Assembly: GCA_015068245.1 (NCBI GenBank)
Contig: SVKU01000004.1
Location: forward strand, 1-64,000
DNA length: 64,000 nt
Source of the DNA: Oscillospiraceae bacterium
GTDB taxonomy: Bacteria > Bacillota > Clostridia > Oscillospirales > Oscillospiraceae
Direction: 5' to 3'
Position numbers and translations under genes: made by a program. This document shows, in pieces, positions 1 to 64,000 of the stretch (the stretch's first letter is position 1; each line of letters begins with the position of its first letter). Below the pieces are notes generated by a model, which saw nothing but the letters and a program-made list of their open reading frames with translations, searched no databases and was not told the DNA's origin.

Positions 1-154
1 TCCTTTAATATTTAATTATCACGCAGTGATACATCAACATGCCGTAGGCATATATCACATTGCGTCAGCAATATTTCACATTTCCAACGGAAATATTTCA
101 CTTTCCCGTCAGGGAAAATATCATTGGCAGTTGCGGAAATCCCTTTCCGCAACT
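1..154 (-). repeat. Hairpin-array element, copy 1 (cut by window edge)
   Basis: This is the reverse complement of the first half of the elements at 45225-45536 and 48704-49016. It contains short stem-loops (GTTGCGGAAA with TTTCCGCAAC at 130-153, TTTCCC-GTCA-GGGAAA, TATGCC-GTA-GGCATA) separated by ATATCAC/ATTTCAC spacers. It lies downstream of, and in the same orientation as, the minus-strand flavoenzyme gene that ends at 263. The other half lies outside the window. Confidence 0.8.
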
Positions 155-180
155 CCCTTACGGTGGGATTTTTATCATCC

Positions 181-226
181 ATAGGGATTAGGGAAACGCC
201 CCTAAATCCTAACCCCTAACCCCTAT
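181..226. repeat. TTAGGG-like inverted-arm element
   Basis: A left arm of TAGGGATTAGGG units faces a right arm of CCTAAATCCTAACCCC units with only a few bases between, so the whole unit can fold on itself. It directly abuts the terminator at 230-263. Related elements occur at 11951, 17337, 30899, 33186, 45550 and 62655. Confidence 0.65.
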
Positions 227-229
227 CTA

Positions 230-263
230 AAAACAATGACCTCCAAAAGGAGGTCATTGTTTT
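230..263 (-). terminator. Rho-independent terminator of the flavoenzyme gene
   Basis: An inverted repeat (ACAATGACCTCC / GGAGGTCATTGT) with an AAAA loop is flanked by A-runs on the left and T-runs on the right, so it can act in both directions. It directly follows the TAA stop of the minus-strand gene at 263. Confidence 0.85.
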
Positions 264-2344
264 TAGATCTGATTTGCCACAGCCCAGCCGCCGGTGACGG
301 CCTTGTGTACATCGCCTGCTCTTACGCAGTCACCGATGTAGTGGGTGCGCCATGCGGGATCGTAGAACTTTGCGGCATCTCCAACTCTTGCCTTGACACC
401 GCCGGACACAACGACCAGGTCACAGTCGATACGGCGGGTGACACCATTTTCGTCAATAAACTCAACGCCTTTGTCATCAATACCGATGTACTTTTTGACC
501 CAGCGTTCACGGGTGAAGTTGGGCATGGCACGGTAAGCCTCCATTTGCATGACCACATAGTGAGCGTGGGCAGCATCGGCAGACAGCATGCCCTGACGTG
601 TCATAACGGTGACATTATGACCCTTTTCGGCAAGGTACATGCCTGTTTCGGTGCCTGTTTCGCTGCCGCCGATAACAACAATGTCCTTTGGCAGCTCGGC
701 TTCACGACCGTAGACGTCTATGGCGAGCATTACGTTGTCGCCGTCAACACCGGGAATGTTGGGCTTTTCAAAGCTGGGGCCGATGGCCACTATAACTTCG
801 TCAAATCCCTTGCCTTTCAGCAGCTCGGGGGTTGCTTCCGTGTTGAGAATGACCTCAACACCCTTTTTGTGGGTCTGCCTGATGAGCCAGTCACGGAAAT
901 CAGCCAGCGCCCATTTGAAACTGGGGTAATCTGCATGGAACAGCTGACCGCCCAACTTATCGGCCTTTTCGTAAAGGGTAACGCTGTGGCCTCTTTCGGC
1001 ACAGGTGACGGCAGCTTTCATACCGGCGGGACCCCCGCCGATAACGGCAACCTTTTTGACCTTTTCGGCAGGCTTTGTCATGTCGCCCAGCTTCTGCTCG
1101 ATGCCGATTTTTGGGTTGACGGAGCAGAAGGAGCGGAAAGCGTCGGACTCGTTGGGCACATGGCACTTGTTGCAGCGTATGCAGGGGGTGATGTCCTCGG
1201 CGTTGCCAGAATATATTTTGTCACCGTACTCACTGTCGCAGATAAAGGCTCTGGACATGCATATGATATCCGCCTTGCCCTCTGCAAGAATCTTTTCGTT
1301 GAAATCGGGATCCTGAAGTCCGGCGGAAACGCCAACCAGCATCTTGATGCCGGCAGCCGTCAGGGATTCTTTCAGTTCGGCGGCAGCTGCCAGATTGGGA
1401 CAGGGTACTTCTCTGCTGGAGGTGAAGCCTACGGGGTGCTGGGGGTCTTTCAGACCGTGGCGGATATGGAAAATATCCACCTTTCCCTCTGCCATGCGGG
1501 CAAGCTCAATGGTGTCACGCATGTTTACGCCGGGACCCTCTGCGGAAATAAGAGTTTCCAGCGGGAAATCCCTGCCAAAGGTCTGGCGCAGAGCATCGTA
1601 CAGGTCAAGGAACAGCTTTGCCCTGCCCTTGACCGAGCCGCCGTATTCGTCGGTACGATTGTTGCACAGCTCGCTCCAGAACTCGGAAGCCAGAGAATTG
1701 TGGTAAGCGTTGTGGATAGAGAACATCTCAAACCCGAATCGCTTGAGAACCTTTGCGTTGGCAACGGTGGTGTCTATGTATTCCTGTATCTGCTTTTTGG
1801 TGATGTTGCCCACAGGATGACCCATGCAGTTTTCCTGTTCCATCTCAAGCTGCTTTTCGGGATCCTGAACGTGGAAACCGTCGGGACCGCCGCCGGGACC
1901 GATCTTGCCGTCGGTGCCGGGCTTCATGCCGGGGCCGGGCATAGGGCCTTCACGGGTGTAGGAGCCGAAAGGCATGGTTATGGCAACGGATTCGTAGTAG
2001 CGAATGGCGTCGATCAGCTGGCACAGATAGTTGTGGGAAACGGTTTTTGCGATGTTTACCCGGGAAGTCAGGTCATGCATCTGGAACCCCATTTTTGCAT
2101 CGTACAGCGCGATGTCATCGGGGTCGGCAGGATCACTGGGGCGACCGCCCATGAAGAAGTTGAGGAACACGGCGGCAGCGCCGTTTCTTGCACGGTTCTG
2201 CAGGTGCAGTATCAGCTTTTCGGTGGGGTATTCCTCGATCCCCTGAAGCATATGAGGCATGCCGGCGGTGGCCATCATGCGGTTTTTCAGCAGAACATCG
2301 CCAACCTGCAGGGGTGACAGCAGATGTGGATATTTGTTGCTCAT
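263..2344 (-). CDS. OYE-type FMN/4Fe-4S/FAD oxidoreductase (2,4-dienoyl-CoA reductase/BaiH-like)
   Basis: This is a 693-residue enzyme with the three-part layout of the 2,4-dienoyl-CoA reductase/BaiCD/BaiH group. It has an N-terminal FMN TIM barrel (about 5-370, with the family signature RTDEYGGS at 230-237). A four-cysteine 4Fe-4S motif follows (C388, C391, C394, C407), then an FAD/NAD(P) half with GGGPAG at 436-441 and a second Rossmann glycine motif near 560. The family reduces activated C=C bonds with NAD(P)H; the substrate cannot be read from sequence. A Gly/Pro-rich insertion sits at 131-156. The start is ATG after AAGGAAGG. It is second in an operon, 30 bases after a solute-binding lipoprotein gene. 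The call to the family is firm; the substrate is unknown. Confidence 0.9.
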   Translation of the reverse strand: MSNKYPHLLSPLQVGDVLLKNRMMATAGMPHMLQGIEEYPTEKLILHLQNRARNGAAAVFLNFFMGGRPSDPADPDDIALYDAKMGFQMHDLTSRVNIAKTVSHNYLCQLIDAIRYYESVAITMPFGSYTREGPMPGPGMKPGTDGKIGPGGGPDGFHVQDPEKQLEMEQENCMGHPVGNITKKQIQEYIDTTVANAKVLKRFGFEMFSIHNAYHNSLASEFWSELCNNRTDEYGGSVKGRAKLFLDLYDALRQTFGRDFPLETLISAEGPGVNMRDTIELARMAEGKVDIFHIRHGLKDPQHPVGFTSSREVPCPNLAAAAELKESLTAAGIKMLVGVSAGLQDPDFNEKILAEGKADIICMSRAFICDSEYGDKIYSGNAEDITPCIRCNKCHVPNESDAFRSFCSVNPKIGIEQKLGDMTKPAEKVKKVAVIGGGPAGMKAAVTCAERGHSVTLYEKADKLGGQLFHADYPSFKWALADFRDWLIRQTHKKGVEVILNTEATPELLKGKGFDEVIVAIGPSFEKPNIPGVDGDNVMLAIDVYGREAELPKDIVVIGGSETGTETGMYLAEKGHNVTVMTRQGMLSADAAHAHYVVMQMEAYRAMPNFTRERWVKKYIGIDDKGVEFIDENGVTRRIDCDLVVVSGGVKARVGDAAKFYDPAWRTHYIGDCVRAGDVHKAVTGGWAVANQI

Positions 2345-2374
2345 TGTGTTTTCCTTCCTTTTAGATGCCGTGTT

Positions 2375-4102
2375 TTAAGCGGCAGATCTTGCATTGTAGC
2401 GGTCACGGGCAGCTGCAACCAGTTCCGTGCAGCGGGCTACGTCCATGGATTCGATGGTTGCGCAGAACTCGTCCCAGGTTTCTTCCAGAACGACTTCGCC
2501 GGTGAACATCTGAGGCACGGTTTCGCTGACATATGTGGTGATGTCTGCGGTCAGGTTGGCGAATTCGGTGTTTTCGTCCACGGTCATGACCCACAGTCCA
2601 CGGTTGTCGTTTTCGCTTTCGACTACGTTTTCAAGCCAGATGGTTGCGGCGTCTATCTGAGTCTGGGTGTAGGTCTGGGTGTATTTGCCCTGGTCGCCCA
2701 GAATGCCGGGTATGCTGATGCAGTACACCTGGGTCACGGTGGTGTAGGTCCAGCCGTCGGGGTTGTTGGTGGCAAATTCGGTGTAGGTGGGTTTGCCTTC
2801 TTCGTTGTATTCCCAGGTCACGCCTTCAACACCGTAGGAGCCAAGATAACCGCCTTCAACGCTGAACAGATAGTCGATGGCAGAGATTATAACTTCGGGG
2901 TTGGGGCAGGCAGTGCTGACGCTCCATGCGCTGCCCTGTTTTGCTCTGGGAACGTCACCGGATTCGATTTTGGGAGCGTCCTCGCTCTTGAGAGGATGGG
3001 TCATGGGAATAAGGCTGAAATCTTCGTTGGGAGCCTGTCTTTCATAGTTGGAAATGAATTCGCCAACGTCGAAGAATACGCCGTAGCTGCCGTTCAGAAT
3101 GTCGGAAGACTTGTGCATGGAGTTCTGCAGCAGGTTGGGGTAAACAAGGCCCTCTGCGTACCAGTCACGCAGAGTGATAAGGTATTCCTTAAACTCGTCG
3201 GAAGTGGGGATAAAGGTCAGTTCGCCGTCCATAATTCCCCATGCCTTAACGCCGGAGTTCATGCTGGGAACGCCAAAACCGCCTTCAAGGAAAGCACCGC
3301 CGGCAATACCGCTGTACAGCACGGCAAGGGGAGATTCGCAAAGTCCGGCATCCTTGATGCCTGCCAGCAGATCGTGGAACTGGTCGTATGTTTTGGGTAT
3401 TTCCATGCCGATGGCATCAAGCCAGTCGCCGCGAACCATCAGGCCGGAAGTTGCGCCAAGTACATTGTAGGCATAGCCATAAAATTCGGTGATGGTGCCG
3501 TTGTCGTTAACGGTGTCGGCGGCAAAGCTTTTATCGGTAGTGCGCAGCCAGCTGTAGCTGGGGGCATACTCTTCAAGATAAGGGGCAAGGTCGATGAGGA
3601 TCTCCTCCTCAACCATGGCGGCACCGCCGCCGGCATAAAGGGAGGTAGCTTCGCTCATAACGTCGGGATATTCCTGAGAAGCTATCATAAGGTTGAACTT
3701 TTCCGTCATGGTGGGAGGAGCGATCTCGTCGAACACCATGTTGACACCGGTGCGGGCGATCCACTCCTTAACAGCGTAGTTATCATCCCACTGATCTATA
3801 GGGGCATCACGGTTCAGACCGCCGATCCATATGGAGTATTCGTGACCATCGTTTTCGATGGGCAGGCTGACAACGGGCTGAGCGGAAAGATCAAAGGTCA
3901 GCTGCTCCGGTTCGGCGGGAGCGGGCTCTTCTTCGGGAAGCTCTTCCGCAGGTTCTTCGGCAGGAGGAGCTTCCTCAACGGGAGTTTCCTCCACGGCGGG
4001 AGAGGAACTTTCCTCAGCAGGTTCGCTTTCCTTGGCGCAGCCGGCAAAAATGCTCAGCAGTATGGCAAGGCAAAGCAGCAGAATAAGTGCTTTTTTCTTC
4101 AC
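2375..4102 (-). CDS. Extracellular solute-binding lipoprotein (ABC type, family 1-like)
   Basis: The 575-residue product starts at GTG (complement of 4100-4102) behind AAAGGAGAG. A longer frame upstream lacks a ribosome site. It has a lipoprotein signal peptide (KKK, hydrophobic core, lipobox FAGC), so it should be anchored outside the membrane. A Glu/Pro-rich linker of about 40 residues follows, then a large substrate-binding domain typical of carbohydrate/oligomer binding proteins. No ABC permease or ATPase gene is nearby; instead the next gene (30 bases on) is a cytoplasmic flavoenzyme, so substrate capture may be coupled to its reduction. Transcription likely starts at the promoter near 4155-4187. 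The ligand is unknown. Confidence 0.88.
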   Translation of the reverse strand: MKKKALILLLCLAILLSIFAGCAKESEPAEESSSPAVEETPVEEAPPAEEPAEELPEEEPAPAEPEQLTFDLSAQPVVSLPIENDGHEYSIWIGGLNRDAPIDQWDDNYAVKEWIARTGVNMVFDEIAPPTMTEKFNLMIASQEYPDVMSEATSLYAGGGAAMVEEEILIDLAPYLEEYAPSYSWLRTTDKSFAADTVNDNGTITEFYGYAYNVLGATSGLMVRGDWLDAIGMEIPKTYDQFHDLLAGIKDAGLCESPLAVLYSGIAGGAFLEGGFGVPSMNSGVKAWGIMDGELTFIPTSDEFKEYLITLRDWYAEGLVYPNLLQNSMHKSSDILNGSYGVFFDVGEFISNYERQAPNEDFSLIPMTHPLKSEDAPKIESGDVPRAKQGSAWSVSTACPNPEVIISAIDYLFSVEGGYLGSYGVEGVTWEYNEEGKPTYTEFATNNPDGWTYTTVTQVYCISIPGILGDQGKYTQTYTQTQIDAATIWLENVVESENDNRGLWVMTVDENTEFANLTADITTYVSETVPQMFTGEVVLEETWDEFCATIESMDVARCTELVAAARDRYNARSAA

Positions 4103-4130
4103 AATATGCTCTCCTTTCTTGGTTTCCGTT

Positions 4131-4147
4131 TTGGAAACGCTTTGATT
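4131..4147 (-). promoter_or_regulatory. Possible cre (CcpA) site
   Basis: TTGGAAACGCTTTGATT resembles the Bacillota cre consensus TGWAARCGNTWNCW with about two mismatches. It lies between the -10 box and the start of the solute-binding protein gene, a position compatible with carbon catabolite repression. An overlapping small palindrome GTTTCCGTTTTGGAAAC could equally be a local hairpin. Confidence 0.3.
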
Positions 4148-4154
4148 CAAAAAA

Positions 4155-4187
4155 AGCATAGCACAATATTTAGAACTCTTCAAGACG
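4155..4187 (-). promoter_or_regulatory. Promoter of the solute-binding protein/flavoenzyme operon
   Basis: Read on the minus strand: TTGAAG (4183-4178), a 17-base spacer, then TATGCT (4160-4155). The -35 box is embedded in CGTCTTGA (4187-4180), a motif also found over the -35 boxes of the promoters at 4224, 22729 and 41329. Confidence 0.6.
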
Positions 4188-4218
4188 CAACTCTGTGCGA
4201 ATTCTAAATAATTTCGTA

Positions 4219-4252
4219 CCGTCTTGACAACCCGGAAAAATCTGGGCATAAT
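4219..4252 (+). promoter_or_regulatory. Promoter of the thioredoxin-reductase-like gene
   Basis: TTGACA (4224-4229), 17 bases, CATAAT (4247-4252). The -35 box overlaps CGTCTTGA (4220-4227), which faces the same motif on the other strand at 4180-4187. The two divergent promoters could therefore share one regulator. The leader to the ATG is about 195 bases. Confidence 0.5.
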
Positions 4253-4366
4253 TGGTTTATAATTAATAATTAACAATTAAGAATTAATAGACAACTTTGT
4301 GAGTTGCTTGGTTGTTATCGGTAGTTTTCACAGGCATGACTTCCGGACAAAATATTTAATTTGTTT

Positions 4367-4391
4367 GTTTTCAAATCAATGATTTGAAAAC
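4367..4391. promoter_or_regulatory. Perfect inverted repeat in the leader of the thioredoxin-reductase-like gene
   Basis: GTTTTCAAATC and GATTTGAAAAC are perfect 11-base arms around AAT. It could be an operator or an RNA hairpin; there is no T-run to make it a terminator. Flanking CCGG-containing bases and AT-rich TTAATTATTAAT runs fill the rest of this stretch. Confidence 0.4.
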
Positions 4392-4454
4392 TCCGGAATT
4401 ATTAACTATTAATTATTAATTATTACTTGTACCCTGAACAAAGAGGTTTATACT

Positions 4455-5318
4455 ATGTCAGACATTATCATAATCGGCGGTGGACCCGCAGGAGTATCCG
4501 CAGCGGTGTATGCACTGCGCAGCGGTGCATCGGTGACCATTGTAAAAAAAGACGGCGGCGCACTGGAAAAAGCCGACCTTATAGAGAATTATTACGGCTT
4601 TGCCGAGCCTGTATCCGGGCCTGAACTGCTGGAAAAGGGCATCGCCCAGGCTGAACGACTGGGCGCAGAGATAGTTGACGGAGAAGCCGTAGGCATGGGC
4701 TTTACCGACAGGCTGCAGGTCATGACCACTGCCGGTGATTTTGAGGCCTATGCCGTGGTTCTGGCTACCGGTTCCACAAGAAACGCTCCACGGATACCGG
4801 GGCTGAAAGAGTTTGAGGGCAAAGGTGTCAGCTACTGCGCCGTGTGTGACGGATTTTTCTGCCGCGGCAAAGATGTGGCGGTGCTGGGCTCCGGCAAGTA
4901 CGCCCTGCACGAAGCCATGGAGCTGCAGCCTGTGGCGGCTTCCGTAACGCTGCTTACCAACGGCGAAACACCTGAGACAGATATTCCCGACTGGCTCAGG
5001 GTAGATACGAGAAAAATCGCTTCCATAGAGGGCGGTATGCTCATTGAAAAGGTCACCTTTGCCGACGGCGAAAGCATGGATACATTCCGCCTGTTTGTTG
5101 CGGTGGGTACCGCCGGAAGTGCCGACCTTGCCCGCAAGGCAGGCGCAGTTATCGACGGAACAAAGATAACCGTTGACGCTGCCATGGCTACCAACGTACC
5201 CGGCCTGTTCGCGGCGGGGGACTGTACCGGCGGACTTGCTCAGGTTGCAAAGGCAGTTCACGAAGGTGCTGTTGCCGGTATGAGCGCAGGCAAATACGTA
5301 AGGTCAATTAATAATTAA
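4455..5318 (+). CDS. trxB: Thioredoxin-reductase-like FAD/NAD(P) disulfide oxidoreductase
   Basis: The 287-residue flavoprotein has the FAD motif GGGPAG at 8-13, an ATGS segment near 104 and the redox-active CAVC disulfide (C128, C131) in the context CDGFF, as in low-Mr thioredoxin reductases. A second Rossmann motif (GSGKYA) and the C-terminal FAD motif FAAGDCTGG complete the fold. It should pass electrons from NAD(P)H to a thioredoxin or a related small dithiol protein. It is slightly shorter than typical TrxB (about 305-320). A third cysteine, C136, lies just beyond the active pair. No thioredoxin gene is adjacent; the next gene is a Crp/Fnr regulator. The last codons (INN) and stop lie in an AT-rich repeat. 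Confidence 0.85.
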   Translation: MSDIIIIGGGPAGVSAAVYALRSGASVTIVKKDGGALEKADLIENYYGFAEPVSGPELLEKGIAQAERLGAEIVDGEAVGMGFTDRLQVMTTAGDFEAYAVVLATGSTRNAPRIPGLKEFEGKGVSYCAVCDGFFCRGKDVAVLGSGKYALHEAMELQPVAASVTLLTNGETPETDIPDWLRVDTRKIASIEGGMLIEKVTFADGESMDTFRLFVAVGTAGSADLARKAGAVIDGTKITVDAAMATNVPGLFAAGDCTGGLAQVAKAVHEGAVAGMSAGKYVRSINN

Positions 5319-5455
5319 AAAGCCTTCCCCTTGAGGGGAAGGTGCCGAACGAAGTGAGGCGGATGAGGTGGAAATACAAAAACACCTCATCAGTCAAAGC
5401 AAGGTCAGCAATGCCGACCTTGCTCTGACAGCTTCCCCTCAAGGGGAAGCCTTTT
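5319..5455. repeat. Intergenic palindromic repeat (GGCTTCCCC family)
   Basis: The outer arms AGCCTTCCCCTTGAGGGGAA and CTTCCCCTCAAGGGGAAGCC are inverted copies. Inside are GAACGAAGTGAGGC and a GTCAGCAATGCCGAC hairpin. It belongs to the same family as 9192-9304, 18638-18804, 20375-20465 and 26788-26903. It fills most of the gap between the thioredoxin-reductase-like gene and the Crp gene. Confidence 0.75.
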
Positions 5456-5500
5456 GTGCCATTACCTGAAACGATTAAGTGTTTATAAGGAAGCATCATC

Positions 5501-6172
5501 ATGGACGAAAGAAAAGAAAAGATAATTCAAACCCTGCCTTTTTGGGATAAACTCAGCGGCGATGAAAAGGAACACCTGCGCAAAAATACCCGATTTGTAA
5601 AATACGATAAAGACGCACATATCCACAACTGCACCGGCTCCTGCGTTGGACTGGTGATGGTGGTTTCCGGCGGACTGCGGGCATACCTGCTCAGCGAAGA
5701 GGGCCGTGAAGTTACTCTGTTCCGGCTGGGTCATGGGCAGATTTGCATACTGGCGGCTTCGTGCGTTATCAGCCAGCTTACCTTTGATGCTCATATTGTG
5801 GCAGAGAAAGAAACCGAGGTGCTGGTGTTTGGCGCCCACGCCTTTTTGCAGCTGAAAGAGACTAATCTCCATGTTGAGTGTTTCCTTTACAAGCTGGCAA
5901 CAGAGCGGTTTTCCGAGGTAATGTGGTCCATGCAGCAGCTGCTGTTTATGGGTTTTGACCGCAGACTGGCACTGTTTTTGGTGAAAGAAGCCGAAAACAC
6001 CGGATCCAACACCATTTCACTGACCCACGACCAGATAGCACGGCTCACCGGCTCCGCCAGAGAGGTGGTAACCCGTATGCTGAAACGCTTTGTGGAAGAC
6101 GAGCTTATTGAACTAAAACGGGGCAAGGTTGTAATTGCCGATATGGAGGGTCTGAGGCTGCTGGGAGAATGA
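5501..6172 (+). CDS. Crp/Fnr-family transcriptional regulator
   Basis: The 223-residue protein has an N-terminal cyclic-nucleotide-binding-like beta barrel (about 15-135) and a C-terminal winged helix (about 150-215) with the recognition region QIARLTGSAREVVTRML, typical of the family. It lacks the N-terminal four-cysteine cluster arrangement of FNR proper, although a CTGSC pair occurs near residues 44-48. The effector is therefore unknown. The start ATG follows AAGGAAG. It lies 180 bases behind the thioredoxin-reductase-like gene in the same direction, so a redox-linked role is possible but only inferred. Confidence 0.88.
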   Translation: MDERKEKIIQTLPFWDKLSGDEKEHLRKNTRFVKYDKDAHIHNCTGSCVGLVMVVSGGLRAYLLSEEGREVTLFRLGHGQICILAASCVISQLTFDAHIVAEKETEVLVFGAHAFLQLKETNLHVECFLYKLATERFSEVMWSMQQLLFMGFDRRLALFLVKEAENTGSNTISLTHDQIARLTGSAREVVTRMLKRFVEDELIELKRGKVVIADMEGLRLLGE

Positions 6173-6217
6173 CAGCCGGTGTCCACCGCATCTGCTTGCC
6201 TTGCAGACCATCAAAAC

Positions 6218-6239
6218 GGCGGGAGCAAGTCTCCCGCCC
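6218..6239. repeat. Short GC hairpin between crp-like gene and cca
   Basis: GGCGGGAG-CAAGT-CTCCCGCC forms an 8-bp stem. There is no T-run after it, so terminator activity is doubtful. It resembles one arm of the GTAGGGCGGG repeats seen at 39711-39799. Confidence 0.4.
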
Positions 6240-6261
6240 TATATAGTTTACAGGAGCGATT

Positions 6262-7413
6262 ATGCAAAACTTTAACCTTACCATACCGCCTTATGCGGCT
6301 GCAGCCATTGAAAAACTGAATAGTTCCGGCTTTGAAGCCTGTGTGGTAGGCGGCTGCGTAAGAGACACCCTTATCGGCAGGAAACCGGGTGACTGGGATA
6401 TCTGCACCTCGGCACTGCCATGGCAGACCAGGGAGGTTTTCCGGCAGGATTTTCATGTCATTGAAACAGGCATAAAGCACGGCACAGTCACCGTGGTATC
6501 CGACGGTCAGCCGCTGGAGATAACCACTTACCGCACCGAGGGGAACTATACCGACCACCGTCGCCCGGACAGCGTGACTTTTGTTTCGGATATCCGGGAA
6601 GACCTTTCCCGACGGGATTTTACCGTAAACGCCATGGCTTACAGCCAAACCACCGGTCTTATCGACCTGTTCGGCGGGCAGACGGATTTGCAAAACCGCA
6701 TTATCCGCTGTGTGGGCGACCCCGAAAAACGCTTTGGGGAAGACGCTCTGCGTATTTTGCGGGCGCTGCGGTTTGCAGCTGTGCTGGATTTTGAGATAGA
6801 ACCCAAAACCGCTGCCGCAGTGCATAAAATGTGCGGTTTGCTGGAAAATATCGCAGTGGAACGAATTTTTATTGAGCTGAAAAAGCTTCTTTCGGCACCT
6901 GCAAGCCGCCGTATAGTTTCGGAATTTTCGGATGTTGTTGCCGCTGCCGCCGGTCAGCACCCTCAGATACAGGCGACCGGCTCCAACCATAGCACAGCCG
7001 TAGCATTCTGCCTGCATTTTTCCAATGCGTCAGACGTGTTGAACCGCTTGAAGGCTCCCAAAGCCCTTATCGCATCGGCAGCAGCTCTGCAGTCTGCCAA
7101 AGAGCCGGAAACCTTGCCAAAAGCCCTTGCGCTGATGGGCAAACTGGGAGAAGATGATTTCCGTAACCTGATAGAATATTACGATGCACTGGGAGTTTCC
7201 ACAGAGCTTTTGCGCAGGGCGCAAGCCAGCGGTATCCCATGCAGAATATCCCAGCTGGATATCACCGGAAAGGACCTTGCCGACCTGGGCATAAGCCCGG
7301 GACCCGCCATGGGACGAGTGCTGAACGCCCTTTTGGACGCAGTCATGGAGGGTAGGCTGGAAAACAAAAAATCCGCATTGCTTGGGGCTGCAGAGCATAT
7401 TTTTGGAAGCTGA
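6262..7413 (+). CDS. cca: CCA-adding tRNA nucleotidyltransferase
   Basis: The 383-residue protein belongs to the class II polymerase-beta superfamily group. It has GGCVRD near 30, the metal-binding DWD in PGDWDICTS near 46-48, RRDFTVNAMAY near 120 and the ERxLRALRF-type segment (EDALRILRALRF) near 160. Together these mark the head and neck of CCA-adding enzymes or poly(A) polymerase. The C-terminal body is helical; no HD domain is apparent. It repairs or builds the tRNA 3'-CCA end. The poly(A) polymerase alternative is less likely in this lineage. The start ATG follows CAGGAG. Confidence 0.88.
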   Translation: MQNFNLTIPPYAAAAIEKLNSSGFEACVVGGCVRDTLIGRKPGDWDICTSALPWQTREVFRQDFHVIETGIKHGTVTVVSDGQPLEITTYRTEGNYTDHRRPDSVTFVSDIREDLSRRDFTVNAMAYSQTTGLIDLFGGQTDLQNRIIRCVGDPEKRFGEDALRILRALRFAAVLDFEIEPKTAAAVHKMCGLLENIAVERIFIELKKLLSAPASRRIVSEFSDVVAAAAGQHPQIQATGSNHSTAVAFCLHFSNASDVLNRLKAPKALIASAAALQSAKEPETLPKALALMGKLGEDDFRNLIEYYDALGVSTELLRRAQASGIPCRISQLDITGKDLADLGISPGPAMGRVLNALLDAVMEGRLENKKSALLGAAEHIFGS

Positions 7414-7477
7414 ACATCAACCCAATGCTCCAAATGGTCACCTTTAAGCCCAAACGGACGGGTTTTGCCTTAGTCGA

Positions 7478-7505
7478 TTGACTTTTGGGTGCCCGATGTT
7501 ATAAT
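7478..7505 (+). promoter_or_regulatory. Promoter of the nifS-nifU pair
   Basis: TTGACT (7478-7483), 16-base spacer, TATAAT (7500-7505), 60 bases before the ATG. No IscR-type dyad is evident around it. Confidence 0.6.
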
Positions 7506-7565
7506 GTAGATGTAGAAAAATCCTTATTTTTCCCAAGATTTCATCCGAAACGGAGTTGAATAAAT

Positions 7566-8747
7566 ATGTCCAGATTTGTATATGCCGATAATGCGGCAAC
7601 CACTTCCGTGGCTCCCGAGGTATTTGAGGCCATGAAGCCCTATTTTACCGAGCATTTCGGTAACCCCTCCGGCCACTATTCCATTGGCTACACCACCAAA
7701 GACGCCATCACCGAAGCCCGTGCAAAGGTAGCTGCAGCTATCGGCGCCAATGCCGACGAGATCTATTTCACCGGCGGTGGCTCCGAAGCCGATAACTGGG
7801 CGCTGAAAGGCGTTGTTGAGCGCAAAAAAGGCGGCCACATCATCACCACCACCATCGAACATCACGCTCTTTTGCGCAGCGGCGAATGGCTGGCAAAAAA
7901 CAATGTCGATGTGACCTTCCTGCCCGTAGACGAATACGGCAAGGTCTCTCTTGAGGAACTGGAAAAGGCTATCCGTGAGGATACCATACTTGTTTCCGTC
8001 ATGATGGCCAACAACGAGATCGCCACCATTCAGCCTGTTGCCGAGATCGGCGCACTCTGCAAGGAAAAGGGTATCCTGTTCCATACCGATGCCGTTCAGG
8101 CTGCCGGTCATATCCCCATCGACGTAAAGGCCATGAACATCGACCTGCTTTCCATGGCAGCTCACAAGTTCCGCGGCCCCAAGGGCGTTGGTGCCCTGTA
8201 TATGCGCAAGGGTCTGAAACTGCCGGCTTTCATTCACGGCGGCGGCCAGGAAAAAGGCATACGCGGCGGTACCGAAAACGTGCCCGGTATCGTGGGCATG
8301 GGTGTGGCTCTTGAAATGGCAGTCAAAAACATGCCCGAGAACAATGACCGCCTTACCAAAATGCGCGACAGACTTATAAAAGGCATCACAGAAACCGTGC
8401 CTTACAGCTATCTCACCGGTCACCCCACCGACCGTCTGCCCGGAACAGCGTCCTTTATTTTTGAATGTATCGAGGGTGAATCCATCCTGCTGTGGCTGGA
8501 TATGGTAGGCATCTGCGCCTCCACCGGTTCTGCCTGCGATTCCGATTCCCTTGATCCTTCCCACGTTCTGCTGGGTATAGGACTTCCTGCCGAGCGTGCT
8601 CACGGTTCACTGCGTCTGAGTCTTGGCGAGATAAACACCGAAGAAGATGTAGACTATCTGCTGGAGCAGATACCGCCTATCATCCAGCGTCTCAGAAACA
8701 TGTCTCCCCTGTGGGAGAACGACAAACCCAAGGAGGTAAATAACTGA
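7566..8747 (+). CDS. nifS: Cysteine desulfurase (NifS/IscS type)
   Basis: The 393-residue PLP enzyme takes sulfur from cysteine and hands it to the Fe-S scaffold encoded by the next gene. The PLP lysine is K201 in AHKFRGPKG; H100 is in the conserved EHHA segment. The persulfide cysteine is C324 in STGSACDSDS, in a loop of the length seen in group I (IscS/NifS-type) enzymes. The stop codon TGA overlaps the ATG of the NifU-like gene by one base, indicating translational coupling. Both lie behind the promoter at 7478-7505. Confidence 0.93.
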   Translation: MSRFVYADNAATTSVAPEVFEAMKPYFTEHFGNPSGHYSIGYTTKDAITEARAKVAAAIGANADEIYFTGGGSEADNWALKGVVERKKGGHIITTTIEHHALLRSGEWLAKNNVDVTFLPVDEYGKVSLEELEKAIREDTILVSVMMANNEIATIQPVAEIGALCKEKGILFHTDAVQAAGHIPIDVKAMNIDLLSMAAHKFRGPKGVGALYMRKGLKLPAFIHGGGQEKGIRGGTENVPGIVGMGVALEMAVKNMPENNDRLTKMRDRLIKGITETVPYSYLTGHPTDRLPGTASFIFECIEGESILLWLDMVGICASTGSACDSDSLDPSHVLLGIGLPAERAHGSLRLSLGEINTEEDVDYLLEQIPPIIQRLRNMSPLWENDKPKEVNN

Positions 8748-9184
8748 TGTCACAGATGTATTCCGATAAGGTAATGGACCATTTCGCCAATCCCCGCAAC
8801 GTAGGCGAACTTGAAGATGCCAACGCTGTGGGCGAAGTCGGCAACGCCAAGTGCGGCGATATAATGAAGATGTATATGAAGATCGAGGACGGCGTCATCG
8901 AGGACGTCAAGTTCAAGACCTACGGCTGCGGCGCAGCTGTTGCAACCTCCTCCATGGCCACCGAAATGGTCAAGGGTAAGACCGTTGAGGAAGCTCTGGC
9001 TCTGACCAACCGTGCAGTTGCCGACGCTCTGGACGGTTTGCCCCCCGTAAAAATGCATTGCTCCGTGCTGGCAGAAGAAGCCATCAAGGCAGCTCTTACC
9101 GATTACTATACCCGACAGGGTATCGACCCCGAACCCATCGTTGGCTGCAACATGGACTGCGACCACTGCCACCACGAACACTGA
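8747..9184 (+). CDS. nifU: Fe-S cluster scaffold, NifU N-domain/IscU type, with Cys/His tail
   Basis: The 145-residue scaffold has the three cluster cysteines C36 (AKCGD), C61 (YGCGAA) and C105 (HCSVLA) and the D38 found in IscU. It should build 2Fe-2S/4Fe-4S clusters using sulfur from the upstream desulfurase. After the normal domain end it carries an extra tail with C134, C138, C141 and four histidines, an arrangement that could bind metal. No IscA, HscAB or ferredoxin gene follows; the pair is a minimal system. The client enzymes could include the 4Fe-4S flavoenzymes in this window (inference). Confidence 0.92.
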   Translation: MSQMYSDKVMDHFANPRNVGELEDANAVGEVGNAKCGDIMKMYMKIEDGVIEDVKFKTYGCGAAVATSSMATEMVKGKTVEEALALTNRAVADALDGLPPVKMHCSVLAEEAIKAALTDYYTRQGIDPEPIVGCNMDCDHCHHEH

Positions 9185-9191
9185 AAACAGC

Positions 9192-9304
9192 AAGCCGCCT
9201 CTCCCTTTGGGAGAGGTGTCGCCGAAGGCGACGGAGAGGGCCCTCTCAGTCAGTCAGGCCAGCAAAGCTGACCTTGCCTGACAGCTCCCCCAAAGGGGGA
9301 GCCT
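9192..9304. repeat. Intergenic palindromic repeat (CCTCTCCCTTTGGGAGAGG family)
   Basis: GCCTCTCCCTTTGGGAGAGG opens the element and GCTCCCCCAAAGGGGGAGCC closes it. GCCGAAGGCGACGGAGAGGG and a GTCAGGC-linked hairpin lie in the middle. It fills the gap between the NifU-like and HD genes and leaves the HD ribosome site intact. Confidence 0.75.
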
Positions 9305-9333
9305 GAAACGCAAAAAGCAAAGGATTGAAAACT

Positions 9334-9894
9334 ATGTCCTACATCCCTGACCTTCAGCAGGCCTGGGAACTGCTGAACGAATATAACCACGAGGAATTCC
9401 ACCTGAAGCACAGCCAAATCGTCAGTCATGTAATGGGTTACTTCGCAGAAAAACTGGGTTATGGCGACGAAAAGGAATTCTGGGCAGTGGTTGGTCTGCT
9501 CCACGACCTCGATTTTGAAATGTATCCCGACCAGCACTGCGTTAAAGTTCAGGAAATAATGGCCGAAAAGGATATCGACCCCCGTCTTATACGGGCAGTG
9601 GCCAGCCACGGCTGGGGCATCTGCTGCGATATCGAGCCTGAACACGAGATGGAAAAGGTGCTGTATGCCACCGACGAGCTTACGGGTCTTATCGGGGCGG
9701 CAGCCCTGATGCGCCCCAGCAAAAGCGTGCAGGATATGGAAGTCAGTTCCCTGAAAAAGAAGTTCAAAGACAAAAAATTTGCCCAGGGCTGTTCCCGTGA
9801 CGTTATCAAAAACGGCGCGGAAAAGCTGGGCTGGGAGCTGGATAAGCTCTTTGAGCAGACCATACTGGCAATGAGAACCATTGAAGGAATGTAA
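9334..9894 (+). CDS. HD-domain hydrolase
   Basis: The 186-residue protein has the HD metal-dependent phosphohydrolase fold: H26/H32, the HD pair H57-D58 in LLHDLD, and ASHGWG near 92. An ATG at 9334 behind AAAGG is preferred over an in-frame TTG nine bases earlier. Such proteins hydrolyse nucleotides or other phosphate esters; no substrate can be assigned. It is followed after 18 bases by a flavin-binding-fold gene, so the two probably form an operon. Confidence 0.85.
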   Translation: MSYIPDLQQAWELLNEYNHEEFHLKHSQIVSHVMGYFAEKLGYGDEKEFWAVVGLLHDLDFEMYPDQHCVKVQEIMAEKDIDPRLIRAVASHGWGICCDIEPEHEMEKVLYATDELTGLIGAAALMRPSKSVQDMEVSSLKKKFKDKKFAQGCSRDVIKNGAEKLGWELDKLFEQTILAMRTIEGM

Positions 9895-9912
9895 ATAGAA
9901 AGGAAAGTAAAA

Positions 9913-10314
9913 ATGGAAAAAGTATACGAATTTCTCAACGGCTGCAACGCCTTCTACTTCACCACCGTAGACGGTGACGCTCCCCGCTGCCGTCCCTTCG
10001 GCTTCAAGATGATGTTTGAAGACAAGCTTTATTTCGGTCTCGGCACCCACAAGGCTTCCTTTGCCGAGCTGGAAAAGAACCCCAATGTTGAGATCTGCGC
10101 CATGAGCACTGCTGACAGGGGCGCATTCATCCGTATCCGCGGCAAGGCTGTTATCGACGCTCGTGACGAAGTCCAGACCGCTATGTACGAAGCATCTCCC
10201 TTCCTGAGCAAGACCTACAACGCCGAAACCGGCTGGAGACACGAATGCATTTATCTTGAAGATATGTCCGCTGTTGTGTTCCACATGGGCAAGGGCGAAG
10301 AAAAGATTTATTAA
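9913..10314 (+). CDS. Pyridoxamine 5'-phosphate oxidase-fold flavin-binding protein
   Basis: The 133-residue protein shows the split-barrel pattern of the PNPOx-like family: a short helix (EKVYEFLNGCNAFYFTTVDG), then CRPFGF and a DKLYFGLGTHKASF strand-turn. Members bind FMN, F420 or haem; its small size fits the general stress/FMN-binding subgroup rather than true PdxH. The start ATG follows AGGAAAG. It is co-directional with the HD gene. The function beyond flavin-type binding is unknown. Confidence 0.82.
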   Translation: MEKVYEFLNGCNAFYFTTVDGDAPRCRPFGFKMMFEDKLYFGLGTHKASFAELEKNPNVEICAMSTADRGAFIRIRGKAVIDARDEVQTAMYEASPFLSKTYNAETGWRHECIYLEDMSAVVFHMGKGEEKIY

Positions 10315-10622
10315 GCAAACAAAAAACAGGCTGCAAATAGCTTAATACCATTAAGATAAGCTGTCATCTCGAACGTCAGCACAGCTGACGGAGAGATCCC
10401 CATCTTAAGAAGGGGATTTCTCCCTCGCTCCGGTCAGCAAGCTGACCGACCTCGGTTCGAAATGACAGCTTTCTTTACTTATTTCATTGGTAATGCGCCC
10501 GGCTCTTTGCAGCCTGTTCAGTTTCCCCCCCAAAAAGCTCCCTCTGATGAGGGAGCTGGCAAAAATCTTTGATTTTTGACTGAGGGAGAGACTCGGCACG
10601 TCACGTCGTAAGAAATAAACTA
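10315..10622. repeat. Gene-free gap holding two kinds of repeat
   Basis: At 10358-10472 is a CTGTCATCTCGAAC... / ...TTCGAAATGACAGC inverted-arm element with internal GTCAGCAGCTGAC-like and CCCCATCTTAAGAAGGGG hairpins. At 10536-10600 is a partial member of the CTCCCTCTGATGAGGGAG family with AATCTTTGATTTTTGACTGAGGGAG. The gap lies between two convergent genes. No gene was seen, nor a clear terminator outside these hairpins. Confidence 0.65.
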
Positions 10623-11573
10623 TTAATTAATTTCAAATCCGTGTTTTGCCACAGCGTCAAGTATCAGCTTTTTCAGCTCGGTATAGTGTCCGTCCCAGCT
10701 TGCGCCTGCGGCACCGGGATGACCACCGCCGCCAAGCTCGGCGCAAATGTCGGAGGAATTGGCTTTGCCCGCACTGCGCAGGCTGCATTTTGACTTGCCG
10801 CCGGCCAGTTCACGAACCATAATGCCGATATCCACGCCTTCCACCACTCTGGGGAATCCTGCGATATCGTCAATATCGTTGTCGGTAGCGCCGGCATCGT
10901 CCATCATCTGCTGAGTCAGCGTCATCAGGCAGACTTTTCCGCCGGAATACATCTCCATACCCGCAACCAGCATGCTTTCCAGCTTGAGCCGAGCCATGCT
11001 CTTGGTGCCAAACATGACCTTGTTGACAGCATAAGTGTCCACTCCGGCAGCTTTCAGCTTTGCGGCAGCCATAAGGGTGGCGGCAGTGGTGTTGCTGTAC
11101 TGGAAACAGCCGGTGTCGGTGCTGATAGCCAGATACAGAGCCTCGGCACATTCGGCAGGAATCCCGCCGCAAAGCTCTTCCACAATGCCAAGCACCATTT
11201 CGCCGCAGGCAGCGGCAGATGCGTCCACCCAAGTGTGTTCGGCATATTTTTCGTGGGAGCCGTGATGGTCGATGGCAAGGTGGATATGGTACTTTTCCGC
11301 TCCGTCGCACAGCATACCGGTGGAAGCACTGTCTACAGTGACCGCATTTTCGGGGACAAAATCCGCAGGAGCCACAATGCCGTCGAAGTAGTTCACATAC
11401 CGCTCGGTAATATCGGGATTTTCCAGCACCCAAGCGGTTTTGCCGATTTTGCGCAAGGCTCTGCAAAGTGCCGAGCCGCAGCCGATGGCATCGCCGTCGG
11501 GACGCTTGTGGGTGATTATTAGAATATTGTCCATTTTGCGGAGCATGTCCGCAGTTTTCAGCAAGTCCATCAT
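10623..11573 (-). CDS. nrnA: DHH-family phosphoesterase NrnA (nanoRNase/pAp phosphatase)
   Basis: The 316-residue protein has the DHH superfamily motifs THKRPDGDAIG (H22, D26, D28), DHHGSH near 115 and the DHHA1 signature GGGGHPGAAG near the end. NrnA-type enzymes degrade 2-5 nt RNA fragments and dephosphorylate pAp. The ATG at 11573 lies one base after the rbfA stop and 6 bases behind GGTGA; an in-frame ATG four codons earlier would overlap rbfA. It is the last gene of the rimP-nusA-infB operon, a common location in Bacillota. Confidence 0.9.
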   Translation of the reverse strand: MMDLLKTADMLRKMDNILIITHKRPDGDAIGCGSALCRALRKIGKTAWVLENPDITERYVNYFDGIVAPADFVPENAVTVDSASTGMLCDGAEKYHIHLAIDHHGSHEKYAEHTWVDASAAACGEMVLGIVEELCGGIPAECAEALYLAISTDTGCFQYSNTTAATLMAAAKLKAAGVDTYAVNKVMFGTKSMARLKLESMLVAGMEMYSGGKVCLMTLTQQMMDDAGATDNDIDDIAGFPRVVEGVDIGIMVRELAGGKSKCSLRSAGKANSSDICAELGGGGHPGAAGASWDGHYTELKKLILDAVAKHGFEIN

Positions 11574-11574
11574 A

Positions 11575-11934
11575 TTATTCACCATCCGACTCGGAAGTGT
11601 TCAGGTCGCCCAGCATTTCGATGACCTTGGTGCCTCTTACGATGGAATCGTCGGCCTCGAAGATAAGCTCGGGAGTGTATCTCAGGCGCAGACGGCTGCC
11701 AAGCTCACGGCGCAGGAAACCGGAAGCGTTTTTCAGCACTTTCATAACTTCCTTTTCGTCCTCTTTGTTGAACACACTGATGTGGACCTTGCAGTAGCGC
11801 AGGTCGCCGGTGGCGTTGACACCGGTGATGGACACAAGACCCTTGTTCATGCGGGGATCTTTCATCTCACGCAGCAGCTCAGAAAGCTCACGGCGTATTT
11901 CTTCATTTATTCTTCCGCTTCTGTTTGAAGCCAT
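11575..11934 (-). CDS. rbfA: 30S ribosome-binding factor A
   Basis: The 119-residue protein is of normal length for RbfA and carries the N-terminal RINEEIRRELSELL helix, then DPRM, VSITGV and the type-II KH-like core ending in RYTPELIFEADDSI. It matures the 16S rRNA 5' end in small-subunit assembly. The ATG is well placed behind GGAGG. It follows infB, separated by a repeat at 11951-12029. Confidence 0.95.
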   Translation of the reverse strand: MASNRSGRINEEIRRELSELLREMKDPRMNKGLVSITGVNATGDLRYCKVHISVFNKEDEKEVMKVLKNASGFLRRELGSRLRLRYTPELIFEADDSIVRGTKVIEMLGDLNTSESDGE

Positions 11935-11950
11935 AGTTAAAACCTCCAGT

Positions 11951-12068
11951 TATCAGGGGTCAGGGGTCAGCGGGCAGGGGTCAGGGGAACGTATAGAACT
12001 GATCCCTGATCCCTGAAACCTGATCCCTAAATTGACAGTTGTGGTGTCGGCATTGCCGGCACCACAAT
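11951..12068. repeat. Inverted-arm repeat plus hairpin inside the infB-rbfA gap
   Basis: The left arm of (TCAGGGG)-like units at 11954-11990 and the right arm TGATCCCTGATCCCTG at 12001-12029 form an element, followed by a hairpin GTGGTGTCGGCATTGCCGGCACCAC (12041-12066). The element sits within an operon rather than at its end, so transcription must normally pass through it. Confidence 0.6.
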
Positions 12069-12076
12069 TGTCGATT

Positions 12077-14635
12077 TTAGTCCTTAATCTGCTCCATCTT
12101 GAAGCATTCGAAGATGTCGCCTTCTTTGATATCGTTGTACTTTTCGATACTCATGCCGCATTCGTAGCCGGTGGCAACTTCCTTAACGTCGTCCTTGAAA
12201 CGGCGCAGGGATGCCAGCTCGCCTTCGTGGATAACGATGCCGTCACGAACAACTCGGACGCCTTCGTTGCGGTTGATGGTTCCGTCTTTGACATAGCAGC
12301 CGGCGATGGTGCCGATGCCGCTGACCTTGTAGGTCTTACGGACTTCGGCGTGACCGGTAACGACCTCACGGAACTTGGGATCCAGCATACCCTTCATGGC
12401 AGCTTCGATTTCGTTGATGGCGTCGTAAATTACACGGTACATTCTCATATCAACGCCGGAACGGGCAGCAGAAGCAGCTGCTGCAGCATCGGGACGGACG
12501 TTGAAGCCGACCACGATGGCGTTGGCGGTGGAAGCCAGCAGAATGTCGGACTCGTTGATGGCGCCGACAGCGTTGTGGATAACTTTAACACGAACTTCTT
12601 CGTTGCTGATCTTCTCAAGGGAAGCCTTAACAGCTTCGGAAGAACCCTGCACGTCTGCCTTGACGATGATGTTCAGTTCCTTCATTTCGCCTTCCTTGAT
12701 GTGGGCGAACAGGTCGTCGAGAGTTACACGGCGAGCTGCGTTGGCAGCGGTTTCCTTGGCTTCGTTCTTACGCTGCTCAACAAGTTCACGAGCCATGCGT
12801 TCGTCCTCAACGGCGTAGAAAGAGTCGCCGGCCATGGGAACTTCGCCCATACCGATGATCTCAACGGGAACGGAGGGGCCGGCGGTCTTGACCTTGTTGC
12901 CCTTGTCATCGGTCATGGCACGGACACGGCCAACGGCAGTGCCGGCGATGATGATATCGCCCTGATTGAGGGTACCGTTCTGAACCAGCAGAGTGGCAAC
13001 GGGGCCTCTGCCCTTGTCCAGTCGGGCTTCGATAACAGCGCCTCTTGCGGCTCTGTTGGGGTTAGCTTTCAGTTCCTGCATTTCTGCCAGCAGAACAAGG
13101 TTTTCCAGCAGGTTTTCGATACCGTCGCCGGTTTTGGCGGAGATGGGACACATAATGGTGTCGCCGCCCCATTCTTCGGGAACCAGTTCGTATTCGGTTA
13201 TCTGCTGTTTTATTCTGTCCGGGTTTGCGCCGACTTTATCCATCTTGTTTATGGCAACAACGATGGGAATGTTGGCGGCCTTGGCGTGGTTGATAGCTTC
13301 AACGGTCTGGGGCATGATGCCATCGTCGGCGGCGACCACCAGAATTGCGATATCGGTGACCATTGCGCCGCGGGCACGCATGGAAGTAAATGCTTCGTGA
13401 CCGGGAGTGTCGAGGAAAGTGATGGGGCTGCCGTTGATCTCAACCCGGTAAGCGCCGATGTGCTGGGTGATGCCGCCTGCTTCGCCGGAAGCGACGTTGG
13501 CGGAACGGATCTTATCCAGCAGGGAGGTCTTGCCGTGGTCAACGTGACCCATAACAACAACGACGGGGCTGCGGGAGATCAGGTCTTCCGCCTTGTCCTC
13601 GCTGTCGTCTATCAGGCGTTCTTCGATGGTGACAACAACTTCCTTTTCGACCTTGCAGCCCATTTCTTCGGCTACGATGGCAGCGGTGTCGAAATCGATG
13701 ACCTGGCTGACGGAAGCCATAACGCCCAGCTTGATGAGCTGCTTGACTACTTCGGCGCCGGTTTTCTTCATTCTGGAAGCAAGTTCGCCAACGGAGATCT
13801 CATCGGGTATCTCAACAGTCAGGGGAGTTTTCTTGATGATCTCAAGCTGCAGCTTGCGGAACTTTTCCTGTTCCTCGTTGCGGCTCTTGCTGCCCTGATA
13901 GTTGTTCTTCTTGTTGTTCTTTTTGCCGATTTTTTCCTTGCCCTTGGAAGCGTTCTGAGCCATGTTCTGAGCACGGCCGGGGATAAGGTCCTCAACACGG
14001 TCGTCAAAACGGTTCACGTTAACGGTTGCTGCGGAGGTATCAACTACGCGGCGTTCACGCTGACGCTGAGGCTGGGGCTGTTTGGGCTGGGGAGCGGCAC
14101 TCTGCTGAGGAGCGTTCTGCTGAGGTCTGTTCTGACCCTGACCCTGAGGAGCGGGACGCTGACCCTGCTGGGGAGGACGCTGGCCCTGCTGACCACGGGG
14201 CTGATCGGGGCGACGGTCACGGTTGTCGCGATTGTCACGACCCGGGTCACGACGGTTGTCGCGGTTCTGTCCCTGACCCTGCTGGGGAGGACGCTGACCC
14301 TGCTGGGGTTTGCCCTGACCCTGAGGACGGGGAGCAGGCTTATCAGCAGGCTTCCCGGGAGCCTTTTCAACAGGCTTTTCCACGGTTTTTTCGGGTTCAG
14401 CAGTTTTTTCGGGTTCAGCGGCTTTTGCGGCTTCGGCAAAGACGCTTTCGATGCTGTCTATCTGATTGTTGTAGGTGATATAGTCGAAAATCAGGTTAAG
14501 CTGGTCGTCCTCCAGCACCTGCATATGGTTTTTGGGTTTTTCGTAAAATTCGGCAACGATGTTGGAAACATCCTTGGTCTGCCAGCCAAAGTCCTTGGCT
14601 ACTTCATGAATTCTGTATTTTACTAAGCTTGCCAT
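12077..14635 (-). CDS. infB: Translation initiation factor IF-2
   Basis: The 852-residue factor has an N-terminal IF2_N helical region (1-60) and a long low-complexity linker (about 72-255) very rich in Gln, Gly, Pro, Arg and Asn. A second IF2_N domain follows, then the GTPase with GHVDHGKT (363-370), DTPGHEAF and NKMD, and domains II-IV. IF-2 delivers fMet-tRNA to the 30S subunit. The linker repeats [10 protein letters not shown]-type units several times and gives an exceptionally long open frame on the opposite strand. The ATG follows AGAGGTGG; the gene is 13 bases after the L7Ae-like gene. Confidence 0.97.
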
Positions 14636-14648
14636 AAAGCCACCTCTT

Positions 14649-15065
14649 TCAAGATTTCTTTTTGCGCCGGTTTTTTTCGTGAGCCTTCTTTTCGGCCTGA
14701 CGGCGGTCTACCCGCTCAGCCTGCCGTGAAAGCTCCTCCAGCGCATCGGTATAGCCTCCGGGTTGGACTGCTTCCAGCTTTTCAAGAAAGTTCTTTGCCA
14801 GCCGGGCATCCGAAACGGAAACCACCGCGCAGGAATTTTTGCCTAAAGCCGAACCCAGCTCATCTTTGGTAAACGGGACAGTTACCACTTTCCCGTTGCC
14901 GGGCAGGTTTCGGACTCTTCTCGCCGTATTGTCGGCGGCATCGGAGGCAAGGATGATGAGCCTTGCGCTGTGGGCTCTGGCGGCGGAGCTTACCTGCTCG
15001 TCACCGATGTCCACCCGGCCTGCCTTTCTGGCGATGCCCAATATATTAAGGGCTGGACTTATCAT
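14649..15065 (-). CDS. ylxQ: L7Ae/L30e-type RNA-binding protein YlxQ
   Basis: The 138-residue protein has the L7Ae fold opening ([19 protein letters not shown]) and [12 protein letters not shown], followed by a basic C-terminal tail ([12 protein letters not shown]). It probably binds kink-turn RNA. In Bacillota it lies between ylxR and infB, exactly as here. The ATG follows GGAGG and overlaps the 3' end of ylxR by 20 bases. Confidence 0.9.
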
Positions 15066-15330
15066 CGTTTTCCTCCTTCATCTGCTGCTCCAGCGAGGCG
15101 TAAACCTCGGGCGGTATGGCGGTGCTGAAGGCACGTTCAAGAGCCTTAGCCTTTTTTATTTTTACAAGACAGTCCATATTTGGACACACATATGCGCCGC
15201 GACCGGGCTTTTTGCCCTTAAAATCAAGGCTTATCTCCTGAGCGTCCGGAGAGCGGACAACACGGATAAGCTCCCGTTTGGGTTTCATTTCACGACAGCC
15301 AAGGCATTGGCGCATCGGTGTTTTTTTCAT
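15046..15330 (-). CDS. ylxR: YlxR/RnpM family RNA-binding protein
   Basis: The 94-residue product starts at ATG 15330 behind AAGGAG; a longer upstream frame has no ribosome site. It carries the DUF448 signature RQCLGCREMKPKRELIRVV and GRGAYVC, followed by a stretch of basic residues. In Bacillus subtilis the family member has been linked to RNase P regulation. It belongs to the nusA-infB operon. Confidence 0.92.
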   Translation of the reverse strand: MKKTPMRQCLGCREMKPKRELIRVVRSPDAQEISLDFKGKKPGRGAYVCPNMDCLVKIKKAKALERAFSTAIPPEVYASLEQQMKEENDDKSSP

Positions 15331-15367
15331 GGACAAAGTCTCCTTGTGGTAGAGGTTAGAATTTTGG

Positions 15368-15495
15368 ATCCGGGGATTAGGGAAATGTGTTGCCTTCGGC
15401 AACGACTTAAAAATCGGAACGGTCAAGACCGTTCCCTACGATAGAACTGTAGGGAAAACGCTTGTAGGGAACGGTCTTGACCGTTCCGAATCCTA
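15368..15495. repeat. GTAGGGAACGGTC inverted repeat nested in a TTAGGG-like arm pair
   Basis: CGGAACGGTCAAGACCGTTC (15416-15435) and GGAACGGTCTTGACCGTTCC (15468-15487) are inverted copies, each itself palindromic. Outside them lie GGGGATTAGGG and CGAATCCTAATAA arms. The element separates nusA from ylxR within the operon. Confidence 0.65.
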
Positions 15496-15502
15496 ATAAC
15501 GC

Positions 15503-16588
15503 TTATTCTTCGTCGATATATTCGTCTTCGACTTCGATAGCTTCCAGTTCGCCTGCCTGGGACAGGGGCTTGATGTCGACCTTGCAGCCGGTAAGACGGG
15601 CGGCAAGACGGGCATTCTGGCCTTCTTTGCCGATAGCAAGGGACAGCTGGTCGTCGGGCACGATAACACGGCAGCTCTTACCTTCGGGCAGAGCGGTTAC
15701 GGTGATGGCCTTGGCGGGAGACAGGGCAGCAGCTACAAATTCGGTAATTTCGGGGCTGTATTTTACGATGTCTATCTTTTCGCCCCGCAGCTCATCAACA
15801 ACAGCGCCTACACGTCCGCCTCTGGGACCTACGCAGGCACCCACGGGATCGACATTTTCGTCTGCGGCCCAAACGGCGATCTTGGTACGGCTGCCGGCTT
15901 CACGGGCAACGCTTTTGATTTCAACGGTGCCGTCTTCGATTTCGGGAACTTCCAGCTCAAACAGGCGGCGGACAAGACCGGGGTGGGTACGGGAAACCAT
16001 GACCTGAGGTCCACGGTTGTTGCGGCGGACTTCCAGAACATAGACCTTCATCATTTCGCCTTCAACAAAGACTTCACCGGCTGCCTGTTCGGAAACGGCC
16101 AGAACAGCCTCGGTTTTGTCGGGACCCATGCTGACGGTGATGGAACCGGAATTTTCTACTCTCAGGACGGTGGCGGTAAGTATTTCCTGCTGGCGGGAAT
16201 TGTACTGCTCAAACACCATGCCCCGTTCGGCTTCACGGATGCCCTGAATGATGACCTGCTTGGCAGTCTGGGCGGCAATACGGCCAAACTCCTTGGTGCG
16301 GACGTCTATCTTTGCAACGTCGCCGATTTTCAGACGGCCGTTGATTTTCTTGGCATCGTCACGGGAGATCTGGAGGTTGGGGTCTTCAACTTCCTCAACA
16401 ACGTCCTTGGCAACGTACATGTGGACGCCCTTTTCAGTCATCTCGATAACAACATTATCGCCGGCGTTGGGGTTATCACGGCGGTAGGCAGTCATCAGAG
16501 CCTGATTTATTTTTTCCAGCATATACTGCTGGGGTATGCCCTTTTCCTTTTCAAGCTGAGCTATGGCTTCGAAAAATTCGGAATTCAT
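15503..16588 (-). CDS. nusA: Transcription elongation/termination factor NusA
   Basis: The 361-residue protein has the NusA N-terminal domain (NSEFFEAIAQLEKEKGIP), an S1 domain (about 135-200) and two KH domains with VGPRGGRVGAVVDELRGEKI and LAIGKEGQNARLAARLTG. It ends with a short acidic tail and lacks the C-terminal repeats of proteobacterial NusA, as usual for Bacillota. It modulates pausing and termination. It is the second gene of the operon, and possible leader attenuation upstream of rimP would put it under its own control (inference). Confidence 0.96.
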   Translation of the reverse strand: MNSEFFEAIAQLEKEKGIPQQYMLEKINQALMTAYRRDNPNAGDNVVIEMTEKGVHMYVAKDVVEEVEDPNLQISRDDAKKINGRLKIGDVAKIDVRTKEFGRIAAQTAKQVIIQGIREAERGMVFEQYNSRQQEILTATVLRVENSGSITVSMGPDKTEAVLAVSEQAAGEVFVEGEMMKVYVLEVRRNNRGPQVMVSRTHPGLVRRLFELEVPEIEDGTVEIKSVAREAGSRTKIAVWAADENVDPVGACVGPRGGRVGAVVDELRGEKIDIVKYSPEITEFVAAALSPAKAITVTALPEGKSCRVIVPDDQLSLAIGKEGQNARLAARLTGCKVDIKPLSQAGELEAIEVEDEYIDEE

Positions 16589-16611
16589 AATATATCTCCA
16601 TTCTGCATTTA

Positions 16612-16706
16612 TCAGTTAACAGTTAACAATTGACAGTTAACAGTTTTGTATTCAAAAAACACGCGTGATCATCAACAGTTAACTGTTACCTGTTAACTGT
16701 TAACTC
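16612..16706. repeat. TTAACAGTTAAC-arm repeat between rimP and nusA
   Basis: AGTTAACAGTTAACAATTGA at the left and CAGTTAACTGTTACCTGTTA at the right flank about 40 bases that include ACACGCGTGATCATC. Similar arms appear alone at 31025-31060 and as a tandem run at 37782-37844. Confidence 0.6.
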
Positions 16707-16737
16707 GAATTCACCGCCGTCTGTATTGGCGCAAATA

Positions 16738-17199
16738 CTAAAACTTTATCGCCAGCCTCACCTGGGCATACTGGCCTTTTTCAAAGGTGGTCTCTTTGCC
16801 GTTTTCGCTTACGGTAACCGCACCGTCATCATAGGCTGCAAGATCCCCGAAAATCTCTTTCCGACCGTCTTTTGCCTGGTACAGTTTGATGCAAATATAG
16901 CTGCCTATGAACTTTTCAAAATCCGAGGGACGTTTGAGGATACGTTCCGCACCGGCGGAAGAGACCTCAAAGCAGTAGCTGCCGTCAATAGGGTCGGCTT
17001 CGTCCAAAATGGGGTCCATCATAAGGGAAACGGCTTCGCAGTCGGTAATATTGATGCCGTCGTCCTTGTCGATATACAGGCGAAGGAACCATTCGCCGCC
17101 TTCTTTGACGTATTCCACGTCCCAAAGCTCAACACCGCAGCTTTCGCACACGGGCAGAGCCAGTTCCCGGACAGTATCCAGAATCTCAGATTTTTTCAT
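16738..17199 (-). CDS. rimP: Ribosome maturation factor RimP
   Basis: The 153-residue protein of normal length shows the RimP pattern: ELWDVEYVKEGGEWFLRLYID near 25-45, ITDCEAVSLMMDPILDEAD and YCFEVSSAGAERILKRPSDF. It assists 30S subunit assembly. It is the first gene of the operon; its ATG follows GGAGA, 94 bases downstream of the predicted transcription start. Confidence 0.95.
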   Translation of the reverse strand: MKKSEILDTVRELALPVCESCGVELWDVEYVKEGGEWFLRLYIDKDDGINITDCEAVSLMMDPILDEADPIDGSYCFEVSSAGAERILKRPSDFEKFIGSYICIKLYQAKDGRKEIFGDLAAYDDGAVTVSENGKETTFEKGQYAQVRLAIKF

Positions 17200-17237
17200 T
17201 AGTATTCTCCATATCGGTAAATTATCAAAGGGTCTTT

Positions 17238-17272
17238 ACATCTAAAAGAGAGTGGGGCGAACCCCACTCTCA
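17238..17272 (-). terminator. Intrinsic-terminator-like hairpin in the rimP operon leader
   Basis: On the minus strand GAGAGTGGGG-TTCG-CCCCACTCTC forms a perfect 10-bp stem followed by TTTTAGA. It lies between the promoter (17300-17328) and the rimP ATG (17199), so it could stop transcription before the operon or be a stabilising 5' hairpin. Confidence 0.55.
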
Positions 17273-17299
17273 GTCAAACATCTATCCTAACGTCTACCA

Positions 17300-17328
17300 A
17301 TTATAACACAATGAAAAAAATAATGCAA
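17300..17328 (-). promoter_or_regulatory. Promoter of the rimP-nusA-infB operon
   Basis: Minus strand TTGCAT (17328-17323), 17 bases, TATAAT (17305-17300). Transcription would start near 17293, about 20 bases before the leader hairpin. Confidence 0.65.
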
Positions 17329-17336
17329 TATCTATT

Positions 17337-17555
17337 TTAGGGGTCAGGGATCAGTATATGCTTGAACATACGCTCCGGTTTTGAAGATTTTCAGGTTCAT
17401 TTACAAATAAGCAACACTGCTTTAATAATGTTCGGTACTATCAAAATCTTCTGCTCATCATTATTGGTGATTATTCGATAATTTTAAACTGTTATTTCAG
17501 ATGTAACCGGTTCAATAACTGGTACTGATCCCTGATCCCTGACCCCTGATCCCTA
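17337..17555. repeat. TTAGGGGTCAGGGATCAG inverted-arm element
   Basis: The left arm at 17337-17355 matches the inverse of the right arm at 17523-17555 (multiple TGATCCC/TGACCCC units). The roughly 170-base core is AT-rich with no gene. The right arm runs straight into the degV terminator. Confidence 0.65.
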
Positions 17556-17586
17556 AAAACCGGCTGACATAGTCAGCCGGTTTTTT
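17555..17586 (-). terminator. Terminator of the DegV gene
   Basis: CCGGCTGAC-ATA-GTCAGCCGG with A5 on one side and T6 on the other; it immediately precedes the minus-strand stop at 17586. Confidence 0.85.
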
Positions 17587-18473
17587 CAGTTATCTCTCTT
17601 GTCGCCCCAGAAGAACAGAGCAACGGTACCGGGACCGGTATGGCTGCCGATAGTAGTGCCAACGGAATAAATCTGTACCTTGCCGTTGAGCTTCGGGAAT
17701 CGTTCTTCGATAATATCTGCCACGGCACGGGCGTCTTCGTAGCAGTTGGAGTTGGAGATGTAGCACTTGCCGCTGTAATCAAGGCGATCGTCGGCCTGCT
17801 CTTCCATCTTCTTTGCGATTTCCTTAATGACCTTTTCTTTGCCTCTGATCTTGAATCTGGGCACAAGACCGCCGGTATTGCTGACATCCAGCAGAGGGCA
17901 AATCTTCAGCACGGTACCGAACCAGCCGGAAGCCTTGGTCACGCGACCGCCCTTGACAAAGAAAGTCAGGTCGGAAGAGAAGAACCAGTGACGCAGTCTC
18001 AGTCTGTTTTCCTCAGCCCATGCAGCCAGATCCTCTGCGCTCATGCCTTCATCACGGAGGTCGGCCAGCTTATCCATCAGCAGACCGTAACCGGAAGAAG
18101 CTGCCAGAGAGTCGATGATAAAAATTTTGCGTTCGGGATACTTTTCACGAAGCATATCGGCAGCGATACAGGCGGAGTTGTAGGAACCGGAAATGCCGGA
18201 AGACAGACTCAGATGAACGATATCCTTACCTTCCTCGAGGAAAGGTGTGAAATAGTCGAAGTATTCGTCCACGTTGACCTGAGAGGTCTGAGTATCAGCG
18301 CCGTCGACCATGGCCTGATAGAATTTGTCGAAAGGAATGGTCTGACCCAGATCATCGGGATACTGGACACCGTCCAGAGAATAGTGGAAGCATATATAGC
18401 TGATGTCTCTGCTTTTGAAATGCTCGGCAGAAAGGTCGGCAGTGGAGCAGCAGCTGAGAACATAATTTGACAT
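17586..18473 (-). CDS. DegV family fatty-acid-binding protein
   Basis: The 295-residue protein is of normal DegV length with the two-domain pattern: an N-terminal region ending in TSQVNVDEYFDYF, the HLSLSSGISGSYNSA lipid-head-group segment and DSLAASSGYGLL. The C-terminal half ends in the conserved IGSHTGPGTVALFF. DegV (FakB-like) proteins bind fatty acids for FakA phosphorylation; no fakA is adjacent, so whether it is a FakB is open. It appears monocistronic, with its own promoter (18524-18552) and terminator. Confidence 0.92.
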   Translation of the reverse strand: MSNYVLSCCSTADLSAEHFKSRDISYICFHYSLDGVQYPDDLGQTIPFDKFYQAMVDGADTQTSQVNVDEYFDYFTPFLEEGKDIVHLSLSSGISGSYNSACIAADMLREKYPERKIFIIDSLAASSGYGLLMDKLADLRDEGMSAEDLAAWAEENRLRLRHWFFSSDLTFFVKGGRVTKASGWFGTVLKICPLLDVSNTGGLVPRFKIRGKEKVIKEIAKKMEEQADDRLDYSGKCYISNSNCYEDARAVADIIEERFPKLNGKVQIYSVGTTIGSHTGPGTVALFFWGDKRDN

Positions 18474-18523
18474 TTGCGTATCCTCGCTTATTACATAATC
18501 TAGTATATCATATTACTTGTTGT

Positions 18524-18552
18524 ACTATAACATACTTGGACGCATATGTAAA
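18524..18552 (-). promoter_or_regulatory. Promoter of the DegV gene
   Basis: Minus strand TTTACA (18552-18547), 17 bases, TATAGT (18529-18524), about 50 bases before the ATG. Confidence 0.6.
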
Positions 18553-18637
18553 GTAAAAATACGGTTAAGAAACAGGGCAATTGAGGTGGAAAGCTGTGGT
18601 TATGCAACAGATATATCCACCGGCGCAGGAACGCCCA

Positions 18638-18804
18638 AGGCTCCCCTGTGTAAGGGGAGCTGTCAAAAATCTTCAGATTTTTGACTGAGGGGTTGTTGCC
18701 GAAGTACGATTTCGATGAAGGTGCCTATAAGATATGAGAACTTACCGTACAATCCCTCCGTCACGGCTTACGTCGTGCCACCTCCCTTTACACAAGGGAG
18801 GCTT
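18638..18804. repeat. Intergenic palindromic repeat in an otherwise gene-free gap
   Basis: AAGGCTCCCCTGTGTAAGGG and CCCTTTACACAAGGGAGGCT form the outer inverted arms; AAAATCTTCAGATTTTTGAC is a near-palindrome inside. This is the longest copy of the family in the window (with 26788-26903 closest). The rest of 18553-18934 holds only AT-rich sequence and no recognisable gene. Confidence 0.7.
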
Positions 18805-18934
18805 TGGTGCGGTACAGAACAGCACATAACGCATAATACCGATGGCTGCAATATAAAGAACAGTACCGGCAGGTAATCCCACCGGTACTGTAACTGTTTT
18901 ATGATTACCGCCGTTTTGCACAGCGCTTTTGGCT

Positions 18935-20284
18935 TTATTTCGTCACCTTTGTGACCTTATGGCATTTGCCGGAGGCGTAATAAACGATGGAAATAACACC
19001 CACGCAGAATGATGCGGCGGGAGTACCCCATGCGATGCCGTCCAGACCCATGTTCAGAGCGATGCCAAGAACATAAGCCACAGGCAGACGGAACAGCAGG
19101 GAACTGCTGCAGTTGAGGAACATGGGGAAAATGGTGTGGCCGGAGCCTACAAGGAAGCCCATCAGCGAACCCATAAAGGGAACCAGCAGATAGTCGATGC
19201 TGCAGATGCGCAGATAGCGCACGCCAAGGTCCATCATTTCCATATCCGAACCGAATAGCTTCATAAGGGGTACAGGGAACAGCTCAACCAGTGCGAATAT
19301 CACCACGTTTATCCCCATGGTCAGGATAAAGCCCCAATGCATGGTGGACATGGCACGCTCCGGCTTATCGGCACCAAAGTTCTGGGCGCACATGGCGGAA
19401 ATTGCGCTGCCAAAGGAAACAGACGGCAGTATGGCAAACAGGGTTACCTTGTGAGCACCTGCCAATGCAGCCGCAGCGGTTACACCCATGGTGTTGACCA
19501 TGATGGTCAGCAGCAGAAAGGCCAGTGTATTTACAGCGTTCTGAATAGTGGTGGGAATGCTGGTACGCAGCAGAATAGGAAACTGCTCTTTGTCTATCCG
19601 AATGGAGCGGGGACGGAAGTCAAAGACGAAATTTGTTTTTCTCAGGTGGAAGATGCAAAGCAGCATGCTTACGGCCTGAGCAATAACGGTTGCCAGAGCT
19701 GCACCTAAAGCACCCATTTTGAACCCTGCGATGAAAACAAGGTCAAGCACAATGTTGACAACGCTGGAGATGCATATGAAGATAAAAGGACGGTTGCTGT
19801 CGCCCATGCCACGGAGAATGGCACTTAAAGTATTGTAGCCGAAAATGAACACAAAGCCCACGGAACATACATTAAAATATATCAGCGCTTCTTCCATAGC
19901 CTCTGCCGGGGTTTTCATCATGTTCAGAATACCTTTGGCAAATACCAGCGACAGTACCGTGGATGCCATGGCCAGAATGATGATGAACGCCACCAGAGTG
20001 CCGATGACCTTCCTGAGCTTTTCATCGTTTCCGCCGCCCCGGTACTGACCGATGATAACGGTGCCGCCAAGGCAGAAGCCGATAGCGATATTTGTTATGA
20101 GGGATATGTACTGGGCGCTGATGTTGGCACCCGCAAGGGATATGGTGCCTGCAAACTGACCGAGGATGATAAGGTCAACAGCGCTGTATAGGTTCTGGAC
20201 GATGCTTGAGAATACGAAAGGCAGGGCAAAAAGCAATAATTGCTTTGGAACGCTGCCTTCGGAAAGATTTTTACCGTGAGACAA
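18935..20284 (-). CDS. MATE family multidrug/organic-cation exporter
   Basis: The 449-residue protein has about 12 hydrophobic segments and the MATE opening (GSVPKQLLLFALPFVFSSIVQNLYSAVDLIILGQFAG), with the repeat-half counterpart around 235-330. It is expected to expel drugs or metabolites using H+ or Na+. It starts with TTG behind AAAGGAGA. It is the first of three MATE genes in the window and lies downstream of the second flavoenzyme gene on the same strand, though with a 265-base gap. Confidence 0.9.
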   Translation of the reverse strand: MSHGKNLSEGSVPKQLLLFALPFVFSSIVQNLYSAVDLIILGQFAGTISLAGANISAQYISLITNIAIGFCLGGTVIIGQYRGGGNDEKLRKVIGTLVAFIIILAMASTVLSLVFAKGILNMMKTPAEAMEEALIYFNVCSVGFVFIFGYNTLSAILRGMGDSNRPFIFICISSVVNIVLDLVFIAGFKMGALGAALATVIAQAVSMLLCIFHLRKTNFVFDFRPRSIRIDKEQFPILLRTSIPTTIQNAVNTLAFLLLTIMVNTMGVTAAAALAGAHKVTLFAILPSVSFGSAISAMCAQNFGADKPERAMSTMHWGFILTMGINVVIFALVELFPVPLMKLFGSDMEMMDLGVRYLRICSIDYLLVPFMGSLMGFLVGSGHTIFPMFLNCSSSLLFRLPVAYVLGIALNMGLDGIAWGTPAASFCVGVISIVYYASGKCHKVTKVTK

Positions 20285-20374
20285 AATGTGGTTCTCCTTT
20301 ACTTTTGGATTGTGTGCTGTAATGACAGACTTCTGAACGAATTAATAATTAATAATGAATAATTAATAATTGAT

Positions 20375-20465
20375 AGGCTCTCCCAGAGGGAGAGCTGTCA
20401 GCAAAGCTGACTGAGAGGGCCCTCTCCGACGCCTTCGGCGCCACCTCTCCCAAAGGGAGAGGCTT
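20375..20465. repeat. Intergenic palindromic repeat
   Basis: AGGCTCTCCCAGAGGGAGAG / CTCTCCCAAAGGGAGAGGCT are the outer arms, with GTCAGCAAAGCTGAC and GACGCCTTCGGCGCC hairpins inside. Preceded (20340-20372) by AT-rich TTAATAATTAATAATG runs. Confidence 0.7.
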
Positions 20466-20511
20466 AAAAGTCAGTTATTAACTATTCACTATTAACTATT
20501 AACTGTTTTAA

Positions 20512-20543
20512 GTTCCCGTCCGGGCAATGCCCGGACGGGAACT
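20512..20543 (-). terminator. Hairpin after the second flavoenzyme gene
   Basis: GTTCCCGTCCGGGC-AAT-GCCCGGACGGGAAC is a perfect 14-bp stem seven bases beyond the stop at 20550. The run that follows on the minus strand is TTAAAAC, a weak T-tract, so it may be a terminator or a 3'-end stabiliser. Confidence 0.55.
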
Positions 20544-20549
20544 GAAACC

Positions 20550-22670
20550 TTAGATCTGCTGTGCTACTGCGTAAGCGTCGCGGATAGCGTGGCGCATGGT
20601 GCCGCTCTGACGAGCATCGCCGATGACATAGTATTCGCGGGCGCTGTTGCGGAAGATGGCAGCCTTGCTTACATCGGGACAAATGCCGCCGTTGACAACG
20701 ATATCGTCGCATTCGATGGTCTTGACATCGCCCTTATAGTTTTCGTAAGTGACCTTGCCGGGCTCGATCTTCAGGGTCTTGCACTGCTTTTTGACCTTGA
20801 CGCCCAGCTTCTGAGCCTTCTGACCCATGTAGTTGATCATACGGATGGGGTTAAGGTCATAGCCGATGCGGTTCTGGCGGGAAATTTCGATAACTTCCTT
20901 GCCGCACTCTGCCAGATAGCAGGCAGCTTCGGCAGCGGTGGAGCTGCCGCCGATAACAACGACCTTCTGACCCAGCTCATCAACGTGACCGTAGATGTTG
21001 CAGCCGTTCCACTTGCAGTCCTCTGCGCCTTCGACCTTGGGAGCCTTGGCCTGACCGCCGATGGCAACCACAACTGCGTCAAAACCTTCGGCTTCGATCA
21101 TTTCGGGAGTTGCGGGAGTATTGAGACGGACTTCGATATCCTTGCGTACCATCTGGTTCTTCAGCCAGTCCAGGTAACGCTTCAGTTCCCATTTGAACTT
21201 GGGATAGTTGGAGGACTTGATCTGGCCGCCCAGTTCATCGGAAGCTTCGAAGATAACGGGAGTATGGCCGCGTTCCTTCAGATACAGAGCGCAGTTCATG
21301 CCGCCGGGACCGCCGCCTACGATGGCGACTTTTTTCAGCTTATCCACGGGCTTGATGAAGCGGAATTCCTGATGCTCCATGCCGATGTGGGGGTTGATGG
21401 TGCAGTGGCTCATCCAGTCGCTGGTGGAGGAGGAGCCGCGGCAGATATGGCACTCGATGCAGGGACGTACGTCTTCGCCGTTGCCGTCACGAAGGATCTC
21501 GCCCATGTTCTCGTTGCAGATCATCAGATGGCCGGGAGCAACGCCGTCTACCTTGCCTTCGCCGATGATGCGGTCGAGGTTATCGAGGTCTTTGTAGTAG
21601 GTGCTTACAACGATGGGGGTCTTGACGCCCTGAGCCTTCATGTAGGCAGCAGCCTCAGCGGAGGTGCAGACGGGGTAAGGCTCGTGGTCGGAGTGACCCT
21701 TACGCAGCTGGATAAGGTCGATGTAGGGTTCCAGCTCTTTCAGGAAGATGGCACATTCCTCGTCGGTCAGGCCATTGCCGGTGCTGGGGCAGTTGACAGC
21801 CAGAATGAAGTCTTCGCCCACGGCTTCGCGGACAGCTTTGACAACTTCGAGAGGGAAGCGCATACGGTTTTCCAGGCTGCCGCCGTATTCGTCGGTACGC
21901 CAGTTCATCTTGGAGTTCAGGAACTTGCCGATAAGGAAGTTGTGCTCGGCAAAGTCTATGTAGCCGCCGTCCATGTTGAGGTTCTTATAGGTTTTTGCAT
22001 GCTCAACGGTGGCTTTGATGTAATATTCCATGTACTTGCCCTTCAGCTGGGGACCGGAAGCGGGGCGTCCGGGACCGCCGCTGATGAAGCGGCCTTCGGG
22101 AACTTCGGTTTTCTTGGGCATACCGGGGTTGCCGGGTCCGAGAATACCGTCAAGGGGATCATCTTCCTTTTTGTCGCGCTTCATGAGCATGGTCATCATG
22201 TCTTCAACGGGAGGATCATCGTCATCGGCTTCGTTGCCCATGGGAGGTCCGCCGAAAAAGCCGAAACCGGCACCGGGAGGAACAGGAGCGTCAGGGTCGT
22301 TTACCTGCAGAGGCATACGGTTGCAGAGGTTCAGTTCGGGACATACCAGCGTGCCGAAATAGTGCATATACTCGGCAAACTGGGTAAAGCCGTTCTGGCA
22401 GCCCTTGTCGTCCAGGTCATACATGGCAAAGTGACCGGTGTCGTATTCGCCCATGATGCGCTGGTCAAGGTTGGTCAGGTCGTGGAGCAGGATAAGACCA
22501 ACACCGTTTTTTGCACGGTTCATGTAGTAAGCGATGATGGGATCGGAGGGATAAAGTTCGTTTGCCTGGAGGAAGTGGGGCTGAGCTACGGGATAAACAA
22601 AACGTGACTTCATGGTTTTGTTGCGCAGCTGCAGAGGCTCGGTAAGATTATTGTATCTTCTTTCAGCCAT
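20550..22670 (-). CDS. OYE-type FMN/4Fe-4S/FAD oxidoreductase with Gly/Pro/Asp insertion
   Basis: The 706-residue product starts at ATG 22670 behind GAAAGGAGA; 15 extra upstream codons lack a ribosome site. The FMN barrel includes NWRTDEYGGSLENRM near 260. The cluster cysteines have the spacing C-x2-C-x2-C-x12-C starting in RPCIECHIC. The FAD half has GGGPGG and a second motif GGSSTAAEA. A roughly 80-residue insertion after residue 120, rich in Gly, Pro and acidic residues, is absent from classical 2,4-dienoyl-CoA reductase and much longer than that of the flavoenzyme at 263-2344. It is divergent from a third member at 22872. It probably reduces an activated alkene; the substrate is unknown. 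Confidence 0.9.
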   Translation of the reverse strand: MAERRYNNLTEPLQLRNKTMKSRFVYPVAQPHFLQANELYPSDPIIAYYMNRAKNGVGLILLHDLTNLDQRIMGEYDTGHFAMYDLDDKGCQNGFTQFAEYMHYFGTLVCPELNLCNRMPLQVNDPDAPVPPGAGFGFFGGPPMGNEADDDDPPVEDMMTMLMKRDKKEDDPLDGILGPGNPGMPKKTEVPEGRFISGGPGRPASGPQLKGKYMEYYIKATVEHAKTYKNLNMDGGYIDFAEHNFLIGKFLNSKMNWRTDEYGGSLENRMRFPLEVVKAVREAVGEDFILAVNCPSTGNGLTDEECAIFLKELEPYIDLIQLRKGHSDHEPYPVCTSAEAAAYMKAQGVKTPIVVSTYYKDLDNLDRIIGEGKVDGVAPGHLMICNENMGEILRDGNGEDVRPCIECHICRGSSSTSDWMSHCTINPHIGMEHQEFRFIKPVDKLKKVAIVGGGPGGMNCALYLKERGHTPVIFEASDELGGQIKSSNYPKFKWELKRYLDWLKNQMVRKDIEVRLNTPATPEMIEAEGFDAVVVAIGGQAKAPKVEGAEDCKWNGCNIYGHVDELGQKVVVIGGSSTAAEAACYLAECGKEVIEISRQNRIGYDLNPIRMINYMGQKAQKLGVKVKKQCKTLKIEPGKVTYENYKGDVKTIECDDIVVNGGICPDVSKAAIFRNSAREYYVIGDARQSGTMRHAIRDAYAVAQQI

Positions 22671-22705
22671 TTTGGGTCTCCTTTCAATATTTTCTGTCTG
22701 ACGGT

Positions 22706-22738
22706 ATTTTACCACAAAACTGTAATGTGTTCAAGACG
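22706..22738 (-). promoter_or_regulatory. Promoter of the second flavoenzyme gene
   Basis: Minus strand TTGAAC (22734-22729), 17 bases, TAAAAT (22711-22706). The -35 is embedded in CGTCTTGA (22738-22731), as at the promoters at 4180 and 41325. A GACGA/TCGTC dyad extends further upstream. Confidence 0.6.
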
Positions 22739-22810
22739 AAATATTTTTATCGTCAGATTTAAGAAACAGAACCGGCTGCTGAGGGACTTGAAAATTTTGG
22801 AGCTTTTTAA

Positions 22811-22839
22811 TTGTATTACACGTTCACTTATGATATAAT
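22811..22839 (+). promoter_or_regulatory. Promoter of the third flavoenzyme gene
   Basis: TTGTAT (22811-22816), 17 bases, TATAAT (22834-22839), 33 bases before the ATG. It is divergent from the promoter at 22706-22738; the start sites are about 150 bases apart. Confidence 0.6.
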
Positions 22840-22871
22840 CCAATTGTTAAGCATACGAAAGGAGTATGAAA

Positions 22872-24911
22872 ATGAGCAGAAGATATAAACATTTGCTTTC
22901 CCCCCTGAAGCTGGGCAACGTGGTCATCAAGAACCGCACCCTGTTCCCCAACGCATCTCCTCACTTCCTGCAGGGTCCCGAAACCTATCCCGCTGAGGGC
23001 CTGATGGCTTTCTATACCAATCTGGCCAAGAACGGCTGCGCTATCATCACTCTTGCCGAGTGGTCCAACCCCAATCAGAGAAACGGCAGCTACTACAGCG
23101 ACATGGTACATATGCAGAACTTCGATTTCTCCGACCCCGCTGTTGGCAACTATTTCTCCCAGCTGGCCGACGATATCCATTTCTACGGTTCCAAGATCCT
23201 TGTCGGCATCAGCTTCCCCGACTTCCCCGAAGGCTACAGCCTGAACGGTTCCAAGGGCGGCAACATGGGCCCCATGGGCTATCGTCCTCCCACAGAACCC
23301 GCTCCCAAGGAAATGATCCAGGAAAACATTCAGGCTTTCGTTGAAAAGTGCCGCCGCTTCCGTGCCTATGGCTATGACGGTTACTCCATGCGTGTTGAAG
23401 GCAACCTGGCTGCCGGCGGCGGCCCCATGGGCGCTTCCATGCGTGACGACGAGTACGACGGCTCCTGCCTCGAAAACCGCACCCGCTACATTCTTGAATG
23501 TGCCGATGCCGTTAAGAAAGCTTTCCCCGACTGGATCATCGAATTCGGTATCGCAGGCGAACAGCCCGAAGGCTACACCGGCGGCATGAAAGGATATGAC
23601 CTTGACACCGCTATTGAATTTGCCAAGCTGTGCGAAGGCCGTATCGACATCCTGCAGCTGCGCGAAAAGGATATGTGCAAATCCCATCCCACCGGCTTCA
23701 CCTTCCAGAAGGGTGAGCACGAGGTTATCCGTTATGCCGAAGCCATCAAGGCTGCCGGCGTAAAGAAGCTGGCTCTGCAGCCCGTTGGCGGTTTCCAGGA
23801 TCCGGAAGAACTGGATCGCTACATCGCCGAAGGCAAGTGCGACATCATCGGCATGGCCCGTGCATTCTTTGCCGATCCCGAATACGGTAAAAAGCTGTAT
23901 GAAGGCCGTGGTGAGGATATCACTCCCTGCCTGTGGTGCAACAAGTGCCACGGCACCATTCTTGACGATCCCGATCCCTGGATCTCCGTCTGCTCCGTCA
24001 ACCCCAAAATGGGTATCGAGCATAAGCTGGGCCGCATGGTCGACCCCGTTGAAAAAACAAAGAAAGTCGCCGTTATCGGCGGCGGCCCTGCCGGTATGCG
24101 TTCCGCCATCTACGCAGCACAGCGCGGCCATGACGTAACCCTGTACGAAAAGACCGACAAGCTGGGCGGCCAGATAATCCACGGCGACTACGCCTCCTTC
24201 AAGTGGCCTGTTGGCGAATACAAGGCATGGCTGGTTCGTCAGATGGCCAAGTATGGCGTAAAGGTCATCATGAACTGCGCTCCCACTCCCGAAATGATCG
24301 AAGCCGGCGGTTATGATTCCGTTATCGCCGCCACCGGTGCCGCTCCCAAGATCCCCGCTTCCATGGAAGGCTTTGCCGACGAAAACGGCAACCTGAAAGA
24401 CGAATACTGGTTCTGCACCGATGTTTTCGGCAACGAAGACAAGCTGGGTAAGAACGTAGTTATCGTCGGTGCTTCCGAAACCGGTATCGAAACCGGCATG
24501 TACCTGTGCGAAAACGGCCACAATGTCACCCTGCTGACCCGTCAGAAGAGCGTTGGTCACGACTGCTCCAGACTGCACTACATCACCATGGCCTTTGTTG
24601 GCGACGATCCCGAAACCGGCAGACGCGGTATGCGTCCCGCATGGGAAGCTTACGACAACCTTAAGGGTATCGTAAACGTCACCACCAAGAAGGTGGACGG
24701 CAACAAGGTTTACTATGTTGACGCCGAAGGTGCCGAACATGTTATCGAAGCCGACTCCGTCGTTCTCTGCGGCGGCATGAAGCCTCTGACCGACGACGCT
24801 CTGGCATTTGCGGATTCCGCCAACGATTTCTTCCTCGTAGGCGACTGCGACCGTGCCGGCAACCTCCAGAGAGTAAACCGCCAGGCTTACTCCAGAGCAA
24901 TGCAGATCTAA
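22872..24911 (+). CDS. OYE-type FMN/4Fe-4S/FAD oxidoreductase
   Basis: The 679-residue enzyme starts at ATG 22872, seven bases behind GGAG; an ATG six bases earlier overlaps the ribosome site. The FMN barrel opens with HLLSPLKLGNVVIKNRT. The cluster cysteines are C353, C356, C359 and C374, with a slightly longer last spacing (x14) than the other two copies. The FAD domain has GGGPAGMRSA and the second motif GASETGIETGMYL. It is closer in sequence to the flavoenzyme at 263-2344 than to its divergent neighbour (shared GSETGTETGMYL-type segment). It ends at a strong terminator, so it is monocistronic. Confidence 0.9.
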   Translation: MSRRYKHLLSPLKLGNVVIKNRTLFPNASPHFLQGPETYPAEGLMAFYTNLAKNGCAIITLAEWSNPNQRNGSYYSDMVHMQNFDFSDPAVGNYFSQLADDIHFYGSKILVGISFPDFPEGYSLNGSKGGNMGPMGYRPPTEPAPKEMIQENIQAFVEKCRRFRAYGYDGYSMRVEGNLAAGGGPMGASMRDDEYDGSCLENRTRYILECADAVKKAFPDWIIEFGIAGEQPEGYTGGMKGYDLDTAIEFAKLCEGRIDILQLREKDMCKSHPTGFTFQKGEHEVIRYAEAIKAAGVKKLALQPVGGFQDPEELDRYIAEGKCDIIGMARAFFADPEYGKKLYEGRGEDITPCLWCNKCHGTILDDPDPWISVCSVNPKMGIEHKLGRMVDPVEKTKKVAVIGGGPAGMRSAIYAAQRGHDVTLYEKTDKLGGQIIHGDYASFKWPVGEYKAWLVRQMAKYGVKVIMNCAPTPEMIEAGGYDSVIAATGAAPKIPASMEGFADENGNLKDEYWFCTDVFGNEDKLGKNVVIVGASETGIETGMYLCENGHNVTLLTRQKSVGHDCSRLHYITMAFVGDDPETGRRGMRPAWEAYDNLKGIVNVTTKKVDGNKVYYVDAEGAEHVIEADSVVLCGGMKPLTDDALAFADSANDFFLVGDCDRAGNLQRVNRQAYSRAMQI

Positions 24912-24927
24912 CATAATAAGTAATAAA

Positions 24928-24963
24928 GGGCTGCAAAAAACCAAAAGGTTTTTTGCAGCCCCT
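24928..24963 (+). terminator. Terminator of the third flavoenzyme gene
   Basis: GGGCTGCAAAAAACC-AAAA-GGTTTTTTGCAGCCC, a 15-bp perfect stem 17 bases after the stop. Its T-run lies inside the stem; CTT follows. Confidence 0.7.
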
Positions 24964-24967
24964 TCAG

Positions 24968-25158
24968 CGTGTCAAAATAGTCCAACGGACTATTTTGACA
25001 CGAATTTTGCAGTTTGCTGCAGCGCACTCCGAAGAATGCTTTGCATTCTTCCTCGCACGTTTGCAAACTGAGCAGAGAAATTTCCGACATACATGCTGAC
25101 GGAAATTTCATATTGGACTCTTTTCGCTGACTTCGTCAGCGAACTCTACGAGGTTTTT
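24968..25158 (+). repeat. Multi-hairpin element (copy X)
   Basis: Successive stems: GTGTCAAAATAGTCC with GGACTATTTTGACAC; GAAGAATGC-TTT-GCATTCTTC; GAAATTTCCG...CGGAAATTTC; CGCTGA-CTTC-TCAGCG. An inverted relative lies at 42098-42285, with the same stem layout but different stem sequences. No gene is present; the remaining 25159-25302 holds nothing recognisable. Confidence 0.7.
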
Positions 25159-25302
25159 GACAGCCCCTTTTACTTTTTAAACCCAATGTGAAGCACAAAA
25201 AAGTTTTTGCCGCAACCTCGGCCTGACCGGTCAGATGATGTGGTCAATGGAACGCACTGCCCCGGTTATGCAAACTTTGATTCGATTTATATCGTCTTTG
25301 TA

Positions 25303-25331
25303 TTGAAAACCCTGTATAAATATGGTATAAT
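25303..25331 (+). promoter_or_regulatory. Promoter of the second MATE gene
   Basis: TTGAAA (25303-25308), 17 bases, TATAAT (25326-25331), about 48 bases before the ATG. Confidence 0.65.
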
Positions 25332-25378
25332 TAATATACTAATATTTAGAGTTGATAAAATGTCTTGGAGTGGTGCAT

Positions 25379-26752
25379 ATGAGCAAAAACAAAACAATGA
25401 TAAATGACCTGACTCAGGGCAGCGTAACAAAGCAGCTTGTGCTTTTTGCTCTGCCGTTTATGTTGTCCAATCTGCTGCAGACAGCATATAACATGGTGGA
25501 CATGATAATCATCGGCCAATTTGTCGGCAGTGCCGGTCTTTCCGCAGTATCCAACGGCGGCGAGATCCTCCATGTGTGCATGCTGCTTTGCATGGGCTTT
25601 GCCACTGCGGGTCAGATAATGATATCCCAGTTCGTGGGCATGGGTGACCATAAGGCTCTCAGCCGTGTTATCGGTACGCTGTTTTCTTTCCTTCTGCTGA
25701 TGAGCGTGCTGGCCTCTGCCATCGGGTTCATTTTTATCGACAAAATACTCGATCTTATTAACATTCCTCCGGAAGCATGGGATCAGGCAAAGGCATACAG
25801 CCTTGTCTGCTTTGCCGGCATGGTATTCGTTTTCGGATATAACCTTGTAAGTGCAATACTGCGTGGTATGGGCGACTCCAAACGTCCTTTTGTGTTCATC
25901 GCCGTGGCTTCTGTCGTGAACCTGCTGCTGGATCTGCTGTTTGTGGCTGTGTTCCACTGGGACGCCATGGGTGCGGCGCTGGCAACAGTTATCGGTCAGG
26001 GCGTATCCTTTGTTGGTTCGCTGATATACCTCTATATCAATCGTGAAGCCTTTGGGTTTGACTTCAAGCTCAGGAGCTTTGCCATCGATCCCCAGATCCT
26101 CAAGGGCATTTTGAAACTCGGTGTGCCTATGGGACTGCAGTTCGGTGCCATAACCATTTCCATGCTGTTCGTTGCATCTTATACCAATTCCTACGGCGTG
26201 GTTGTTTCCGCCGTAACCGCCATAGGCAGCAAGCTGGGAACTCTGTCAGGACTTGTTTCCGGTGCGCTGAACCAGGCTGCCGGTTCCATGATCGGCCAGA
26301 ACTTTGGCGCAGGCAAGCACGACCGTGTCAAACGTATCGTTTTCGACGTGCTTTGGATAGGACTTATCTTCGGTGCATTGCTGTCGGTCATTATGATCCT
26401 GTTCCCGCAGCAGGTGTTCAGCATCTTCAATACCGACCCCGAAGTTCTTGCGTGGGCAGATGCTTACGTTCCCATTGCAGTGCTGAACTTCATCGGTGCG
26501 GCTCTGCGTATGCCCTTTATGGGCCTTATCAACGGTATAGGTTTCGCAAGCCTTGCCTTTGCGGTCGGTATTCTCGATGGCGTTGTTGCCCGAGTGGGCA
26601 TCGCCATGCTGCTGGGCATCACCTTTGAAATGGGCATTATGGGCTTCTGGTACGGCAATGTTATTGCAGGATTTGTACCTTTTATCATCGGCGGAATCTA
26701 CTTCGCATCGGGCAAATGGAAGACCAAAAAAGTGGTCGTCAAATCGAAATAG
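25379..26752 (+). CDS. MATE family multidrug exporter
   Basis: The 457-residue product starts at ATG 25379, 8 bases behind GGAG; an in-frame start nine codons upstream has no ribosome site. It has about 12 membrane segments and the MATE start TQGSVTKQLVLFALPFMLSN, with LRGMGDSKRPF at the end of the fourth segment, as in the MATE at 38325. It is expected to be an H+/Na+-driven exporter of organic cations or drugs. It lies behind its own promoter and is likely monocistronic. Confidence 0.9.
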   Translation: MSKNKTMINDLTQGSVTKQLVLFALPFMLSNLLQTAYNMVDMIIIGQFVGSAGLSAVSNGGEILHVCMLLCMGFATAGQIMISQFVGMGDHKALSRVIGTLFSFLLLMSVLASAIGFIFIDKILDLINIPPEAWDQAKAYSLVCFAGMVFVFGYNLVSAILRGMGDSKRPFVFIAVASVVNLLLDLLFVAVFHWDAMGAALATVIGQGVSFVGSLIYLYINREAFGFDFKLRSFAIDPQILKGILKLGVPMGLQFGAITISMLFVASYTNSYGVVVSAVTAIGSKLGTLSGLVSGALNQAAGSMIGQNFGAGKHDRVKRIVFDVLWIGLIFGALLSVIMILFPQQVFSIFNTDPEVLAWADAYVPIAVLNFIGAALRMPFMGLINGIGFASLAFAVGILDGVVARVGIAMLLGITFEMGIMGFWYGNVIAGFVPFIIGGIYFASGKWKTKKVVVKSK

Positions 26753-26787
26753 GTCAATAACACCTGTTGAGTGTCATAAAGCCAAAG

Positions 26788-26903
26788 AAAAGCCTCCCCT
26801 GTGTAAGGGGAGGTGTCGAACGAAGTGAGACGGAGGGGTTGTCAAATAAGACAATCCCCCAGTCAGCTTTGCTGACAGCCCCCTTTACACAAGGGGGCCT
26901 TTG
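26788..26903. repeat. Intergenic palindromic repeat
   Basis: AAAGCCTCCCCTGTGTAAGG and CCCCTTTACACAAGGGGGCC are the inverted arms, with GTCGAACGAAGTGAGACGGA and AGTCAGCTTTGCTGAC inside. It sits between the MATE and ABC-F genes. A weak promoter (TTGTGT 26901-26906, 18 bases, TAGAAT 26925-26930) begins at its right edge. Confidence 0.65.
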
Positions 26904-26983
26904 TGTACGGTGAAACTATTGCTATAGAATAAGCAAATTAGCCGTGCATCAATACATTGATTACGAATTCAAAGGATGTAACT

Positions 26984-28756
26984 ATGCTTTTATCCGCTGA
27001 AAACATTAGCAAGAATTACGGGCTGAAACAGCTGCTCAAAGATGCCACGCTCCATGTTGACGAACGGCAGAAAATAGGTGTCATCGGCTTGAACGGTACC
27101 GGCAAAAGCACCTTTTTAAAAATCCTGGCAGGGTTGGAATACCCCGACGAAGGCACCGTTACCATGCGGCGCAACGCTCAGGTTTCCTACCTTCCCCAGA
27201 CTCCCGTGATGGACGACAACGCCACCGTGCTGGAGCAGGTGTTTGCCGATATGCCCGAGGATTTTCGCCAGCTGAACGAGTACGAGGTCAAGTCCATGCT
27301 CACAAAGCTGGGTATAACCGATTTTGACGCAAAAACAGGCACCCTTTCCGGCGGTCAGCGCAAGCGTGTAGCTCTGGCGTCAGCACTTATCCACCCTGCT
27401 GATGTGCTGATACTGGACGAGCCCACCAACCATCTTGACGCAGAAATGACAGCATGGCTGGAGGACAGGCTGAAAAAGTTCACCGGCGGCATCGTCATGG
27501 TTACCCATGACCGCTATTTCCTCCAGCGCATTGTAACAGGCATCGTGGAACTGTATCGAAGCAAGCTGTATTTTTACGAGTCAAATTACTCCACCTATCT
27601 TGAGTTGAAAGCCCAGCGGTATGATATGGCACTGGCTTCCGAACGGAAACGTCAGGCGATTTTGCGGGTCGAAACTGCATGGATATCCCGGGGCTGCCGT
27701 GCCAGAAGCACCAAAAGCCGGGAACGCATCGAGCGTTACAATGCTCTGTTGGAGCAGGATGCTCCCGAGGCAGACAGCTCTGTCCAGATGGTCACGGCTT
27801 CCAGTCGCCTTGGCAGGAAACTGGTGGAGCTGGAGCATGTGTCCGTATCCTACGACGGCAAAACAGTCCTCAGAGATTTTTCTTACAATATCAAACGTGA
27901 CGACCGTATAGGTATCGTGGGCAAAAACGGCGCAGGAAAATCCACCCTGCTGAACCTGATATCCGGCAAGCTGCAGCCCACTGAGGGCAGCGTATCCACC
28001 GGCGCCACGGTAAAACTGGGATATTTTTCCCAGGAAGGCCGGGAAATGGACGGCAGCCTGACGGTTTACGACTACATTTGCCAGATAGCAAACCAGATAA
28101 AGACCGACGAAGGAGTCGTCACCGCATCACGAATGCTGGAACAGTTCCTGTTCACCACCGATATGCAGCGCAGCAAGGTTGGATCTCTCAGCGGCGGTGA
28201 GCGCAGGCGGCTGTATCTGCTGGGGATACTGATGGAAGCCCCCAACATTCTCCTGCTGGACGAACCCACCAACGACCTTGATATAGAAACGCTCACTATT
28301 CTCGAAGATTACCTGACTACCTTCCCCGGTGCGGTAATTGCCGTATCCCACGACAGATATTTTCTCGATAAGACTGCCGATACAATTTTTGAAGTTGCAG
28401 ACGGAGCCGTTACTCAGTATGTCGGCAACTACACCGAGTATCTGGAAAAGAAGCCCAAAGAGAATGTTCAGAAGGCTGTTTCCGCTGCTCCCAAGGCACA
28501 ACCCCAGCAGCAGAAGCAGAAAAAACTGAAATTCTCCTATATGGAACAGCGTGAATACGACACCATTGATGTGGATATTGCCGCACTGGAAGAGAAGATA
28601 GCCGATGTGGAAGCGCAGATAGAGGCAGCTTCCAGCGACTATGTCAAAGTCATGGAACTTACAGGACAGCTGGAGCAGCTGCAGGAGCAGCTGGACGAAA
28701 AAACCGAACGCTGGGTGTATCTCACCGAGCTGGCAGAACAGATATCGGCACAGTAA
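26984..28756 (+). CDS. ABC-F family ATPase (Uup/EttA-like)
   Basis: The 590-residue protein has two ABC domains and no membrane segments. First: GLNGTGKS (35-42), LSGGQRKRVALA, DEPTNHLD. Second: GKNGAGKS, LSGGERRRLYLL, DEPTNDLD. A linker joins them, and a C-terminal coiled coil (about 520-590) resembles that of Uup. ABC-F proteins act on the ribosome, in translation control or antibiotic protection; this one cannot be assigned to a resistance class. The start ATG 26984 follows AAAGGA. It ends at a bidirectional terminator. Confidence 0.9.
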   Translation: MLLSAENISKNYGLKQLLKDATLHVDERQKIGVIGLNGTGKSTFLKILAGLEYPDEGTVTMRRNAQVSYLPQTPVMDDNATVLEQVFADMPEDFRQLNEYEVKSMLTKLGITDFDAKTGTLSGGQRKRVALASALIHPADVLILDEPTNHLDAEMTAWLEDRLKKFTGGIVMVTHDRYFLQRIVTGIVELYRSKLYFYESNYSTYLELKAQRYDMALASERKRQAILRVETAWISRGCRARSTKSRERIERYNALLEQDAPEADSSVQMVTASSRLGRKLVELEHVSVSYDGKTVLRDFSYNIKRDDRIGIVGKNGAGKSTLLNLISGKLQPTEGSVSTGATVKLGYFSQEGREMDGSLTVYDYICQIANQIKTDEGVVTASRMLEQFLFTTDMQRSKVGSLSGGERRRLYLLGILMEAPNILLLDEPTNDLDIETLTILEDYLTTFPGAVIAVSHDRYFLDKTADTIFEVADGAVTQYVGNYTEYLEKKPKENVQKAVSAAPKAQPQQQKQKKLKFSYMEQREYDTIDVDIAALEEKIADVEAQIEAASSDYVKVMELTGQLEQLQEQLDEKTERWVYLTELAEQISAQ

Positions 28757-28786
28757 ATTGGTTGACAACAGGTTATCATAAATAAT

Positions 28787-28818
28787 AAAGGACAATATCC
28801 GCAGATATTGTCCTTTTT
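28787..28818. terminator. Bidirectional terminator between convergent genes
   Basis: AAAGGACAATATC-CGCA-GATATTGTCCTTT with A- and T-runs outside, between the ABC-F gene (plus) and the CobW-type gene (minus). Confidence 0.85.
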
Positions 28819-28835
28819 CTTGTTTTTATATATTT

Positions 28836-29780
28836 TCACATAAAGCTTGCCACTTCGGGCTGGGCTTTTTCGGCCTTTTCCATGCTCAGAACCTGAAGTA
28901 TCTTCAGGTCATTGCCCACGGCATCGAAAATTTCCGGATTTACCTTGCATTTGATGGTGAGCCACTGGCCGTTTTTGACTTTGCCGGCATTTTTGGAAAC
29001 CATCATAAAGGCGCAGGTACCGATATCGTCCTCGCAGCAGGTCATAACCTTGCGGCCAAACAGGAAAGTTTTGTCCGGCAGCTTCACGTTGTTTTTAACA
29101 AAACCCTTGAACTGCAGGGTCTTGCCGTAATACTTTTCACCGTTTTCCATGATGTCCGAATAGAACCACGCAAAATCCCTGTCCTCGATGGTGACCACAT
29201 CTGCCTCAAGGTCATAGGGCAGGGGGTCTTCGATGTCGTCGTTTTCGATGGTACCGTCCTCGTACTCGTAGATGATGGCAGTCATTCGGCTGACAGCACG
29301 GACAATTTTGTGCAGGGGCATTTTGTCAAACCCGTCTTTGCAGCGGTTGAACACCACAAGAGACGCACCAACCAGCTTGTCGTAAGCCAGCTGACGCATG
29401 TTGGCGTTGTAGCTTTCAAAGGTGTTGGCGTCGGCAAAGGTGGTCAGCTGATACACCAGCCAGCTTTTGGGCATGACCTCCAGCAGGTCGTCCAGCATCC
29501 ACATGCCGTTGTATTCAATGATGATGCGGCTGCAGTTGTGCTCACGCTGAGCCTTGTGCATGGCCACTTTGGTCATGGATTCGGGGGAATCGAAATAGAG
29601 AAAATGGACGTTTTTGCCGGGGTACTTTTCCGGCTCATATTCTTCCATGCCTTCCTCGCAGACCACCACCAGAACGTCTTCGCCGTCGTTGAATTCGGGG
29701 TCCTCAAGGGTTTCCTGAATAAAGGTGGTCTTGCCGCTTTCCAGAAACCCGGCAAACAGATATACAGGTATCTCAGTCAT
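28836..29780 (-). CDS. CobW-type GTPase fused to a TIGR03943-like C-terminal domain
   Basis: The 314-residue protein begins with a CobW/P47K G3E GTPase (P-loop GFLESGKTT at 10-18; VFNRCKDG in the NKxD position). It lacks the CxCC metal-binding motif of its neighbour. The last third (about 205-305) has the pattern FKGFVKN...GRKVMTCCEDD...CAFMMVS...GQWLTIKCKV. This resembles the soluble part of TIGR03943/DUF1980 proteins found next to CobW and permease genes. A role in metal-cofactor delivery is likely, but the metal is unknown. The ATG follows GGAGA and lies 3 bases behind the partner gene: a two-gene operon. Confidence 0.82.
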   Translation of the reverse strand: MTEIPVYLFAGFLESGKTTFIQETLEDPEFNDGEDVLVVVCEEGMEEYEPEKYPGKNVHFLYFDSPESMTKVAMHKAQREHNCSRIIIEYNGMWMLDDLLEVMPKSWLVYQLTTFADANTFESYNANMRQLAYDKLVGASLVVFNRCKDGFDKMPLHKIVRAVSRMTAIIYEYEDGTIENDDIEDPLPYDLEADVVTIEDRDFAWFYSDIMENGEKYYGKTLQFKGFVKNNVKLPDKTFLFGRKVMTCCEDDIGTCAFMMVSKNAGKVKNGQWLTIKCKVNPEIFDAVGNDLKILQVLSMEKAEKAQPEVASFM

Positions 29781-29783
29781 GGC

Positions 29784-30869
29784 TTATTCTCCAAACAGTG
29801 CAGAAAGTGCGTTCTGGTTCAGGTTGGAACCGATAACGCAGATGCGTCCGGCAATATCTGCGCTTCCGCTGCGAACATCAGCTTCGCCGGGAACGTAGTC
29901 AAAGTGGATCCAGCTGCCGTCTTCGCCCTCGACTATACCCTTGGCACGCAGGACGATACCGTATTGCTTCTCGTTTTCGATGTCGGCAAGGATAGTTTCC
30001 AACTGCTGTTTTGAGTATTTTTTCACAGTCTCAAAGCCCCAGCTTACGAAAACCTCGTCGGCATCGTGGTGGTGATGGTCGTGGTCATGGCAGCCGCAGG
30101 TGCAGTTTTCGCCATGGTCGTGATGGTGCTCGTGGTCGTGCTCATGGCTGTGCTCATGGGTATGTTCATGATGGTGCTCGTGGTCGTGGCAGCCGCAGGT
30201 GCAGTTTTCGTCATGGTGGTGATGCTCGTGGTCATGACCGTGGTGATGATGCTCCATCTCAGCCAGCTGCTTTTTCAGGCTGGACTGACCTTCGATGGCG
30301 GCCAGGATCTGTTTGCCGTCAAGAGCGTCCCAGGGAGTCGTGACGATAGGAGCCTCTGCGTTGCGTTCCTTGATAAGATGTACGCACTGATGGAGCTTGT
30401 CCTCGCTCAGCTCACCTGTACGGCTGAGAATAATGGCACCCGCATTTTCGATCTGGTTTCCGAAGAACTCGCCGAAGTTTTTCAGATACATCTTGCAGCG
30501 TTTGGCGTCAACCACGGCGGCGGTACCGTTCAGAACAACTCCGTCGATCTTCTCGACGGCAGCAATAACGTCGCTCAGCTTGCCAACGCCGGAAGGCTCG
30601 ATAAGGATACGGTCGGGAGAATACTCTTCCATGACTTTCTGCAGTGCCTTGCCGAAATCGCCCACCAGAGTGCAGCAGATGCAGCCGGAGTTCATTTCGG
30701 TGATCTCAATACCGGCGTCTTTCAGGAAGCCGCCGTCGATGGCGATCTCGCCGAACTCGTTTTCGATAAGCACCAGCTTTTCGCCGCTGTAAGCCTCGGC
30801 AATAAGCTTTTTGATAAGAGTGGTTTTACCTGCTCCGAGAAAACCGGAGAAAATGTCGATCTTAGTCAT
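29784..30869 (-). CDS. CobW/ZNG1-type metal-chaperone GTPase with His-rich insertion
   Basis: The 361-residue G3E GTPase has P-loop GFLGAGKTT (9-17) and the metal-binding CICC (63-66) in SGCICCTLVG. A long histidine-rich insert lies at about 207-269 with two exact copies of ENCTCGCHDH. The CobW C-terminal domain follows. This layout is typical of GTPases that hand zinc, or another transition metal, to client proteins; the insert could store or sense it. No Zur box was recognised. The usual NKxD motif appears as SRTGEL, a departure that may alter guanine specificity. It is transcribed from 30981-31010 through a repeat-bearing leader. Confidence 0.9.
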   Translation of the reverse strand: MTKIDIFSGFLGAGKTTLIKKLIAEAYSGEKLVLIENEFGEIAIDGGFLKDAGIEITEMNSGCICCTLVGDFGKALQKVMEEYSPDRILIEPSGVGKLSDVIAAVEKIDGVVLNGTAAVVDAKRCKMYLKNFGEFFGNQIENAGAIILSRTGELSEDKLHQCVHLIKERNAEAPIVTTPWDALDGKQILAAIEGQSSLKKQLAEMEHHHHGHDHEHHHHDENCTCGCHDHEHHHEHTHEHSHEHDHEHHHDHGENCTCGCHDHDHHHHDADEVFVSWGFETVKKYSKQQLETILADIENEKQYGIVLRAKGIVEGEDGSWIHFDYVPGEADVRSGSADIAGRICVIGSNLNQNALSALFGE

Positions 30870-30898
30870 ATAAATGCCTTCTTTGTTCAGTAATAATT

Positions 30899-30967
30899 TG
30901 GGGTTTAGGATTTAGGGTTCAGCACAAGGCATTTATAATTCCTCTTGTACTGATCCCTAATCCCTAA
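30899..30967. repeat. TTAGGG-like inverted-arm element in the CobW leader
   Basis: GGGGTTTAGGATTTAGGGTT at the left and ATCCCTAATCCCTAATAA at the right enclose about 30 bases. It lies between the promoter and the CobW-type gene, so it is part of the transcribed leader. The remaining gap to 31204 holds TTAACAGTTAACAATTAAC-type runs (31025-31060), a GCCAATGCAAGCATTGGC hairpin and AT-rich sequence, with no gene. Confidence 0.6.
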
Positions 30968-30980
30968 TAACCAATAATGT

Positions 30981-31010
30981 ATTATACCACACATTGGCAA
31001 GTATTTTAAA
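30981..31010 (-). promoter_or_regulatory. Promoter of the CobW-type operon
   Basis: Minus strand TTTAAA (31010-31005), 18 bases, TATAAT (30986-30981). No convincing Zur/Fur-type dyad was seen over it. Confidence 0.45.
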
Positions 31011-31204
31011 CCCATAGGATTATAAATTAACAGTTAACAATTAACAGTTAACAGTTACGGGCAGGCTGAAGACTGTGCCAATGCAAGCATTGGCACCCTC
31101 GCCTGCGGATTCTGACCAACATTGTACGGTTATTAACTATTAATTATTAATTGACCTCCTCCCGGGCATAATAACCACATACCACACCCGTTGGAGGTTT
31201 AGCC

Positions 31205-31636
31205 ATGACTTGTCAGGAAATAATCAACACCGCTGCCGTTACCGTTTCGCCCGAAGAAAGCGTGCTTTTTGCTGCCAGATTGCTCAGCCGCTACAATATC
31301 GGCGCATTACCGGTAGTTTCTGCGTCCGGAAAGCTGAAAGGCATCATCACCGACAGAGATATTGCGCTGCGCTGCGTTGCCGCCGGAAGCGATCCCGCCG
31401 AAACGCCCGTATCCCACGTCATGTCCCGCAGGCTTGTGACCGTAGGCTCCCAATGCGACCTGAAAGAGGCATCTCATGTGATGGCCGAACGGCAGGTTCG
31501 CCGTGTGGCGGTTACCGACGAGGACAACAGCTTTGTGGGCATGCTGTCTTTGGGAGATCTGGCAAAAACAGGAGGTTATGAAATGGAGGCTGCCGCAGCT
31601 TTGAAGGAGATAAGCTCAAATCTCCGTCGGCTTTAA
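31205..31636 (+). CDS. Tandem CBS-domain protein
   Basis: The 143-residue protein is essentially two CBS modules (about 5-60 and 70-125): ALPVVSASGKLKGIITDRDI closes the first and RRVAVTDEDNSFVGMLSLGD the second. CBS pairs bind adenine nucleotides and usually regulate another protein; with no attached effector domain the partner is unknown. The ATG follows GGAGG. It stands alone between divergent CobW genes and an AraC gene. Confidence 0.9.
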   Translation: MTCQEIINTAAVTVSPEESVLFAARLLSRYNIGALPVVSASGKLKGIITDRDIALRCVAAGSDPAETPVSHVMSRRLVTVGSQCDLKEASHVMAERQVRRVAVTDEDNSFVGMLSLGDLAKTGGYEMEAAAALKEISSNLRRL

Positions 31637-31731
31637 CACGAAAGGTTCACAAATGAACAGGTTTGTTTACCTATATCATACAAATTGTACCTACCATTTT
31701 TGATATATATACAGAATTTGCCGTGAGTTTA

Positions 31732-31760
31732 TTTACAAACGGTTGATTGCCGATTATAAT
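31732..31760 (+). promoter_or_regulatory. Promoter of the AraC-family gene
   Basis: TTTACA (31732-31737), 17 bases, TATAAT (31755-31760), 45 bases before the ATG. Confidence 0.65.
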
Positions 31761-31804
31761 TGGATTTAAATTATCAAATTCTGACGAAGATGGGAGGGCT
31801 GAAG

Positions 31805-33151
31805 ATGACAGAATGGATCGATCCTGATTTTTCAATCGAAGAACTGAACGGTATCATGCCTGAAAATCTCATTCCCGAGGGTGCCGATAACGAAACCCGA
31901 CTTACCCTTACTGCCAAGTATTTGTATTCCGAATATCTGCGGCTTCAGCGTAAGCTCAGCGCCAAGGAGCAGCAGGTTCAGGAACTTGCCATAGAAAAAC
32001 TTCTGTGGGGAGACGTGGTAAACCGCCTGTCACCTGCAGCATTTGCGGAAAAATATGGGCTGAATATGGATGATGGGGTATTCCTGCTGGTGCTGACCCG
32101 GCTTCCTGGAGCAGGTGCGGGAGAAAGCGTGACTGCCAGAACGATACTGGACGGTCTGCTGTCCCACCGATTCAAGCTCAGCCACTTCAATTCGAGAGGC
32201 GAAAATATTATCCTCATATCTGCCGGTAAAAAATACAGGGAAGCAGAGGCGTTCGATATAGTATTCGATGCCTGCCGTCAGGCGTGCATCAGCATTGAAG
32301 AACGCTGCCGTGCCAACCCTATTGTCTGCATATCAAACCCCGTTGATGATGCGGAGTCGCTGCGCAAATCTTTCCAGACACTTATGGATATGCGTGAATA
32401 TTCCATGTCCTTGCCTGAAGAGACAAGGATACTTACCATTGAAGACTTTCCAAATTATTCTCCTGCAGATCCGGATTCTCACCAGTTTATGACCATGAGT
32501 GTGGAAAAGCAGTACATAAATGCCGTTGTTGCCCACGAGTTTGATGTTGCGCTTCAGCTCACAAAGGATAAAATAAGCTCCCTGCTGGAAGACAACATCA
32601 GCGGCAGACGCACACTCAAGCCTTTTATCGAGTCCCGCATAGAGGCCACGGCCGACCTGCTGATGGTCACCACCTCCGCCGTTTGCGCCGGAGGGAGCAG
32701 CGTGGCAGACGATTTGGAAATAATCAGGGAAACTCAGGACCTTAATCAGATAATCGCACAGGTGGAAAATGTTTTCTCCAAGTTGGACAGCTTTTTCAAC
32801 CACAGCGACAGCGAGATAAAAGGAACCGCAGGCAAGGTCATTCGATTTGTGGCAACGAATTACCAGAACCCTGCCCTGAGTGTTGAGATAATCTGCGATG
32901 AAATGGGCAAAAGCCGAAGCTATCTGTCCCGCATGTTTAAGGAAAGCACCGGAATGAACCTGCTGGATTATCTGCACACCACCCGTATCAACGAAGCCAA
33001 ACGACTTCTTACCGAATCCAACCTTTCTGTTGCCGAGATTGGCGAAAAGGTGGGTTATTACAGCGGCTGGACTCTGGCGCGTGTATTCAAGCGTTATGAG
33101 GGGATCACCCCCAGTGCATATCGCGACGCGTACAGGAAGAATGACGAATAA
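31805..33151 (+). CDS. AraC-family transcriptional regulator
   Basis: The 448-residue protein starts at ATG 31805, 7 bases behind GGGAGG. The C-terminal 100 residues (about 340-445) form a double helix-turn-helix with VEIICDEMGKSRSYLSRMFK and the family signature NLSVAEIGEKVGYYSGWTLARVFKRY-EGITPSAYR. The N-terminal 330 residues begin with a coiled-coil-like stretch (AKEQQVQELAIEKLL) and have no response-regulator receiver or membrane segments; part resembles the central region of YesN-type regulators. The ligand and target are unknown; the nearby SulP and beta-helix genes on the opposite strand are candidates. Confidence 0.9.
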   Translation: MTEWIDPDFSIEELNGIMPENLIPEGADNETRLTLTAKYLYSEYLRLQRKLSAKEQQVQELAIEKLLWGDVVNRLSPAAFAEKYGLNMDDGVFLLVLTRLPGAGAGESVTARTILDGLLSHRFKLSHFNSRGENIILISAGKKYREAEAFDIVFDACRQACISIEERCRANPIVCISNPVDDAESLRKSFQTLMDMREYSMSLPEETRILTIEDFPNYSPADPDSHQFMTMSVEKQYINAVVAHEFDVALQLTKDKISSLLEDNISGRRTLKPFIESRIEATADLLMVTTSAVCAGGSSVADDLEIIRETQDLNQIIAQVENVFSKLDSFFNHSDSEIKGTAGKVIRFVATNYQNPALSVEIICDEMGKSRSYLSRMFKESTGMNLLDYLHTTRINEAKRLLTESNLSVAEIGEKVGYYSGWTLARVFKRYEGITPSAYRDAYRKNDE

Positions 33152-33183
33152 AAAATCAGCTCCTTTCGGAGCTGATTTTTTAT
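33151..33183 (+). terminator. Terminator of the AraC-family gene
   Basis: AAAAATCAGCTCC-TTTC-GGAGCTGATTTTT overlaps the stop codon. Confidence 0.85.
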
Positions 33184-33185
33184 TC

Positions 33186-33355
33186 AGGGAGCAGGGATCA
33201 GGGATCAGGGATCAGGGGTCAGGGGTCAGGGGGCAGAGGCAGTGTAAGTGTAAGTTTTTCTTCAAAAAATTTGCTCAAAATTGTTGATTTAAAAACAAAC
33301 ACTGAAGAACTGGAACATACCGATTTGCTCCCTGACCCCTGACCCCTGATCCCTA
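33186..33355. repeat. TCAGGG inverted-arm element between two terminators
   Basis: About seven GATCAGG/GGTCAGG units at 33186-33235 face CTGACCCCTGACCCCTGATC at 33330-33355. The core of about 95 bases contains GTGTAAGTGTAAG. The element exactly fills the space between the AraC and SulP terminators. Confidence 0.7.
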
Positions 33356-33387
33356 AAAAACGGCTGCTTATGCAGCCGTTTTTTTAT
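33355..33387 (-). terminator. Terminator of the SulP gene
   Basis: AAAAAACGGCTGC-TTAT-GCAGCCGTTTTTTT; it overlaps the minus-strand stop at 33384. Confidence 0.88.
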
Positions 33388-35030
33388 TCCGCTATTTTAC
33401 TTGCGTATTCCAAAGCCTCGTCTATATGAGGCAGGAAGTTTTCACGTCCTACCATGTCCACAAAACCGGCCTTTTCCATGGCAGCCATAGGCTGTTCGTT
33501 AACGTGGGAGAACACAAGGGTAATGCCCTGTTTTTGGCATCTTTCGTAAAGGGAGATCAATGCATTCATGGCGGTGGCATCAATGGCGGGAACACTGCGC
33601 ATACGCAGAACAAGGCAGCGTGTGAAGCTCTTGACGCTTATCTGACCGATACGGTCGGTGGCGCCGAAGAACAGGGGGCCGCTGATTTCATAAATTCGGA
33701 CACCGAGGGGAACAGGGCGCAGGTCGGCGGTATCGTCTGTCTCCGGCTCAACATACTGCCAGCCGCGAACCTCTGTTTCGTCCCCCATGCGCTTCATAAA
33801 CAGGACGCAGGCAAGCACGATGCCCACACCGATGGCGACTACAAGGTCGAACACAACGGTCAGCACAAAGGTCAATACAAGAACAAAAATGTCACTTCTG
33901 GGAGCGGTTTTGATCAGGTTGACGAAAGGTCTCCACTGGCACATGTTGTATGCCACAACAAACAGGATAGCTGCAATAACAGGCATGGGAATAAGTGATG
34001 CGTAAGGCATCAGCAGCAGGAGAATGAGCAGCAGCACCACAGCGTGAACCATACCGGCGATGGGAGTGCGGCCGCCGTTTTTGATGTTGGCAGCGGTACG
34101 GGCGATGGCGCCGGTGGCGGGAATACCGCCAAACAGTGCGGAACCAAGGTTGCCTATACCCTGAGCTACCAGCTCGGCGTTGGAGCTGTGCTTGGAGTTG
34201 GTCATACCGTCGGCCACAACGCAGGACAGCAGAGACTCAATGGCCGCCAGCACGGCTATGGTGAAAGCGTCAGGCAGAACTGCCCGGGCAAGGTCATAGG
34301 AAATGGCGGGCATATGGAAAGAGGGCAGACTTCCGCTGACGGTGTACAGGTCGCCGATGGTGTTGACAGGCAGGTCGAAAATTTTTACCACGCCGATACC
34401 CACAAGAACGGCTATAAGGGAACCGGGGATCTTGCCTACCTTGGGAAGCATGGGCCAAAGGATAAGAATGGCCAGGGCAAGCACACCCACAGCAACAGCC
34501 CAGGGGTTGACGGTAGAGAAGTTTTCAACAAAAACCTCCACCTTTTCCACAGTCTCAATAGGACTGACGCCTGCGGGATAGGTCAGACCGAAGAAATCCT
34601 TCAGCTGACCGATGAGGATAGTCACAGCGATACCTGCGGTAAATCCGGTGGTGATGGTGTAGGGGATATATTTGATAAGGCTGCCCAGCTTGAAAATGCC
34701 CATCAGAATAAGAATAACACCTGCCATGATGGTGGCAAGCACAAGACCTTCCATGCCGTTGGTGGCAACTATGCCCGCAACGATGGTGGCAAAGGCAGCT
34801 GTGGGGCCTGCTATCTGGACGGTGCTGCCGCCAAAAAAGGAGATAAGGAAACCGGCAACGATGGCGGTGTAAAGACCCTCTTCGGGACCAACCCCCGAAG
34901 CAAGAGCCAGGGCGATGGACAGGGGCAGGGCGATAATGGCAACGATGATGCCGGAGATAAGGTCGTTGATAAACTGCTTTTTGGTGTAGCCCTTCAGCGA
35001 GCGGAAGAGCATGGGTTTCAGTTCATTCAT
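33384..35030 (-). CDS. SulP-family anion transporter with STAS domain
   Basis: The 548-residue transporter starts at ATG 35030 behind AAAGGA; nine upstream codons lack a ribosome site. It has 10-14 hydrophobic segments over residues 15-420. The family signature region is near the N-terminus (ALPLSIALALASGVGPEEGLY), and NTKHS-like TNSKHSSNAELVAQGIGN lies near 280. A cytoplasmic STAS domain occupies about 445-548 (RMRSVPAIDATAMNAL). SulP proteins carry sulfate, bicarbonate, dicarboxylates or other anions; the substrate is unresolved. It is likely monocistronic: possible promoter TTGTTT, 17 bases, TAAAAT just upstream on the minus strand. Confidence 0.93.
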   Translation of the reverse strand: MNELKPMLFRSLKGYTKKQFINDLISGIIVAIIALPLSIALALASGVGPEEGLYTAIVAGFLISFFGGSTVQIAGPTAAFATIVAGIVATNGMEGLVLATIMAGVILILMGIFKLGSLIKYIPYTITTGFTAGIAVTILIGQLKDFFGLTYPAGVSPIETVEKVEVFVENFSTVNPWAVAVGVLALAILILWPMLPKVGKIPGSLIAVLVGIGVVKIFDLPVNTIGDLYTVSGSLPSFHMPAISYDLARAVLPDAFTIAVLAAIESLLSCVVADGMTNSKHSSNAELVAQGIGNLGSALFGGIPATGAIARTAANIKNGGRTPIAGMVHAVVLLLILLLLMPYASLIPMPVIAAILFVVAYNMCQWRPFVNLIKTAPRSDIFVLVLTFVLTVVFDLVVAIGVGIVLACVLFMKRMGDETEVRGWQYVEPETDDTADLRPVPLGVRIYEISGPLFFGATDRIGQISVKSFTRCLVLRMRSVPAIDATAMNALISLYERCQKQGITLVFSHVNEQPMAAMEKAGFVDMVGRENFLPHIDEALEYASKIAE

Positions 35031-35180
35031 GGCTTGACGTCCTTTACATTCGATCAATTGCGGTCAGATTGACCACGGTGACTGATTTTAGCAAAAAATT
35101 TACGCGGAAACAATTGGTAAAGTGTATGAAAAGGACAGGGGAAACAGATGATAATTGATGTGTAATAATTAATAAAACAA

Positions 35181-35210
35181 AAAGGGATGCAAATTTGCAT
35201 CCCTTTATAT
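35181..35210 (-). terminator. Terminator of the 834-aa beta-helix-like gene
   Basis: AAAGGGATGCAAA-TTTGCATCCCTTT is a perfect palindrome with an A-run on the left and TATATTATT on the right; it lies 4 bases beyond the stop at 35214. Confidence 0.8.
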
Positions 35211-35213
35211 TAT

Positions 35214-37718
35214 TTACTTGCCCGGCTGGACGGTGATAAAGCCCTTATAGGTCACTCCCGGCTGAAGCACAACGGCTTCGTCGTTGACGTATACCTTGCC
35301 GTTGATGACAGAGGTTTCGTCCACGGTCAGTGCGCTGAGGTAACAGGTCTTTGGTACGTTCCATTCGGAACCGTTTTTCATTTCCAGTATCATACCTGCC
35401 TGATAAACGGGCTTGGGTTCGCTGCGCAGTACGCTGATGCAGTACCATTTGCTGGTGGGTACGATGCCGTCGAAGCGTTTGCCGGTGTCACGGTCATAGT
35501 GGAAGCCTTCGCCGGTGGAGATAACGCCGGAATACTTTACGTTGTCCAGTCTCAGCCGCAGGTTTCTGGCGTTGCTGCTGTGGTATTCCTTGCCGCCGGG
35601 GCCGCCCATCATCATACCCATGGGGCCGCCGGGACCTTCCTTGGGCTTTGCCAGCTCTTCAAGCTCCTCTTCGGTGATAAGACCGCTGTAGCCGCAGCTG
35701 TTGTAGGTGTCGCCGCAGACGGTCATGTTGGAGTAGTTGGCCTGGCAGTCGCGACCTTCTTCAAAGTCGGATACGTTTCGCTTGCCCGACAGGATAAGCT
35801 GCTTTGCGTAAGCTCTGTCTTCCTCGGAGGGGGAGGGCGGGTCGATAAGGGGTTTGCCCATCAGGTCGTCCTCGTCCATCATCTGAAGAATGGTGCCGTC
35901 CTCTGCAATAAGGGTGGAATCGTCAACGTCTATTTTGCAGCAGCCGTTGGATTTGACTGCGAAGCAGTGGCAGCCGCAGTGGAACACGGTGCCTTCCTTG
36001 ACGGTGATGTGGTTGAGGGTGCCGTTCTGGATCATAACCCCGGTTTTGTCGACGTAGACAACGGTATTCTTTTCTTCCACAGGCAGACCCTCGGCACCGT
36101 ATTCACCGGTAAGATTTTCGGCTTTGGAAGCGCCGTAGCTGACGGAAGCGGTCTCCATTTTGCAAACTGCGCCGTAGTCGGCTGCGGTAACGGTGGAGCC
36201 GAAATAGCTTACCAGAGTGTTGCCGATGGAGTAGTTGCCGTAACCGCCGGGATGACGCTGGGAATCGGTGGGTTCGGGGCCGATCTCACGGGTCAGGGGG
36301 CCATATATATCCCGGAAAGGAATCTTTTCAAGGGAGGCTCTGGCGGAAGCTTCGGAAGAGGTGTCGACCTTTTCGTTAAGGCCGCCGGTGATGCCGATGT
36401 AGGAGTTGATAACGCCGATATGTACGCCCTTGTTGTTGTCGGTAGACAGGACGCCCCATTTTTCTGCGGTGACACGGCTGTTGAAATAGGTGGTTATGCC
36501 CATGTCCAGCAGGTTGGTGGCGCGGCAGTTGCCTTCAAAGCCGCCCTGATTGGGAGCAGTACGCATCTTGTTGTCGTTTCTGTTCTTTTCAAAGTAACCG
36601 TCACGGGTCTCAAGGCTGGAATCCTTGACCAGAACCTTGGCCTTGCCGCCGATGACCAGAGAGGAACGGACGGTGCCGTGGTTGGAGATATCGGCGTTGG
36701 TGATGGTGCATTCCGTATCCTCGCCGGTGAGCAGAACGCCTGCGCCCATACCCTGGAAGTCGTCACAGCCGTTGCCTTCAAATCTGATTTTCAGATTATC
36801 GATTTCGTATTTGCCGCCGTTGACGATGATGCCGTTGAAGTTGTTGGCACCGTAGGCGTTGGTGGGAGCGTCGTCGGAGGAGATATAAATACCGTTTTCG
36901 TCGGCGTGGTAAGCGGAATCTATGGAGCGTTGGGCAACCTTTTCGCCGTTTTCAACGTAAAGGGCAGCACGATACGGCTCGTTGAAATCGTTCCACCAGA
37001 CGGGAGCGATGTCGGGCTCGCCCATGACCATGCCGCCGGGACCGGCGTTGCGGTCGGTGATGTAGCGGAACAGGTCATAGCGGTCGGTAACGGTAAGAAC
37101 AACGTCGCCTTCGTAGCGGTAGCCGCCTACCAGAGGCATGAACACGCCGTTTTGAGTCAGAGTTACCAGCTGACCGTCGGGGGCGACGGCAACGGAGTTT
37201 TTGGGAAGCTCCAGTTCGGTGAGGGAGGCGGTTTTTTCGACAAAATAAACGTAGGGCAGTCTGCCAAGACCTTTGGAAGCTTTCAGAGCAGCCAGCATCA
37301 GCTCGGCAGCGGTATTGCGGGTCATGAGTTCGTCGGAAACGGGGAACTCAAAATCAACTCCGCCCAGTTCTGCCATAACCAGTTCCTTAGCGGCTTTGGA
37401 GCTTATGCCGCCCTCGGAGCGTTCAATTTTGAAAACCTCGGCAAAGGGAGTGCCGCAGGCTTTTTCCAGCATACGGCGGAATGCGCTTTCGGCTACAAGA
37501 CGGTCACCGCCGAATACATAACCGCCGTTCTCGGGAACACCGCGGAAAATGTCGAGGCTTACCAGCAGGGCAGCGGCACCGGGGTCGGGAATGTTGGCAA
37601 AATCCGGGTAGTCTTTGGCAGCGGCAACACCTTTTGGGGTGTCCTCACCGCCGTCACGGCGACGATAGAGCTTATCCACACCATCGTCAAATTCAAATAC
37701 GATTTTCTTTTCTTCCAT
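35214..37718 (-). CDS. Large beta-helix-like protein, paralogue of the 625-aa protein at 56742
   Basis: This 834-residue protein was not recognised as a named family. From about residue 225 it is built of short strand-turn repeats (GGKYEIDNLKI, CTITNADISNH, KVLVKDSSLE) typical of right-handed parallel beta-helices. It has no signal peptide or membrane segment. It shares collinear landmarks with the protein at 56742: EPYRAA, WGVLSTD, GYGNYSIGN, CFAVKSNG, ILQMMDEDD, GPGGPMG, LSALTV and a Y-GFI end. The first 215 residues are extra and contain a stretch (DFANIPDPGAAALLVSLDIFRG to FRRMLEKACG region, about 39-88) with the pattern of an SLH module. The function is unknown; a scaffold or polysaccharide-binding role is conceivable. 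The ATG follows AAAGGA. Confidence 0.75.
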   Translation of the reverse strand: MEEKKIVFEFDDGVDKLYRRRDGGEDTPKGVAAAKDYPDFANIPDPGAAALLVSLDIFRGVPENGGYVFGGDRLVAESAFRRMLEKACGTPFAEVFKIERSEGGISSKAAKELVMAELGGVDFEFPVSDELMTRNTAAELMLAALKASKGLGRLPYVYFVEKTASLTELELPKNSVAVAPDGQLVTLTQNGVFMPLVGGYRYEGDVVLTVTDRYDLFRYITDRNAGPGGMVMGEPDIAPVWWNDFNEPYRAALYVENGEKVAQRSIDSAYHADENGIYISSDDAPTNAYGANNFNGIIVNGGKYEIDNLKIRFEGNGCDDFQGMGAGVLLTGEDTECTITNADISNHGTVRSSLVIGGKAKVLVKDSSLETRDGYFEKNRNDNKMRTAPNQGGFEGNCRATNLLDMGITTYFNSRVTAEKWGVLSTDNNKGVHIGVINSYIGITGGLNEKVDTSSEASARASLEKIPFRDIYGPLTREIGPEPTDSQRHPGGYGNYSIGNTLVSYFGSTVTAADYGAVCKMETASVSYGASKAENLTGEYGAEGLPVEEKNTVVYVDKTGVMIQNGTLNHITVKEGTVFHCGCHCFAVKSNGCCKIDVDDSTLIAEDGTILQMMDEDDLMGKPLIDPPSPSEEDRAYAKQLILSGKRNVSDFEEGRDCQANYSNMTVCGDTYNSCGYSGLITEEELEELAKPKEGPGGPMGMMMGGPGGKEYHSSNARNLRLRLDNVKYSGVISTGEGFHYDRDTGKRFDGIVPTSKWYCISVLRSEPKPVYQAGMILEMKNGSEWNVPKTCYLSALTVDETSVINGKVYVNDEAVVLQPGVTYKGFITVQPGK

Positions 37719-37781
37719 TCTTTTCTTTTCCTTTCGTTGTTTATAGGTTGCAGGGGGCAGGGATCAGGGGTCAGGGGTCAG

Positions 37782-37844
37782 TTAACTGTTAATTGTTAAC
37801 TGTTAACTGTTAATTGTTAATTGTTAATTGTTAATTGTTAATTG
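37782..37844. repeat. Tandem heptamer TTAAYTG, about nine units
   Basis: Consecutive TTAACTG/TTAATTG units run without interruption from 37782 to 37844 and continue into the stop codon and last residues (TINN) of the small minus-strand gene. A TCAGGGG-like arm precedes it (37751-37780). The repeat number may vary between strains. Confidence 0.8.
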
Positions 37845-38106
37845 TATCTGCCTTTTCTTCAAGCCAGTGCTCTGCCTGCTCAATACCTTCGTCAGTCAGG
37901 TCAAAAATACGGGTCTCGGCTATCTCGCTAAGCTCGTAGCACAGGTTTGAAAACCATATTTCAACCAGAACACCGGAAGTTTTGCCTTCCTCGTTTTTCG
38001 CAGGCGAGCAGCGGAACCGCAGCCTGCCGCGGCTTCCGGTCCATGTGCCGCCGTTTTCGTAATGCTTAACGTCCTGGATATATACCATTTCATGGGTGTG
38101 ATACAT
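37831..38106 (-). CDS. Small conserved-looking protein of unknown function (91 aa)
   Basis: The 91-residue product is not recognised. It begins MYHTHEMVYIQDVKHYENGG and contains a beta-rich GRLRFRC segment, then VEIWFSNLCYELSEI and a C-terminal amphipathic helix (DEGIEQAEHWLEEKA). Two cysteines, no signal peptide, no membrane segment. The ATG (38106) has AAGGAAAAACC-like sequence upstream. Base composition and codon use resemble the neighbours, which supports it being real. Its last four residues are written in the tandem TTAAYTG repeat, so the natural end may have been replaced. Confidence 0.6.
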   Translation of the reverse strand: MYHTHEMVYIQDVKHYENGGTWTGSRGRLRFRCSPAKNEEGKTSGVLVEIWFSNLCYELSEIAETRIFDLTDEGIEQAEHWLEEKADTINN

Positions 38107-38324
38107 AAGGTTTTTCCTTTCGGAAGATTATTTCATGTTCGTTGGTTACAGAAAGGCTCAAATGCCAATACAATTATACACCACATTGAAATCAATAACA
38201 ATTACCAACCCGTAGTTTTTGTTGTTTCATAAGTGTTGCAATTTCGCAACTTTTTTGGTATCTTATTATGTGTATGGTTTAGAAGCCTAACCATGTATAA
38301 ACCCAAATACAAGGAAGTGAGCGT

Positions 38325-39692
38325 TTGAAAAAACAGGGGGTAATTGTCGACTATACTCAGGGCAACATCACGACCCAGCTGCTGAGTTTTGCGGTGCCGT
38401 TCATGCTGTCTGCCCTGCTGCAGAACCTTTATGCCATGGTGGATACCGTTGTGGTGGGTCAGTTTGTGGGAGCCACAGGACTTTCCGGTGTATCCATCGG
38501 CAGCCAGGTATCCACGTTTATAACAAACTTTATTCTTGGCTTTGCTTCCGGCGGTCAGGTACTTATCTCCCAGTATGTGGGCATGAAAGACCGTGACGGT
38601 CTGCGGTCTACTCTGGGTACCATGTTCACCGTCACCGGCGTGTTTGCCATCATAATGACCGTTGTGTGCATTGTGTTCCACAAAGGCATTCTCGGACTGA
38701 TGAATACTCCTGACGAGGCCTTTGAGCAGGCACGGTCATATCTTATCATCTGCGCCTGCGGACTTGTTTTCATTTGCGGTTATAACGCTGTTTGTGCCGT
38801 GCTCCGCGGTTCGGGAGACTCCAAGCGCCCCTTTGTTATCGTTGCTGCCACAGCTGTTACCAATCTGGTACTTGACCTGCTGTTTGTGGCAGTGCTGAGA
38901 ATGGAAGCTGCCGGTGCGGCGATTGCTACCGTGATCTCTCAGGCAGTCAGTGCCGTTATTGCAGCCATGATACTTTACAGAAACCGTGAGGAATACGATT
39001 TCGATTTCAGCATTTCCGGCCTGAAAATCAACGCAGCTGCGTTCAAACTGCTGATGAAGCAGGGAATTCCCCTGGCACTGAAATCCAGCGCCATCTCTCT
39101 GTCCGGTTTGTTTGTCAATTCCTTTATCAACAGCTATGGTCTGGTGGCCTCCGCAGCCATCGCCGTTGGTCAGAAGCTCCAGCATCTGCCATCCATCGTT
39201 ACCATGGGTCTGTTCAATGCCGGCGGCGCAATGGTTGGTCAGAATACCGGCGCAGGCAAGACTGATCGCATAAGCAAAATAGTTAAGAATATCTTTGTAA
39301 TTTGCTTTTGCACCTTTACCGTGTTCGGTATCCTGTTTATGTGTTTCCCCTATTTCTTCTTCGGCCTGTTTACCACAGATCCGGAAGTTCTTGCCTGGGC
39401 ACCTCAGTTTATGAAAGTCATGCTGGTAGGCTTTGTGGCAGATCTTTTCATGTGCCCCTTCTATACCGTTATTATCGGAATCGGCTTTGCTTCCCTCAAC
39501 CTTGTTATTTCCGTGTTCGACGGCATTATCCTCAGAGTCGGACTTGGCCTGCTGCTGGGAATCGTGTTCGACATGGGTGTTATCGGTTTCTATCTCGGCT
39601 CCGCTCTTGCAGCCTTCGGCACATCGATACCTTCAGTGATCTACTATTTTTCCGGCCACTGGAAGACATATTCGGCGGTCAAGAAAAAGTAA
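38325..39692 (+). CDS. MATE family multidrug exporter
   Basis: The 455-residue protein begins with TTG at 38325, 8 bases behind AAGGAAG; no ATG fits. It has about 12 membrane segments, with the MATE start TQGNITTQLLSFAVPFMLSA and LRGSGDSKRPF. It is closely related to the MATE at 25379, suggesting a local family expansion. Expected to extrude drugs or metabolites by cation antiport. A GTTGCAATTTCGCAAC palindrome (38235-38250) lies in the upstream region and may be regulatory. Confidence 0.9.
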   Translation: MKKQGVIVDYTQGNITTQLLSFAVPFMLSALLQNLYAMVDTVVVGQFVGATGLSGVSIGSQVSTFITNFILGFASGGQVLISQYVGMKDRDGLRSTLGTMFTVTGVFAIIMTVVCIVFHKGILGLMNTPDEAFEQARSYLIICACGLVFICGYNAVCAVLRGSGDSKRPFVIVAATAVTNLVLDLLFVAVLRMEAAGAAIATVISQAVSAVIAAMILYRNREEYDFDFSISGLKINAAAFKLLMKQGIPLALKSSAISLSGLFVNSFINSYGLVASAAIAVGQKLQHLPSIVTMGLFNAGGAMVGQNTGAGKTDRISKIVKNIFVICFCTFTVFGILFMCFPYFFFGLFTTDPEVLAWAPQFMKVMLVGFVADLFMCPFYTVIIGIGFASLNLVISVFDGIILRVGLGLLLGIVFDMGVIGFYLGSALAAFGTSIPSVIYYFSGHWKTYSAVKKK

Positions 39693-39710
39693 TTCTGCTG
39701 TCATACCGAG

Positions 39711-39799
39711 AACGTAGGGCGGGGGCTTGCTCCCGCCATGTGTCGACACAGAAAATCTGAAATCGGCGGGATAAAGCCCCCGCCCTACATGGTACACAA
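39711..39799. repeat. GTAGGGCGGGGGC inverted repeat
   Basis: CGTAGGGCGGGGGCTTGCTC at the left and AAAGCCCCCGCCCTACATGG at the right are inverted arms around GTCGACACAG. Related GTAGGG-ended repeats are at 15400-15490 and 59396-59477. Confidence 0.7.
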
Positions 39800-39817
39800 A
39801 ACAAAAAGGAGCGCGTA

Positions 39818-41302
39818 ATGACCGACAAAACAGCATTATTTGCCCAGATAGAAGCTCTGGCAGGACGGTTAAAAACAAAATACGACGAAAAAACAGAAGC
39901 CAGACTGAAAAAACTCCTGAGCAGTATAAACGAAGAGAACATCGACTTTCGGGAAGTTGTTGAGAATCTTATCGATGGCATATATGTAACCGACAGCAAG
40001 GGCATTACCAGATATGTCAATCCTGCTTACAGCCAGCACACGGGAATAAATCCCGAGGATATAATCGGGCGAAGCGTGGACGACATCTCCCAGGAGGGAG
40101 TGTACTTCAAACACGCCGTTTCCACTGATGTTATCAAGTGGCGCAGAAATGTCAACGGAGCGGGTCTTATCCGAAACGTTGACGGGCACAATATCCACGG
40201 TTACGTCACCGGCGTTCCCCTGTTTGACGAAAAAGGCAGGGTAAAGAACGTGGTGGTCAGCGTTTTTGATGCCGAGAAGCTTAGACGGCGCTGGAGTGAA
40301 TTCCGCCAGAGCCTGTCTGACGATCCTATCCGCATAGTTGAAAACTTTGGGGAGGACATGGATTCCAGCATCATCGGCACCGATGCTGCCATAAGTGAGA
40401 TACGACGCACCATTGAGCATGCTGCACCCACAAATGTTACGGTGCTCATCACCGGTGAATCCGGTGTTGGCAAGGAAACCATTGCCGACCGAATATACAA
40501 CATGAGCGAGCGCACAGGCAAGCCCTATGTTAAGGTAAACTGCACTGCAATACCCTCAACTTTGCTGGAAAGCGAGCTGTTCGGCTATGAAAAAGGTGCG
40601 TTTACGGGAGCAAGCACCACCGGCAAGGTGGGACTTTTTGAACTTGCCAACCACGGCACGTTGCTGCTGGACGAAATCGGCGACCTGCCCATAGAACTGC
40701 AGACAAAACTGCTCAGAGTGCTGCAGAACAAGGAGCTTACCCGCCTTGGAGGCACCAATCCCATACCTCTGGACGTGCGCATAATCGCAGCCACCAACGC
40801 TGACCTGAAAAAGAAGATCCAGGAAGGCACCTTCCGTGAGGATCTGTATTACCGGCTCAGCGTTATTCCCATTCATGTTCCGCCTTTGCGTGAGCGTCGG
40901 GGAGATATTGCGCCGCTGGTAAGGTATTATTTCAATGAATATATCATCAAGCATGACCGGGATATGGTGCTGACATCGGAGGACATGGTCATGCTGGAAT
41001 CCTACGACTGGCCGGGCAACGTCCGTGAACTTCAGAATGTGCTGGAGTATCTGGTCATCGTATCTGACGGTGACCGTATAGACTCCGAGCGTCTGGCAGA
41101 GACCCTTGGAATTACGGCAGACAGAAAGCTTCCTCAGCCGGGATTGAACGAAGCGGTGGCGGTTTTTGAAAAAGGCCTCATTGAAAATGCCATCAAGGAG
41201 ACCGGCGGAGTAAGACGTGCGGCTGCTGTTTTGAAGATAGATCCTTCTACGGTTTCCAGAAAAGCGAAGAAATACGGCATTGCCCTGCCGGACGAGAAAT
41301 AA
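39818..41302 (+). CDS. PAS-domain sigma-54-dependent transcriptional activator
   Basis: The 494-residue enhancer-binding protein has a short helical N-terminus, then a PAS domain (about 45-150; LIDGIYVTDSKGITRYVN). The AAA+ core has Walker A GESGVGKE (about 213-220), GAFTGA (about 260), Walker B LLLDEI and the arginine-rich REDLYYRLSV. A Fis-type helix-turn-helix ends the protein (GVRRAAAVLKIDPSTVSRKA). It resembles RocR/PrdR-like activators that sense a small molecule through PAS. The gene requires sigma-54, which is not encoded here. The next gene is a small membrane protein 100 bases on, but its upstream region looks like a sigma-A promoter. The ATG follows AAAGGAG. Confidence 0.93.
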   Translation: MTDKTALFAQIEALAGRLKTKYDEKTEARLKKLLSSINEENIDFREVVENLIDGIYVTDSKGITRYVNPAYSQHTGINPEDIIGRSVDDISQEGVYFKHAVSTDVIKWRRNVNGAGLIRNVDGHNIHGYVTGVPLFDEKGRVKNVVVSVFDAEKLRRRWSEFRQSLSDDPIRIVENFGEDMDSSIIGTDAAISEIRRTIEHAAPTNVTVLITGESGVGKETIADRIYNMSERTGKPYVKVNCTAIPSTLLESELFGYEKGAFTGASTTGKVGLFELANHGTLLLDEIGDLPIELQTKLLRVLQNKELTRLGGTNPIPLDVRIIAATNADLKKKIQEGTFREDLYYRLSVIPIHVPPLRERRGDIAPLVRYYFNEYIIKHDRDMVLTSEDMVMLESYDWPGNVRELQNVLEYLVIVSDGDRIDSERLAETLGITADRKLPQPGLNEAVAVFEKGLIENAIKETGGVRRAAAVLKIDPSTVSRKAKKYGIALPDEK

Positions 41303-41324
41303 AAATGAAAAATTGACAAGTTAA

Positions 41325-41357
41325 CGTCTTGAAAATTCACAGCCTATGTGTTACACT
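41325..41357 (+). promoter_or_regulatory. Promoter of the small membrane protein gene
   Basis: TTGAAA (41329-41334), 17 bases, TACACT (41352-41357). The -35 lies in CGTCTTGA (41325-41332), the motif shared with the promoters at 4180, 4220 and 22731. An upstream TTGACA at 41313 has no good partner. Confidence 0.5.
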
Positions 41358-41403
41358 TGCTGTATTGGATGACACGACAAATATTTACTTGGAGGGTTCC
41401 TTT

Positions 41404-41970
41404 ATGAACGTAATCGTTGCTCCTGAAGGTAAATTTGCCGGAATCTGCAAGATCATCGACTTGGTTCTTGTTGTCCTTATGGTAGCAGTATTTGCCTTCT
41501 CGCTGTTTACTTACTTCGACTTCACTGAAGGCGAAGTAATTAATCCCGAAGGCACTGAATTCGTCATTGAAACCACCGACTCCTTCTCTCTGCTTGGCTA
41601 CTGCGGCTTCCCCGAAGACCATGAAGTAGTCAACGACTATTACAAGGAAGTCTATGGTGAAAAGACGATTTCCGTCAAGCAGGTTGGCCCCATCCTGGCT
41701 CTCGACGTTTTTGCCATCATTGCAGTCCTGTTCATGTTCCTGAAAAAGGGCATCGGCCGTGACATTCTTGTTGTCGGCTGGGGACTCCTTGGTTCTCTGG
41801 CATTCACGATGAACCACTTTTTGCTGATGGGCAACACCTGGGTAAGACCGGCATCTACCGCTGCATGTATTGCCGCTCTTGTCCTTGCTCTTGTCGGTTC
41901 AGTACTGTATGGTATTGACACCAAGGCTAAATATGCTTACTTGCGTTCCATGAGCGCTGCTTACAAATAA
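41404..41970 (+). CDS. Four-helix integral membrane protein of unknown function
   Basis: The 188-residue protein starts at ATG 41404 behind GGAGG. It has predicted membrane segments near 13-37, 93-115, 118-143 and 147-170. The loop between the first two (about 38-92) is acidic (EGEVINPEGTEF, PEDHEVVNDYYKEVYGEK) and probably outside the cell. No known family was recognised. Its promoter shares the CGTCTTGA element with two flavoenzyme promoters, and it follows the sigma-54 activator; either link may hint at its role. Confidence 0.75.
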   Translation: MNVIVAPEGKFAGICKIIDLVLVVLMVAVFAFSLFTYFDFTEGEVINPEGTEFVIETTDSFSLLGYCGFPEDHEVVNDYYKEVYGEKTISVKQVGPILALDVFAIIAVLFMFLKKGIGRDILVVGWGLLGSLAFTMNHFLLMGNTWVRPASTAACIAALVLALVGSVLYGIDTKAKYAYLRSMSAAYK

Positions 41971-42001
41971 GCAGAATCAAGTACATATTAGTTGTGTAAA
42001 G

Positions 42002-42057
42002 AAAAAACCTGCGAGACTTCTCAACTCGCAGGCTTTTTCTTTTTGTGTTCCAATAAC
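42002..42057 (+). terminator. Terminator of the membrane protein gene, first of a duplicated pair
   Basis: CCTGCGAG-ACTTCTCAA-CTCGCAGG with A6 before and TTTTTCTTTTT after. The 56-base segment including GTGTTCCAATAAC is repeated directly at 42287-42342 with one mismatch. Confidence 0.8.
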
Positions 42058-42097
42058 GGAGCAAAGAGCCGGAAACAGGCGGCGGGACATTTTTCGT

Positions 42098-42285
42098 AAA
42101 ACCTCGTAGAGTTCGCTGCAAAGCAGCGAAAAAAGACCAATATGAAATTTCCGGCAGCATGTATGTCGGAAATTTCTCTTTACGCCCTTCAAACGTACGG
42201 AGCAGTCAGCTTGCTGACTGCGGAGTGCGCTGCAGAAGGGCGAAGAACCCGTGTCAGAACAGGCCAAAGGACTGTTTTGACACGC
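42098..42285 (-). repeat. Multi-hairpin element (copy Y), inverted relative of 24968-25158
   Basis: Read on the minus strand it has GTGTCAAAACAGTCC...GGCCTGTTCTGACAC, GCAGTCAGC-AA-GCTGACTGC, GAAATTTCCG...CGGAAATTTC and CGCTGC-TTT-GCAGCG, the same order of stems as copy X. The hairpin after GCGCACTCC has completely different stem bases in the two copies yet pairs perfectly in both. It is bracketed by the duplicated terminator. Confidence 0.7.
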
Positions 42286-42286
42286 C

Positions 42287-42342
42287 AAAAAACCTGCGAG
42301 ACTTCTCAACTCGCAGGCTTTTTCTTTTTGTGTTCAAATAAC
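42287..42342. terminator. Second copy of the duplicated terminator
   Basis: Direct repeat of 42002-42057 (285 bases apart). Its stem CCTGCGAG/CTCGCAGG lies 14 bases before the stop of the minus-strand LysR gene at 42356; the A6 run on its left would serve as T-run for that gene. Confidence 0.75.
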
Positions 42343-42355
42343 ACAGGGCAAAGGT

Positions 42356-43222
42356 TCAATCCAGGAATGAGGAACGGATAAAGTACAAAAAGTCCTTTTC
42401 CGGTTCTGTCATTTCATCAACAGACCGAACAGCTATTCCCAGCATTCTTGTGGCTTCGGGATACAGAGGCAGTTTGCGGACATTGTGATCTTCCGTGCTG
42501 AGAATAAAGTGGGACAGCATACTTACACCCAGACCTTTTTCAACCATTTTCAGCACAGTCCCTTCGTCTGCGCTGGCGGCTATCACATTTACATTCACGC
42601 TGTTCTTTTCCAGTATATCCAGTATATCTGTGTCCTTACCAAGGGTGGGCATAATGAACGGGAAGCTTTCGAAATCCTTGACCATGAAAAAACGCCTGGG
42701 ATAATCGCTGTCGGGAGGAAGAACCGCAAAAAAGTCATCATCTCTCAGATGGACGAATTCATGACGGTACTTCGGATGAGGGCCGGCAACTATCATGTCG
42801 TATTCACCACGGACAAGAGCCTGATACAGCTCATCTCTGCTGTCTTCGGTCAGGATAACGTCCACGTCGCCGTTCAACGTCCTGTACTCCCGCACAATAT
42901 TGTTCAGCCACAGTCTGGCCGCAGTTGGGATAGTGCCTATCCGAAGCACCGTTTTTGATGTAACGGTCAGCTTCTTTGCCTCGTCCAGCATTTGCATTTC
43001 TGCTTTAACATAGTTCTGCATATGTGGGAGCAGCAATTCGCCCTCCTTTGTGAGCCGAACTCCAAACCGCCCTCTTTCGAGTATTTTCAGTCCCATTTCC
43101 GATTCCACCGAATCCATCATATGGGCAAGACCCGAAGGTGTATATCCAAGCTCGGTGGCTGCCTTTAACATGCTGCCGGTTTCCAAAACCGTAAGCAAAG
43201 TCTGAATTTTCTTGCTGTCCAT
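42356..43222 (-). CDS. LysR-family transcriptional regulator
   Basis: The 288-residue protein has an N-terminal winged helix (KIQTLLTVLETGSMLKAATELGYTPSGLAHMMDSVESEMG, 4-43) and a periplasmic-binding-like effector domain from about 90. The start ATG follows GGAGGAG. It is divergent from the VanW-domain gene at 43427, 204 bases away. The ligand is unknown. LysR proteins often control divergent genes, but the promoter at 43375 shows no obvious T-N11-A dyad. Confidence 0.9.
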   Translation of the reverse strand: MDSKKIQTLLTVLETGSMLKAATELGYTPSGLAHMMDSVESEMGLKILERGRFGVRLTKEGELLLPHMQNYVKAEMQMLDEAKKLTVTSKTVLRIGTIPTAARLWLNNIVREYRTLNGDVDVILTEDSRDELYQALVRGEYDMIVAGPHPKYRHEFVHLRDDDFFAVLPPDSDYPRRFFMVKDFESFPFIMPTLGKDTDILDILEKNSVNVNVIAASADEGTVLKMVEKGLGVSMLSHFILSTEDHNVRKLPLYPEATRMLGIAVRSVDEMTEPEKDFLYFIRSSFLD

Positions 43223-43374
43223 AGCTCCTCCCGGTTATATGAATATATCTCACAGAAATTATATTATGAAGATTAACAAATTGCAAGCGGCTGTATTTAA
43301 AAATCGGGAGCGGATATTATCTGCCGACCATATGGTATAAATTCCGGCGGGATCCATATGTAACCGCTTTGTTC

Positions 43375-43403
43375 TTGAATTTGACATTTGCATTTACTAT
43401 AAT
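43375..43403 (+). promoter_or_regulatory. Promoter of the VanW-domain gene
   Basis: TTGAAT (43375-43380), 17 bases, TATAAT (43398-43403); a second TTGACA at 43381 is too close to the -10 to be used with it. Confidence 0.6.
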
Positions 43404-43426
43404 GGATATTAGCAAAGAAAAGGCAG

Positions 43427-45205
43427 GTGATCGTCATTAAGAAGAACAACAGACGAAGAAAAACCTTAAAAAATAAAAATCTGCCGCTGTATATCAGCGG
43501 AGGCTTTTTGGCCGTGGCTGTGATCGCAGCCGTTGGTATCTGGCTCCATGCCAGAAACGCTGCCGTGGACGTATCGAACTACCCCTACATATTCCCCAAT
43601 GTCTACGTTGCGGGCGTTGATGTAGGCGGTCTGGATAAGCAGCAGGCGCAGGACAAGGTGGAAAAGGGCATTGCAGAAAGCTACGGAGTCAATACCCTTA
43701 TTGTCCGTCTGCCCGACAGGAGCCTGAGTTTTGCTCCCGAGGCGGTCAAGTTTACCATAGATGCGGGCGAAGCTGTGGATAAGGCTTATGAATACGGCCG
43801 CAGCGGTGATAAGTACGAAGCATACCGGGCTTATAACAACTCCCTGACCAACGAGCATTACATAGATGTGGATGCGGCAATCTCCATAGACCGTGAATCC
43901 ATTCGAGCCATCATAGACGAAGCGGCTGCGGATATACGTTCCGATCTGGTCCAGTCCAGCTACGAAATTACGGAAGATTCCATCGTGGTCCATGTGGGCA
44001 GCGCCGAGCGTGAGCTTGATGCAGACGCACTTTACGAAACTGTTTGCAATGCGTTTTTAAGCGGCGACTTTTCCACCATCGAGTTTGATGTAAGAACCAT
44101 CAGTCCCGACACCATCGACCTGGACTCCGTTTATCTTGAGATCAACAAAGACGTGGCAGACGCTTATTACGATGAAGAGTCCGGTGAGATAGTCCCCGAA
44201 GTGGTGGGCTGCACCTTTGACCTCCAGTCTGAAAAAGAGATGCTGGCAATAGCTCCGGAAAACAGCGAATATGTTATCCGGCTGCAGATTACCCAACCCA
44301 AGATGACGGCAGAGATGCTTGGCGGCAAGCTGTTTGCCCACAAGCTGGGCGTGTGCGACAGCGAGTTGACCGGCTCCAACTATAACCGTACCAACAACGT
44401 CACTCTGGCCTGCGAAGCCATCAACGGAACCATTCTCTATCCCGATGATGTGTTCTCTTTCAACGCAGTTGTAGGTGAACGTACCGAAGCCAAGGGCTAT
44501 CTTGAAGCCGGTGTTTACGTTGGCGGCCAGACCCAGAACGAGTTGGGCGGCGGCGTATGTCAGGTGGCATCTGCCATCTATCTTGCAGCACTGAGAGCCA
44601 ATCTTGAGATAGTTGAGCGGGAACCTCATCAGTTTTTGGTAACCTACGTCCCCATGGGTTGTGACGCCACCATTTATTGGGGATTTTACGACTTCAAATT
44701 TGAAAACAGCACCGAATACCCTCTGAGGATAAACACCTGGGTTGAGGGGAGCTACGTCCACTGCGTGCTTTACGGCACCAACGAAAGCGGTGAGTACGTT
44801 GAAATGACCCATAAGGTGCTGTCTATCACACCTTATGAAGAGGAAATCGAAGAAGACCCCACAAAACCCGCCGATTATTCCTCTGTCAAGCAGTCGCCTT
44901 ACACCGGTTACGAGGTCAAAACCTACCGCAACCTGTATTCGGCCGACGGGGAGCTTATCAAAACCACCTATGAGGCATTCAGCAATTATCAGGTTCGCAA
45001 TAAAATAATAGTGGTAGGTGCTCAGCCCGAACCCGAACCCGAGCCTGAGCCTGAGCCAACTCCGGAGCCTGTACCGCAGCCGATAATACCACCCCAGCCG
45101 GATCCGGAACCCAGTCCTCAGCCCGAGCAGACAACACCTCCGGAAACCTCCGGCGAACCGGAACAGCCTCCTACCACCGAGAGCGCAATAACTATATATG
45201 GATAA
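43427..45205 (+). CDS. VanW-domain cell-wall protein with Pro/Glu-rich tail
   Basis: The 592-residue protein has a basic N-terminus and one membrane segment (about 20-42), so most of it lies outside. Two PG-binding-4-like repeats span about 60-300, followed by a VanW domain (about 310-450) with GGGVCQVASAIYLAAL. A G5-like beta segment lies near 495-530, then a tail of Pro-Glu repeats to the end. Such proteins (YoaR-like) are thought to bind peptidoglycan. The frame opens with GTG at 43427, but AGGTGA (43425-43430) is ideally spaced for an ATT at 43436, three codons later. The true start is therefore uncertain. Confidence 0.88.
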   Translation: MIVIKKNNRRRKTLKNKNLPLYISGGFLAVAVIAAVGIWLHARNAAVDVSNYPYIFPNVYVAGVDVGGLDKQQAQDKVEKGIAESYGVNTLIVRLPDRSLSFAPEAVKFTIDAGEAVDKAYEYGRSGDKYEAYRAYNNSLTNEHYIDVDAAISIDRESIRAIIDEAAADIRSDLVQSSYEITEDSIVVHVGSAERELDADALYETVCNAFLSGDFSTIEFDVRTISPDTIDLDSVYLEINKDVADAYYDEESGEIVPEVVGCTFDLQSEKEMLAIAPENSEYVIRLQITQPKMTAEMLGGKLFAHKLGVCDSELTGSNYNRTNNVTLACEAINGTILYPDDVFSFNAVVGERTEAKGYLEAGVYVGGQTQNELGGGVCQVASAIYLAALRANLEIVEREPHQFLVTYVPMGCDATIYWGFYDFKFENSTEYPLRINTWVEGSYVHCVLYGTNESGEYVEMTHKVLSITPYEEEIEEDPTKPADYSSVKQSPYTGYEVKTYRNLYSADGELIKTTYEAFSNYQVRNKIIVVGAQPEPEPEPEPEPTPEPVPQPIIPPQPDPEPSPQPEQTTPPETSGEPEQPPTTESAITIYG

Positions 45206-45224
45206 ACAAAATTCCCGGCATTAG

Positions 45225-45536
45225 GAGGTTGCGAAAATCCCTTTCCGCAACCTCCAATGATATTTTCCCTGACGGGAAAGTGGAATATTTCCGTTGGAAA
45301 TGTGAAATATTGCTGACGCGATGTGATATATGCCTGCGGCATGTTGATGTATCACTTCGTGATGATTTGAATTTAAAAGGACGATATCCTCGGATATCGT
45401 CCTTTTCATCAATATTTTCGCAGAAAATATATCACAGGCGAAGCCTATATCACACGCTATCGGCGTATATCACAGATTTGCAAAGCAAATCTATATCGCT
45501 GGGAGTTGGTCATATCCCTATGACCAACTCCCTTTT
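45225..45536 (+). repeat. Hairpin-array element, copy 2
   Basis: About twelve stem-loops in a row: a GGAGGTTGCG/CGCAACCTCC opener; TCCC-TGAC-GGGA; ATTTCC/GGAAAT; TATGCC/GGCAT; ATCAC-TTC-GTGAT. A central AAGGACGATATCC/GGATATCGTCCTT follows, then ATTTTC-GCA-GAAAAT; AGGC-GAA-GCCT; CGC/GCG; AGATTTGC-AAA-GCAAATCT; and a closing GGGAGTTGGTCATA/TATGACCAACTCCC. Spacers are GTGATATAT before and ATATCAC after the centre. It starts 20 bases after the VanW-domain stop. Confidence 0.85.
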
Positions 45537-45549
45537 GGAGCCGATTTTT

Positions 45550-45680
45550 TATAGGGTTTAGGGTTTAGCGATTAGGGTTTAGGGAGATGTATCGTCTGCG
45601 CCGATAATTCGATTTGTTGGCAAATCACCGAATTGACAACACCTATCCCTAGCCCCTACACCCTAATCACTAATCCCTAT
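45550..45680. repeat. TTAGGG inverted-arm element
   Basis: ATAGGGTTTAGGGTTTAGCG at the left and CCCTAATCACTAATCCCTAT at the right enclose about 75 bases. It sits between the hairpin-array element and the terminator of the MaoC-like gene. Confidence 0.7.
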
Positions 45681-45711
45681 AAAAAATCCCGCCAATCGGC
45701 GGGATTTTTTA
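45681..45711 (-). terminator. Terminator of the MaoC-like gene
   Basis: AAAAAATCCCGCC-AATC-GGCGGGATTTTTT, 3 bases beyond the minus-strand stop at 45714. Confidence 0.88.
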
Positions 45712-45713
45712 TA

Positions 45714-47063
45714 TTACTTTTCAAACTTGATGGCGGGCTGGCCGTCACGGGTGGGCAGAGCAACAGAGAATTCACATTCCTGGAAGATGTTGCCGTCCAG
45801 ATCCTCACACCATGCGGTGAGCATGACCATATGGTCGCCGGTATCTTCGTCGATAAACTTTTCGGTGACGTAGGCCTTGCAGATAGCGCAGTCGGGGCCG
45901 GCACCGTGGGTGTTGATGAATTTGCCTGCTTCCTTCAGATAAGGAACCTTCAGCAGCCAGCTGGGACGGAAATGATCCTCAGGGAAGTGGTTAAACTGCT
46001 CTTCGGGCTTGTAGTCGTTGACCATTCTCCAGCCCACCTTGCGGACGAAACCGTCGTCGCCGCACCAGTTGGTGATGGTGCGCAGGCAGAAGTTACGGCC
46101 GATGAAGTTCAGGAAGTGAGTACGGTTGTCTTTCTGGACGTCGATAACACCGTCTTCTCTCTTATAGAAGCGGCGTTCAACGCGCTTGCCCATGACATAA
46201 TCCTTAACGGTGTCACCGGACAGGGTGCCAACAGTGTGGTGCATGCCGGTGTAACGGCCTGCATCGTAGTCGGTGATGGGGTTTTCTGCGGTGGGCAGAG
46301 GCTCGTCGCCCACATTGACGTCTTCCCAGTACAGAGTCTCTTTGCCGCGGATCTTTTCGTTTGCCCAGATGCCCTTCAGGATCTCCCAGTCGGCATCGGT
46401 GTAGACGTGGGCGGGACGGACATAGCGTTCGGTGCGGCTGCCCATGTTGGCCTTCATCAGCTCCTGACGTACCTGCATGATCTCGTCACGGGTCTTGGGG
46501 TCGTTGCCATCGGCAAACTTGTGCAGGAAGGTGGGCCAATGGAATACGCCGCGGGCTACCAGCTTGCCCTTCTGGTTGTACATTTCGGTGGTTATAACAC
46601 GGATAAAGTAACGGATGGTGGAGCCGTCGACCGTAAGGTCGGTGCATTCCTGACCAACGATCTTGGTTGTAAAGCTGTCGCCTGCGAAGATGGGCTGATA
46701 GTAATAAAGCTCGAAGTCATAACCGTCGCCCAGCATGGGAGTGGAGGGAGGGAAGGCTTCCCAACCCAGTTCTGCGGGGAACATGGACATGCCCATAGGC
46801 TCTCTCATGGCGGGCATAGCGGGAACATCGCCGTACCAGGTGTCTTTGGCGTAGCTGTAATCGTACCACAGGGGGTTGTCTTTATCCCAGCCCTTGGCAT
46901 ACCAGTACATTTCGAAACCGGAAACCACGTCGTAGTCCTTGGGCTGACCAACACCGACGGGCATAGCGGGGAAAGAAGGGCCTTCCAGCTTGCGCCATGC
47001 GTCAAGAGCGGCCTGCTCTTCGGGAGTGTAGACATTGCGCTTAAAAGTCATAAGTTCTCTCAT
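45714..47063 (-). CDS. MaoC/FAS1-like double hot-dog hydratase-dehydratase
   Basis: The 449-residue protein starts at ATG 47063 behind AAGGAGG (a TTG one codon earlier is also in frame). It contains two hot-dog-like halves. The first has SFPAMPVGVG and PMLGDGYDFELYYYQPIFAGDSFTT, as in FAS1-like dehydratase (MaoC N-terminal) domains. The second begins with YWEDVNVGDEPLP, the usual MaoC opening. Such proteins hydrate or dehydrate enoyl-CoA-type or related compounds. The usual catalytic D-x5-H segment of MaoC is not clear, so activity is uncertain. It diverges from a cupin-SDR gene pair, suggesting one pathway. Confidence 0.78.
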   Translation of the reverse strand: MRELMTFKRNVYTPEEQAALDAWRKLEGPSFPAMPVGVGQPKDYDVVSGFEMYWYAKGWDKDNPLWYDYSYAKDTWYGDVPAMPAMREPMGMSMFPAELGWEAFPPSTPMLGDGYDFELYYYQPIFAGDSFTTKIVGQECTDLTVDGSTIRYFIRVITTEMYNQKGKLVARGVFHWPTFLHKFADGNDPKTRDEIMQVRQELMKANMGSRTERYVRPAHVYTDADWEILKGIWANEKIRGKETLYWEDVNVGDEPLPTAENPITDYDAGRYTGMHHTVGTLSGDTVKDYVMGKRVERRFYKREDGVIDVQKDNRTHFLNFIGRNFCLRTITNWCGDDGFVRKVGWRMVNDYKPEEQFNHFPEDHFRPSWLLKVPYLKEAGKFINTHGAGPDCAICKAYVTEKFIDEDTGDHMVMLTAWCEDLDGNIFQECEFSVALPTRDGQPAIKFEK

Positions 47064-47108
47064 CAATATTTTCCTCCTTGTTGAGTATGTTTAGGATTCA
47101 ACGTAATA

Positions 47109-47137
47109 ATTGTATCATGTTCGATTTACCTTGTAAA
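47109..47137 (-). promoter_or_regulatory. Promoter of the MaoC-like gene
   Basis: Minus strand TTTACA (47137-47132), 17 bases, TACAAT (47114-47109). Confidence 0.6.
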
Positions 47138-47211
47138 TGTTTCTATTGTGATATTGTGATAAATTTTGGGTATTTGGGTAATGGTGGAAGTTTATTTTGG
47201 CTGCGAATGCT

Positions 47212-47239
47212 TGACATTCCCGGGCAATATGATAAACTG
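47212..47239 (+). promoter_or_regulatory. Promoter of the cupin gene
   Basis: TTGACA (47212-47217), 16 bases, TAAACT (47234-47239); divergent from the MaoC-like promoter with about 75 bases between the -35 boxes. Confidence 0.5.
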
Positions 47240-47284
47240 TATGTTGGAATAAAATTTAAAGCTTACGAAAGGAAGTTTAATCTC

Positions 47285-47665
47285 ATGGCAAAGTATCTGA
47301 TCCAGAGAGCCAAGGGCGTTGAAGGCAGCACTATCTACACCTACACCGCTCCCGGCCACAATGAATGCGTATGCACCCGTCTGTTCGACGTCGATGGCGG
47401 CGGCGCCAACGAAATCGAAGGCGGCAAGATGATCTCCGGCATCACCTATTTCATCCCCGGCGGCGGCTGCGACTACGGCGCAAACCCCCTGGAATCCATC
47501 TACTACATTCTCGAGGGCGAAATGACCCTGAAGACTGCTGACGTAGAGACCGTTCTCCACGCCGGCGATGCTTTCCATTGCGTTGGCGGCGTAGAAAAGT
47601 CCGTCACCAATACCGGCACCACCGTCTGCAAGATGCTGGTTTGCCTGCTGCCCCCCCAGAAGTAA
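47285..47665 (+). CDS. Small cupin-fold protein lacking the usual metal ligands
   Basis: The 126-residue product starts at ATG 47285 behind AAAGGAAG. It has a single cupin barrel with ITYFIPGGGCDYG, ESIYYILEGEMTL and HAGDAFHCVGGVEKSVTNTG. In the first cupin motif the glutamate is present but the HxH pair is replaced (CDYGANPLE), and PxGxxH of the second motif is absent. A metal-dependent dioxygenase role is therefore unlikely; sensing, isomerase or binding roles remain possible. It is 118 bases ahead of an SDR gene in the same direction. Confidence 0.8.
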   Translation: MAKYLIQRAKGVEGSTIYTYTAPGHNECVCTRLFDVDGGGANEIEGGKMISGITYFIPGGGCDYGANPLESIYYILEGEMTLKTADVETVLHAGDAFHCVGGVEKSVTNTGTTVCKMLVCLLPPQK

Positions 47666-47783
47666 TTGATAGGCATTTGGTGATTCATCAATTACCTTAG
47701 GATTCCTTCTAACCTACATTTATGTATCCATTTCCGCTTATCGGATTTGAATATCAGTTAAATCTAATAAAGGAGATAATATT

Positions 47784-48671
47784 ATGCCCAGCAAAGTATA
47801 TTCTGGCGATCTGACCAAGATGTTCGACATCAGCGGCAAGAAGGCTGCTATCGTCGGCGGCGCCGGCGGCTTCGGCAAAGCTATCGCTATTGCTTACGCT
47901 GCCAATGGCGTAGACGTTATCATTTCTTCCCGTAAGGAAGAAGCTCTGAAGGCTGCCTGCGAAGAGATCAAGGCTGCTGCCGCTCCCGGCGTTAAGGTTA
48001 CTTACTACGCCTGCGACGCTACCGATGAACAGGCTGTCATCGCTTTCCGTGACTACACCGTCAGCGCTGAAGGCCTCGGCGGCGTAGATATCCTTGTTTG
48101 CTCTCAGGGTTACAACAAGAAGATGTGGTCCTGGGAAATCGACACTTCCGTTTGGAAGGGCATGCTCGACACCAACGTAACCTCCATGATGTACTGCTGC
48201 AAGTACTTCGGCAACTGGATGAAGGAAAACAACCTTCCCGAAGGCGTTGCAAAGGTTGATCCTGCTGATTACGTTTCCGGCCAGGCTACTCCCAACGAAG
48301 GCTACGGCAAGATCATCACCATCGGCTCCGTCCGTGGTATCCGTGCTGTCGCCAACGGCGGTAACGGCAACGTTCCCTACAACACCACCAAGGGTGCTGT
48401 TGAAATGCTGACCAAGGCTTTCGCCTGCGACCTGCGTCCCAACGTTCAGGTCAACAGCATTGGCCCCACCATCACCTACACTCCCATGATGGTCGGCCTT
48501 CTGCCCCCCGATGAAGCTACCCGCGACAACATCGCCGCTGGTCAGCCCGCAAAGCGTATCGGCCGCGAGATCGACATCGTTGGTACTGCTCTGTACCTCG
48601 CTGCTCCCGCTTCCGACTTCGTTACCGGTTACACCATTTATCCCGACGGCGGTCTTACCAACGTCAGCTGA
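47784..48671 (+). CDS. Short-chain dehydrogenase/reductase
   Basis: The 295-residue enzyme has the cofactor motif VGGAGGFGKAIA (24-35) and catalytic S182, Y199 and K203 (YNTTK). It has the C-terminal SDR ending ASDFVTGYTIYPDGG, seen in FabG-like classical SDRs, with an insertion near 130-170. It should oxidise or reduce a hydroxyl/keto group with NAD(P). Strongly biased codons (many GCT, AAG, GGC) suggest high expression. The ATG follows AAAGGAG. It is followed by the third hairpin-array element. Confidence 0.92.
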   Translation: MPSKVYSGDLTKMFDISGKKAAIVGGAGGFGKAIAIAYAANGVDVIISSRKEEALKAACEEIKAAAAPGVKVTYYACDATDEQAVIAFRDYTVSAEGLGGVDILVCSQGYNKKMWSWEIDTSVWKGMLDTNVTSMMYCCKYFGNWMKENNLPEGVAKVDPADYVSGQATPNEGYGKIITIGSVRGIRAVANGGNGNVPYNTTKGAVEMLTKAFACDLRPNVQVNSIGPTITYTPMMVGLLPPDEATRDNIAAGQPAKRIGREIDIVGTALYLAAPASDFVTGYTIYPDGGLTNVS

Positions 48672-48703
48672 TTTGTATTACATACATCAAAACCACGCTC
48701 TTT

Positions 48704-49016
48704 GGAGGCTGCGAAAAGGGATTTTCGCAGCCTCCAATGATATTTTCCCTGACGGGAAAGTGATATATTTCCTCCGGAAATGTGAAATATTGCTGACGCA
48801 ATGTGATATATGCCTGCGGCATATTGATGTAGCACTTCGTGATGATTTGAATTTAAAAGGACGATATCCGAGGATATCGTCCTTTTCATCAATATTTTCG
48901 CAGAAAATATATCACAGGCGAAGCCTATATCACACGCTATCGGCGTATATCACAGATTTGCTTCGCAAATCTATTTCTCAGGGAGTTGGTCATATTCCTA
49001 TGACCAACTCCCTTTT
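48704..49016 (+). repeat. Hairpin-array element, copy 3
   Basis: Same series of hairpins as 45225-45536, about 90% alike. The opener is GGAGGCTGCG/CGCAGCCTCC here against GGAGGTTGCG/CGCAACCTCC there, so both sides of the stem changed together. The AGATTTGC/GCAAATCT hairpin has loop TTC instead of AAA. It starts 33 bases after the SDR stop. The gap from 49017 to the next gene holds AT-rich sequence and the promoter at 49083. Confidence 0.85.
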
Positions 49017-49082
49017 CGAGCCTGGTTTTTTGTTGCTCGCAGTCAAAGGCAGACCTGTTAATTGTTAACTGCTAATTATGCC

Positions 49083-49111
49083 TTGTGATATTGTCGATTT
49101 TGTGGTATTCT
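49083..49111 (+). promoter_or_regulatory. Promoter of the dlt-like operon
   Basis: TTGTGA (49083-49088), 17 bases, TATTCT (49106-49111), 74 bases before the ATG of the carrier protein. Confidence 0.5.
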
Positions 49112-49184
49112 TCATGTTGGACGATTGCATACTTTGCCGATTGGCGGAGCTATGACATATTTATAAACATTGGAGGAAGAAAAA

Positions 49185-49412
49185 ATGAAAGAACAGATTC
49201 TCGATATCCTTGAAGGCATTCACCCTGAAATAGATTACGAAACCGAAGAAAGTCTCATCACCGACGGCCTGCTGGATTCTTTCGCTATCGTTTCCATCAT
49301 CAACGCTCTGAACGAGGAGTTCGGCATCGAAGTCACCATCGGTGAACTGCGCCCCGAAAACCTCAACTCCGTGGACAACATGGTTGCTCTTGTTGAGCGT
49401 CTGATGGACTGA
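49185..49412 (+). CDS. Acyl/aminoacyl carrier protein (DltC-like)
   Basis: The 75-residue carrier protein starts at ATG 49185 behind GGAGGA. The phosphopantetheine site is S32 in DGLLDSFAIV, where DSF rather than DSL is common in DltC-type carriers; EFGIEV and RPENLNSVDNMV complete the helix pattern. It would hold the activated group as a thioester. It is the first gene of a five-gene operon and lies one base before the adenylating ligase gene. Confidence 0.9.
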   Translation: MKEQILDILEGIHPEIDYETEESLITDGLLDSFAIVSIINALNEEFGIEVTIGELRPENLNSVDNMVALVERLMD

Positions 49413-49413
49413 T

Positions 49414-50931
49414 ATGTATAACCTGCTTGAATACCTGGAGCAGACTGCCGGTCGGTTCCCGGACAAGACAGCCTTTGAGGACGTAAACGGCGCCGTGACC
49501 TATGGTCAGCTGATGCAGAGGGCAAAGGCTGCCGGTACTGCTATTGCTGCGGTCACGCCTCCCGGCAAAGCCGTGGCGGTATGCATGGAAAAGAGCGTGG
49601 ACGCAGTAACTGCGTTCATGGCTGCCCTGTACGCCGGCTGCTTCTACTGCTTTGTGGATCCCAAGCAGCCTGCTGCCAGAAACATAGCCATGCTTCAGCC
49701 TGTTGAGCCTGCTGTGGTTCTCTATAACGACAGCGGCAAAAAAGCCGCAGGTTTTCTGGAAATGAATGCGCTGGACATCAGTCAGCTTGTGGAAACAGAA
49801 CCCGACGAGGCTGTGCTTGCAGTCATTCGCCGCCGTCACATCGACCTTGACCCGGCATACTGCAGCTTTACCTCCGGCTCCACCGGTACGCCCAAGGGAG
49901 TATTGGTGAGCCATCGGTCGGTTATAGATTTTATCGACGTTTTTGTGCCCCTGTTCGGCATATCCGACGCCGATGTTTTGGCATGCCAGTCACCCTTTGA
50001 CTTCGATGTGTCTGTCAAGGACATCTATTCCTGCCTTAAAACCGGTGCGTCCTGTTTTTTGATACCGAAATACTATTTCGTATTCCTGCCAAACCTGCTG
50101 GAAATGATGACTGAGAAGAAGGTCACGACCCTTATCTGGGCGGTGTCCGCTCTTTGTATGCTCTCCGAGCGTGACGCTCTGGAATTCCAGACACCTCCGT
50201 GCATCAACAAGATTCTTTTCAGCGGCGAGGTCATGCCCCCCAGTCATCTGCTGACATGGAAACGGTATTATCCTCAGGCTAAGTTCGTCAACCTCTACGG
50301 TCCCACGGAGATAACCTGCAACTGTACATACCATATCCTGCCGCAGGACTATTCCGGCGGAGAGATACCTATGGGTCTGCCGTTCCCCAATGAGCGGGTG
50401 TTCCTGCTGAGGGACGACGGCACCGAGGTTACCGATCCCGGCGAAGCCGGCGAGATCTGCGTTGCAGGCACAGCTGTGGCTCTGGGTTACTGCGGACTGC
50501 CCGAACGGACGGAGGAAGCCTTTGTAAACGATCCGCTGACGACCCTGTGGAACAGCCGTATATACAAAACCGGCGACATGGCACGATACGGTGACGACGG
50601 TCTTATGTACTATTCCGGCCGACGTGACCATCAGATCAAGCGTCACGGTCGGCGAGTGGAGCTGGCGGAAATAGACCGTGCGCTCCACAGCATAGACGGT
50701 GTTGCGCGAGCATGTACGGTGTATATCAAAGAAAGCCAGACTCTTGTGGCATTCCTGTCCGGAAATGAGCCTGAACGCAAGGTTTTTGCAAAGACTCTTG
50801 CTAAACTGCTGCCGGACTATATGATGCCCGACGAGAACATCTGGCAGGAGTCTCTGCCCCTGAACGCCCACGGAAAAATCGACCGTTCCGCTCTTACCAA
50901 ATCTTATCTTGAAGGAAAAGAAAATGGATAA
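49414..50931 (+). CDS. Amino-acid adenylating ligase (DltA-like AMP-forming enzyme)
   Basis: The 505-residue stand-alone adenylation domain has the P-loop SFTSGSTGTPKGV, NLYGPTE, YKTGDMARY and the C-terminal HGKIDR lysine. Length and order match DltA, which charges D-alanine onto DltC. The pocket-forming segments (SPFDFDVSVKDIYSCL, GEVMPPSHLL) resemble DltA but are not identical. Another amino acid or a carboxylic acid is possible. It is translationally coupled to both neighbours: 1-base gap upstream, 8-base overlap downstream. Confidence 0.88.
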   Translation: MYNLLEYLEQTAGRFPDKTAFEDVNGAVTYGQLMQRAKAAGTAIAAVTPPGKAVAVCMEKSVDAVTAFMAALYAGCFYCFVDPKQPAARNIAMLQPVEPAVVLYNDSGKKAAGFLEMNALDISQLVETEPDEAVLAVIRRRHIDLDPAYCSFTSGSTGTPKGVLVSHRSVIDFIDVFVPLFGISDADVLACQSPFDFDVSVKDIYSCLKTGASCFLIPKYYFVFLPNLLEMMTEKKVTTLIWAVSALCMLSERDALEFQTPPCINKILFSGEVMPPSHLLTWKRYYPQAKFVNLYGPTEITCNCTYHILPQDYSGGEIPMGLPFPNERVFLLRDDGTEVTDPGEAGEICVAGTAVALGYCGLPERTEEAFVNDPLTTLWNSRIYKTGDMARYGDDGLMYYSGRRDHQIKRHGRRVELAEIDRALHSIDGVARACTVYIKESQTLVAFLSGNEPERKVFAKTLAKLLPDYMMPDENIWQESLPLNAHGKIDRSALTKSYLEGKENG

Positions 50932-52081
50932 CGCCCGACTTTTGGATATTGCAAATGAATTTGGCACTCCTTCATACGTTCTTGATGCGGAAAGTTTTGC
51001 CGAAAGATGTGCTTTGGTTGATAAAGCTATCGGTCAGGACGCAAAGCTGTGCTTCTGTGTCAAAGCCGGAGGTTTTCTGCTGCACTGCCTGCCGGAAACG
51101 GTGAAAGCGCTTGAGGTTTGCTCTCCCGGAGAACTGGAGCTTTGCAAAAGAGCCGGTATAGACCCGAAAATGATAGTGTTTTCCGGACTGGTAAAGACCG
51201 AAAAGAGCATATCCGACGCCGTTGACTTCGGCGTGGGCATACTTACTGTCGAAAGCCTTGGTCAGCTGAAGCTGATAAATGCTGAAGGTCTGCGCAGAGG
51301 TCAGGTTCTGCCTGTTCTGCTGCGGCTTACAGCGGGCGACCAGTTCGGCATGGACGAAAGCGAAGTGCGTTTTGCCGCAGAAAACAGGGACAGGTATCCC
51401 GGTGTTTCCATGGACGGTCTGCACTATTTTTCCGGCACTCAGAAGAACAAGCCCGCCAAAATCGAAAAAGAGCTGGCATATGTAACGGAGTTTGCCGACG
51501 GATTGAGCCGGGATTTTGGTTTTGAAACAAAACGGCTGGAATTCGGGCCGGGATTATTCTCCGACTATTTCGGCACTGACGCCGATGCTTCCGAAGCAAC
51601 TGTGCTGGAGCAGTGCCGGGAAGCAATTCACCGTGCGGCTTCACGCTTTGAGCTTACCATAGAGCTTGGTCGTTTCCTTGCGGCCTCCTGCGGCACTTAC
51701 CTTACCAAAGTATTGGAAGTTAAAGATAACCATTCCGGCCGATATGCCATAATCGACGGCGGAACTCATCAGATAAATTACGACGGTCAGATACTCGGTC
51801 TGCGTGTACCTCCCGTGTCGGTGCTTTCCGGCGGAGGAGAGACTGAGCAATACACCGTGTGCGGCAGCCTGTGCGCCATAAGCGACAGACTTTTCCAGCA
51901 CGCTCAGCTTCCCGGCGTAAAAGAAGGGGATATTCTGGCGTTTCACAGGGCAGGAGCCTATGGCGTCACCGAAGGCAAGGCACTGTTTCTCAGCCGTGAA
52001 CTGCCCCGGGTGGTTCTGGCAAAGGGCGGAGACAGCTTTTTGCTTCGGGACTTTATCCCCACAGACCCCTTTAACGCATAA
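50924..52081 (+). CDS. PLP-dependent decarboxylase, fold III (DAP/Orn/Arg decarboxylase family)
   Basis: The 385-residue product starts at ATG 50924, overlapping the ligase stop. The PLP lysine is K47 in FCVKAGG. Later family motifs are present: LHYFSGTQ (the HIGSQ position), ELGRFLAASCGTYL (the EPGR position), GSLCAISD (catalytic C-x3-D) and HRAGAYG. It should decarboxylate an amino acid or an amino acid derivative. This gene is foreign to ordinary dlt operons. A comparable ligase-decarboxylase-carrier trio is known from exosortase-linked polysaccharide loci (TIGR03098/TIGR03099), supporting a polymer-modification role. A racemase role cannot be excluded. Confidence 0.85.
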   Translation: MDNARLLDIANEFGTPSYVLDAESFAERCALVDKAIGQDAKLCFCVKAGGFLLHCLPETVKALEVCSPGELELCKRAGIDPKMIVFSGLVKTEKSISDAVDFGVGILTVESLGQLKLINAEGLRRGQVLPVLLRLTAGDQFGMDESEVRFAAENRDRYPGVSMDGLHYFSGTQKNKPAKIEKELAYVTEFADGLSRDFGFETKRLEFGPGLFSDYFGTDADASEATVLEQCREAIHRAASRFELTIELGRFLAASCGTYLTKVLEVKDNHSGRYAIIDGGTHQINYDGQILGLRVPPVSVLSGGGETEQYTVCGSLCAISDRLFQHAQLPGVKEGDILAFHRAGAYGVTEGKALFLSRELPRVVLAKGGDSFLLRDFIPTDPFNA

Positions 52082-52102
52082 AAACAAAAGGCGATATAAA
52101 CA

Positions 52103-53680
52103 ATGTTGATTTCAACCTTTACGTTTTTCTTTTTTGTAATAGCAGTATTCATATTGTATTTCATCTTCCCCAAAAACTGGCGGTGGGTAGTGCTTCTGGC
52201 CTCCAGTGTGGTTTTCTATGCCTCCATGGATCTGAGGTATTTCCTGTTTATTGGCATAACGGCAGTTTCTGCCTATTTTACAGCCATCGATCAGCACAGG
52301 CTGAACCTGCAGCGTGACGAAACGCTGCAGCGCCTGACAGACAGGGAAGAAAAAAAGGCTGCCCGTGCAGCATTCAAGACTAAAAAACGCAGGCATGTAG
52401 GTGCGTGTATTGCCCTGAATTTCGGCATACTTATCGTTTTGAAATACACCTACCTGTTTACGGGCGAATTTGCACCTCCCGCATTTTTCTCCAACGAAGC
52501 GGGAACCGGACTGCTGCTGCCGCTGGGCATTTCGTTTTACACCTTCCAGACCGTTGGATACCTTGTGGACGTTTATAACGGCAAGGTTCAGCCGGAACGT
52601 AACTTTGCGAAGTTTGCCCTGTTCGTATCTTTCTTCCCCCAGATAATCCAGGGCCCCATCAGCCGCTTTGACCAGCTGGCACCTCAGCTTTACGAGGGAC
52701 ATGACTTTGATTTCGACAGAATGAAATCCGGTCTGGAACTGGTGCTTTGGGGATATATGAAAAAGCTGGTCATTGCCGACCTGACCTTTGCCTTTGTGTG
52801 GGAGATAGTCTGCGATTACCAGGACTGCTCCGGCACAGCCATAGTGTTTGCCATGCTGCTTTACAGTGCCCGCGGTTTTGCAGACTTTTCCGGCGGCATC
52901 GACATCATGCGCGGCATCTGTGAGGTGATGGGCATAACCCTGCCGGCAAACTTCCGTCAGCCTTACCTGTCCCGTTCCCTTTCAGAGTTCTGGCGCCGCT
53001 GGCATATCACTCTGGGCGAATGGTTCAAGGATTATGTGTTCTTCCCGCTGGCAACCTCCAAGCCATACAACGCCCTTGGCAGACTGCTGCGGAAGAAGTT
53101 CAGCCGCAAGACCTCCGACAGGGTATGTACATCGGTGGTGTCCCTTATAACCTTTGTGCTTATAGGTATGTGGCACGGCAACAGCTGGGGATATGTTGTC
53201 TACGGTTTCTGGCACGGTCTTATCATTGCCGTTTCCACCATGTTGACCGACGCGTTCCCGGTAATATACAAAAAGCTGCATATCAACCCCGAAAGCTGGT
53301 ACTGGAAAATCTTCCAGGTGGTGCGTACATATATCCTGGTTGTCATGGGGCTGTACCTTGTGCTGCCTCTGAACTGGCTGGACGGTGTCGAAATGCTGAA
53401 AATGAGCTTTATGGGCCCGTTCCAGGAGCTTAGCACCCTGCGAAGCGTGCTGACCAAGTATCATTTCTTCCGGGAGTTCCCGGTGGTCATGTATGGCATA
53501 GCGGTCATGGTGCTGTCTGCCATCCCTTCGGCATTCGGCATCAACCTGCGGGAAAAGCTGAATAAGCTGCCGTTCCCGATCCAGTGGGTGATACTCATTG
53601 CAGGCATCCTCTATGTGTGCGTTTTCGGCGCATACGGCGATGCCTACGATGCAACGTCCTTCATCTATCAGGTGTTCTAG
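52103..53680 (+). CDS. MBOAT O-acyltransferase (DltB/AlgI-like)
   Basis: The 525-residue polytopic membrane protein has about 11-12 hydrophobic segments. It has the MBOAT features LSEFWRRWHITLGEWFKDYV and the conserved-histidine segment IGMWHGNSWGYVVYGFWHG. It would move the carrier-bound group across, or at, the membrane to an extracellular hydroxyl. Length (about 500) is nearer AlgI/PatA than Bacillus DltB (about 400). The Lys/Arg-rich cytoplasmic stretch near 70-100 (DREEKKAARAAFKTKKRR) may contact the carrier protein. It is 21 bases behind the decarboxylase gene. Confidence 0.93.
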   Translation: MLISTFTFFFFVIAVFILYFIFPKNWRWVVLLASSVVFYASMDLRYFLFIGITAVSAYFTAIDQHRLNLQRDETLQRLTDREEKKAARAAFKTKKRRHVGACIALNFGILIVLKYTYLFTGEFAPPAFFSNEAGTGLLLPLGISFYTFQTVGYLVDVYNGKVQPERNFAKFALFVSFFPQIIQGPISRFDQLAPQLYEGHDFDFDRMKSGLELVLWGYMKKLVIADLTFAFVWEIVCDYQDCSGTAIVFAMLLYSARGFADFSGGIDIMRGICEVMGITLPANFRQPYLSRSLSEFWRRWHITLGEWFKDYVFFPLATSKPYNALGRLLRKKFSRKTSDRVCTSVVSLITFVLIGMWHGNSWGYVVYGFWHGLIIAVSTMLTDAFPVIYKKLHINPESWYWKIFQVVRTYILVVMGLYLVLPLNWLDGVEMLKMSFMGPFQELSTLRSVLTKYHFFREFPVVMYGIAVMVLSAIPSAFGINLREKLNKLPFPIQWVILIAGILYVCVFGAYGDAYDATSFIYQVF

Positions 53681-53692
53681 GAGGGCGATAAT

Positions 53693-54724
53693 ATGAAGAA
53701 AAAACATAATTTCATACGGGCAACGGCTTTTGTTGTCCTGACCCTGTCCATACTTGCGATTGTCGGCAGAGCCATCAGCAGTCTTGCGGTAAACGACCAT
53801 ATGCTTTGGCGTCTTTCGGGGTTCTACCTTGAAAAAAGAGAGAGCCTTGATGCGGTTATAGTTGGCCCCAGTGCCACTTACGCCTATTGGGAGCCTACCA
53901 CCGCATGGGAAGAATACGGCATAGCTGTTTATCCCTATTCAACAGCCCAGCAGCCCCTTTCGTCCACAAGGTTTGTCCTTGAGGAATGCCGCAAAACCCA
54001 ACCGGACGCACTGTTCGTGATCAACATTAACCTGTTTTTGATGGAGGGCGTCACGCCTGCACAGATCCACTTCCTGTCGGACATTATGCCGCCGTCGCTG
54101 AACCGACACAGAATGATACAGTACATGGCAGAAAAGGGTGAATACGACAGCCCATATCAGCTGCTTGAGTTCTATCAGCCTGTGTTTGCCATGCACAGTC
54201 GATGGAAACGGGCACATTTGCCGTCGAAACACACCAGTGGCTTCGGCTGCAAGGGAGCTTCCCTTGACCCTCAGTTCATCAAAGGTTCAGAGGACGTTAC
54301 GGGACTGTTTGTTGAAAACGAGGAAAGGCTGCCCATTTCCGAAGACGCCATCTATGAGTTGGAACTTCTGTTTGACTATATAGAAGAAAACGACGTGGAA
54401 GTCTGCTTTTTCTATTCTCCCGCAGTGGTCAGCTATGACGTGATACCTTACATGAACACGCTTATCGACTATATCCGTGACGCCGGCTACACGCTTTACG
54501 ACGGTGCGGCGAACTTTGAGGAAACGGGCCTGTATCCGCCGACGGATTATATGGACCGCTCCCACACCAACCTCAGCGGTGCCATCAAGTTTACCAAATG
54601 GCTTGGGGGCAAGCTGGTGGAGGATTACGGATTTGAGGACAAGCGGGGTGACCCGGACTATAAGTCCTGGGACGATTCCGTTGAGCATTACGACAGAATT
54701 GCAAGAATAATCGGATTCCAATAA
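53693..54724 (+). CDS. Membrane-anchored SGNH-like protein (DltD/AlgX-type role)
   Basis: The 343-residue protein has an N-terminal membrane anchor (about 8-30) and then an extracellular domain. It shows an SGNH-type nucleophile region VGPSATYAYWEP (S60) and a late DRSH (D288, H291) in MDRSHTNLSGAIKFTKWL. These match the catalytic triad order of GDSL/SGNH hydrolases and the AlgX/AlgJ/DltD partners that accept acyl groups from MBOAT proteins. It is 12 bases behind the MBOAT gene and ends the operon at a strong terminator. The family call rests on these motifs only. Confidence 0.78.
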   Translation: MKKKHNFIRATAFVVLTLSILAIVGRAISSLAVNDHMLWRLSGFYLEKRESLDAVIVGPSATYAYWEPTTAWEEYGIAVYPYSTAQQPLSSTRFVLEECRKTQPDALFVININLFLMEGVTPAQIHFLSDIMPPSLNRHRMIQYMAEKGEYDSPYQLLEFYQPVFAMHSRWKRAHLPSKHTSGFGCKGASLDPQFIKGSEDVTGLFVENEERLPISEDAIYELELLFDYIEENDVEVCFFYSPAVVSYDVIPYMNTLIDYIRDAGYTLYDGAANFEETGLYPPTDYMDRSHTNLSGAIKFTKWLGGKLVEDYGFEDKRGDPDYKSWDDSVEHYDRIARIIGFQ

Positions 54725-54725
54725 T

Positions 54726-54774
54726 AAACCACCACCCCTGTTGGTGCAGCGTTACTGCGCCAACAGGGGTGGTT
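54726..54774. terminator. Bidirectional terminator between dlt-like operon and XRE/ImmA island
   Basis: AAACCACCACCCCTGTTGG...CCAACAGGGGTGGTTT is a very long stem (about 17 bp plus an inner GCAG/CTGC). The flanking A/T runs are short. Confidence 0.75.
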
Positions 54775-55056
54775 TCATATGTTGATGTTCCGACCGGCGG
54801 CTTGATTAAAAACGTATCCCGCTTTCATGGCAGAAGTCAGATTGTGCTTCGCCCGGGATATACCGCGGCTGACAACGCTGGGACTTACGTTGAATAATTC
54901 GGCGATTTCCACACCGGACAATCCTTGAGCATACAGACTGAAATATTTGAACTGAGTTTCGGTCAATAGTGGTTTTAGCTGCTCGACGGAGACCTTGTCC
55001 GGCAGCCGGCTCTTGCTGACGTGCTTAGATTTGCGGGATTTTCTTTCAGCAGTCAT
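54775..55056 (-). CDS. Small helix-turn-helix protein (sigma region 4/LuxR-like)
   Basis: The 93-residue protein has a basic N-terminus (RKSRKSKHVSKSR) and a helix-turn-helix at about 35-75: LLTETQFKYFSLYAQGLSG-VEIAELFNVSPSVVSRGISRAK. This is the pattern of sigma factor region 4 or LuxR-type DNA-binding domains; it has no other domain. Similar small regulators are common in mobile elements of Clostridia (general impression, not searched). It overlaps the end of the next gene by 11 bases. Confidence 0.75.
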   Translation of the reverse strand: MTAERKSRKSKHVSKSRLPDKVSVEQLKPLLTETQFKYFSLYAQGLSGVEIAELFNVSPSVVSRGISRAKHNLTSAMKAGYVFNQAAGRNINI

Positions 55057-55288
55057 GGCTCATCACCCGAGCAGTGCTCCTACGGCATCGGCGTGGGTAT
55101 CCGCGGTCATAGTAATGCTCCATAAGTCTGGCCTGAGACCTGAGCTGATTGCGAACAGCTGTGTAATGCCTGATTTTTGCTTCGGTGGCCGTATCATCGG
55201 GGTGCCTGTTTTTCCGAAGGGACTCAATGCGCCGGGTCAGACCGGCACAGGTTGTGTAGTAATCCATGGACAGCTCGTACAGAGTCAT
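55046..55288 (-). CDS. Small basic protein of unknown function (80 aa)
   Basis: The 80-residue product starts at ATG 55288 behind GAGGTG. A longer frame upstream has no ribosome site and runs into the ImmA gene. It is helical, beginning TLYELSMDYYTTCAGLTRRIESLRKNR and ending in a basic stretch (YDRGYPRRCRRSTARV). Probably an accessory or DNA/RNA-contacting protein of the same element as its neighbour, with which it overlaps. Function unknown. Confidence 0.55.
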   Translation of the reverse strand: MTLYELSMDYYTTCAGLTRRIESLRKNRHPDDTATEAKIRHYTAVRNQLRSQARLMEHYYDRGYPRRCRRSTARVMSHDC

Positions 55289-55475
55289 AGTATCACCTCG
55301 TAATAATAATGTAAGCATATATGTAAACAGGATTGAATGAAAAAACTTCCCACGGACAGGAGTGGAATGTCCCGGGAAAATCCCGGCAGGAAAAGAGAGA
55401 ACTGCTTGGCAATTTTTAGGAGATATCATGTCTGTCCTGCCGGGAAGTTTTCTGATTGTTGGGATCGTGGGAGAA

Positions 55476-56156
55476 TCAGTCTGCCGAGCTGCGGAAGAAT
55501 CCCAGCTGACGCAGACGTATCCTTGCTGCGGTTCGGGAAACATCAAAGGTGCGGCAGATATGCTCCACCGTCCTTTCGCATGAGGGGGTTTCTATACCTT
55601 CTACCAGATAGGGTCTTGCGGAAAAATGAGGATTTGCGTCGTAAACAGCCCGGCAAAAGGCGGCGACAGGCATGAGAAGGCAGCTTGCCATGGCGTTTGC
55701 CTGCCACTCCAGCCAGTCCTCCTGTGTTTTTGGAGAAAAGTCACCAAACAAAGCAGTTTCCCGGCATAGGCAGCGAAGTGCCTGCCTGCCGTATCCAAAA
55801 ACATCACGATGCAGCAGCCAGTGAGAGATCTCGTGCGCCAGCGTAAAACGCTGGCGGAGAGACGGGTCGGGCATCAGCATTACGGTGCCTTCTTCCATAA
55901 CCTCGCAGCGGTATTCCAGTGAGGGGGTTACGTATTCCACCAGCCCCTGACCGAAAACGGTCATGCCGAGAATATCTCCCCGGGGTGACAGATAACCTTC
56001 CAAAATCGCCAGTCCAAGGCTGTCTGCCAGCCGATACAGGTCTGTGGTCTGAGGTTTATCTGAACAGCCCGGCATAAGCTCGTCCAGAGTGGAACGGGCA
56101 AGCTCGTCCAGCCGGCAGCGGCTGAACCTGGGCAAAGTATCAGTTTGATGAACCAT
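55476..56156 (-). CDS. ImmA/IrrE-family zinc metallopeptidase
   Basis: The 226-residue protein has the zinc motif HEISH (H108, E109, H112) in FTLAHEISHWLLHRDVFG, with a downstream glutamate in EWQANAMASCLLMP as likely third ligand. The C-terminal part (about 185-215) looks like a helix-turn-helix (VEHICRTFDVSRTAARIRLRQLG). ImmA-type proteases cut a partner repressor; here the partner is the XRE protein whose gene overlaps by 17 bases. The start at 56156 is set by this overlap. The 187-base gap after the stop holds only hairpins (TCCCGGGAAAATCCCGG). Confidence 0.88.
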   Translation of the reverse strand: MVHQTDTLPRFSRCRLDELARSTLDELMPGCSDKPQTTDLYRLADSLGLAILEGYLSPRGDILGMTVFGQGLVEYVTPSLEYRCEVMEEGTVMLMPDPSLRQRFTLAHEISHWLLHRDVFGYGRQALRCLCRETALFGDFSPKTQEDWLEWQANAMASCLLMPVAAFCRAVYDANPHFSARPYLVEGIETPSCERTVEHICRTFDVSRTAARIRLRQLGFFRSSAD

Positions 56157-56511
56157 CGTTTTTTACCATGCTGTCTATAAAATCCTGCCATTGGCGGTCA
56201 GATATTTTATAGTCTCTTGCTTTGCGCAGGGCAACCCGGGCAATGTCTGTGGAATCAATGTATTCCCGCAGGTCGGGGTATCCGTCGTTGCGGCACTTGC
56301 CGGCCAGATCGTAAAACACGTCTTTTTCCTCGGCAGAGATTTCCAATACCTGCTCCAGCGCAGATAAAAATTTATCCGGCGCATAACGGTTGCCCCGCTC
56401 AACGTCACTGAGGTAAGCGGGAGCCATACCGATTTTCAACGCCACCGAACGCAGGGACAATCCAAGGGCTTCCCTGCGGTTTCTGATATATGAACCAAAA
56501 GCTTCGTTCAT
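56140..56511 (-). CDS. XRE-family repressor (ImmR-like)
   Basis: The 123-residue protein has an N-terminal helix-turn-helix (about 6-62): IRNRREALGLSLRSVALKIGMAPAYLSDVERG. A helical C-terminal region ends in QWQDFIDSMVKND. It pairs with the overlapping ImmA/IrrE-type protease gene, as in ICEBs1 and many stress or phage switches, and probably represses its own promoter (56568-56596). Two CGAACAAATGTnC sites flank that promoter. Confidence 0.88.
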   Translation of the reverse strand: MNEAFGSYIRNRREALGLSLRSVALKIGMAPAYLSDVERGNRYAPDKFLSALEQVLEISAEEKDVFYDLAGKCRNDGYPDLREYIDSTDIARVALRKARDYKISDRQWQDFIDSMVKNDGSSN

Positions 56512-56538
56512 GGCCGTGTCAGTCCTTTCAAGATAATG

Positions 56539-56551
56539 CGAACAAATGTAC
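56539..56551. promoter_or_regulatory. Candidate operator 1 for the XRE repressor
   Basis: CGAACAAATGTAC, downstream of the -10 box. It shares CGAACAAATGT with operator 2 at 56605. Confidence 0.5.
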
Positions 56552-56567
56552 GGTAATGATTACCTAA

Positions 56568-56596
56568 AGAATACCATCTTTGTGTGAAATTGTCAA
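56568..56596 (-). promoter_or_regulatory. Promoter of the XRE-ImmA operon
   Basis: Minus strand TTGACA (56596-56591), 17 bases, TATTCT (56573-56568), about 55 bases before the ATG at 56511. Confidence 0.65.
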
Positions 56597-56604
56597 TACT
56601 TTTG

Positions 56605-56617
56605 CGAACAAATGTTC
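56605..56617. promoter_or_regulatory. Candidate operator 2 (LexA-box-like dyad)
   Basis: CGAACAAATGTTC is a near-perfect dyad (GAAC-AAAT-GTTC) lying just upstream of the XRE -35 box. It fits the Bacillota SOS box CGAACN4GTTCG in 12 of 13 positions, so either the XRE repressor or LexA may bind. It is also 62 bases upstream of the -35 box of the gene at 56742. Confidence 0.5.
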
Positions 56618-56678
56618 TGAAATTTTTAGGGCCAATCAAAAAAAGTTAAATATCGAACAGTTAGAACGGGAATTGTAA

Positions 56679-56707
56679 TTGAATTTGGCAAATAGTTGTA
56701 GTAAAAT
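56679..56707 (+). promoter_or_regulatory. Promoter of the 625-aa beta-helix-like gene
   Basis: TTGAAT (56679-56684), 17 bases, TAAAAT (56702-56707), 35 bases before the ATG. Confidence 0.55.
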
Positions 56708-56741
56708 CAAATGGTTAAGAAATTAAGGAGGTAATTACCAA

Positions 56742-58619
56742 ATGTCAAAACCTTATGTAAATGAAAATGGCAAGCTGGTTACCATGCTGGTAGACGGCGT
56801 GGAAAAGACTTATGAAGCCAATGTTCCCGGCGCAGTTTATGTTGAAACCGATCAGCTGACCGAACAGCCCTGCTCCTTCACCGCCAGAGGCATCGAGCCT
56901 TATCGTGCAGCTATCTTTGTAGGTCCCGAAGGCATTCAGGACAACATGTCTGTCAAGGCAGCTGTCAAGGGTGAGATCGGCGAAAAGGAAGCCTGCGGCA
57001 TCAAGATCGACTCCACCAGCGACAACTTCTCCGCTCTCGTGGGTGTTGGCGGTGAATACGCCATTAAGGATTCCGAACTGAATTTCGACACCAAGTCCGA
57101 CGGCAAGAACATCTGCGACTTCTCCGGCTATGGTTCCGTTATCACTGCCCTCAAGGGCTCCAAGTTCGTTGTTGAAAACACCAAGATCAAATCCGTTGGT
57201 GTTGCAAAGTGCGCCCTGTTCTCCGACAATCAGTCTCACTGCCTGTTCAAGAACTGCGACGTGGAAGTCCTCGGCGGCACCCTGTATGAAGGCTATGTAA
57301 ACTCCGCTGACCAGAAGACCATGGTTGCTCCTCCCTGGGTTCTCGGCATTTCCGGCAACGCCCGCGGCATCAACCTTGAAGGCGACCGCGGTGCAGCTAC
57401 CGTAGTCGACACCGATTTCAAGGCCAACCAGTGGGGCGTTCTGTCCACCGACTCCGGCACCAACATGCAGCTGTATGTCATCGACTCCAAGATGACTCTG
57501 CTTGGCAAGGATCCCATCCCCGCATGGGATAAGCTCGATCCCTACAGCGTAAACTACGGCTCCGGCTACGGTACTTACGTTATTGGCAACGCTCACGAAG
57601 AATTCTTCGGCGCTGATATCAAGGTCGGCACCATGTGCGCCGTTGTCCGCGGCGGTACCGCTACCTACCAGTCCTCCAAGGGCCTTATGAAGGTCACCTC
57701 TCCCGTTACCGGCGAAACCCTGTACGAAGGCGAAGGCAAGGGCAATGTCACCAAGATTTATTCCGATGTTTTCGGCTGGATGGCTCATGGCGACGGCGAA
57801 GTCAACGTCATCGACGGCACCGAAGTCGAATGCGGCGATGCTCTGTTCCTTCTGAAGTCCAACGGCGTTAACATGAATCTGGACAACTGCGTTGTCAACT
57901 CCAAGACCGGCGTTCTTGTTCAGATGATCGACGACGATGACTCCCTGGTCGGCGCAAACTTTGCAGGCGGTGCTCCCGCTTTCAATACCGAGTTCAACGA
58001 ACAGGCCGGTTGGCCCTCCGACAACGGTCTCATCACCTCCAAGATGCCTAAGGCTCCCGCAGGCGGCCCCGGTGGTCCCGGTGGTCCCGGTGGCCCCGGT
58101 GGCCCCGGTGGTCCCGGCGGAATGCCCGGTGCTCCCGGCGGCGAAGGCGGCCCCGGCCCCGGCATGAAGGAGCCCGAAAAGGCCTACAAGACCGACAAGT
58201 GCTACTTCACTGCTACCAATGTTGCTCTTAAGGGCGATATCTTCAACGGCACCGGCTACTTCGGCCAGAATGCCAAGGCTCTCGATGTTGTAGTCGGCGC
58301 AGGCGCAACTCTCGACGGCACAATTTCCGCCACCGAGTACATGCACATCAACGAAAAGGGCGAGCAGAACACCCACTTCACCATCAAGGAGTTCTACTAT
58401 CTTGGTCATGTTACCAACCGTCCCTACTTCAACGGCGACAACACTGTCGAAGTCGTTCTGAAGGACGGCGGCGTATGGAACGTCACCGGTGAAGGCATCA
58501 TCTCTGCTCTGACCGTAGGCGAAGGCTGCACCTTCAACGGCAAGGCTTCCATCGATGGCAAGGAAATTGCTATCGAAGCCGGCAAGAAATACGAAGGCGT
58601 CATCGCTATCAGCAAGTAA
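56742..58619 (+). CDS. Beta-helix-like protein with Gly-Gly-Pro tract, paralogue of 35214-37718
   Basis: The 625-residue protein has no signal peptide or membrane segment and is of unknown function. Repeating strand-turn units run through residues 60-430 and 480-625 (YAIKDSELNF, FVVENTKIKS, CLFKNCDVEVLGG, MNLDNCVVNSKTG), the look of a parallel beta-helix. A low-complexity tract at about 438-475 contains six GGP triplets followed by MPGAPGGEGGPGPG. Landmarks shared with the 834-aa protein include EPYRAA, WGVLSTD, GYGTYVIGN, LLKSNG, LVQMIDDDD and SALTVGE. Codon use is strongly biased (GCC, GGC, AAG), suggesting high expression. The start ATG follows AAGGAGG. It ends at a strong terminator. Confidence 0.78.
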   Translation: MSKPYVNENGKLVTMLVDGVEKTYEANVPGAVYVETDQLTEQPCSFTARGIEPYRAAIFVGPEGIQDNMSVKAAVKGEIGEKEACGIKIDSTSDNFSALVGVGGEYAIKDSELNFDTKSDGKNICDFSGYGSVITALKGSKFVVENTKIKSVGVAKCALFSDNQSHCLFKNCDVEVLGGTLYEGYVNSADQKTMVAPPWVLGISGNARGINLEGDRGAATVVDTDFKANQWGVLSTDSGTNMQLYVIDSKMTLLGKDPIPAWDKLDPYSVNYGSGYGTYVIGNAHEEFFGADIKVGTMCAVVRGGTATYQSSKGLMKVTSPVTGETLYEGEGKGNVTKIYSDVFGWMAHGDGEVNVIDGTEVECGDALFLLKSNGVNMNLDNCVVNSKTGVLVQMIDDDDSLVGANFAGGAPAFNTEFNEQAGWPSDNGLITSKMPKAPAGGPGGPGGPGGPGGPGGPGGMPGAPGGEGGPGPGMKEPEKAYKTDKCYFTATNVALKGDIFNGTGYFGQNAKALDVVVGAGATLDGTISATEYMHINEKGEQNTHFTIKEFYYLGHVTNRPYFNGDNTVEVVLKDGGVWNVTGEGIISALTVGEGCTFNGKASIDGKEIAIEAGKKYEGVIAISK

Positions 58620-58630
58620 ATCCAAATAAT

Positions 58631-58667
58631 AAATCGGCCCCCTCGAAAGAGGGAGCCGATTTTTATT
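58631..58667 (+). terminator. Terminator of the 625-aa gene
   Basis: AAATCGGC-CCCCTC-GAAA-GAGGG-AGCCGATTTTT, 12 bases after the stop. Confidence 0.85.
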
Positions 58668-58670
58668 TGT

Positions 58671-58704
58671 ATAGGGGTTAGGATTCAGGGATTAGGGATT
58701 AGGG
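58671..58704. repeat. TTAGGG-like arm (left) beside the PadR gene
   Basis: ATAGGGGTTAGGATTCAGGG-ATTAGGGATTAGGGG directly follows the terminator at 58631. Its inverted counterpart is at 59488-59537, so the pair brackets the PadR gene. Confidence 0.65.
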
Positions 58705-58711
58705 GAATTGC

Positions 58712-59260
58712 TCAATCTATACTCAGTTCCAGCAGGTCTGCGCAGTCGCGCAGCCAGTTGATATAGGCGTTGTCTCTGAGAATACCGCCTTTTATAAGCA
58801 GGTATTCGCTGAATTCGGGGGTAAACTTTTCCGGTGGACATTCCGCGACGGTGGCAAAGGAAGCTTCCAGTATCGCAAGCCGTGCCTGATACTCCCGAAG
58901 CTGACTTTTCAGCACTTCCGCCATCTGTTCACGTTCAAGGTTTTCGCCGAAATATATTTTCAGTCTGAAAGCATCTTTGGGCACAGGTTCCAGCGGCTCG
59001 GGAGTTGTGAGCCACTGCATCAGCTCATTCCTGCCTTTTTCAGTGATGGAATAAAGCTTTTTTTCCAGCTTTTCGCCGTGGATAGCGACGGTGTATTCCA
59101 CCAGACCTTCGTCCATCAGTCGTCGAAGCTCAGGGTATATCTGGCTGTGCTTGGCTTCCCAGAATTTTGAAAGGGAGTCGGAAAAGGCTTTTGTGATATC
59201 GTATCCGGATAACGCGTTCCGGTTCACAAGACCAAGAATGGCGAATTTCAGTTCCCGCAA
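58712..59260 (-). CDS. PadR-family transcriptional regulator
   Basis: The 182-residue protein starts most likely with TTG at 59260, 7 bases behind GGAGGTG; the ATG at 59275 overlaps that ribosome site. It has an N-terminal winged helix (LRELKFAILGLVNRNALSGYDITKAF...FWEAKHSQIYPELRRLMDEGLV) and a helical dimerisation domain from about 95. PadR proteins answer to phenolic acids or drugs and repress detoxification genes. A perfect ATGT-N8-ACAT dyad overlaps its promoter (59336-59361), pointing to autoregulation. No obvious target gene is adjacent apart from itself. Confidence 0.92.
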   Translation of the reverse strand: MRELKFAILGLVNRNALSGYDITKAFSDSLSKFWEAKHSQIYPELRRLMDEGLVEYTVAIHGEKLEKKLYSITEKGRNELMQWLTTPEPLEPVPKDAFRLKIYFGENLEREQMAEVLKSQLREYQARLAILEASFATVAECPPEKFTPEFSEYLLIKGGILRDNAYINWLRDCADLLELSID

Positions 59261-59330
59261 AAAGAGCACCTCCATAAGACTTCATATTTGAATCATACCA
59301 CGTCGGAGGCATCTTCGCAAATATAATTTT

Positions 59331-59361
59331 AGTATATTACATGTTTGTTCTTACATGTAAT
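59331..59361 (-). promoter_or_regulatory. PadR promoter with ATGT-N8-ACAT operator
   Basis: Dyad ATTACATGT-TTGTTCTT-ACATGTAAT at 59336-59361 contains ATGT-N8-ACAT, the arrangement described for PadR operators. It covers the -35 (TTACAT, 59360-59355) and spacer; the -10 is TATACT (59336-59331). Confidence 0.7.
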
Positions 59362-59395
59362 GTTCTAAACAAGGATAATTGTGCACTGATTGCAG

Positions 59396-59477
59396 GGACA
59401 CTCCTCCGGAGTGTCCGCATTTGTGAACCTTTGTAGTTATCGGACACCCGAGGACGGGTGTCCCTACAATACTTCAA
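59396..59477. repeat. GGGACACTCC inverted repeat
   Basis: AGGGACACTCCTCCGGAGTG at the left and CACCCGAGGACGGGTGTCCC at the right, ending CTACAAT; each half is a hairpin. It belongs with the GTAGGG-ended repeats at 15400 and 39711. Confidence 0.6.
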
Positions 59478-59487
59478 CGCCGGAAAT

Positions 59488-59537
59488 CCACCCTAAATCC
59501 TAAATTCTAACCCCTAACCCCTATATTCTAACCCCTA
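59488..59537. repeat. TTAGGG-like arm (right) beside the pnp terminator
   Basis: CACCCTAAATCCTAAATTCT then AACCCCTAACCCCTATATTC units; inverse of the arm at 58671-58704 and directly abutting the pnp terminator. Confidence 0.65.
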
Positions 59538-59587
59538 TGAAAATAAACCGCAGGTCAACGCTAAGCATTGACCTGCGGTTTATTTTC
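59538..59587 (-). terminator. Terminator of pnp
   Basis: GAAAATAAACCGCAGGTCAA-CGCTAAGCA-TTGACCTGCGGTTTATTTTC is a 20-bp stem three bases beyond the stop at 59590. Confidence 0.85.
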
Positions 59588-59589
59588 AT

Positions 59590-61734
59590 TTATTCAGCAG
59601 CTTCTTCCTGCTTGTCCTGCTTTTCTTTCTCTTCCATTTCTTTCAGAGCAGCCTTGCGGGACAGGTTTACACGACCCTTTTCGTCGATCTCGGTGACCTT
59701 GACCCAAGTCATGTCGCCGATGTTCAGAACGTCTTCAACCTTTTCGGTACGCTTGAACTCAAGATCCTTAATGTGGATCATGCCGTCCTTGCCGGGAACC
59801 AGCTCAACGAAAGCACCGATGGGGATAATGCGGACGACCTTGCCGTAGTACAGCTTGCCGACTTCGGGAACGAATACGATGTTGTCGATAGCCTGCTTGG
59901 CAGCGTCGATGGAAGCCTGATCGATGGCGGAGATGAATACGGAGCCGTCGTCCTCGATGTCGATCTTTGCGCCGGATTCGGCGGTGATCTTCTGAATGGT
60001 CTTGCCGCCGGAACCGATAACTTCGCGGATCTTGTCGGGATGGATCTTCATGCTCAGCATCTTGGGAGCGTACTTGGAAATGGGCTTGGGCTCGGAGATG
60101 CAGGGCAGCATGATCTCGTCGAGGATCTCGATACGAGCCTTGCGGGTGATCTCAAGAGCGTCGGCGATGATCCCCATGGTCAGACCCTTGTTCTTAAGGT
60201 CCATCTGGATGGCGGTAACGCCCTTCTTGGTGCCTGCTACCTTGAAGTCCATTTCGCCGTGGAAGTCTTCGACGCCCTGGATATCGATAAAGGTACGCCA
60301 CTGGTCGCCTTCAGAGATAAGACCGCAGGAGATACCGGCAACGGGGGCCTTCAGAGGTACACCGGCGTCCAGCAGAGCGAGGGTGCTGCCGCAGATGGAA
60401 GCCTGAGAGGTGGAACCGTTGGAGGACATGATCTCGGAAACGGTACGGATAGCGTAGGGGAATTCCTCAACGGAAGGCAGTACGGGAACCAGAGCCTTTT
60501 CGGCAAGGGCGCCGTGACCGTATTCACGACGGGAGGTGGAACGGCTGGACTTTGCTTCGCCGGTGGAGAAACCGGGGAAGTTGTAGTGATGCATATAACG
60601 CTTGGATTCTTCGTCAAAAATTGTGTCCAGCTTCTGCTGCATGGACAGGGTAGCCAGAGTGCAGACAGTGAGAGCCTGGGTCTGACCACGGGTGAACAGA
60701 CCGGAACCGTGGGCTCTGGGCAGGATACCTACTTCGGCAGCCAGAGGACGGATCTCGTCCATGGCACGGCCGTCGACACGTTTGCCGGCCAGCAGCCACT
60801 TCTTGACAACGACCTTCTGCATCTTGTACAGGCAGGTTTCCAGATCGCGGTCAAAGTCTTCGCCGTACTTTTCGGCAAACTGCTCAGCCAGGTCGATGCG
60901 CAGGTCGGCAAGACGGGCTTCACGGACGTTCTTGTCGGGAGTGTCGAGGCAGTATTCGATCTTTTCAAGGGCGTAAGCCTTCATTTCGTCCAGCAGGTCG
61001 TAATTGACAGCGGACTTTTCATAGGTGAACTTGGGCTTGCCGATATCGGCGACGATCTCGTTGATGAAGCCAACAAGACGCATGTTTTCTTCGTGAGCCA
61101 GACGAATGCCTTCCAGCAGAATGTTTTCGGGAATCTCGTTGGCTTCGGTTTCGATCATAACGACCTTCTCGAAGGTGGAGGAGATGGTTACCATCATGTC
61201 CTGAGTTTCACGCTGTTCGGCAGTGGGGTTCAGGAAGAACTGGCCGTCCTTGTAGCCGACCATGGTGGTGGCGATGGGGCCGTTCCAGGGAATGTCGGAA
61301 TAGGCAACGGAGATGGAAGCGCCCAGGGTGGCAGCGATCTCGGGAGAGCAGTCATAGTCGTGGGACATGACGGTACAGGTGACAACAACGTCGTTTCTCA
61401 GATCGTCGTCAAACAGGGGACGCATGGGACGGTCGATAAGGCGGGAAGCCAGAACGCCCTTTTCGGAAGGTTTGCCTTCACGGCGGAGGTAACCGCCGGG
61501 GATGCGGCCAACGGAATACATCTTTTCTTCAAAGTCGATGGTGAGGGGGAAGTAGTCGATGCCGGCTCTGGGAGCGCTGGAAGCCACGGCAGTGACCAGC
61601 ACGCAGGTATCGCCGTAGAATACCATGCATTCGCCGTTGGTCAGCTCGGCAACGTGGCCGATTTCGACTCTCAGCTCACGGCCGCCGATGGTGGTTTTGT
61701 AAGTCTTGATGTCAAACTGTTTTTTGGTTATCAT
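59590..61734 (-). CDS. pnp: Polyribonucleotide nucleotidyltransferase
   Basis: The 714-residue protein has two RNase PH domains separated by an all-helical linker, then a KH domain (IREVIGSGGKTIQKITAESG) and an S1 domain (GKLYYGKVVRIIPIGAFVELVPGKDGMIHI). It ends in an acidic/Gln tail. PNPase degrades RNA 3' to 5' using phosphate and works with the RNA-decay machinery. The start ATG follows AGGAGG. It lies 194 bases downstream of rpsO, the order conserved across bacteria. Confidence 0.97.
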   Translation of the reverse strand: MITKKQFDIKTYKTTIGGRELRVEIGHVAELTNGECMVFYGDTCVLVTAVASSAPRAGIDYFPLTIDFEEKMYSVGRIPGGYLRREGKPSEKGVLASRLIDRPMRPLFDDDLRNDVVVTCTVMSHDYDCSPEIAATLGASISVAYSDIPWNGPIATTMVGYKDGQFFLNPTAEQRETQDMMVTISSTFEKVVMIETEANEIPENILLEGIRLAHEENMRLVGFINEIVADIGKPKFTYEKSAVNYDLLDEMKAYALEKIEYCLDTPDKNVREARLADLRIDLAEQFAEKYGEDFDRDLETCLYKMQKVVVKKWLLAGKRVDGRAMDEIRPLAAEVGILPRAHGSGLFTRGQTQALTVCTLATLSMQQKLDTIFDEESKRYMHHYNFPGFSTGEAKSSRSTSRREYGHGALAEKALVPVLPSVEEFPYAIRTVSEIMSSNGSTSQASICGSTLALLDAGVPLKAPVAGISCGLISEGDQWRTFIDIQGVEDFHGEMDFKVAGTKKGVTAIQMDLKNKGLTMGIIADALEITRKARIEILDEIMLPCISEPKPISKYAPKMLSMKIHPDKIREVIGSGGKTIQKITAESGAKIDIEDDGSVFISAIDQASIDAAKQAIDNIVFVPEVGKLYYGKVVRIIPIGAFVELVPGKDGMIHIKDLEFKRTEKVEDVLNIGDMTWVKVTEIDEKGRVNLSRKAALKEMEEKEKQDKQEEAAE

Positions 61735-61893
61735 TGGTGTTCCTCCTGTATTATTATATTTACAGGGCGGTACCGTAACTTTAACACTTGAATACAGGTC
61801 CGAGCTTCGGGCGCATATTCAACTGTTAAAGACCGGATTTTGCCCTGTTGATGATTTGTCAGGCAGTCCGCAGGACTGTTTGAAAACGCTGAA

Positions 61894-61919
61894 AGGGCGG
61901 AGTGCCTACACTCCGCCCC
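61894..61919 (-). other. Hairpin between rpsO and pnp
   Basis: GGGCGGAGTG-CCTA-CACTCCGCCC is a perfect 10-bp stem 9 bases beyond the rpsO stop, followed on the minus strand by only three T. It could be a weak terminator/attenuator or a processing site; rpsO-pnp transcripts are cut in this interval in other bacteria. Confidence 0.5.
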
Positions 61920-61928
61920 ATGATATGA

Positions 61929-62195
61929 TTACTTACGGATACCGAGCTTGGCAATGCACTCACGGTAACGGTTGATGTCCTTCTTGGCGAGGTAGTCGAG
62001 AAGGTTACGGCGCTTACCGACCATCTTCAGCAGGCCGCGGCGGCTGTGGTTGTCGTGCTTGTGGACACGCAGGTGCTCGGTCAGCTGGTTGATACGGGTG
62101 GTGAGAATAGCGATCTGGACCTCGGGGGATCCGGTGTCGGTCTCGTGGAGACGGTTCTGCTCGATAACGGCAGTCTTTTCATCTTTAAGCATCAT
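61929..62195 (-). CDS. rpsO: 30S ribosomal protein S15
   Basis: The 88-residue protein has the S15 signature [36 protein letters not shown] and a [13 protein letters not shown] segment. The ATG at 62195 gives the usual length; a GTG four codons earlier overlaps the AAAGGTG ribosome site. It binds 16S rRNA helices 20-22. The leader of about 120 bases (62196-62325) is GC-rich with several possible stems, so S15 feedback control is plausible but not shown. Confidence 0.96.
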
Positions 62196-62330
62196 GGTAG
62201 TTTTCACCTTTCTGATTTATTGCCCTCATGCTGAGCCGGGGCCGGTGAGTGCCGCATGGCGGCTGTATCCTCCGGCAGGGCAAGGGGCTGATATTATTCT
62301 GCCTGCGCCTTTGGGCACATTAGCCTTATG

Positions 62331-62359
62331 ATTCTATCATAAATGGATTCGAAAGTAAA
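62331..62359 (-). promoter_or_regulatory. Promoter of rpsO(-pnp)
   Basis: Minus strand TTTACT (62359-62354), 17 bases, TAGAAT (62336-62331). Confidence 0.5.
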
Positions 62360-62517
62360 GCCTTTTTTGTATTTGAATTTTGATGTATCTTTCCTGGGGC
62401 AGAGAGATTCGTCACATCAACTATTGAACGCAGTTCATTTTGTGCAAGTCTAACAATTTTTATTCATGTTGTACAAAAGTGAGCGCGTTCGGTTGGAAAA
62501 TACGTCAAATAAGTCAA

Positions 62518-62650
62518 TTGTCAAAGTGAAATTTGTCTGTTATAATTCATTACAGTTAATAAACCTGCTCATTTCTTCGTACTTCCTTTTATTTTCTTTT
62601 CAATATTTTCTTCAGGCCACGCCCCGGACAGTAGTCCGGGGCGTGTGCTG
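62518..62650 (+). ncRNA. Candidate small RNA or long leader upstream of the carboxypeptidase gene
   Basis: A strong promoter, TTGTCA (62518-62523), 17 bases, TATAAT (62541-62546), would start transcription near 62553. The next 70 bases are pyrimidine-rich (CTTCGTACTTCCTTTTATTT) with no credible reading frame. They end in a perfect hairpin CACGCCCCGGAC-AGTA-GTCCGGGGCGTG (62618-62645) followed by TGCTGTTTTAT. That would give an RNA of about 95-100 bases; reading through would reach the gene at 62880. Confidence 0.4.
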
Positions 62651-62654
62651 TTTT

Positions 62655-62787
62655 ATAGGGGTTAGGATTTAGCGATTAGAGATTAGGGATAGGTGTCGGC
62701 AAATCCAGGATTTGCCGACCAATTTTGATCAATGCCATAGGTGATACTGATCCCTAACCTCTAACCCCTATATCCTAATCCCTATCC
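62655..62787. repeat. TTAGGG-like inverted-arm element
   Basis: ATAGGGGTTAGGATTTAGCG and GATTAGAGATTAGGG units at 62655-62692; the inverse CTAACCTCTAACCCCTATAT at 62758-62787. The core has GTCGGCAAATCCAGGATTTGCCGAC, a hairpin. The same TAGCGATTAG unit occurs in the element at 45550. Confidence 0.7.
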
Positions 62788-62837
62788 CCACCGGGATATG
62801 CAAAATCAAAGCATTTTGCATATCCCGATGGGGATTT
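62788..62837. terminator. Long hairpin before the carboxypeptidase gene
   Basis: GGGATATGCAAAAT-CAAAGC-ATTTTGCATATCCC with flanking CCCC/GGGG and then ATTTTC. It may end the transcript from 62553 or serve as a stabilising 5' hairpin. Confidence 0.45.
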
Positions 62838-62879
62838 TCATAGGTTTAATCAAAACCATGTCCCGAAAGGATGTTTTTT

Positions 62880-64000
62880 ATGAAGAGGATCTGTGCAGTC
62901 ACTATTATAATATGTATCATTCTGGCACTGCCCACGGCAGCGGTCACCGGTGAACCTGTTGTTCAGGCACCATCGGCGGTACTGATGGACAAAACCACAG
63001 GCACTGTACTTTTTGAACTCAATTCCCACGAACGGCTGGCTCCCGCCAGCGTAACAAAGGTCATGACGCTGCTTCTCATCATGGAAGCCATTGACGCAGG
63101 AACCATCTCCATGCAGGATATGGTTACCACCAGCGAATATGCCGCATCTATGGGCGGCAGCCAGATATATCTTGAAGAAGGCGAGCAGATGGTGCTGGAG
63201 GACGTACTGAAAGCAGTGGTGGTGTCATCAGCCAATGACGGTGCAGTGGCTTTGGCAGAGCATCTTTGCGGCAGTGAGCAGGCTTTTGTGGCATTGATGA
63301 ACCAACGGGCGGAGGAACTGGGCATGACGGATACCGCTTTTGTCAACTGTACAGGGCTGGATACCGACCTTGAAGCCTCCGAACATCTGACTTCCGCCAA
63401 CGATATTGCCATAATGTCCCGGGAACTTCTTATGCACGAAGACATCAAGCGGTTTACAACCATATGGATGGACACTGTCAGAAACGGTGAGTTCGGGCTG
63501 AGCAACACCAATAAGCTGGTACGCTTTTATTCCGGAGCAACGGGACTGAAAACCGGATTCACCGCCAGAGCAAGATACTGCCTTGCTGCGTCAGCCAGCC
63601 GGGACGGAATGGAGCTTATTGCCACGGTTATGAATGCGCCCTCCAGCGACGAGCGGTTTACCACCGCAAAAAATCTGCTGGATTTCGGATTTGCAAACTA
63701 TACGGTCATCACTGCGGAGCCTCAGCAGGAGTTGACCGAGATACCTGTTTTGCTGGGCGAGAGCGATTCGGTAATGCCTGTGCTTGAGGAAAGCGGAGGA
63801 ATACTTATAGACAAGAGTATAAAAAACTCTGTTACAACTGAAATAACCATGGCTGACAGCCTGACGGCGCCTGTGGAAGCAGGGCAGAAGCTGGGTCAGA
63901 TGAACGTCATGTCCAACGGAGAGATACTGCAAACGGTAGATATCGTTGCTTCCCGGGAAGTCCCCAGACTGACCGTGGGTGAGATATGGCTGCAAATGGT
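62880..64000 (+). CDS. D-alanyl-D-alanine carboxypeptidase, S11 family (partial, runs off the window)
   Basis: About 373 residues are present; the C-terminus is beyond the window. It has a signal peptide (about 1-24) and the three penicillin-binding motifs: S57-V-T-K60, S117-A-N119 and K224-T-G226. These are followed by the PBP5 C-terminal beta domain beginning near 275. It trims the terminal D-Ala from peptidoglycan pentapeptides and resembles DacF/DacB-type enzymes. The ATG at 62880 follows GAAAGG. Upstream are a repeat and a long hairpin. Confidence 0.93.
   Translation, partial: MKRICAVTIIICIILALPTAAVTGEPVVQAPSAVLMDKTTGTVLFELNSHERLAPASVTKVMTLLLIMEAIDAGTISMQDMVTTSEYAASMGGSQIYLEEGEQMVLEDVLKAVVVSSANDGAVALAEHLCGSEQAFVALMNQRAEELGMTDTAFVNCTGLDTDLEASEHLTSANDIAIMSRELLMHEDIKRFTTIWMDTVRNGEFGLSNTNKLVRFYSGATGLKTGFTARARYCLAASASRDGMELIATVMNAPSSDERFTTAKNLLDFGFANYTVITAEPQQELTEIPVLLGESDSVMPVLEESGGILIDKSIKNSVTTEITMADSLTAPVEAGQKLGQMNVMSNGEILQTVDIVASREVPRLTVGEIWLQM

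Follow-up and report, generated by a model that had tools for sequence, protein, structure and literature searches.

The window, that is the whole stretch of 64,000 nucleotides from an Oscillospiraceae bacterium that was analysed, carries five open reading frames on the + strand between positions 49185 and 54724. The first encodes a DltC-like carrier of 75 aa (49185..49412, +), the start ATG of which is preceded by TTGGAGGAAG and the phosphopantetheine serine of which, Ser32 (codon at 49278), lies within the sequence LLDS. It is followed by a stand-alone amino-acid adenylation ligase of 505 aa with catalytic Lys488 (49414..50931, +), a fold-III PLP decarboxylase of 385 aa (50924..52081, +), a membrane acyltransferase of the MBOAT class of 525 aa (52103..53680, +) and a membrane-anchored, DltD/PatB-like SGNH protein of 343 aa with an N-terminal helix (53693..54724, +). 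Pfam domains were recognized above the gathering scores for PP-binding (PF00550, 23.7 bits), AMP-binding (202 bits), the N- and C-terminal domains of Orn/DAP/Arg decarboxylases (60.6 and 49.8 bits) and MBOAT (PF03062, 40.4 bits, cut-off 27); no such match exists for the fifth protein. The five genes, their coordinates and the carrier Ser32 given in the initial annotation were all reproduced by the ORF check, and the intergenic gaps of 1, -8, 21 and 12 nt were exactly those obtained on recalculation. The conclusion drawn there from the tight packing, namely stoichiometric action of the products, goes too far, as packing favours co-transcription and does not establish stoichiometry.

The borders of the operon are clear, since a multicopy stacked-hairpin repeat (48700..49025, no strand assigned) is located just upstream and a terminator-like 19-bp hairpin (54731..54773, +; -39.4 kcal/mol, z -7.5) is located 3' of the last gene. 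The repeat is approximately 320 bp long, with some 10 near-full copies across the genome, and is as far as shown no functional part of the five-gene system.

Recurrence of the five-gene unit

The five-gene unit is real and recurrent. A search for the decarboxylase in 394 genomes of the same order at a threshold of E 1e-40 identified it in 17 genomes, including the genome of the window; the other 16 proteins are 37-48% identical and no match fell between E 1e-73 and the threshold. In each of the 16 decarboxylase loci that are not truncated at a contig end, the five genes lie side by side, the carrier occupying one of three positions. Besides the carrier-ligase-decarboxylase-MBOAT-SGNH order of the window, the order ligase-carrier-decarboxylase-MBOAT-SGNH is seen in two of the 16 loci and ligase-decarboxylase-carrier-MBOAT-SGNH in the others. 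Membership that is retained despite a reshuffled order argues for joint function, and recurrence in relatives with proteins only 20-50% identical places the gene set beyond chance. Equally, the decarboxylase is found beside all 15 of the closest ligases (>=45% identity, 394 genomes), which makes it a conserved member of the set; the refuting condition named in the initial annotation, absence of the decarboxylase from most orthologous operons, is thereby contradicted.

Relatives are encoded in at least 519 stretches of GTDB. Among the best 80 named loci of these, ligase and carrier are encoded beside the decarboxylase in 79, the remaining locus being cut, and a nearby MBOAT is also present in 63. 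Ruminococcus albus, with a set of the type B defined below, and Butyrivibrio sp. NC2002 are among the organisms with such named loci, as is Slackia exigua, a member of the Coriobacteria and thus of another phylum, with the order MBOAT-SGNH-ligase-decarboxylase-carrier; the five-gene unit is consequently present in both Clostridia and Coriobacteria. No sixth gene that recurs and would reveal the substrate was found among 96 loci; antisense ORFs made up the largest clusters of neighbours.

Ligase pocket codes and the relation to Dlt systems

The gene set shares with the Dlt system (DltA/DltB/DltC/DltD/DltX) a ligase, a stand-alone carrier, an MBOAT, a membrane-anchored SGNH protein and the logic of acyl transfer, but Dlt systems have no decarboxylase, a D-alanine pocket code, a different gene order and a separate DltX, whereas in the window the corresponding tyrosine is fused to the C-terminus of the MBOAT. 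The window proteins stay below all Dlt model cut-offs. The best NCBIfam model for the carrier, the serine of which falls into a LID...LDS motif conserved among relatives, is DltC NF003464 with 44.5 bits (cut-off 68); the ligase reaches 277.4 bits with the DltA model NF003417 (cut-off 476) and 268.4 bits with TIGR01734 (cut-off 559.85); the MBOAT scores 174.7 bits with the DltB model TIGR04091 (cut-off 375) and the SGNH-like protein has no NCBIfam match at E 0.01, the DltD model TIGR04092 included. The ligase does meet TIGR01733 for NRPS-type amino acid adenylation (339.2 bits, cut-off 317.4). On a different contig, the same genome encodes a separate classical dltABCD with DltA, DltB and DltD over NCBIfam cut-offs, its DltA passing NF003417 with 492.5 bits while remaining under the cut-off of TIGR01734 and its DltB scoring 453.8 bits. 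With the window subunits short of the Dlt cut-offs and a classical dltABCD elsewhere, the description of the operon as dlt-like yet not dlt holds.

The pocket code of the ligase, read from D198, V199, K202, I241, L268, S270, L294, C302 and N303, is DVKILSLCN, in contrast to DLIVFCTVF in the genome's own DltA. The window-type ligase has a lysine at the PheA-239 position, and the cysteine of the D-alanine pocket of DltA (PheA position 301) is replaced by a serine. Pocket alignments to LgrA served as register control only, and in a fold search the ligase model matched NRPS A domains as well as DltA, with no distinction between the two. In the suggested comparison with DltA, the pocket, as read from the aligned residues, is not a D-alanine pocket. 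An ordinary second D-alanylation operon, with the PLP protein being a racemase or irrelevant, is therefore very improbable: the protein classes are those of DltA-D and the PLP protein has the alanine-racemase fold, but the classical dltABCD lies elsewhere, the Dlt cut-offs are missed, the pocket cysteine is exchanged within a different code and the decarboxylase has kept its Cys317. Equally, a classical dlt operon was ruled out by the NCBIfam cut-offs, the pocket code and the separate dltABCD.

Decarboxylase-bearing loci have just three types of pocket code, none of them the D-alanine code. Type A, DVKxxS(L/V)CN, comprises 36 sequences with the window among them, type B, IARxxSQxS, 53 sequences, and type C, DAKSxVLG(I/V), 8 sequences. 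Type-B ligases are without the Asp at PheA 235 and have an Arg. The ligase tree groups types A and B in a single clade (0.99), which is always accompanied by a decarboxylase, and sets type C apart. On the other hand, 20 further loci with weaker ligases from the search of the 394 genomes have no decarboxylase (0/20); most of these consist of ligase, carrier and MBOAT, and nearly all have other codes, such as DAKCxGLGM, SMxYLALDI and DLKxxGxVD. In several loci with DLK/DAKLFALVD codes, a GNAT acetyltransferase is encoded between ligase and carrier instead of the decarboxylase. The one exception as regards the code is a cut locus in a 72%-complete genome (G392), which has the type-A-like code DVKIMSLCN and only a 28% identical PLP relative. 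That the presence of the decarboxylase tracks the ligase code suggests action on the loaded substrate, an argument which is weaker than independent cases would provide because the loci are related by descent.

The decarboxylase and its possible substrate

The decarboxylase has kept its catalytic residues, namely PLP-binding Lys47, E247-x-G-R250, Cys317...Asp321 and Tyr346, with K47, C317, D321 and Y346 invariant across the family. A family profile compared with the PDB scored BtrK (2j66) highest with 184.9 bits, followed by SbnH with 173.8 and LysA with 157 bits; we take 6knh/6knk to be SbnH, the database title being only 'probable diaminopimelate decarboxylase'. The window sequence on its own scores a LysA and BtrK nearly equally, the identity to BtrK is about 25%, and the BtrK/SbnH branch of the tree has a support of just 0.52, the split between BtrK and LysA being poorly resolved, so that the assignment to BtrK leans on profile score, motif loss and context. 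The LysA motif RPxxYxAYH is absent from the five family members compared, as it is from BtrK and SbnH, and the CE motif of LysA is absent from the decarboxylase with the catalytic Cys retained. A LysA for lysine synthesis was ruled out by the score with TIGR01048 (179.5 bits, cut-off 297.9), the loss of motifs and two other LysA-like proteins in the genome, both of which keep RPxxYxAYH.

Precedents for decarboxylation on a carrier have been described. In butirosin biosynthesis with BtrI/BtrJ/BtrK, BtrK converts glutamyl-S-carrier to GABA-S-carrier (PMC7857480); carrier and fold-III PLP decarboxylase are shared with the window, but this is an antibiotic pathway without MBOAT or SGNH protein. 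In the ligase/carrier/PLP trio VinN/VinL/VinO of vicenistatin biosynthesis, and equally with FlvN, an ANL enzyme attaches (methyl)aspartate to a stand-alone carrier, where the PLP enzyme then decarboxylates it, with VinO acting on methylaspartyl-VinL and loading a prerequisite of decarboxylation (PMC11284099). This trio differs in feeding a polyketide synthase, and VinN and VinO are likened to the window proteins by description. The exosortase-A loci (TIGR03098/TIGR03099) that had been put forward initially likewise combine a ligase with a fold-III decarboxylase, but the window proteins, with 201.1 and 169.2 bits against cut-offs of 592.35 and 478.45, miss them by such a wide margin that membership was ruled out and BtrK with its carrier-bound decarboxylation is the better comparison. 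We know of no MBOAT or SGNH protein in these exosortase-A loci.

From the parts, the catalytic residues, the five-gene unit, the non-D-alanine pocket and the DltD-like fold described below, all established by sequence and structure prediction, we infer a carrier-dependent surface aminoacylation with decarboxylation of the cargo on the carrier before export, which we regard as reasonably probable and as the most economical account. PLP-dependent decarboxylation on a carrier needs a free alpha-amino acid head, so that the carrier would have to hold a dicarboxylic or bis-amino acid through the opposite end. The ligase would accordingly adenylate an amino dicarboxylic acid and thioesterify it to the Ser32 phosphopantetheine via the carboxylate away from the amino-acid head, and the BtrK-like enzyme would remove the free alpha-carboxylate to give an omega-aminoacyl thioester. 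The conserved Asp at PheA 235 of window-type ligases counts against the model, as it normally binds an amine alpha to the carboxylate that is activated; the decarboxylase would then find no free alpha-carboxylate, unless the amine is positioned beta to the activated carboxylate as it reportedly is in the VinN structure. The type A pocket, with an amine-binding Asp and a Lys for the alpha-carboxylate, would be compatible with beta-linked aspartate as in VinN, and type B, with the Asp lost and an Arg present, with gamma-linked glutamate. Should the model hold, aspartate giving beta-alanine is the tentative candidate favoured for the pocket type of the window, and glutamate giving GABA, which suits the sister type B, is a more doubtful one.

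Alternatively, the decarboxylase might act first on free Asp, Glu or DAP, with the ligase loading the product and the MBOAT/SGNH pair exporting it. Such a sequence of events has parallels in the fold-III relatives LysA and ornithine decarboxylase, which act on free amino acids, and in the incednine pathway, where IdnL3 decarboxylates free beta-glutamate prior to loading (PMC11284099). It is nevertheless unlikely here, as BtrK, the nearest relative of the family with a solved structure, acts on a carrier, the LysA substrate motifs are lost with two RPxxYxAYH-bearing LysA-like proteins elsewhere in the genome, and the pocket lysine suits an acidic substrate better than beta-alanine or GABA. Still less likely is a diaminopimelate-type bis-amino acid that is loaded at one end and decarboxylated at the other for export of a lysyl group. 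A decarboxylase of the LysA/BtrK clade would in this way be reconciled with an Asp198 that binds the alpha-amine, and Lys202 could hold the distal carboxylate. LysA contacts the distal end of DAP through the Glu that follows its catalytic Cys; both this residue and RPxxYxAYH are lost, lysine could be loaded directly and the type-B ligases are without the Asp entirely.

Proposed membrane transfer and surface decoration

The MBOAT has His301 and His358 and ends in the acyl-shuttle motif F520-I-Y-Q-V-F525, the Tyr and final Phe of which are invariant in 17/17 MBOAT sequences compared. In PatA, such a C-terminal motif carries the acyl group, whereas in the Dlt system the motif resides on DltX (PMC12148441). 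With FIYQVF on the MBOAT itself, the window system joins Dlt-type carrier loading to PatA-type fused shuttling. PatA/PatB and AlgI-type pairs equally combine an MBOAT bearing an FXYXXF-like shuttle with an SGNH partner (PMC12148441), but use an acyl-CoA donor and have neither carrier nor ligase, the donor in the window presumably being the carrier thioester. The other non-classical MBOATs of the genome likewise end in an FXYXXF-like motif.

The AlphaFold model of the SGNH protein (pLDDT 84) has DltD (6pfx, E=6e-6) as the nearest PDB fold, with PatB and other SGNH enzymes next; Ser60 and Asp288-x-x-His291 are present, S60 and H291 being invariant among relatives. The fifth protein is thus a putative DltD/PatB-like SGNH acyltransferase. 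In the favoured on-carrier model, the MBOAT would pass the acyl group to Tyr522 of its own FIYQVF shuttle and the SGNH protein would take it on Ser60 and esterify an extracellular polymer, perhaps wall teichoic acid.

A contribution of the trio to a small-molecule pathway, which would supply an omega-aminoacyl carrier thioester to a secreted metabolite or a sugar nucleotide, with the MBOAT/SGNH pair otherwise employed, has to be weighed at this point. The BtrI/J/K and VinN/L/O trios make antibiotics, and type-C loci have the ligase/decarboxylase/carrier trio paired with a hexapeptide-repeat transferase without a neighbouring MBOAT, such that a non-surface use is possible there. For the window, this is improbable: every uncut type-A/B locus sampled from the order has MBOAT and SGNH protein next to the trio, the association extends over two phyla and several gene orders, the shuttle motif sits on the MBOAT and no recurring sixth biosynthetic gene was found. 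The type-C loci without MBOAT, as well as the G392 code without a close decarboxylase, count against the on-carrier surface model.

With precedents for each half, what is new is the combination and its spread. The five-gene set is apparently an undescribed variant of carrier-dependent surface acylation; an earlier description was not found in the literature accessible, from which subscription papers were largely missing, so that this is weak evidence of novelty. Judged from the genes, many gut bacteria of two phyla probably decorate their surface by this set with a decarboxylated amino acid, for instance beta-alanine or GABA. In a wider and more tentative view, on-carrier decarboxylation could be the source of a widespread, undescribed decoration with an omega-amino acid (beta-alanine/GABA) esterified to a wall polymer, as one branch of a dlt-like radiation with varied pocket codes and tailoring enzymes (decarboxylase, GNAT acetyltransferase). 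D-alanylation, the ester of which is labile, is a main means by which Gram-positive bacteria adjust their surface charge and withstand cationic peptides. Should the proposed decoration be real, abundant gut Clostridia and Coriobacteria would possess a hitherto unrecognized layer of surface chemistry with chemically different positively charged groups that, by our own chemical reasoning, are probably more stable. Furthermore, conserved ligase codes together with tailoring enzymes would offer a direct route to read chemistry from sequence.

The genome has genes resembling teichoic-acid polymerases and exporters, which were counted for the surface-polymer model. A third, decarboxylase-free set of MBOAT, SGNH protein, carrier and FadD-like ligase lies on contig C27, apart from the window and from the classical dltABCD on C34, and teichoic-acid genes of these two kinds are found no more than about 10 kb away from it. 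Upstream of the decarboxylase loci, a DPM1-like glycosyltransferase of the polyprenol type is encoded in about 10 of 96.

Ligase and decarboxylase phylogeny

In the decarboxylase tree, the window decarboxylase (50924-52081) is placed with the decarboxylases of loci with ligase pocket codes of type B (IARxxSQxS) or type C (DAKSxVLG(I/V)), while the window ligase (code DVKILSLCN) is, unlike its decarboxylase, placed with type A (DVKxxS(L/V)CN). This discordance between the two sequence placements suggests that decarboxylases have been exchanged between operons. Locus L170 of a genome from the same taxonomic order (G392) displays the type-A code DVKIMSLCN; the locus is cut, and the 72%-complete genome has no close decarboxylase. 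The L170 ligase is placed outside the type-A ligase clade.

Related loci with and without a decarboxylase

Type-C trios of ligase, decarboxylase and carrier occur in L059 (7516-11093), L013, L081 and L096, where no neighbouring MBOAT was found on the strand of the trio. A hexapeptide-repeat transferase sits between decarboxylase and carrier in L013 and L059, the latter trio being preceded upstream by a histidine kinase.

In five related dlt-like operons (L163, L166, L168, L177 and L179), a protein of approximately 255 aa, assigned by Pfam to the GNAT acetyltransferases in all three cases tested, is placed between ligase and carrier, and would make a second type of tailoring enzyme built into such operons. 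Their ligase codes, DLKxxGxVD or DAKLFALVD, resemble glutamate codes of NRPS.

Contig C27 of the window's own genome harbours a set of MBOAT, SGNH protein, carrier (53% identical to the window carrier) and FadD-like ligase without a decarboxylase (L018:4900-9650). This set, with TagGH/TagF-like genes nearby, possibly transfers a non-amino acyl group in a carrier-dependent manner.

Surroundings of the operon

A 320-bp intergenic repeat of stacked hairpins (48700-49025 and 45221-45542) is a MITE- or REP-like element, with around 10 near-full genomic copies of 80-95% identity besides fragments, several copies being located at contig ends (C1, C4, C37). Upstream of the operon, 45714-48671 carries plus-strand genes for a cupin and an SDR oxidoreductase and a minus-strand gene whose 450-aa product matches FAS1-dehydratase weakly; these genes possibly form a catabolic cluster. 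A 625-aa protein encoded at 56742-58619 contains a collagen-like (GGP)n stretch, and on contig C27 (L049) a LysA-like gene is adjoined by one whose protein has a similar GGPGG stretch.
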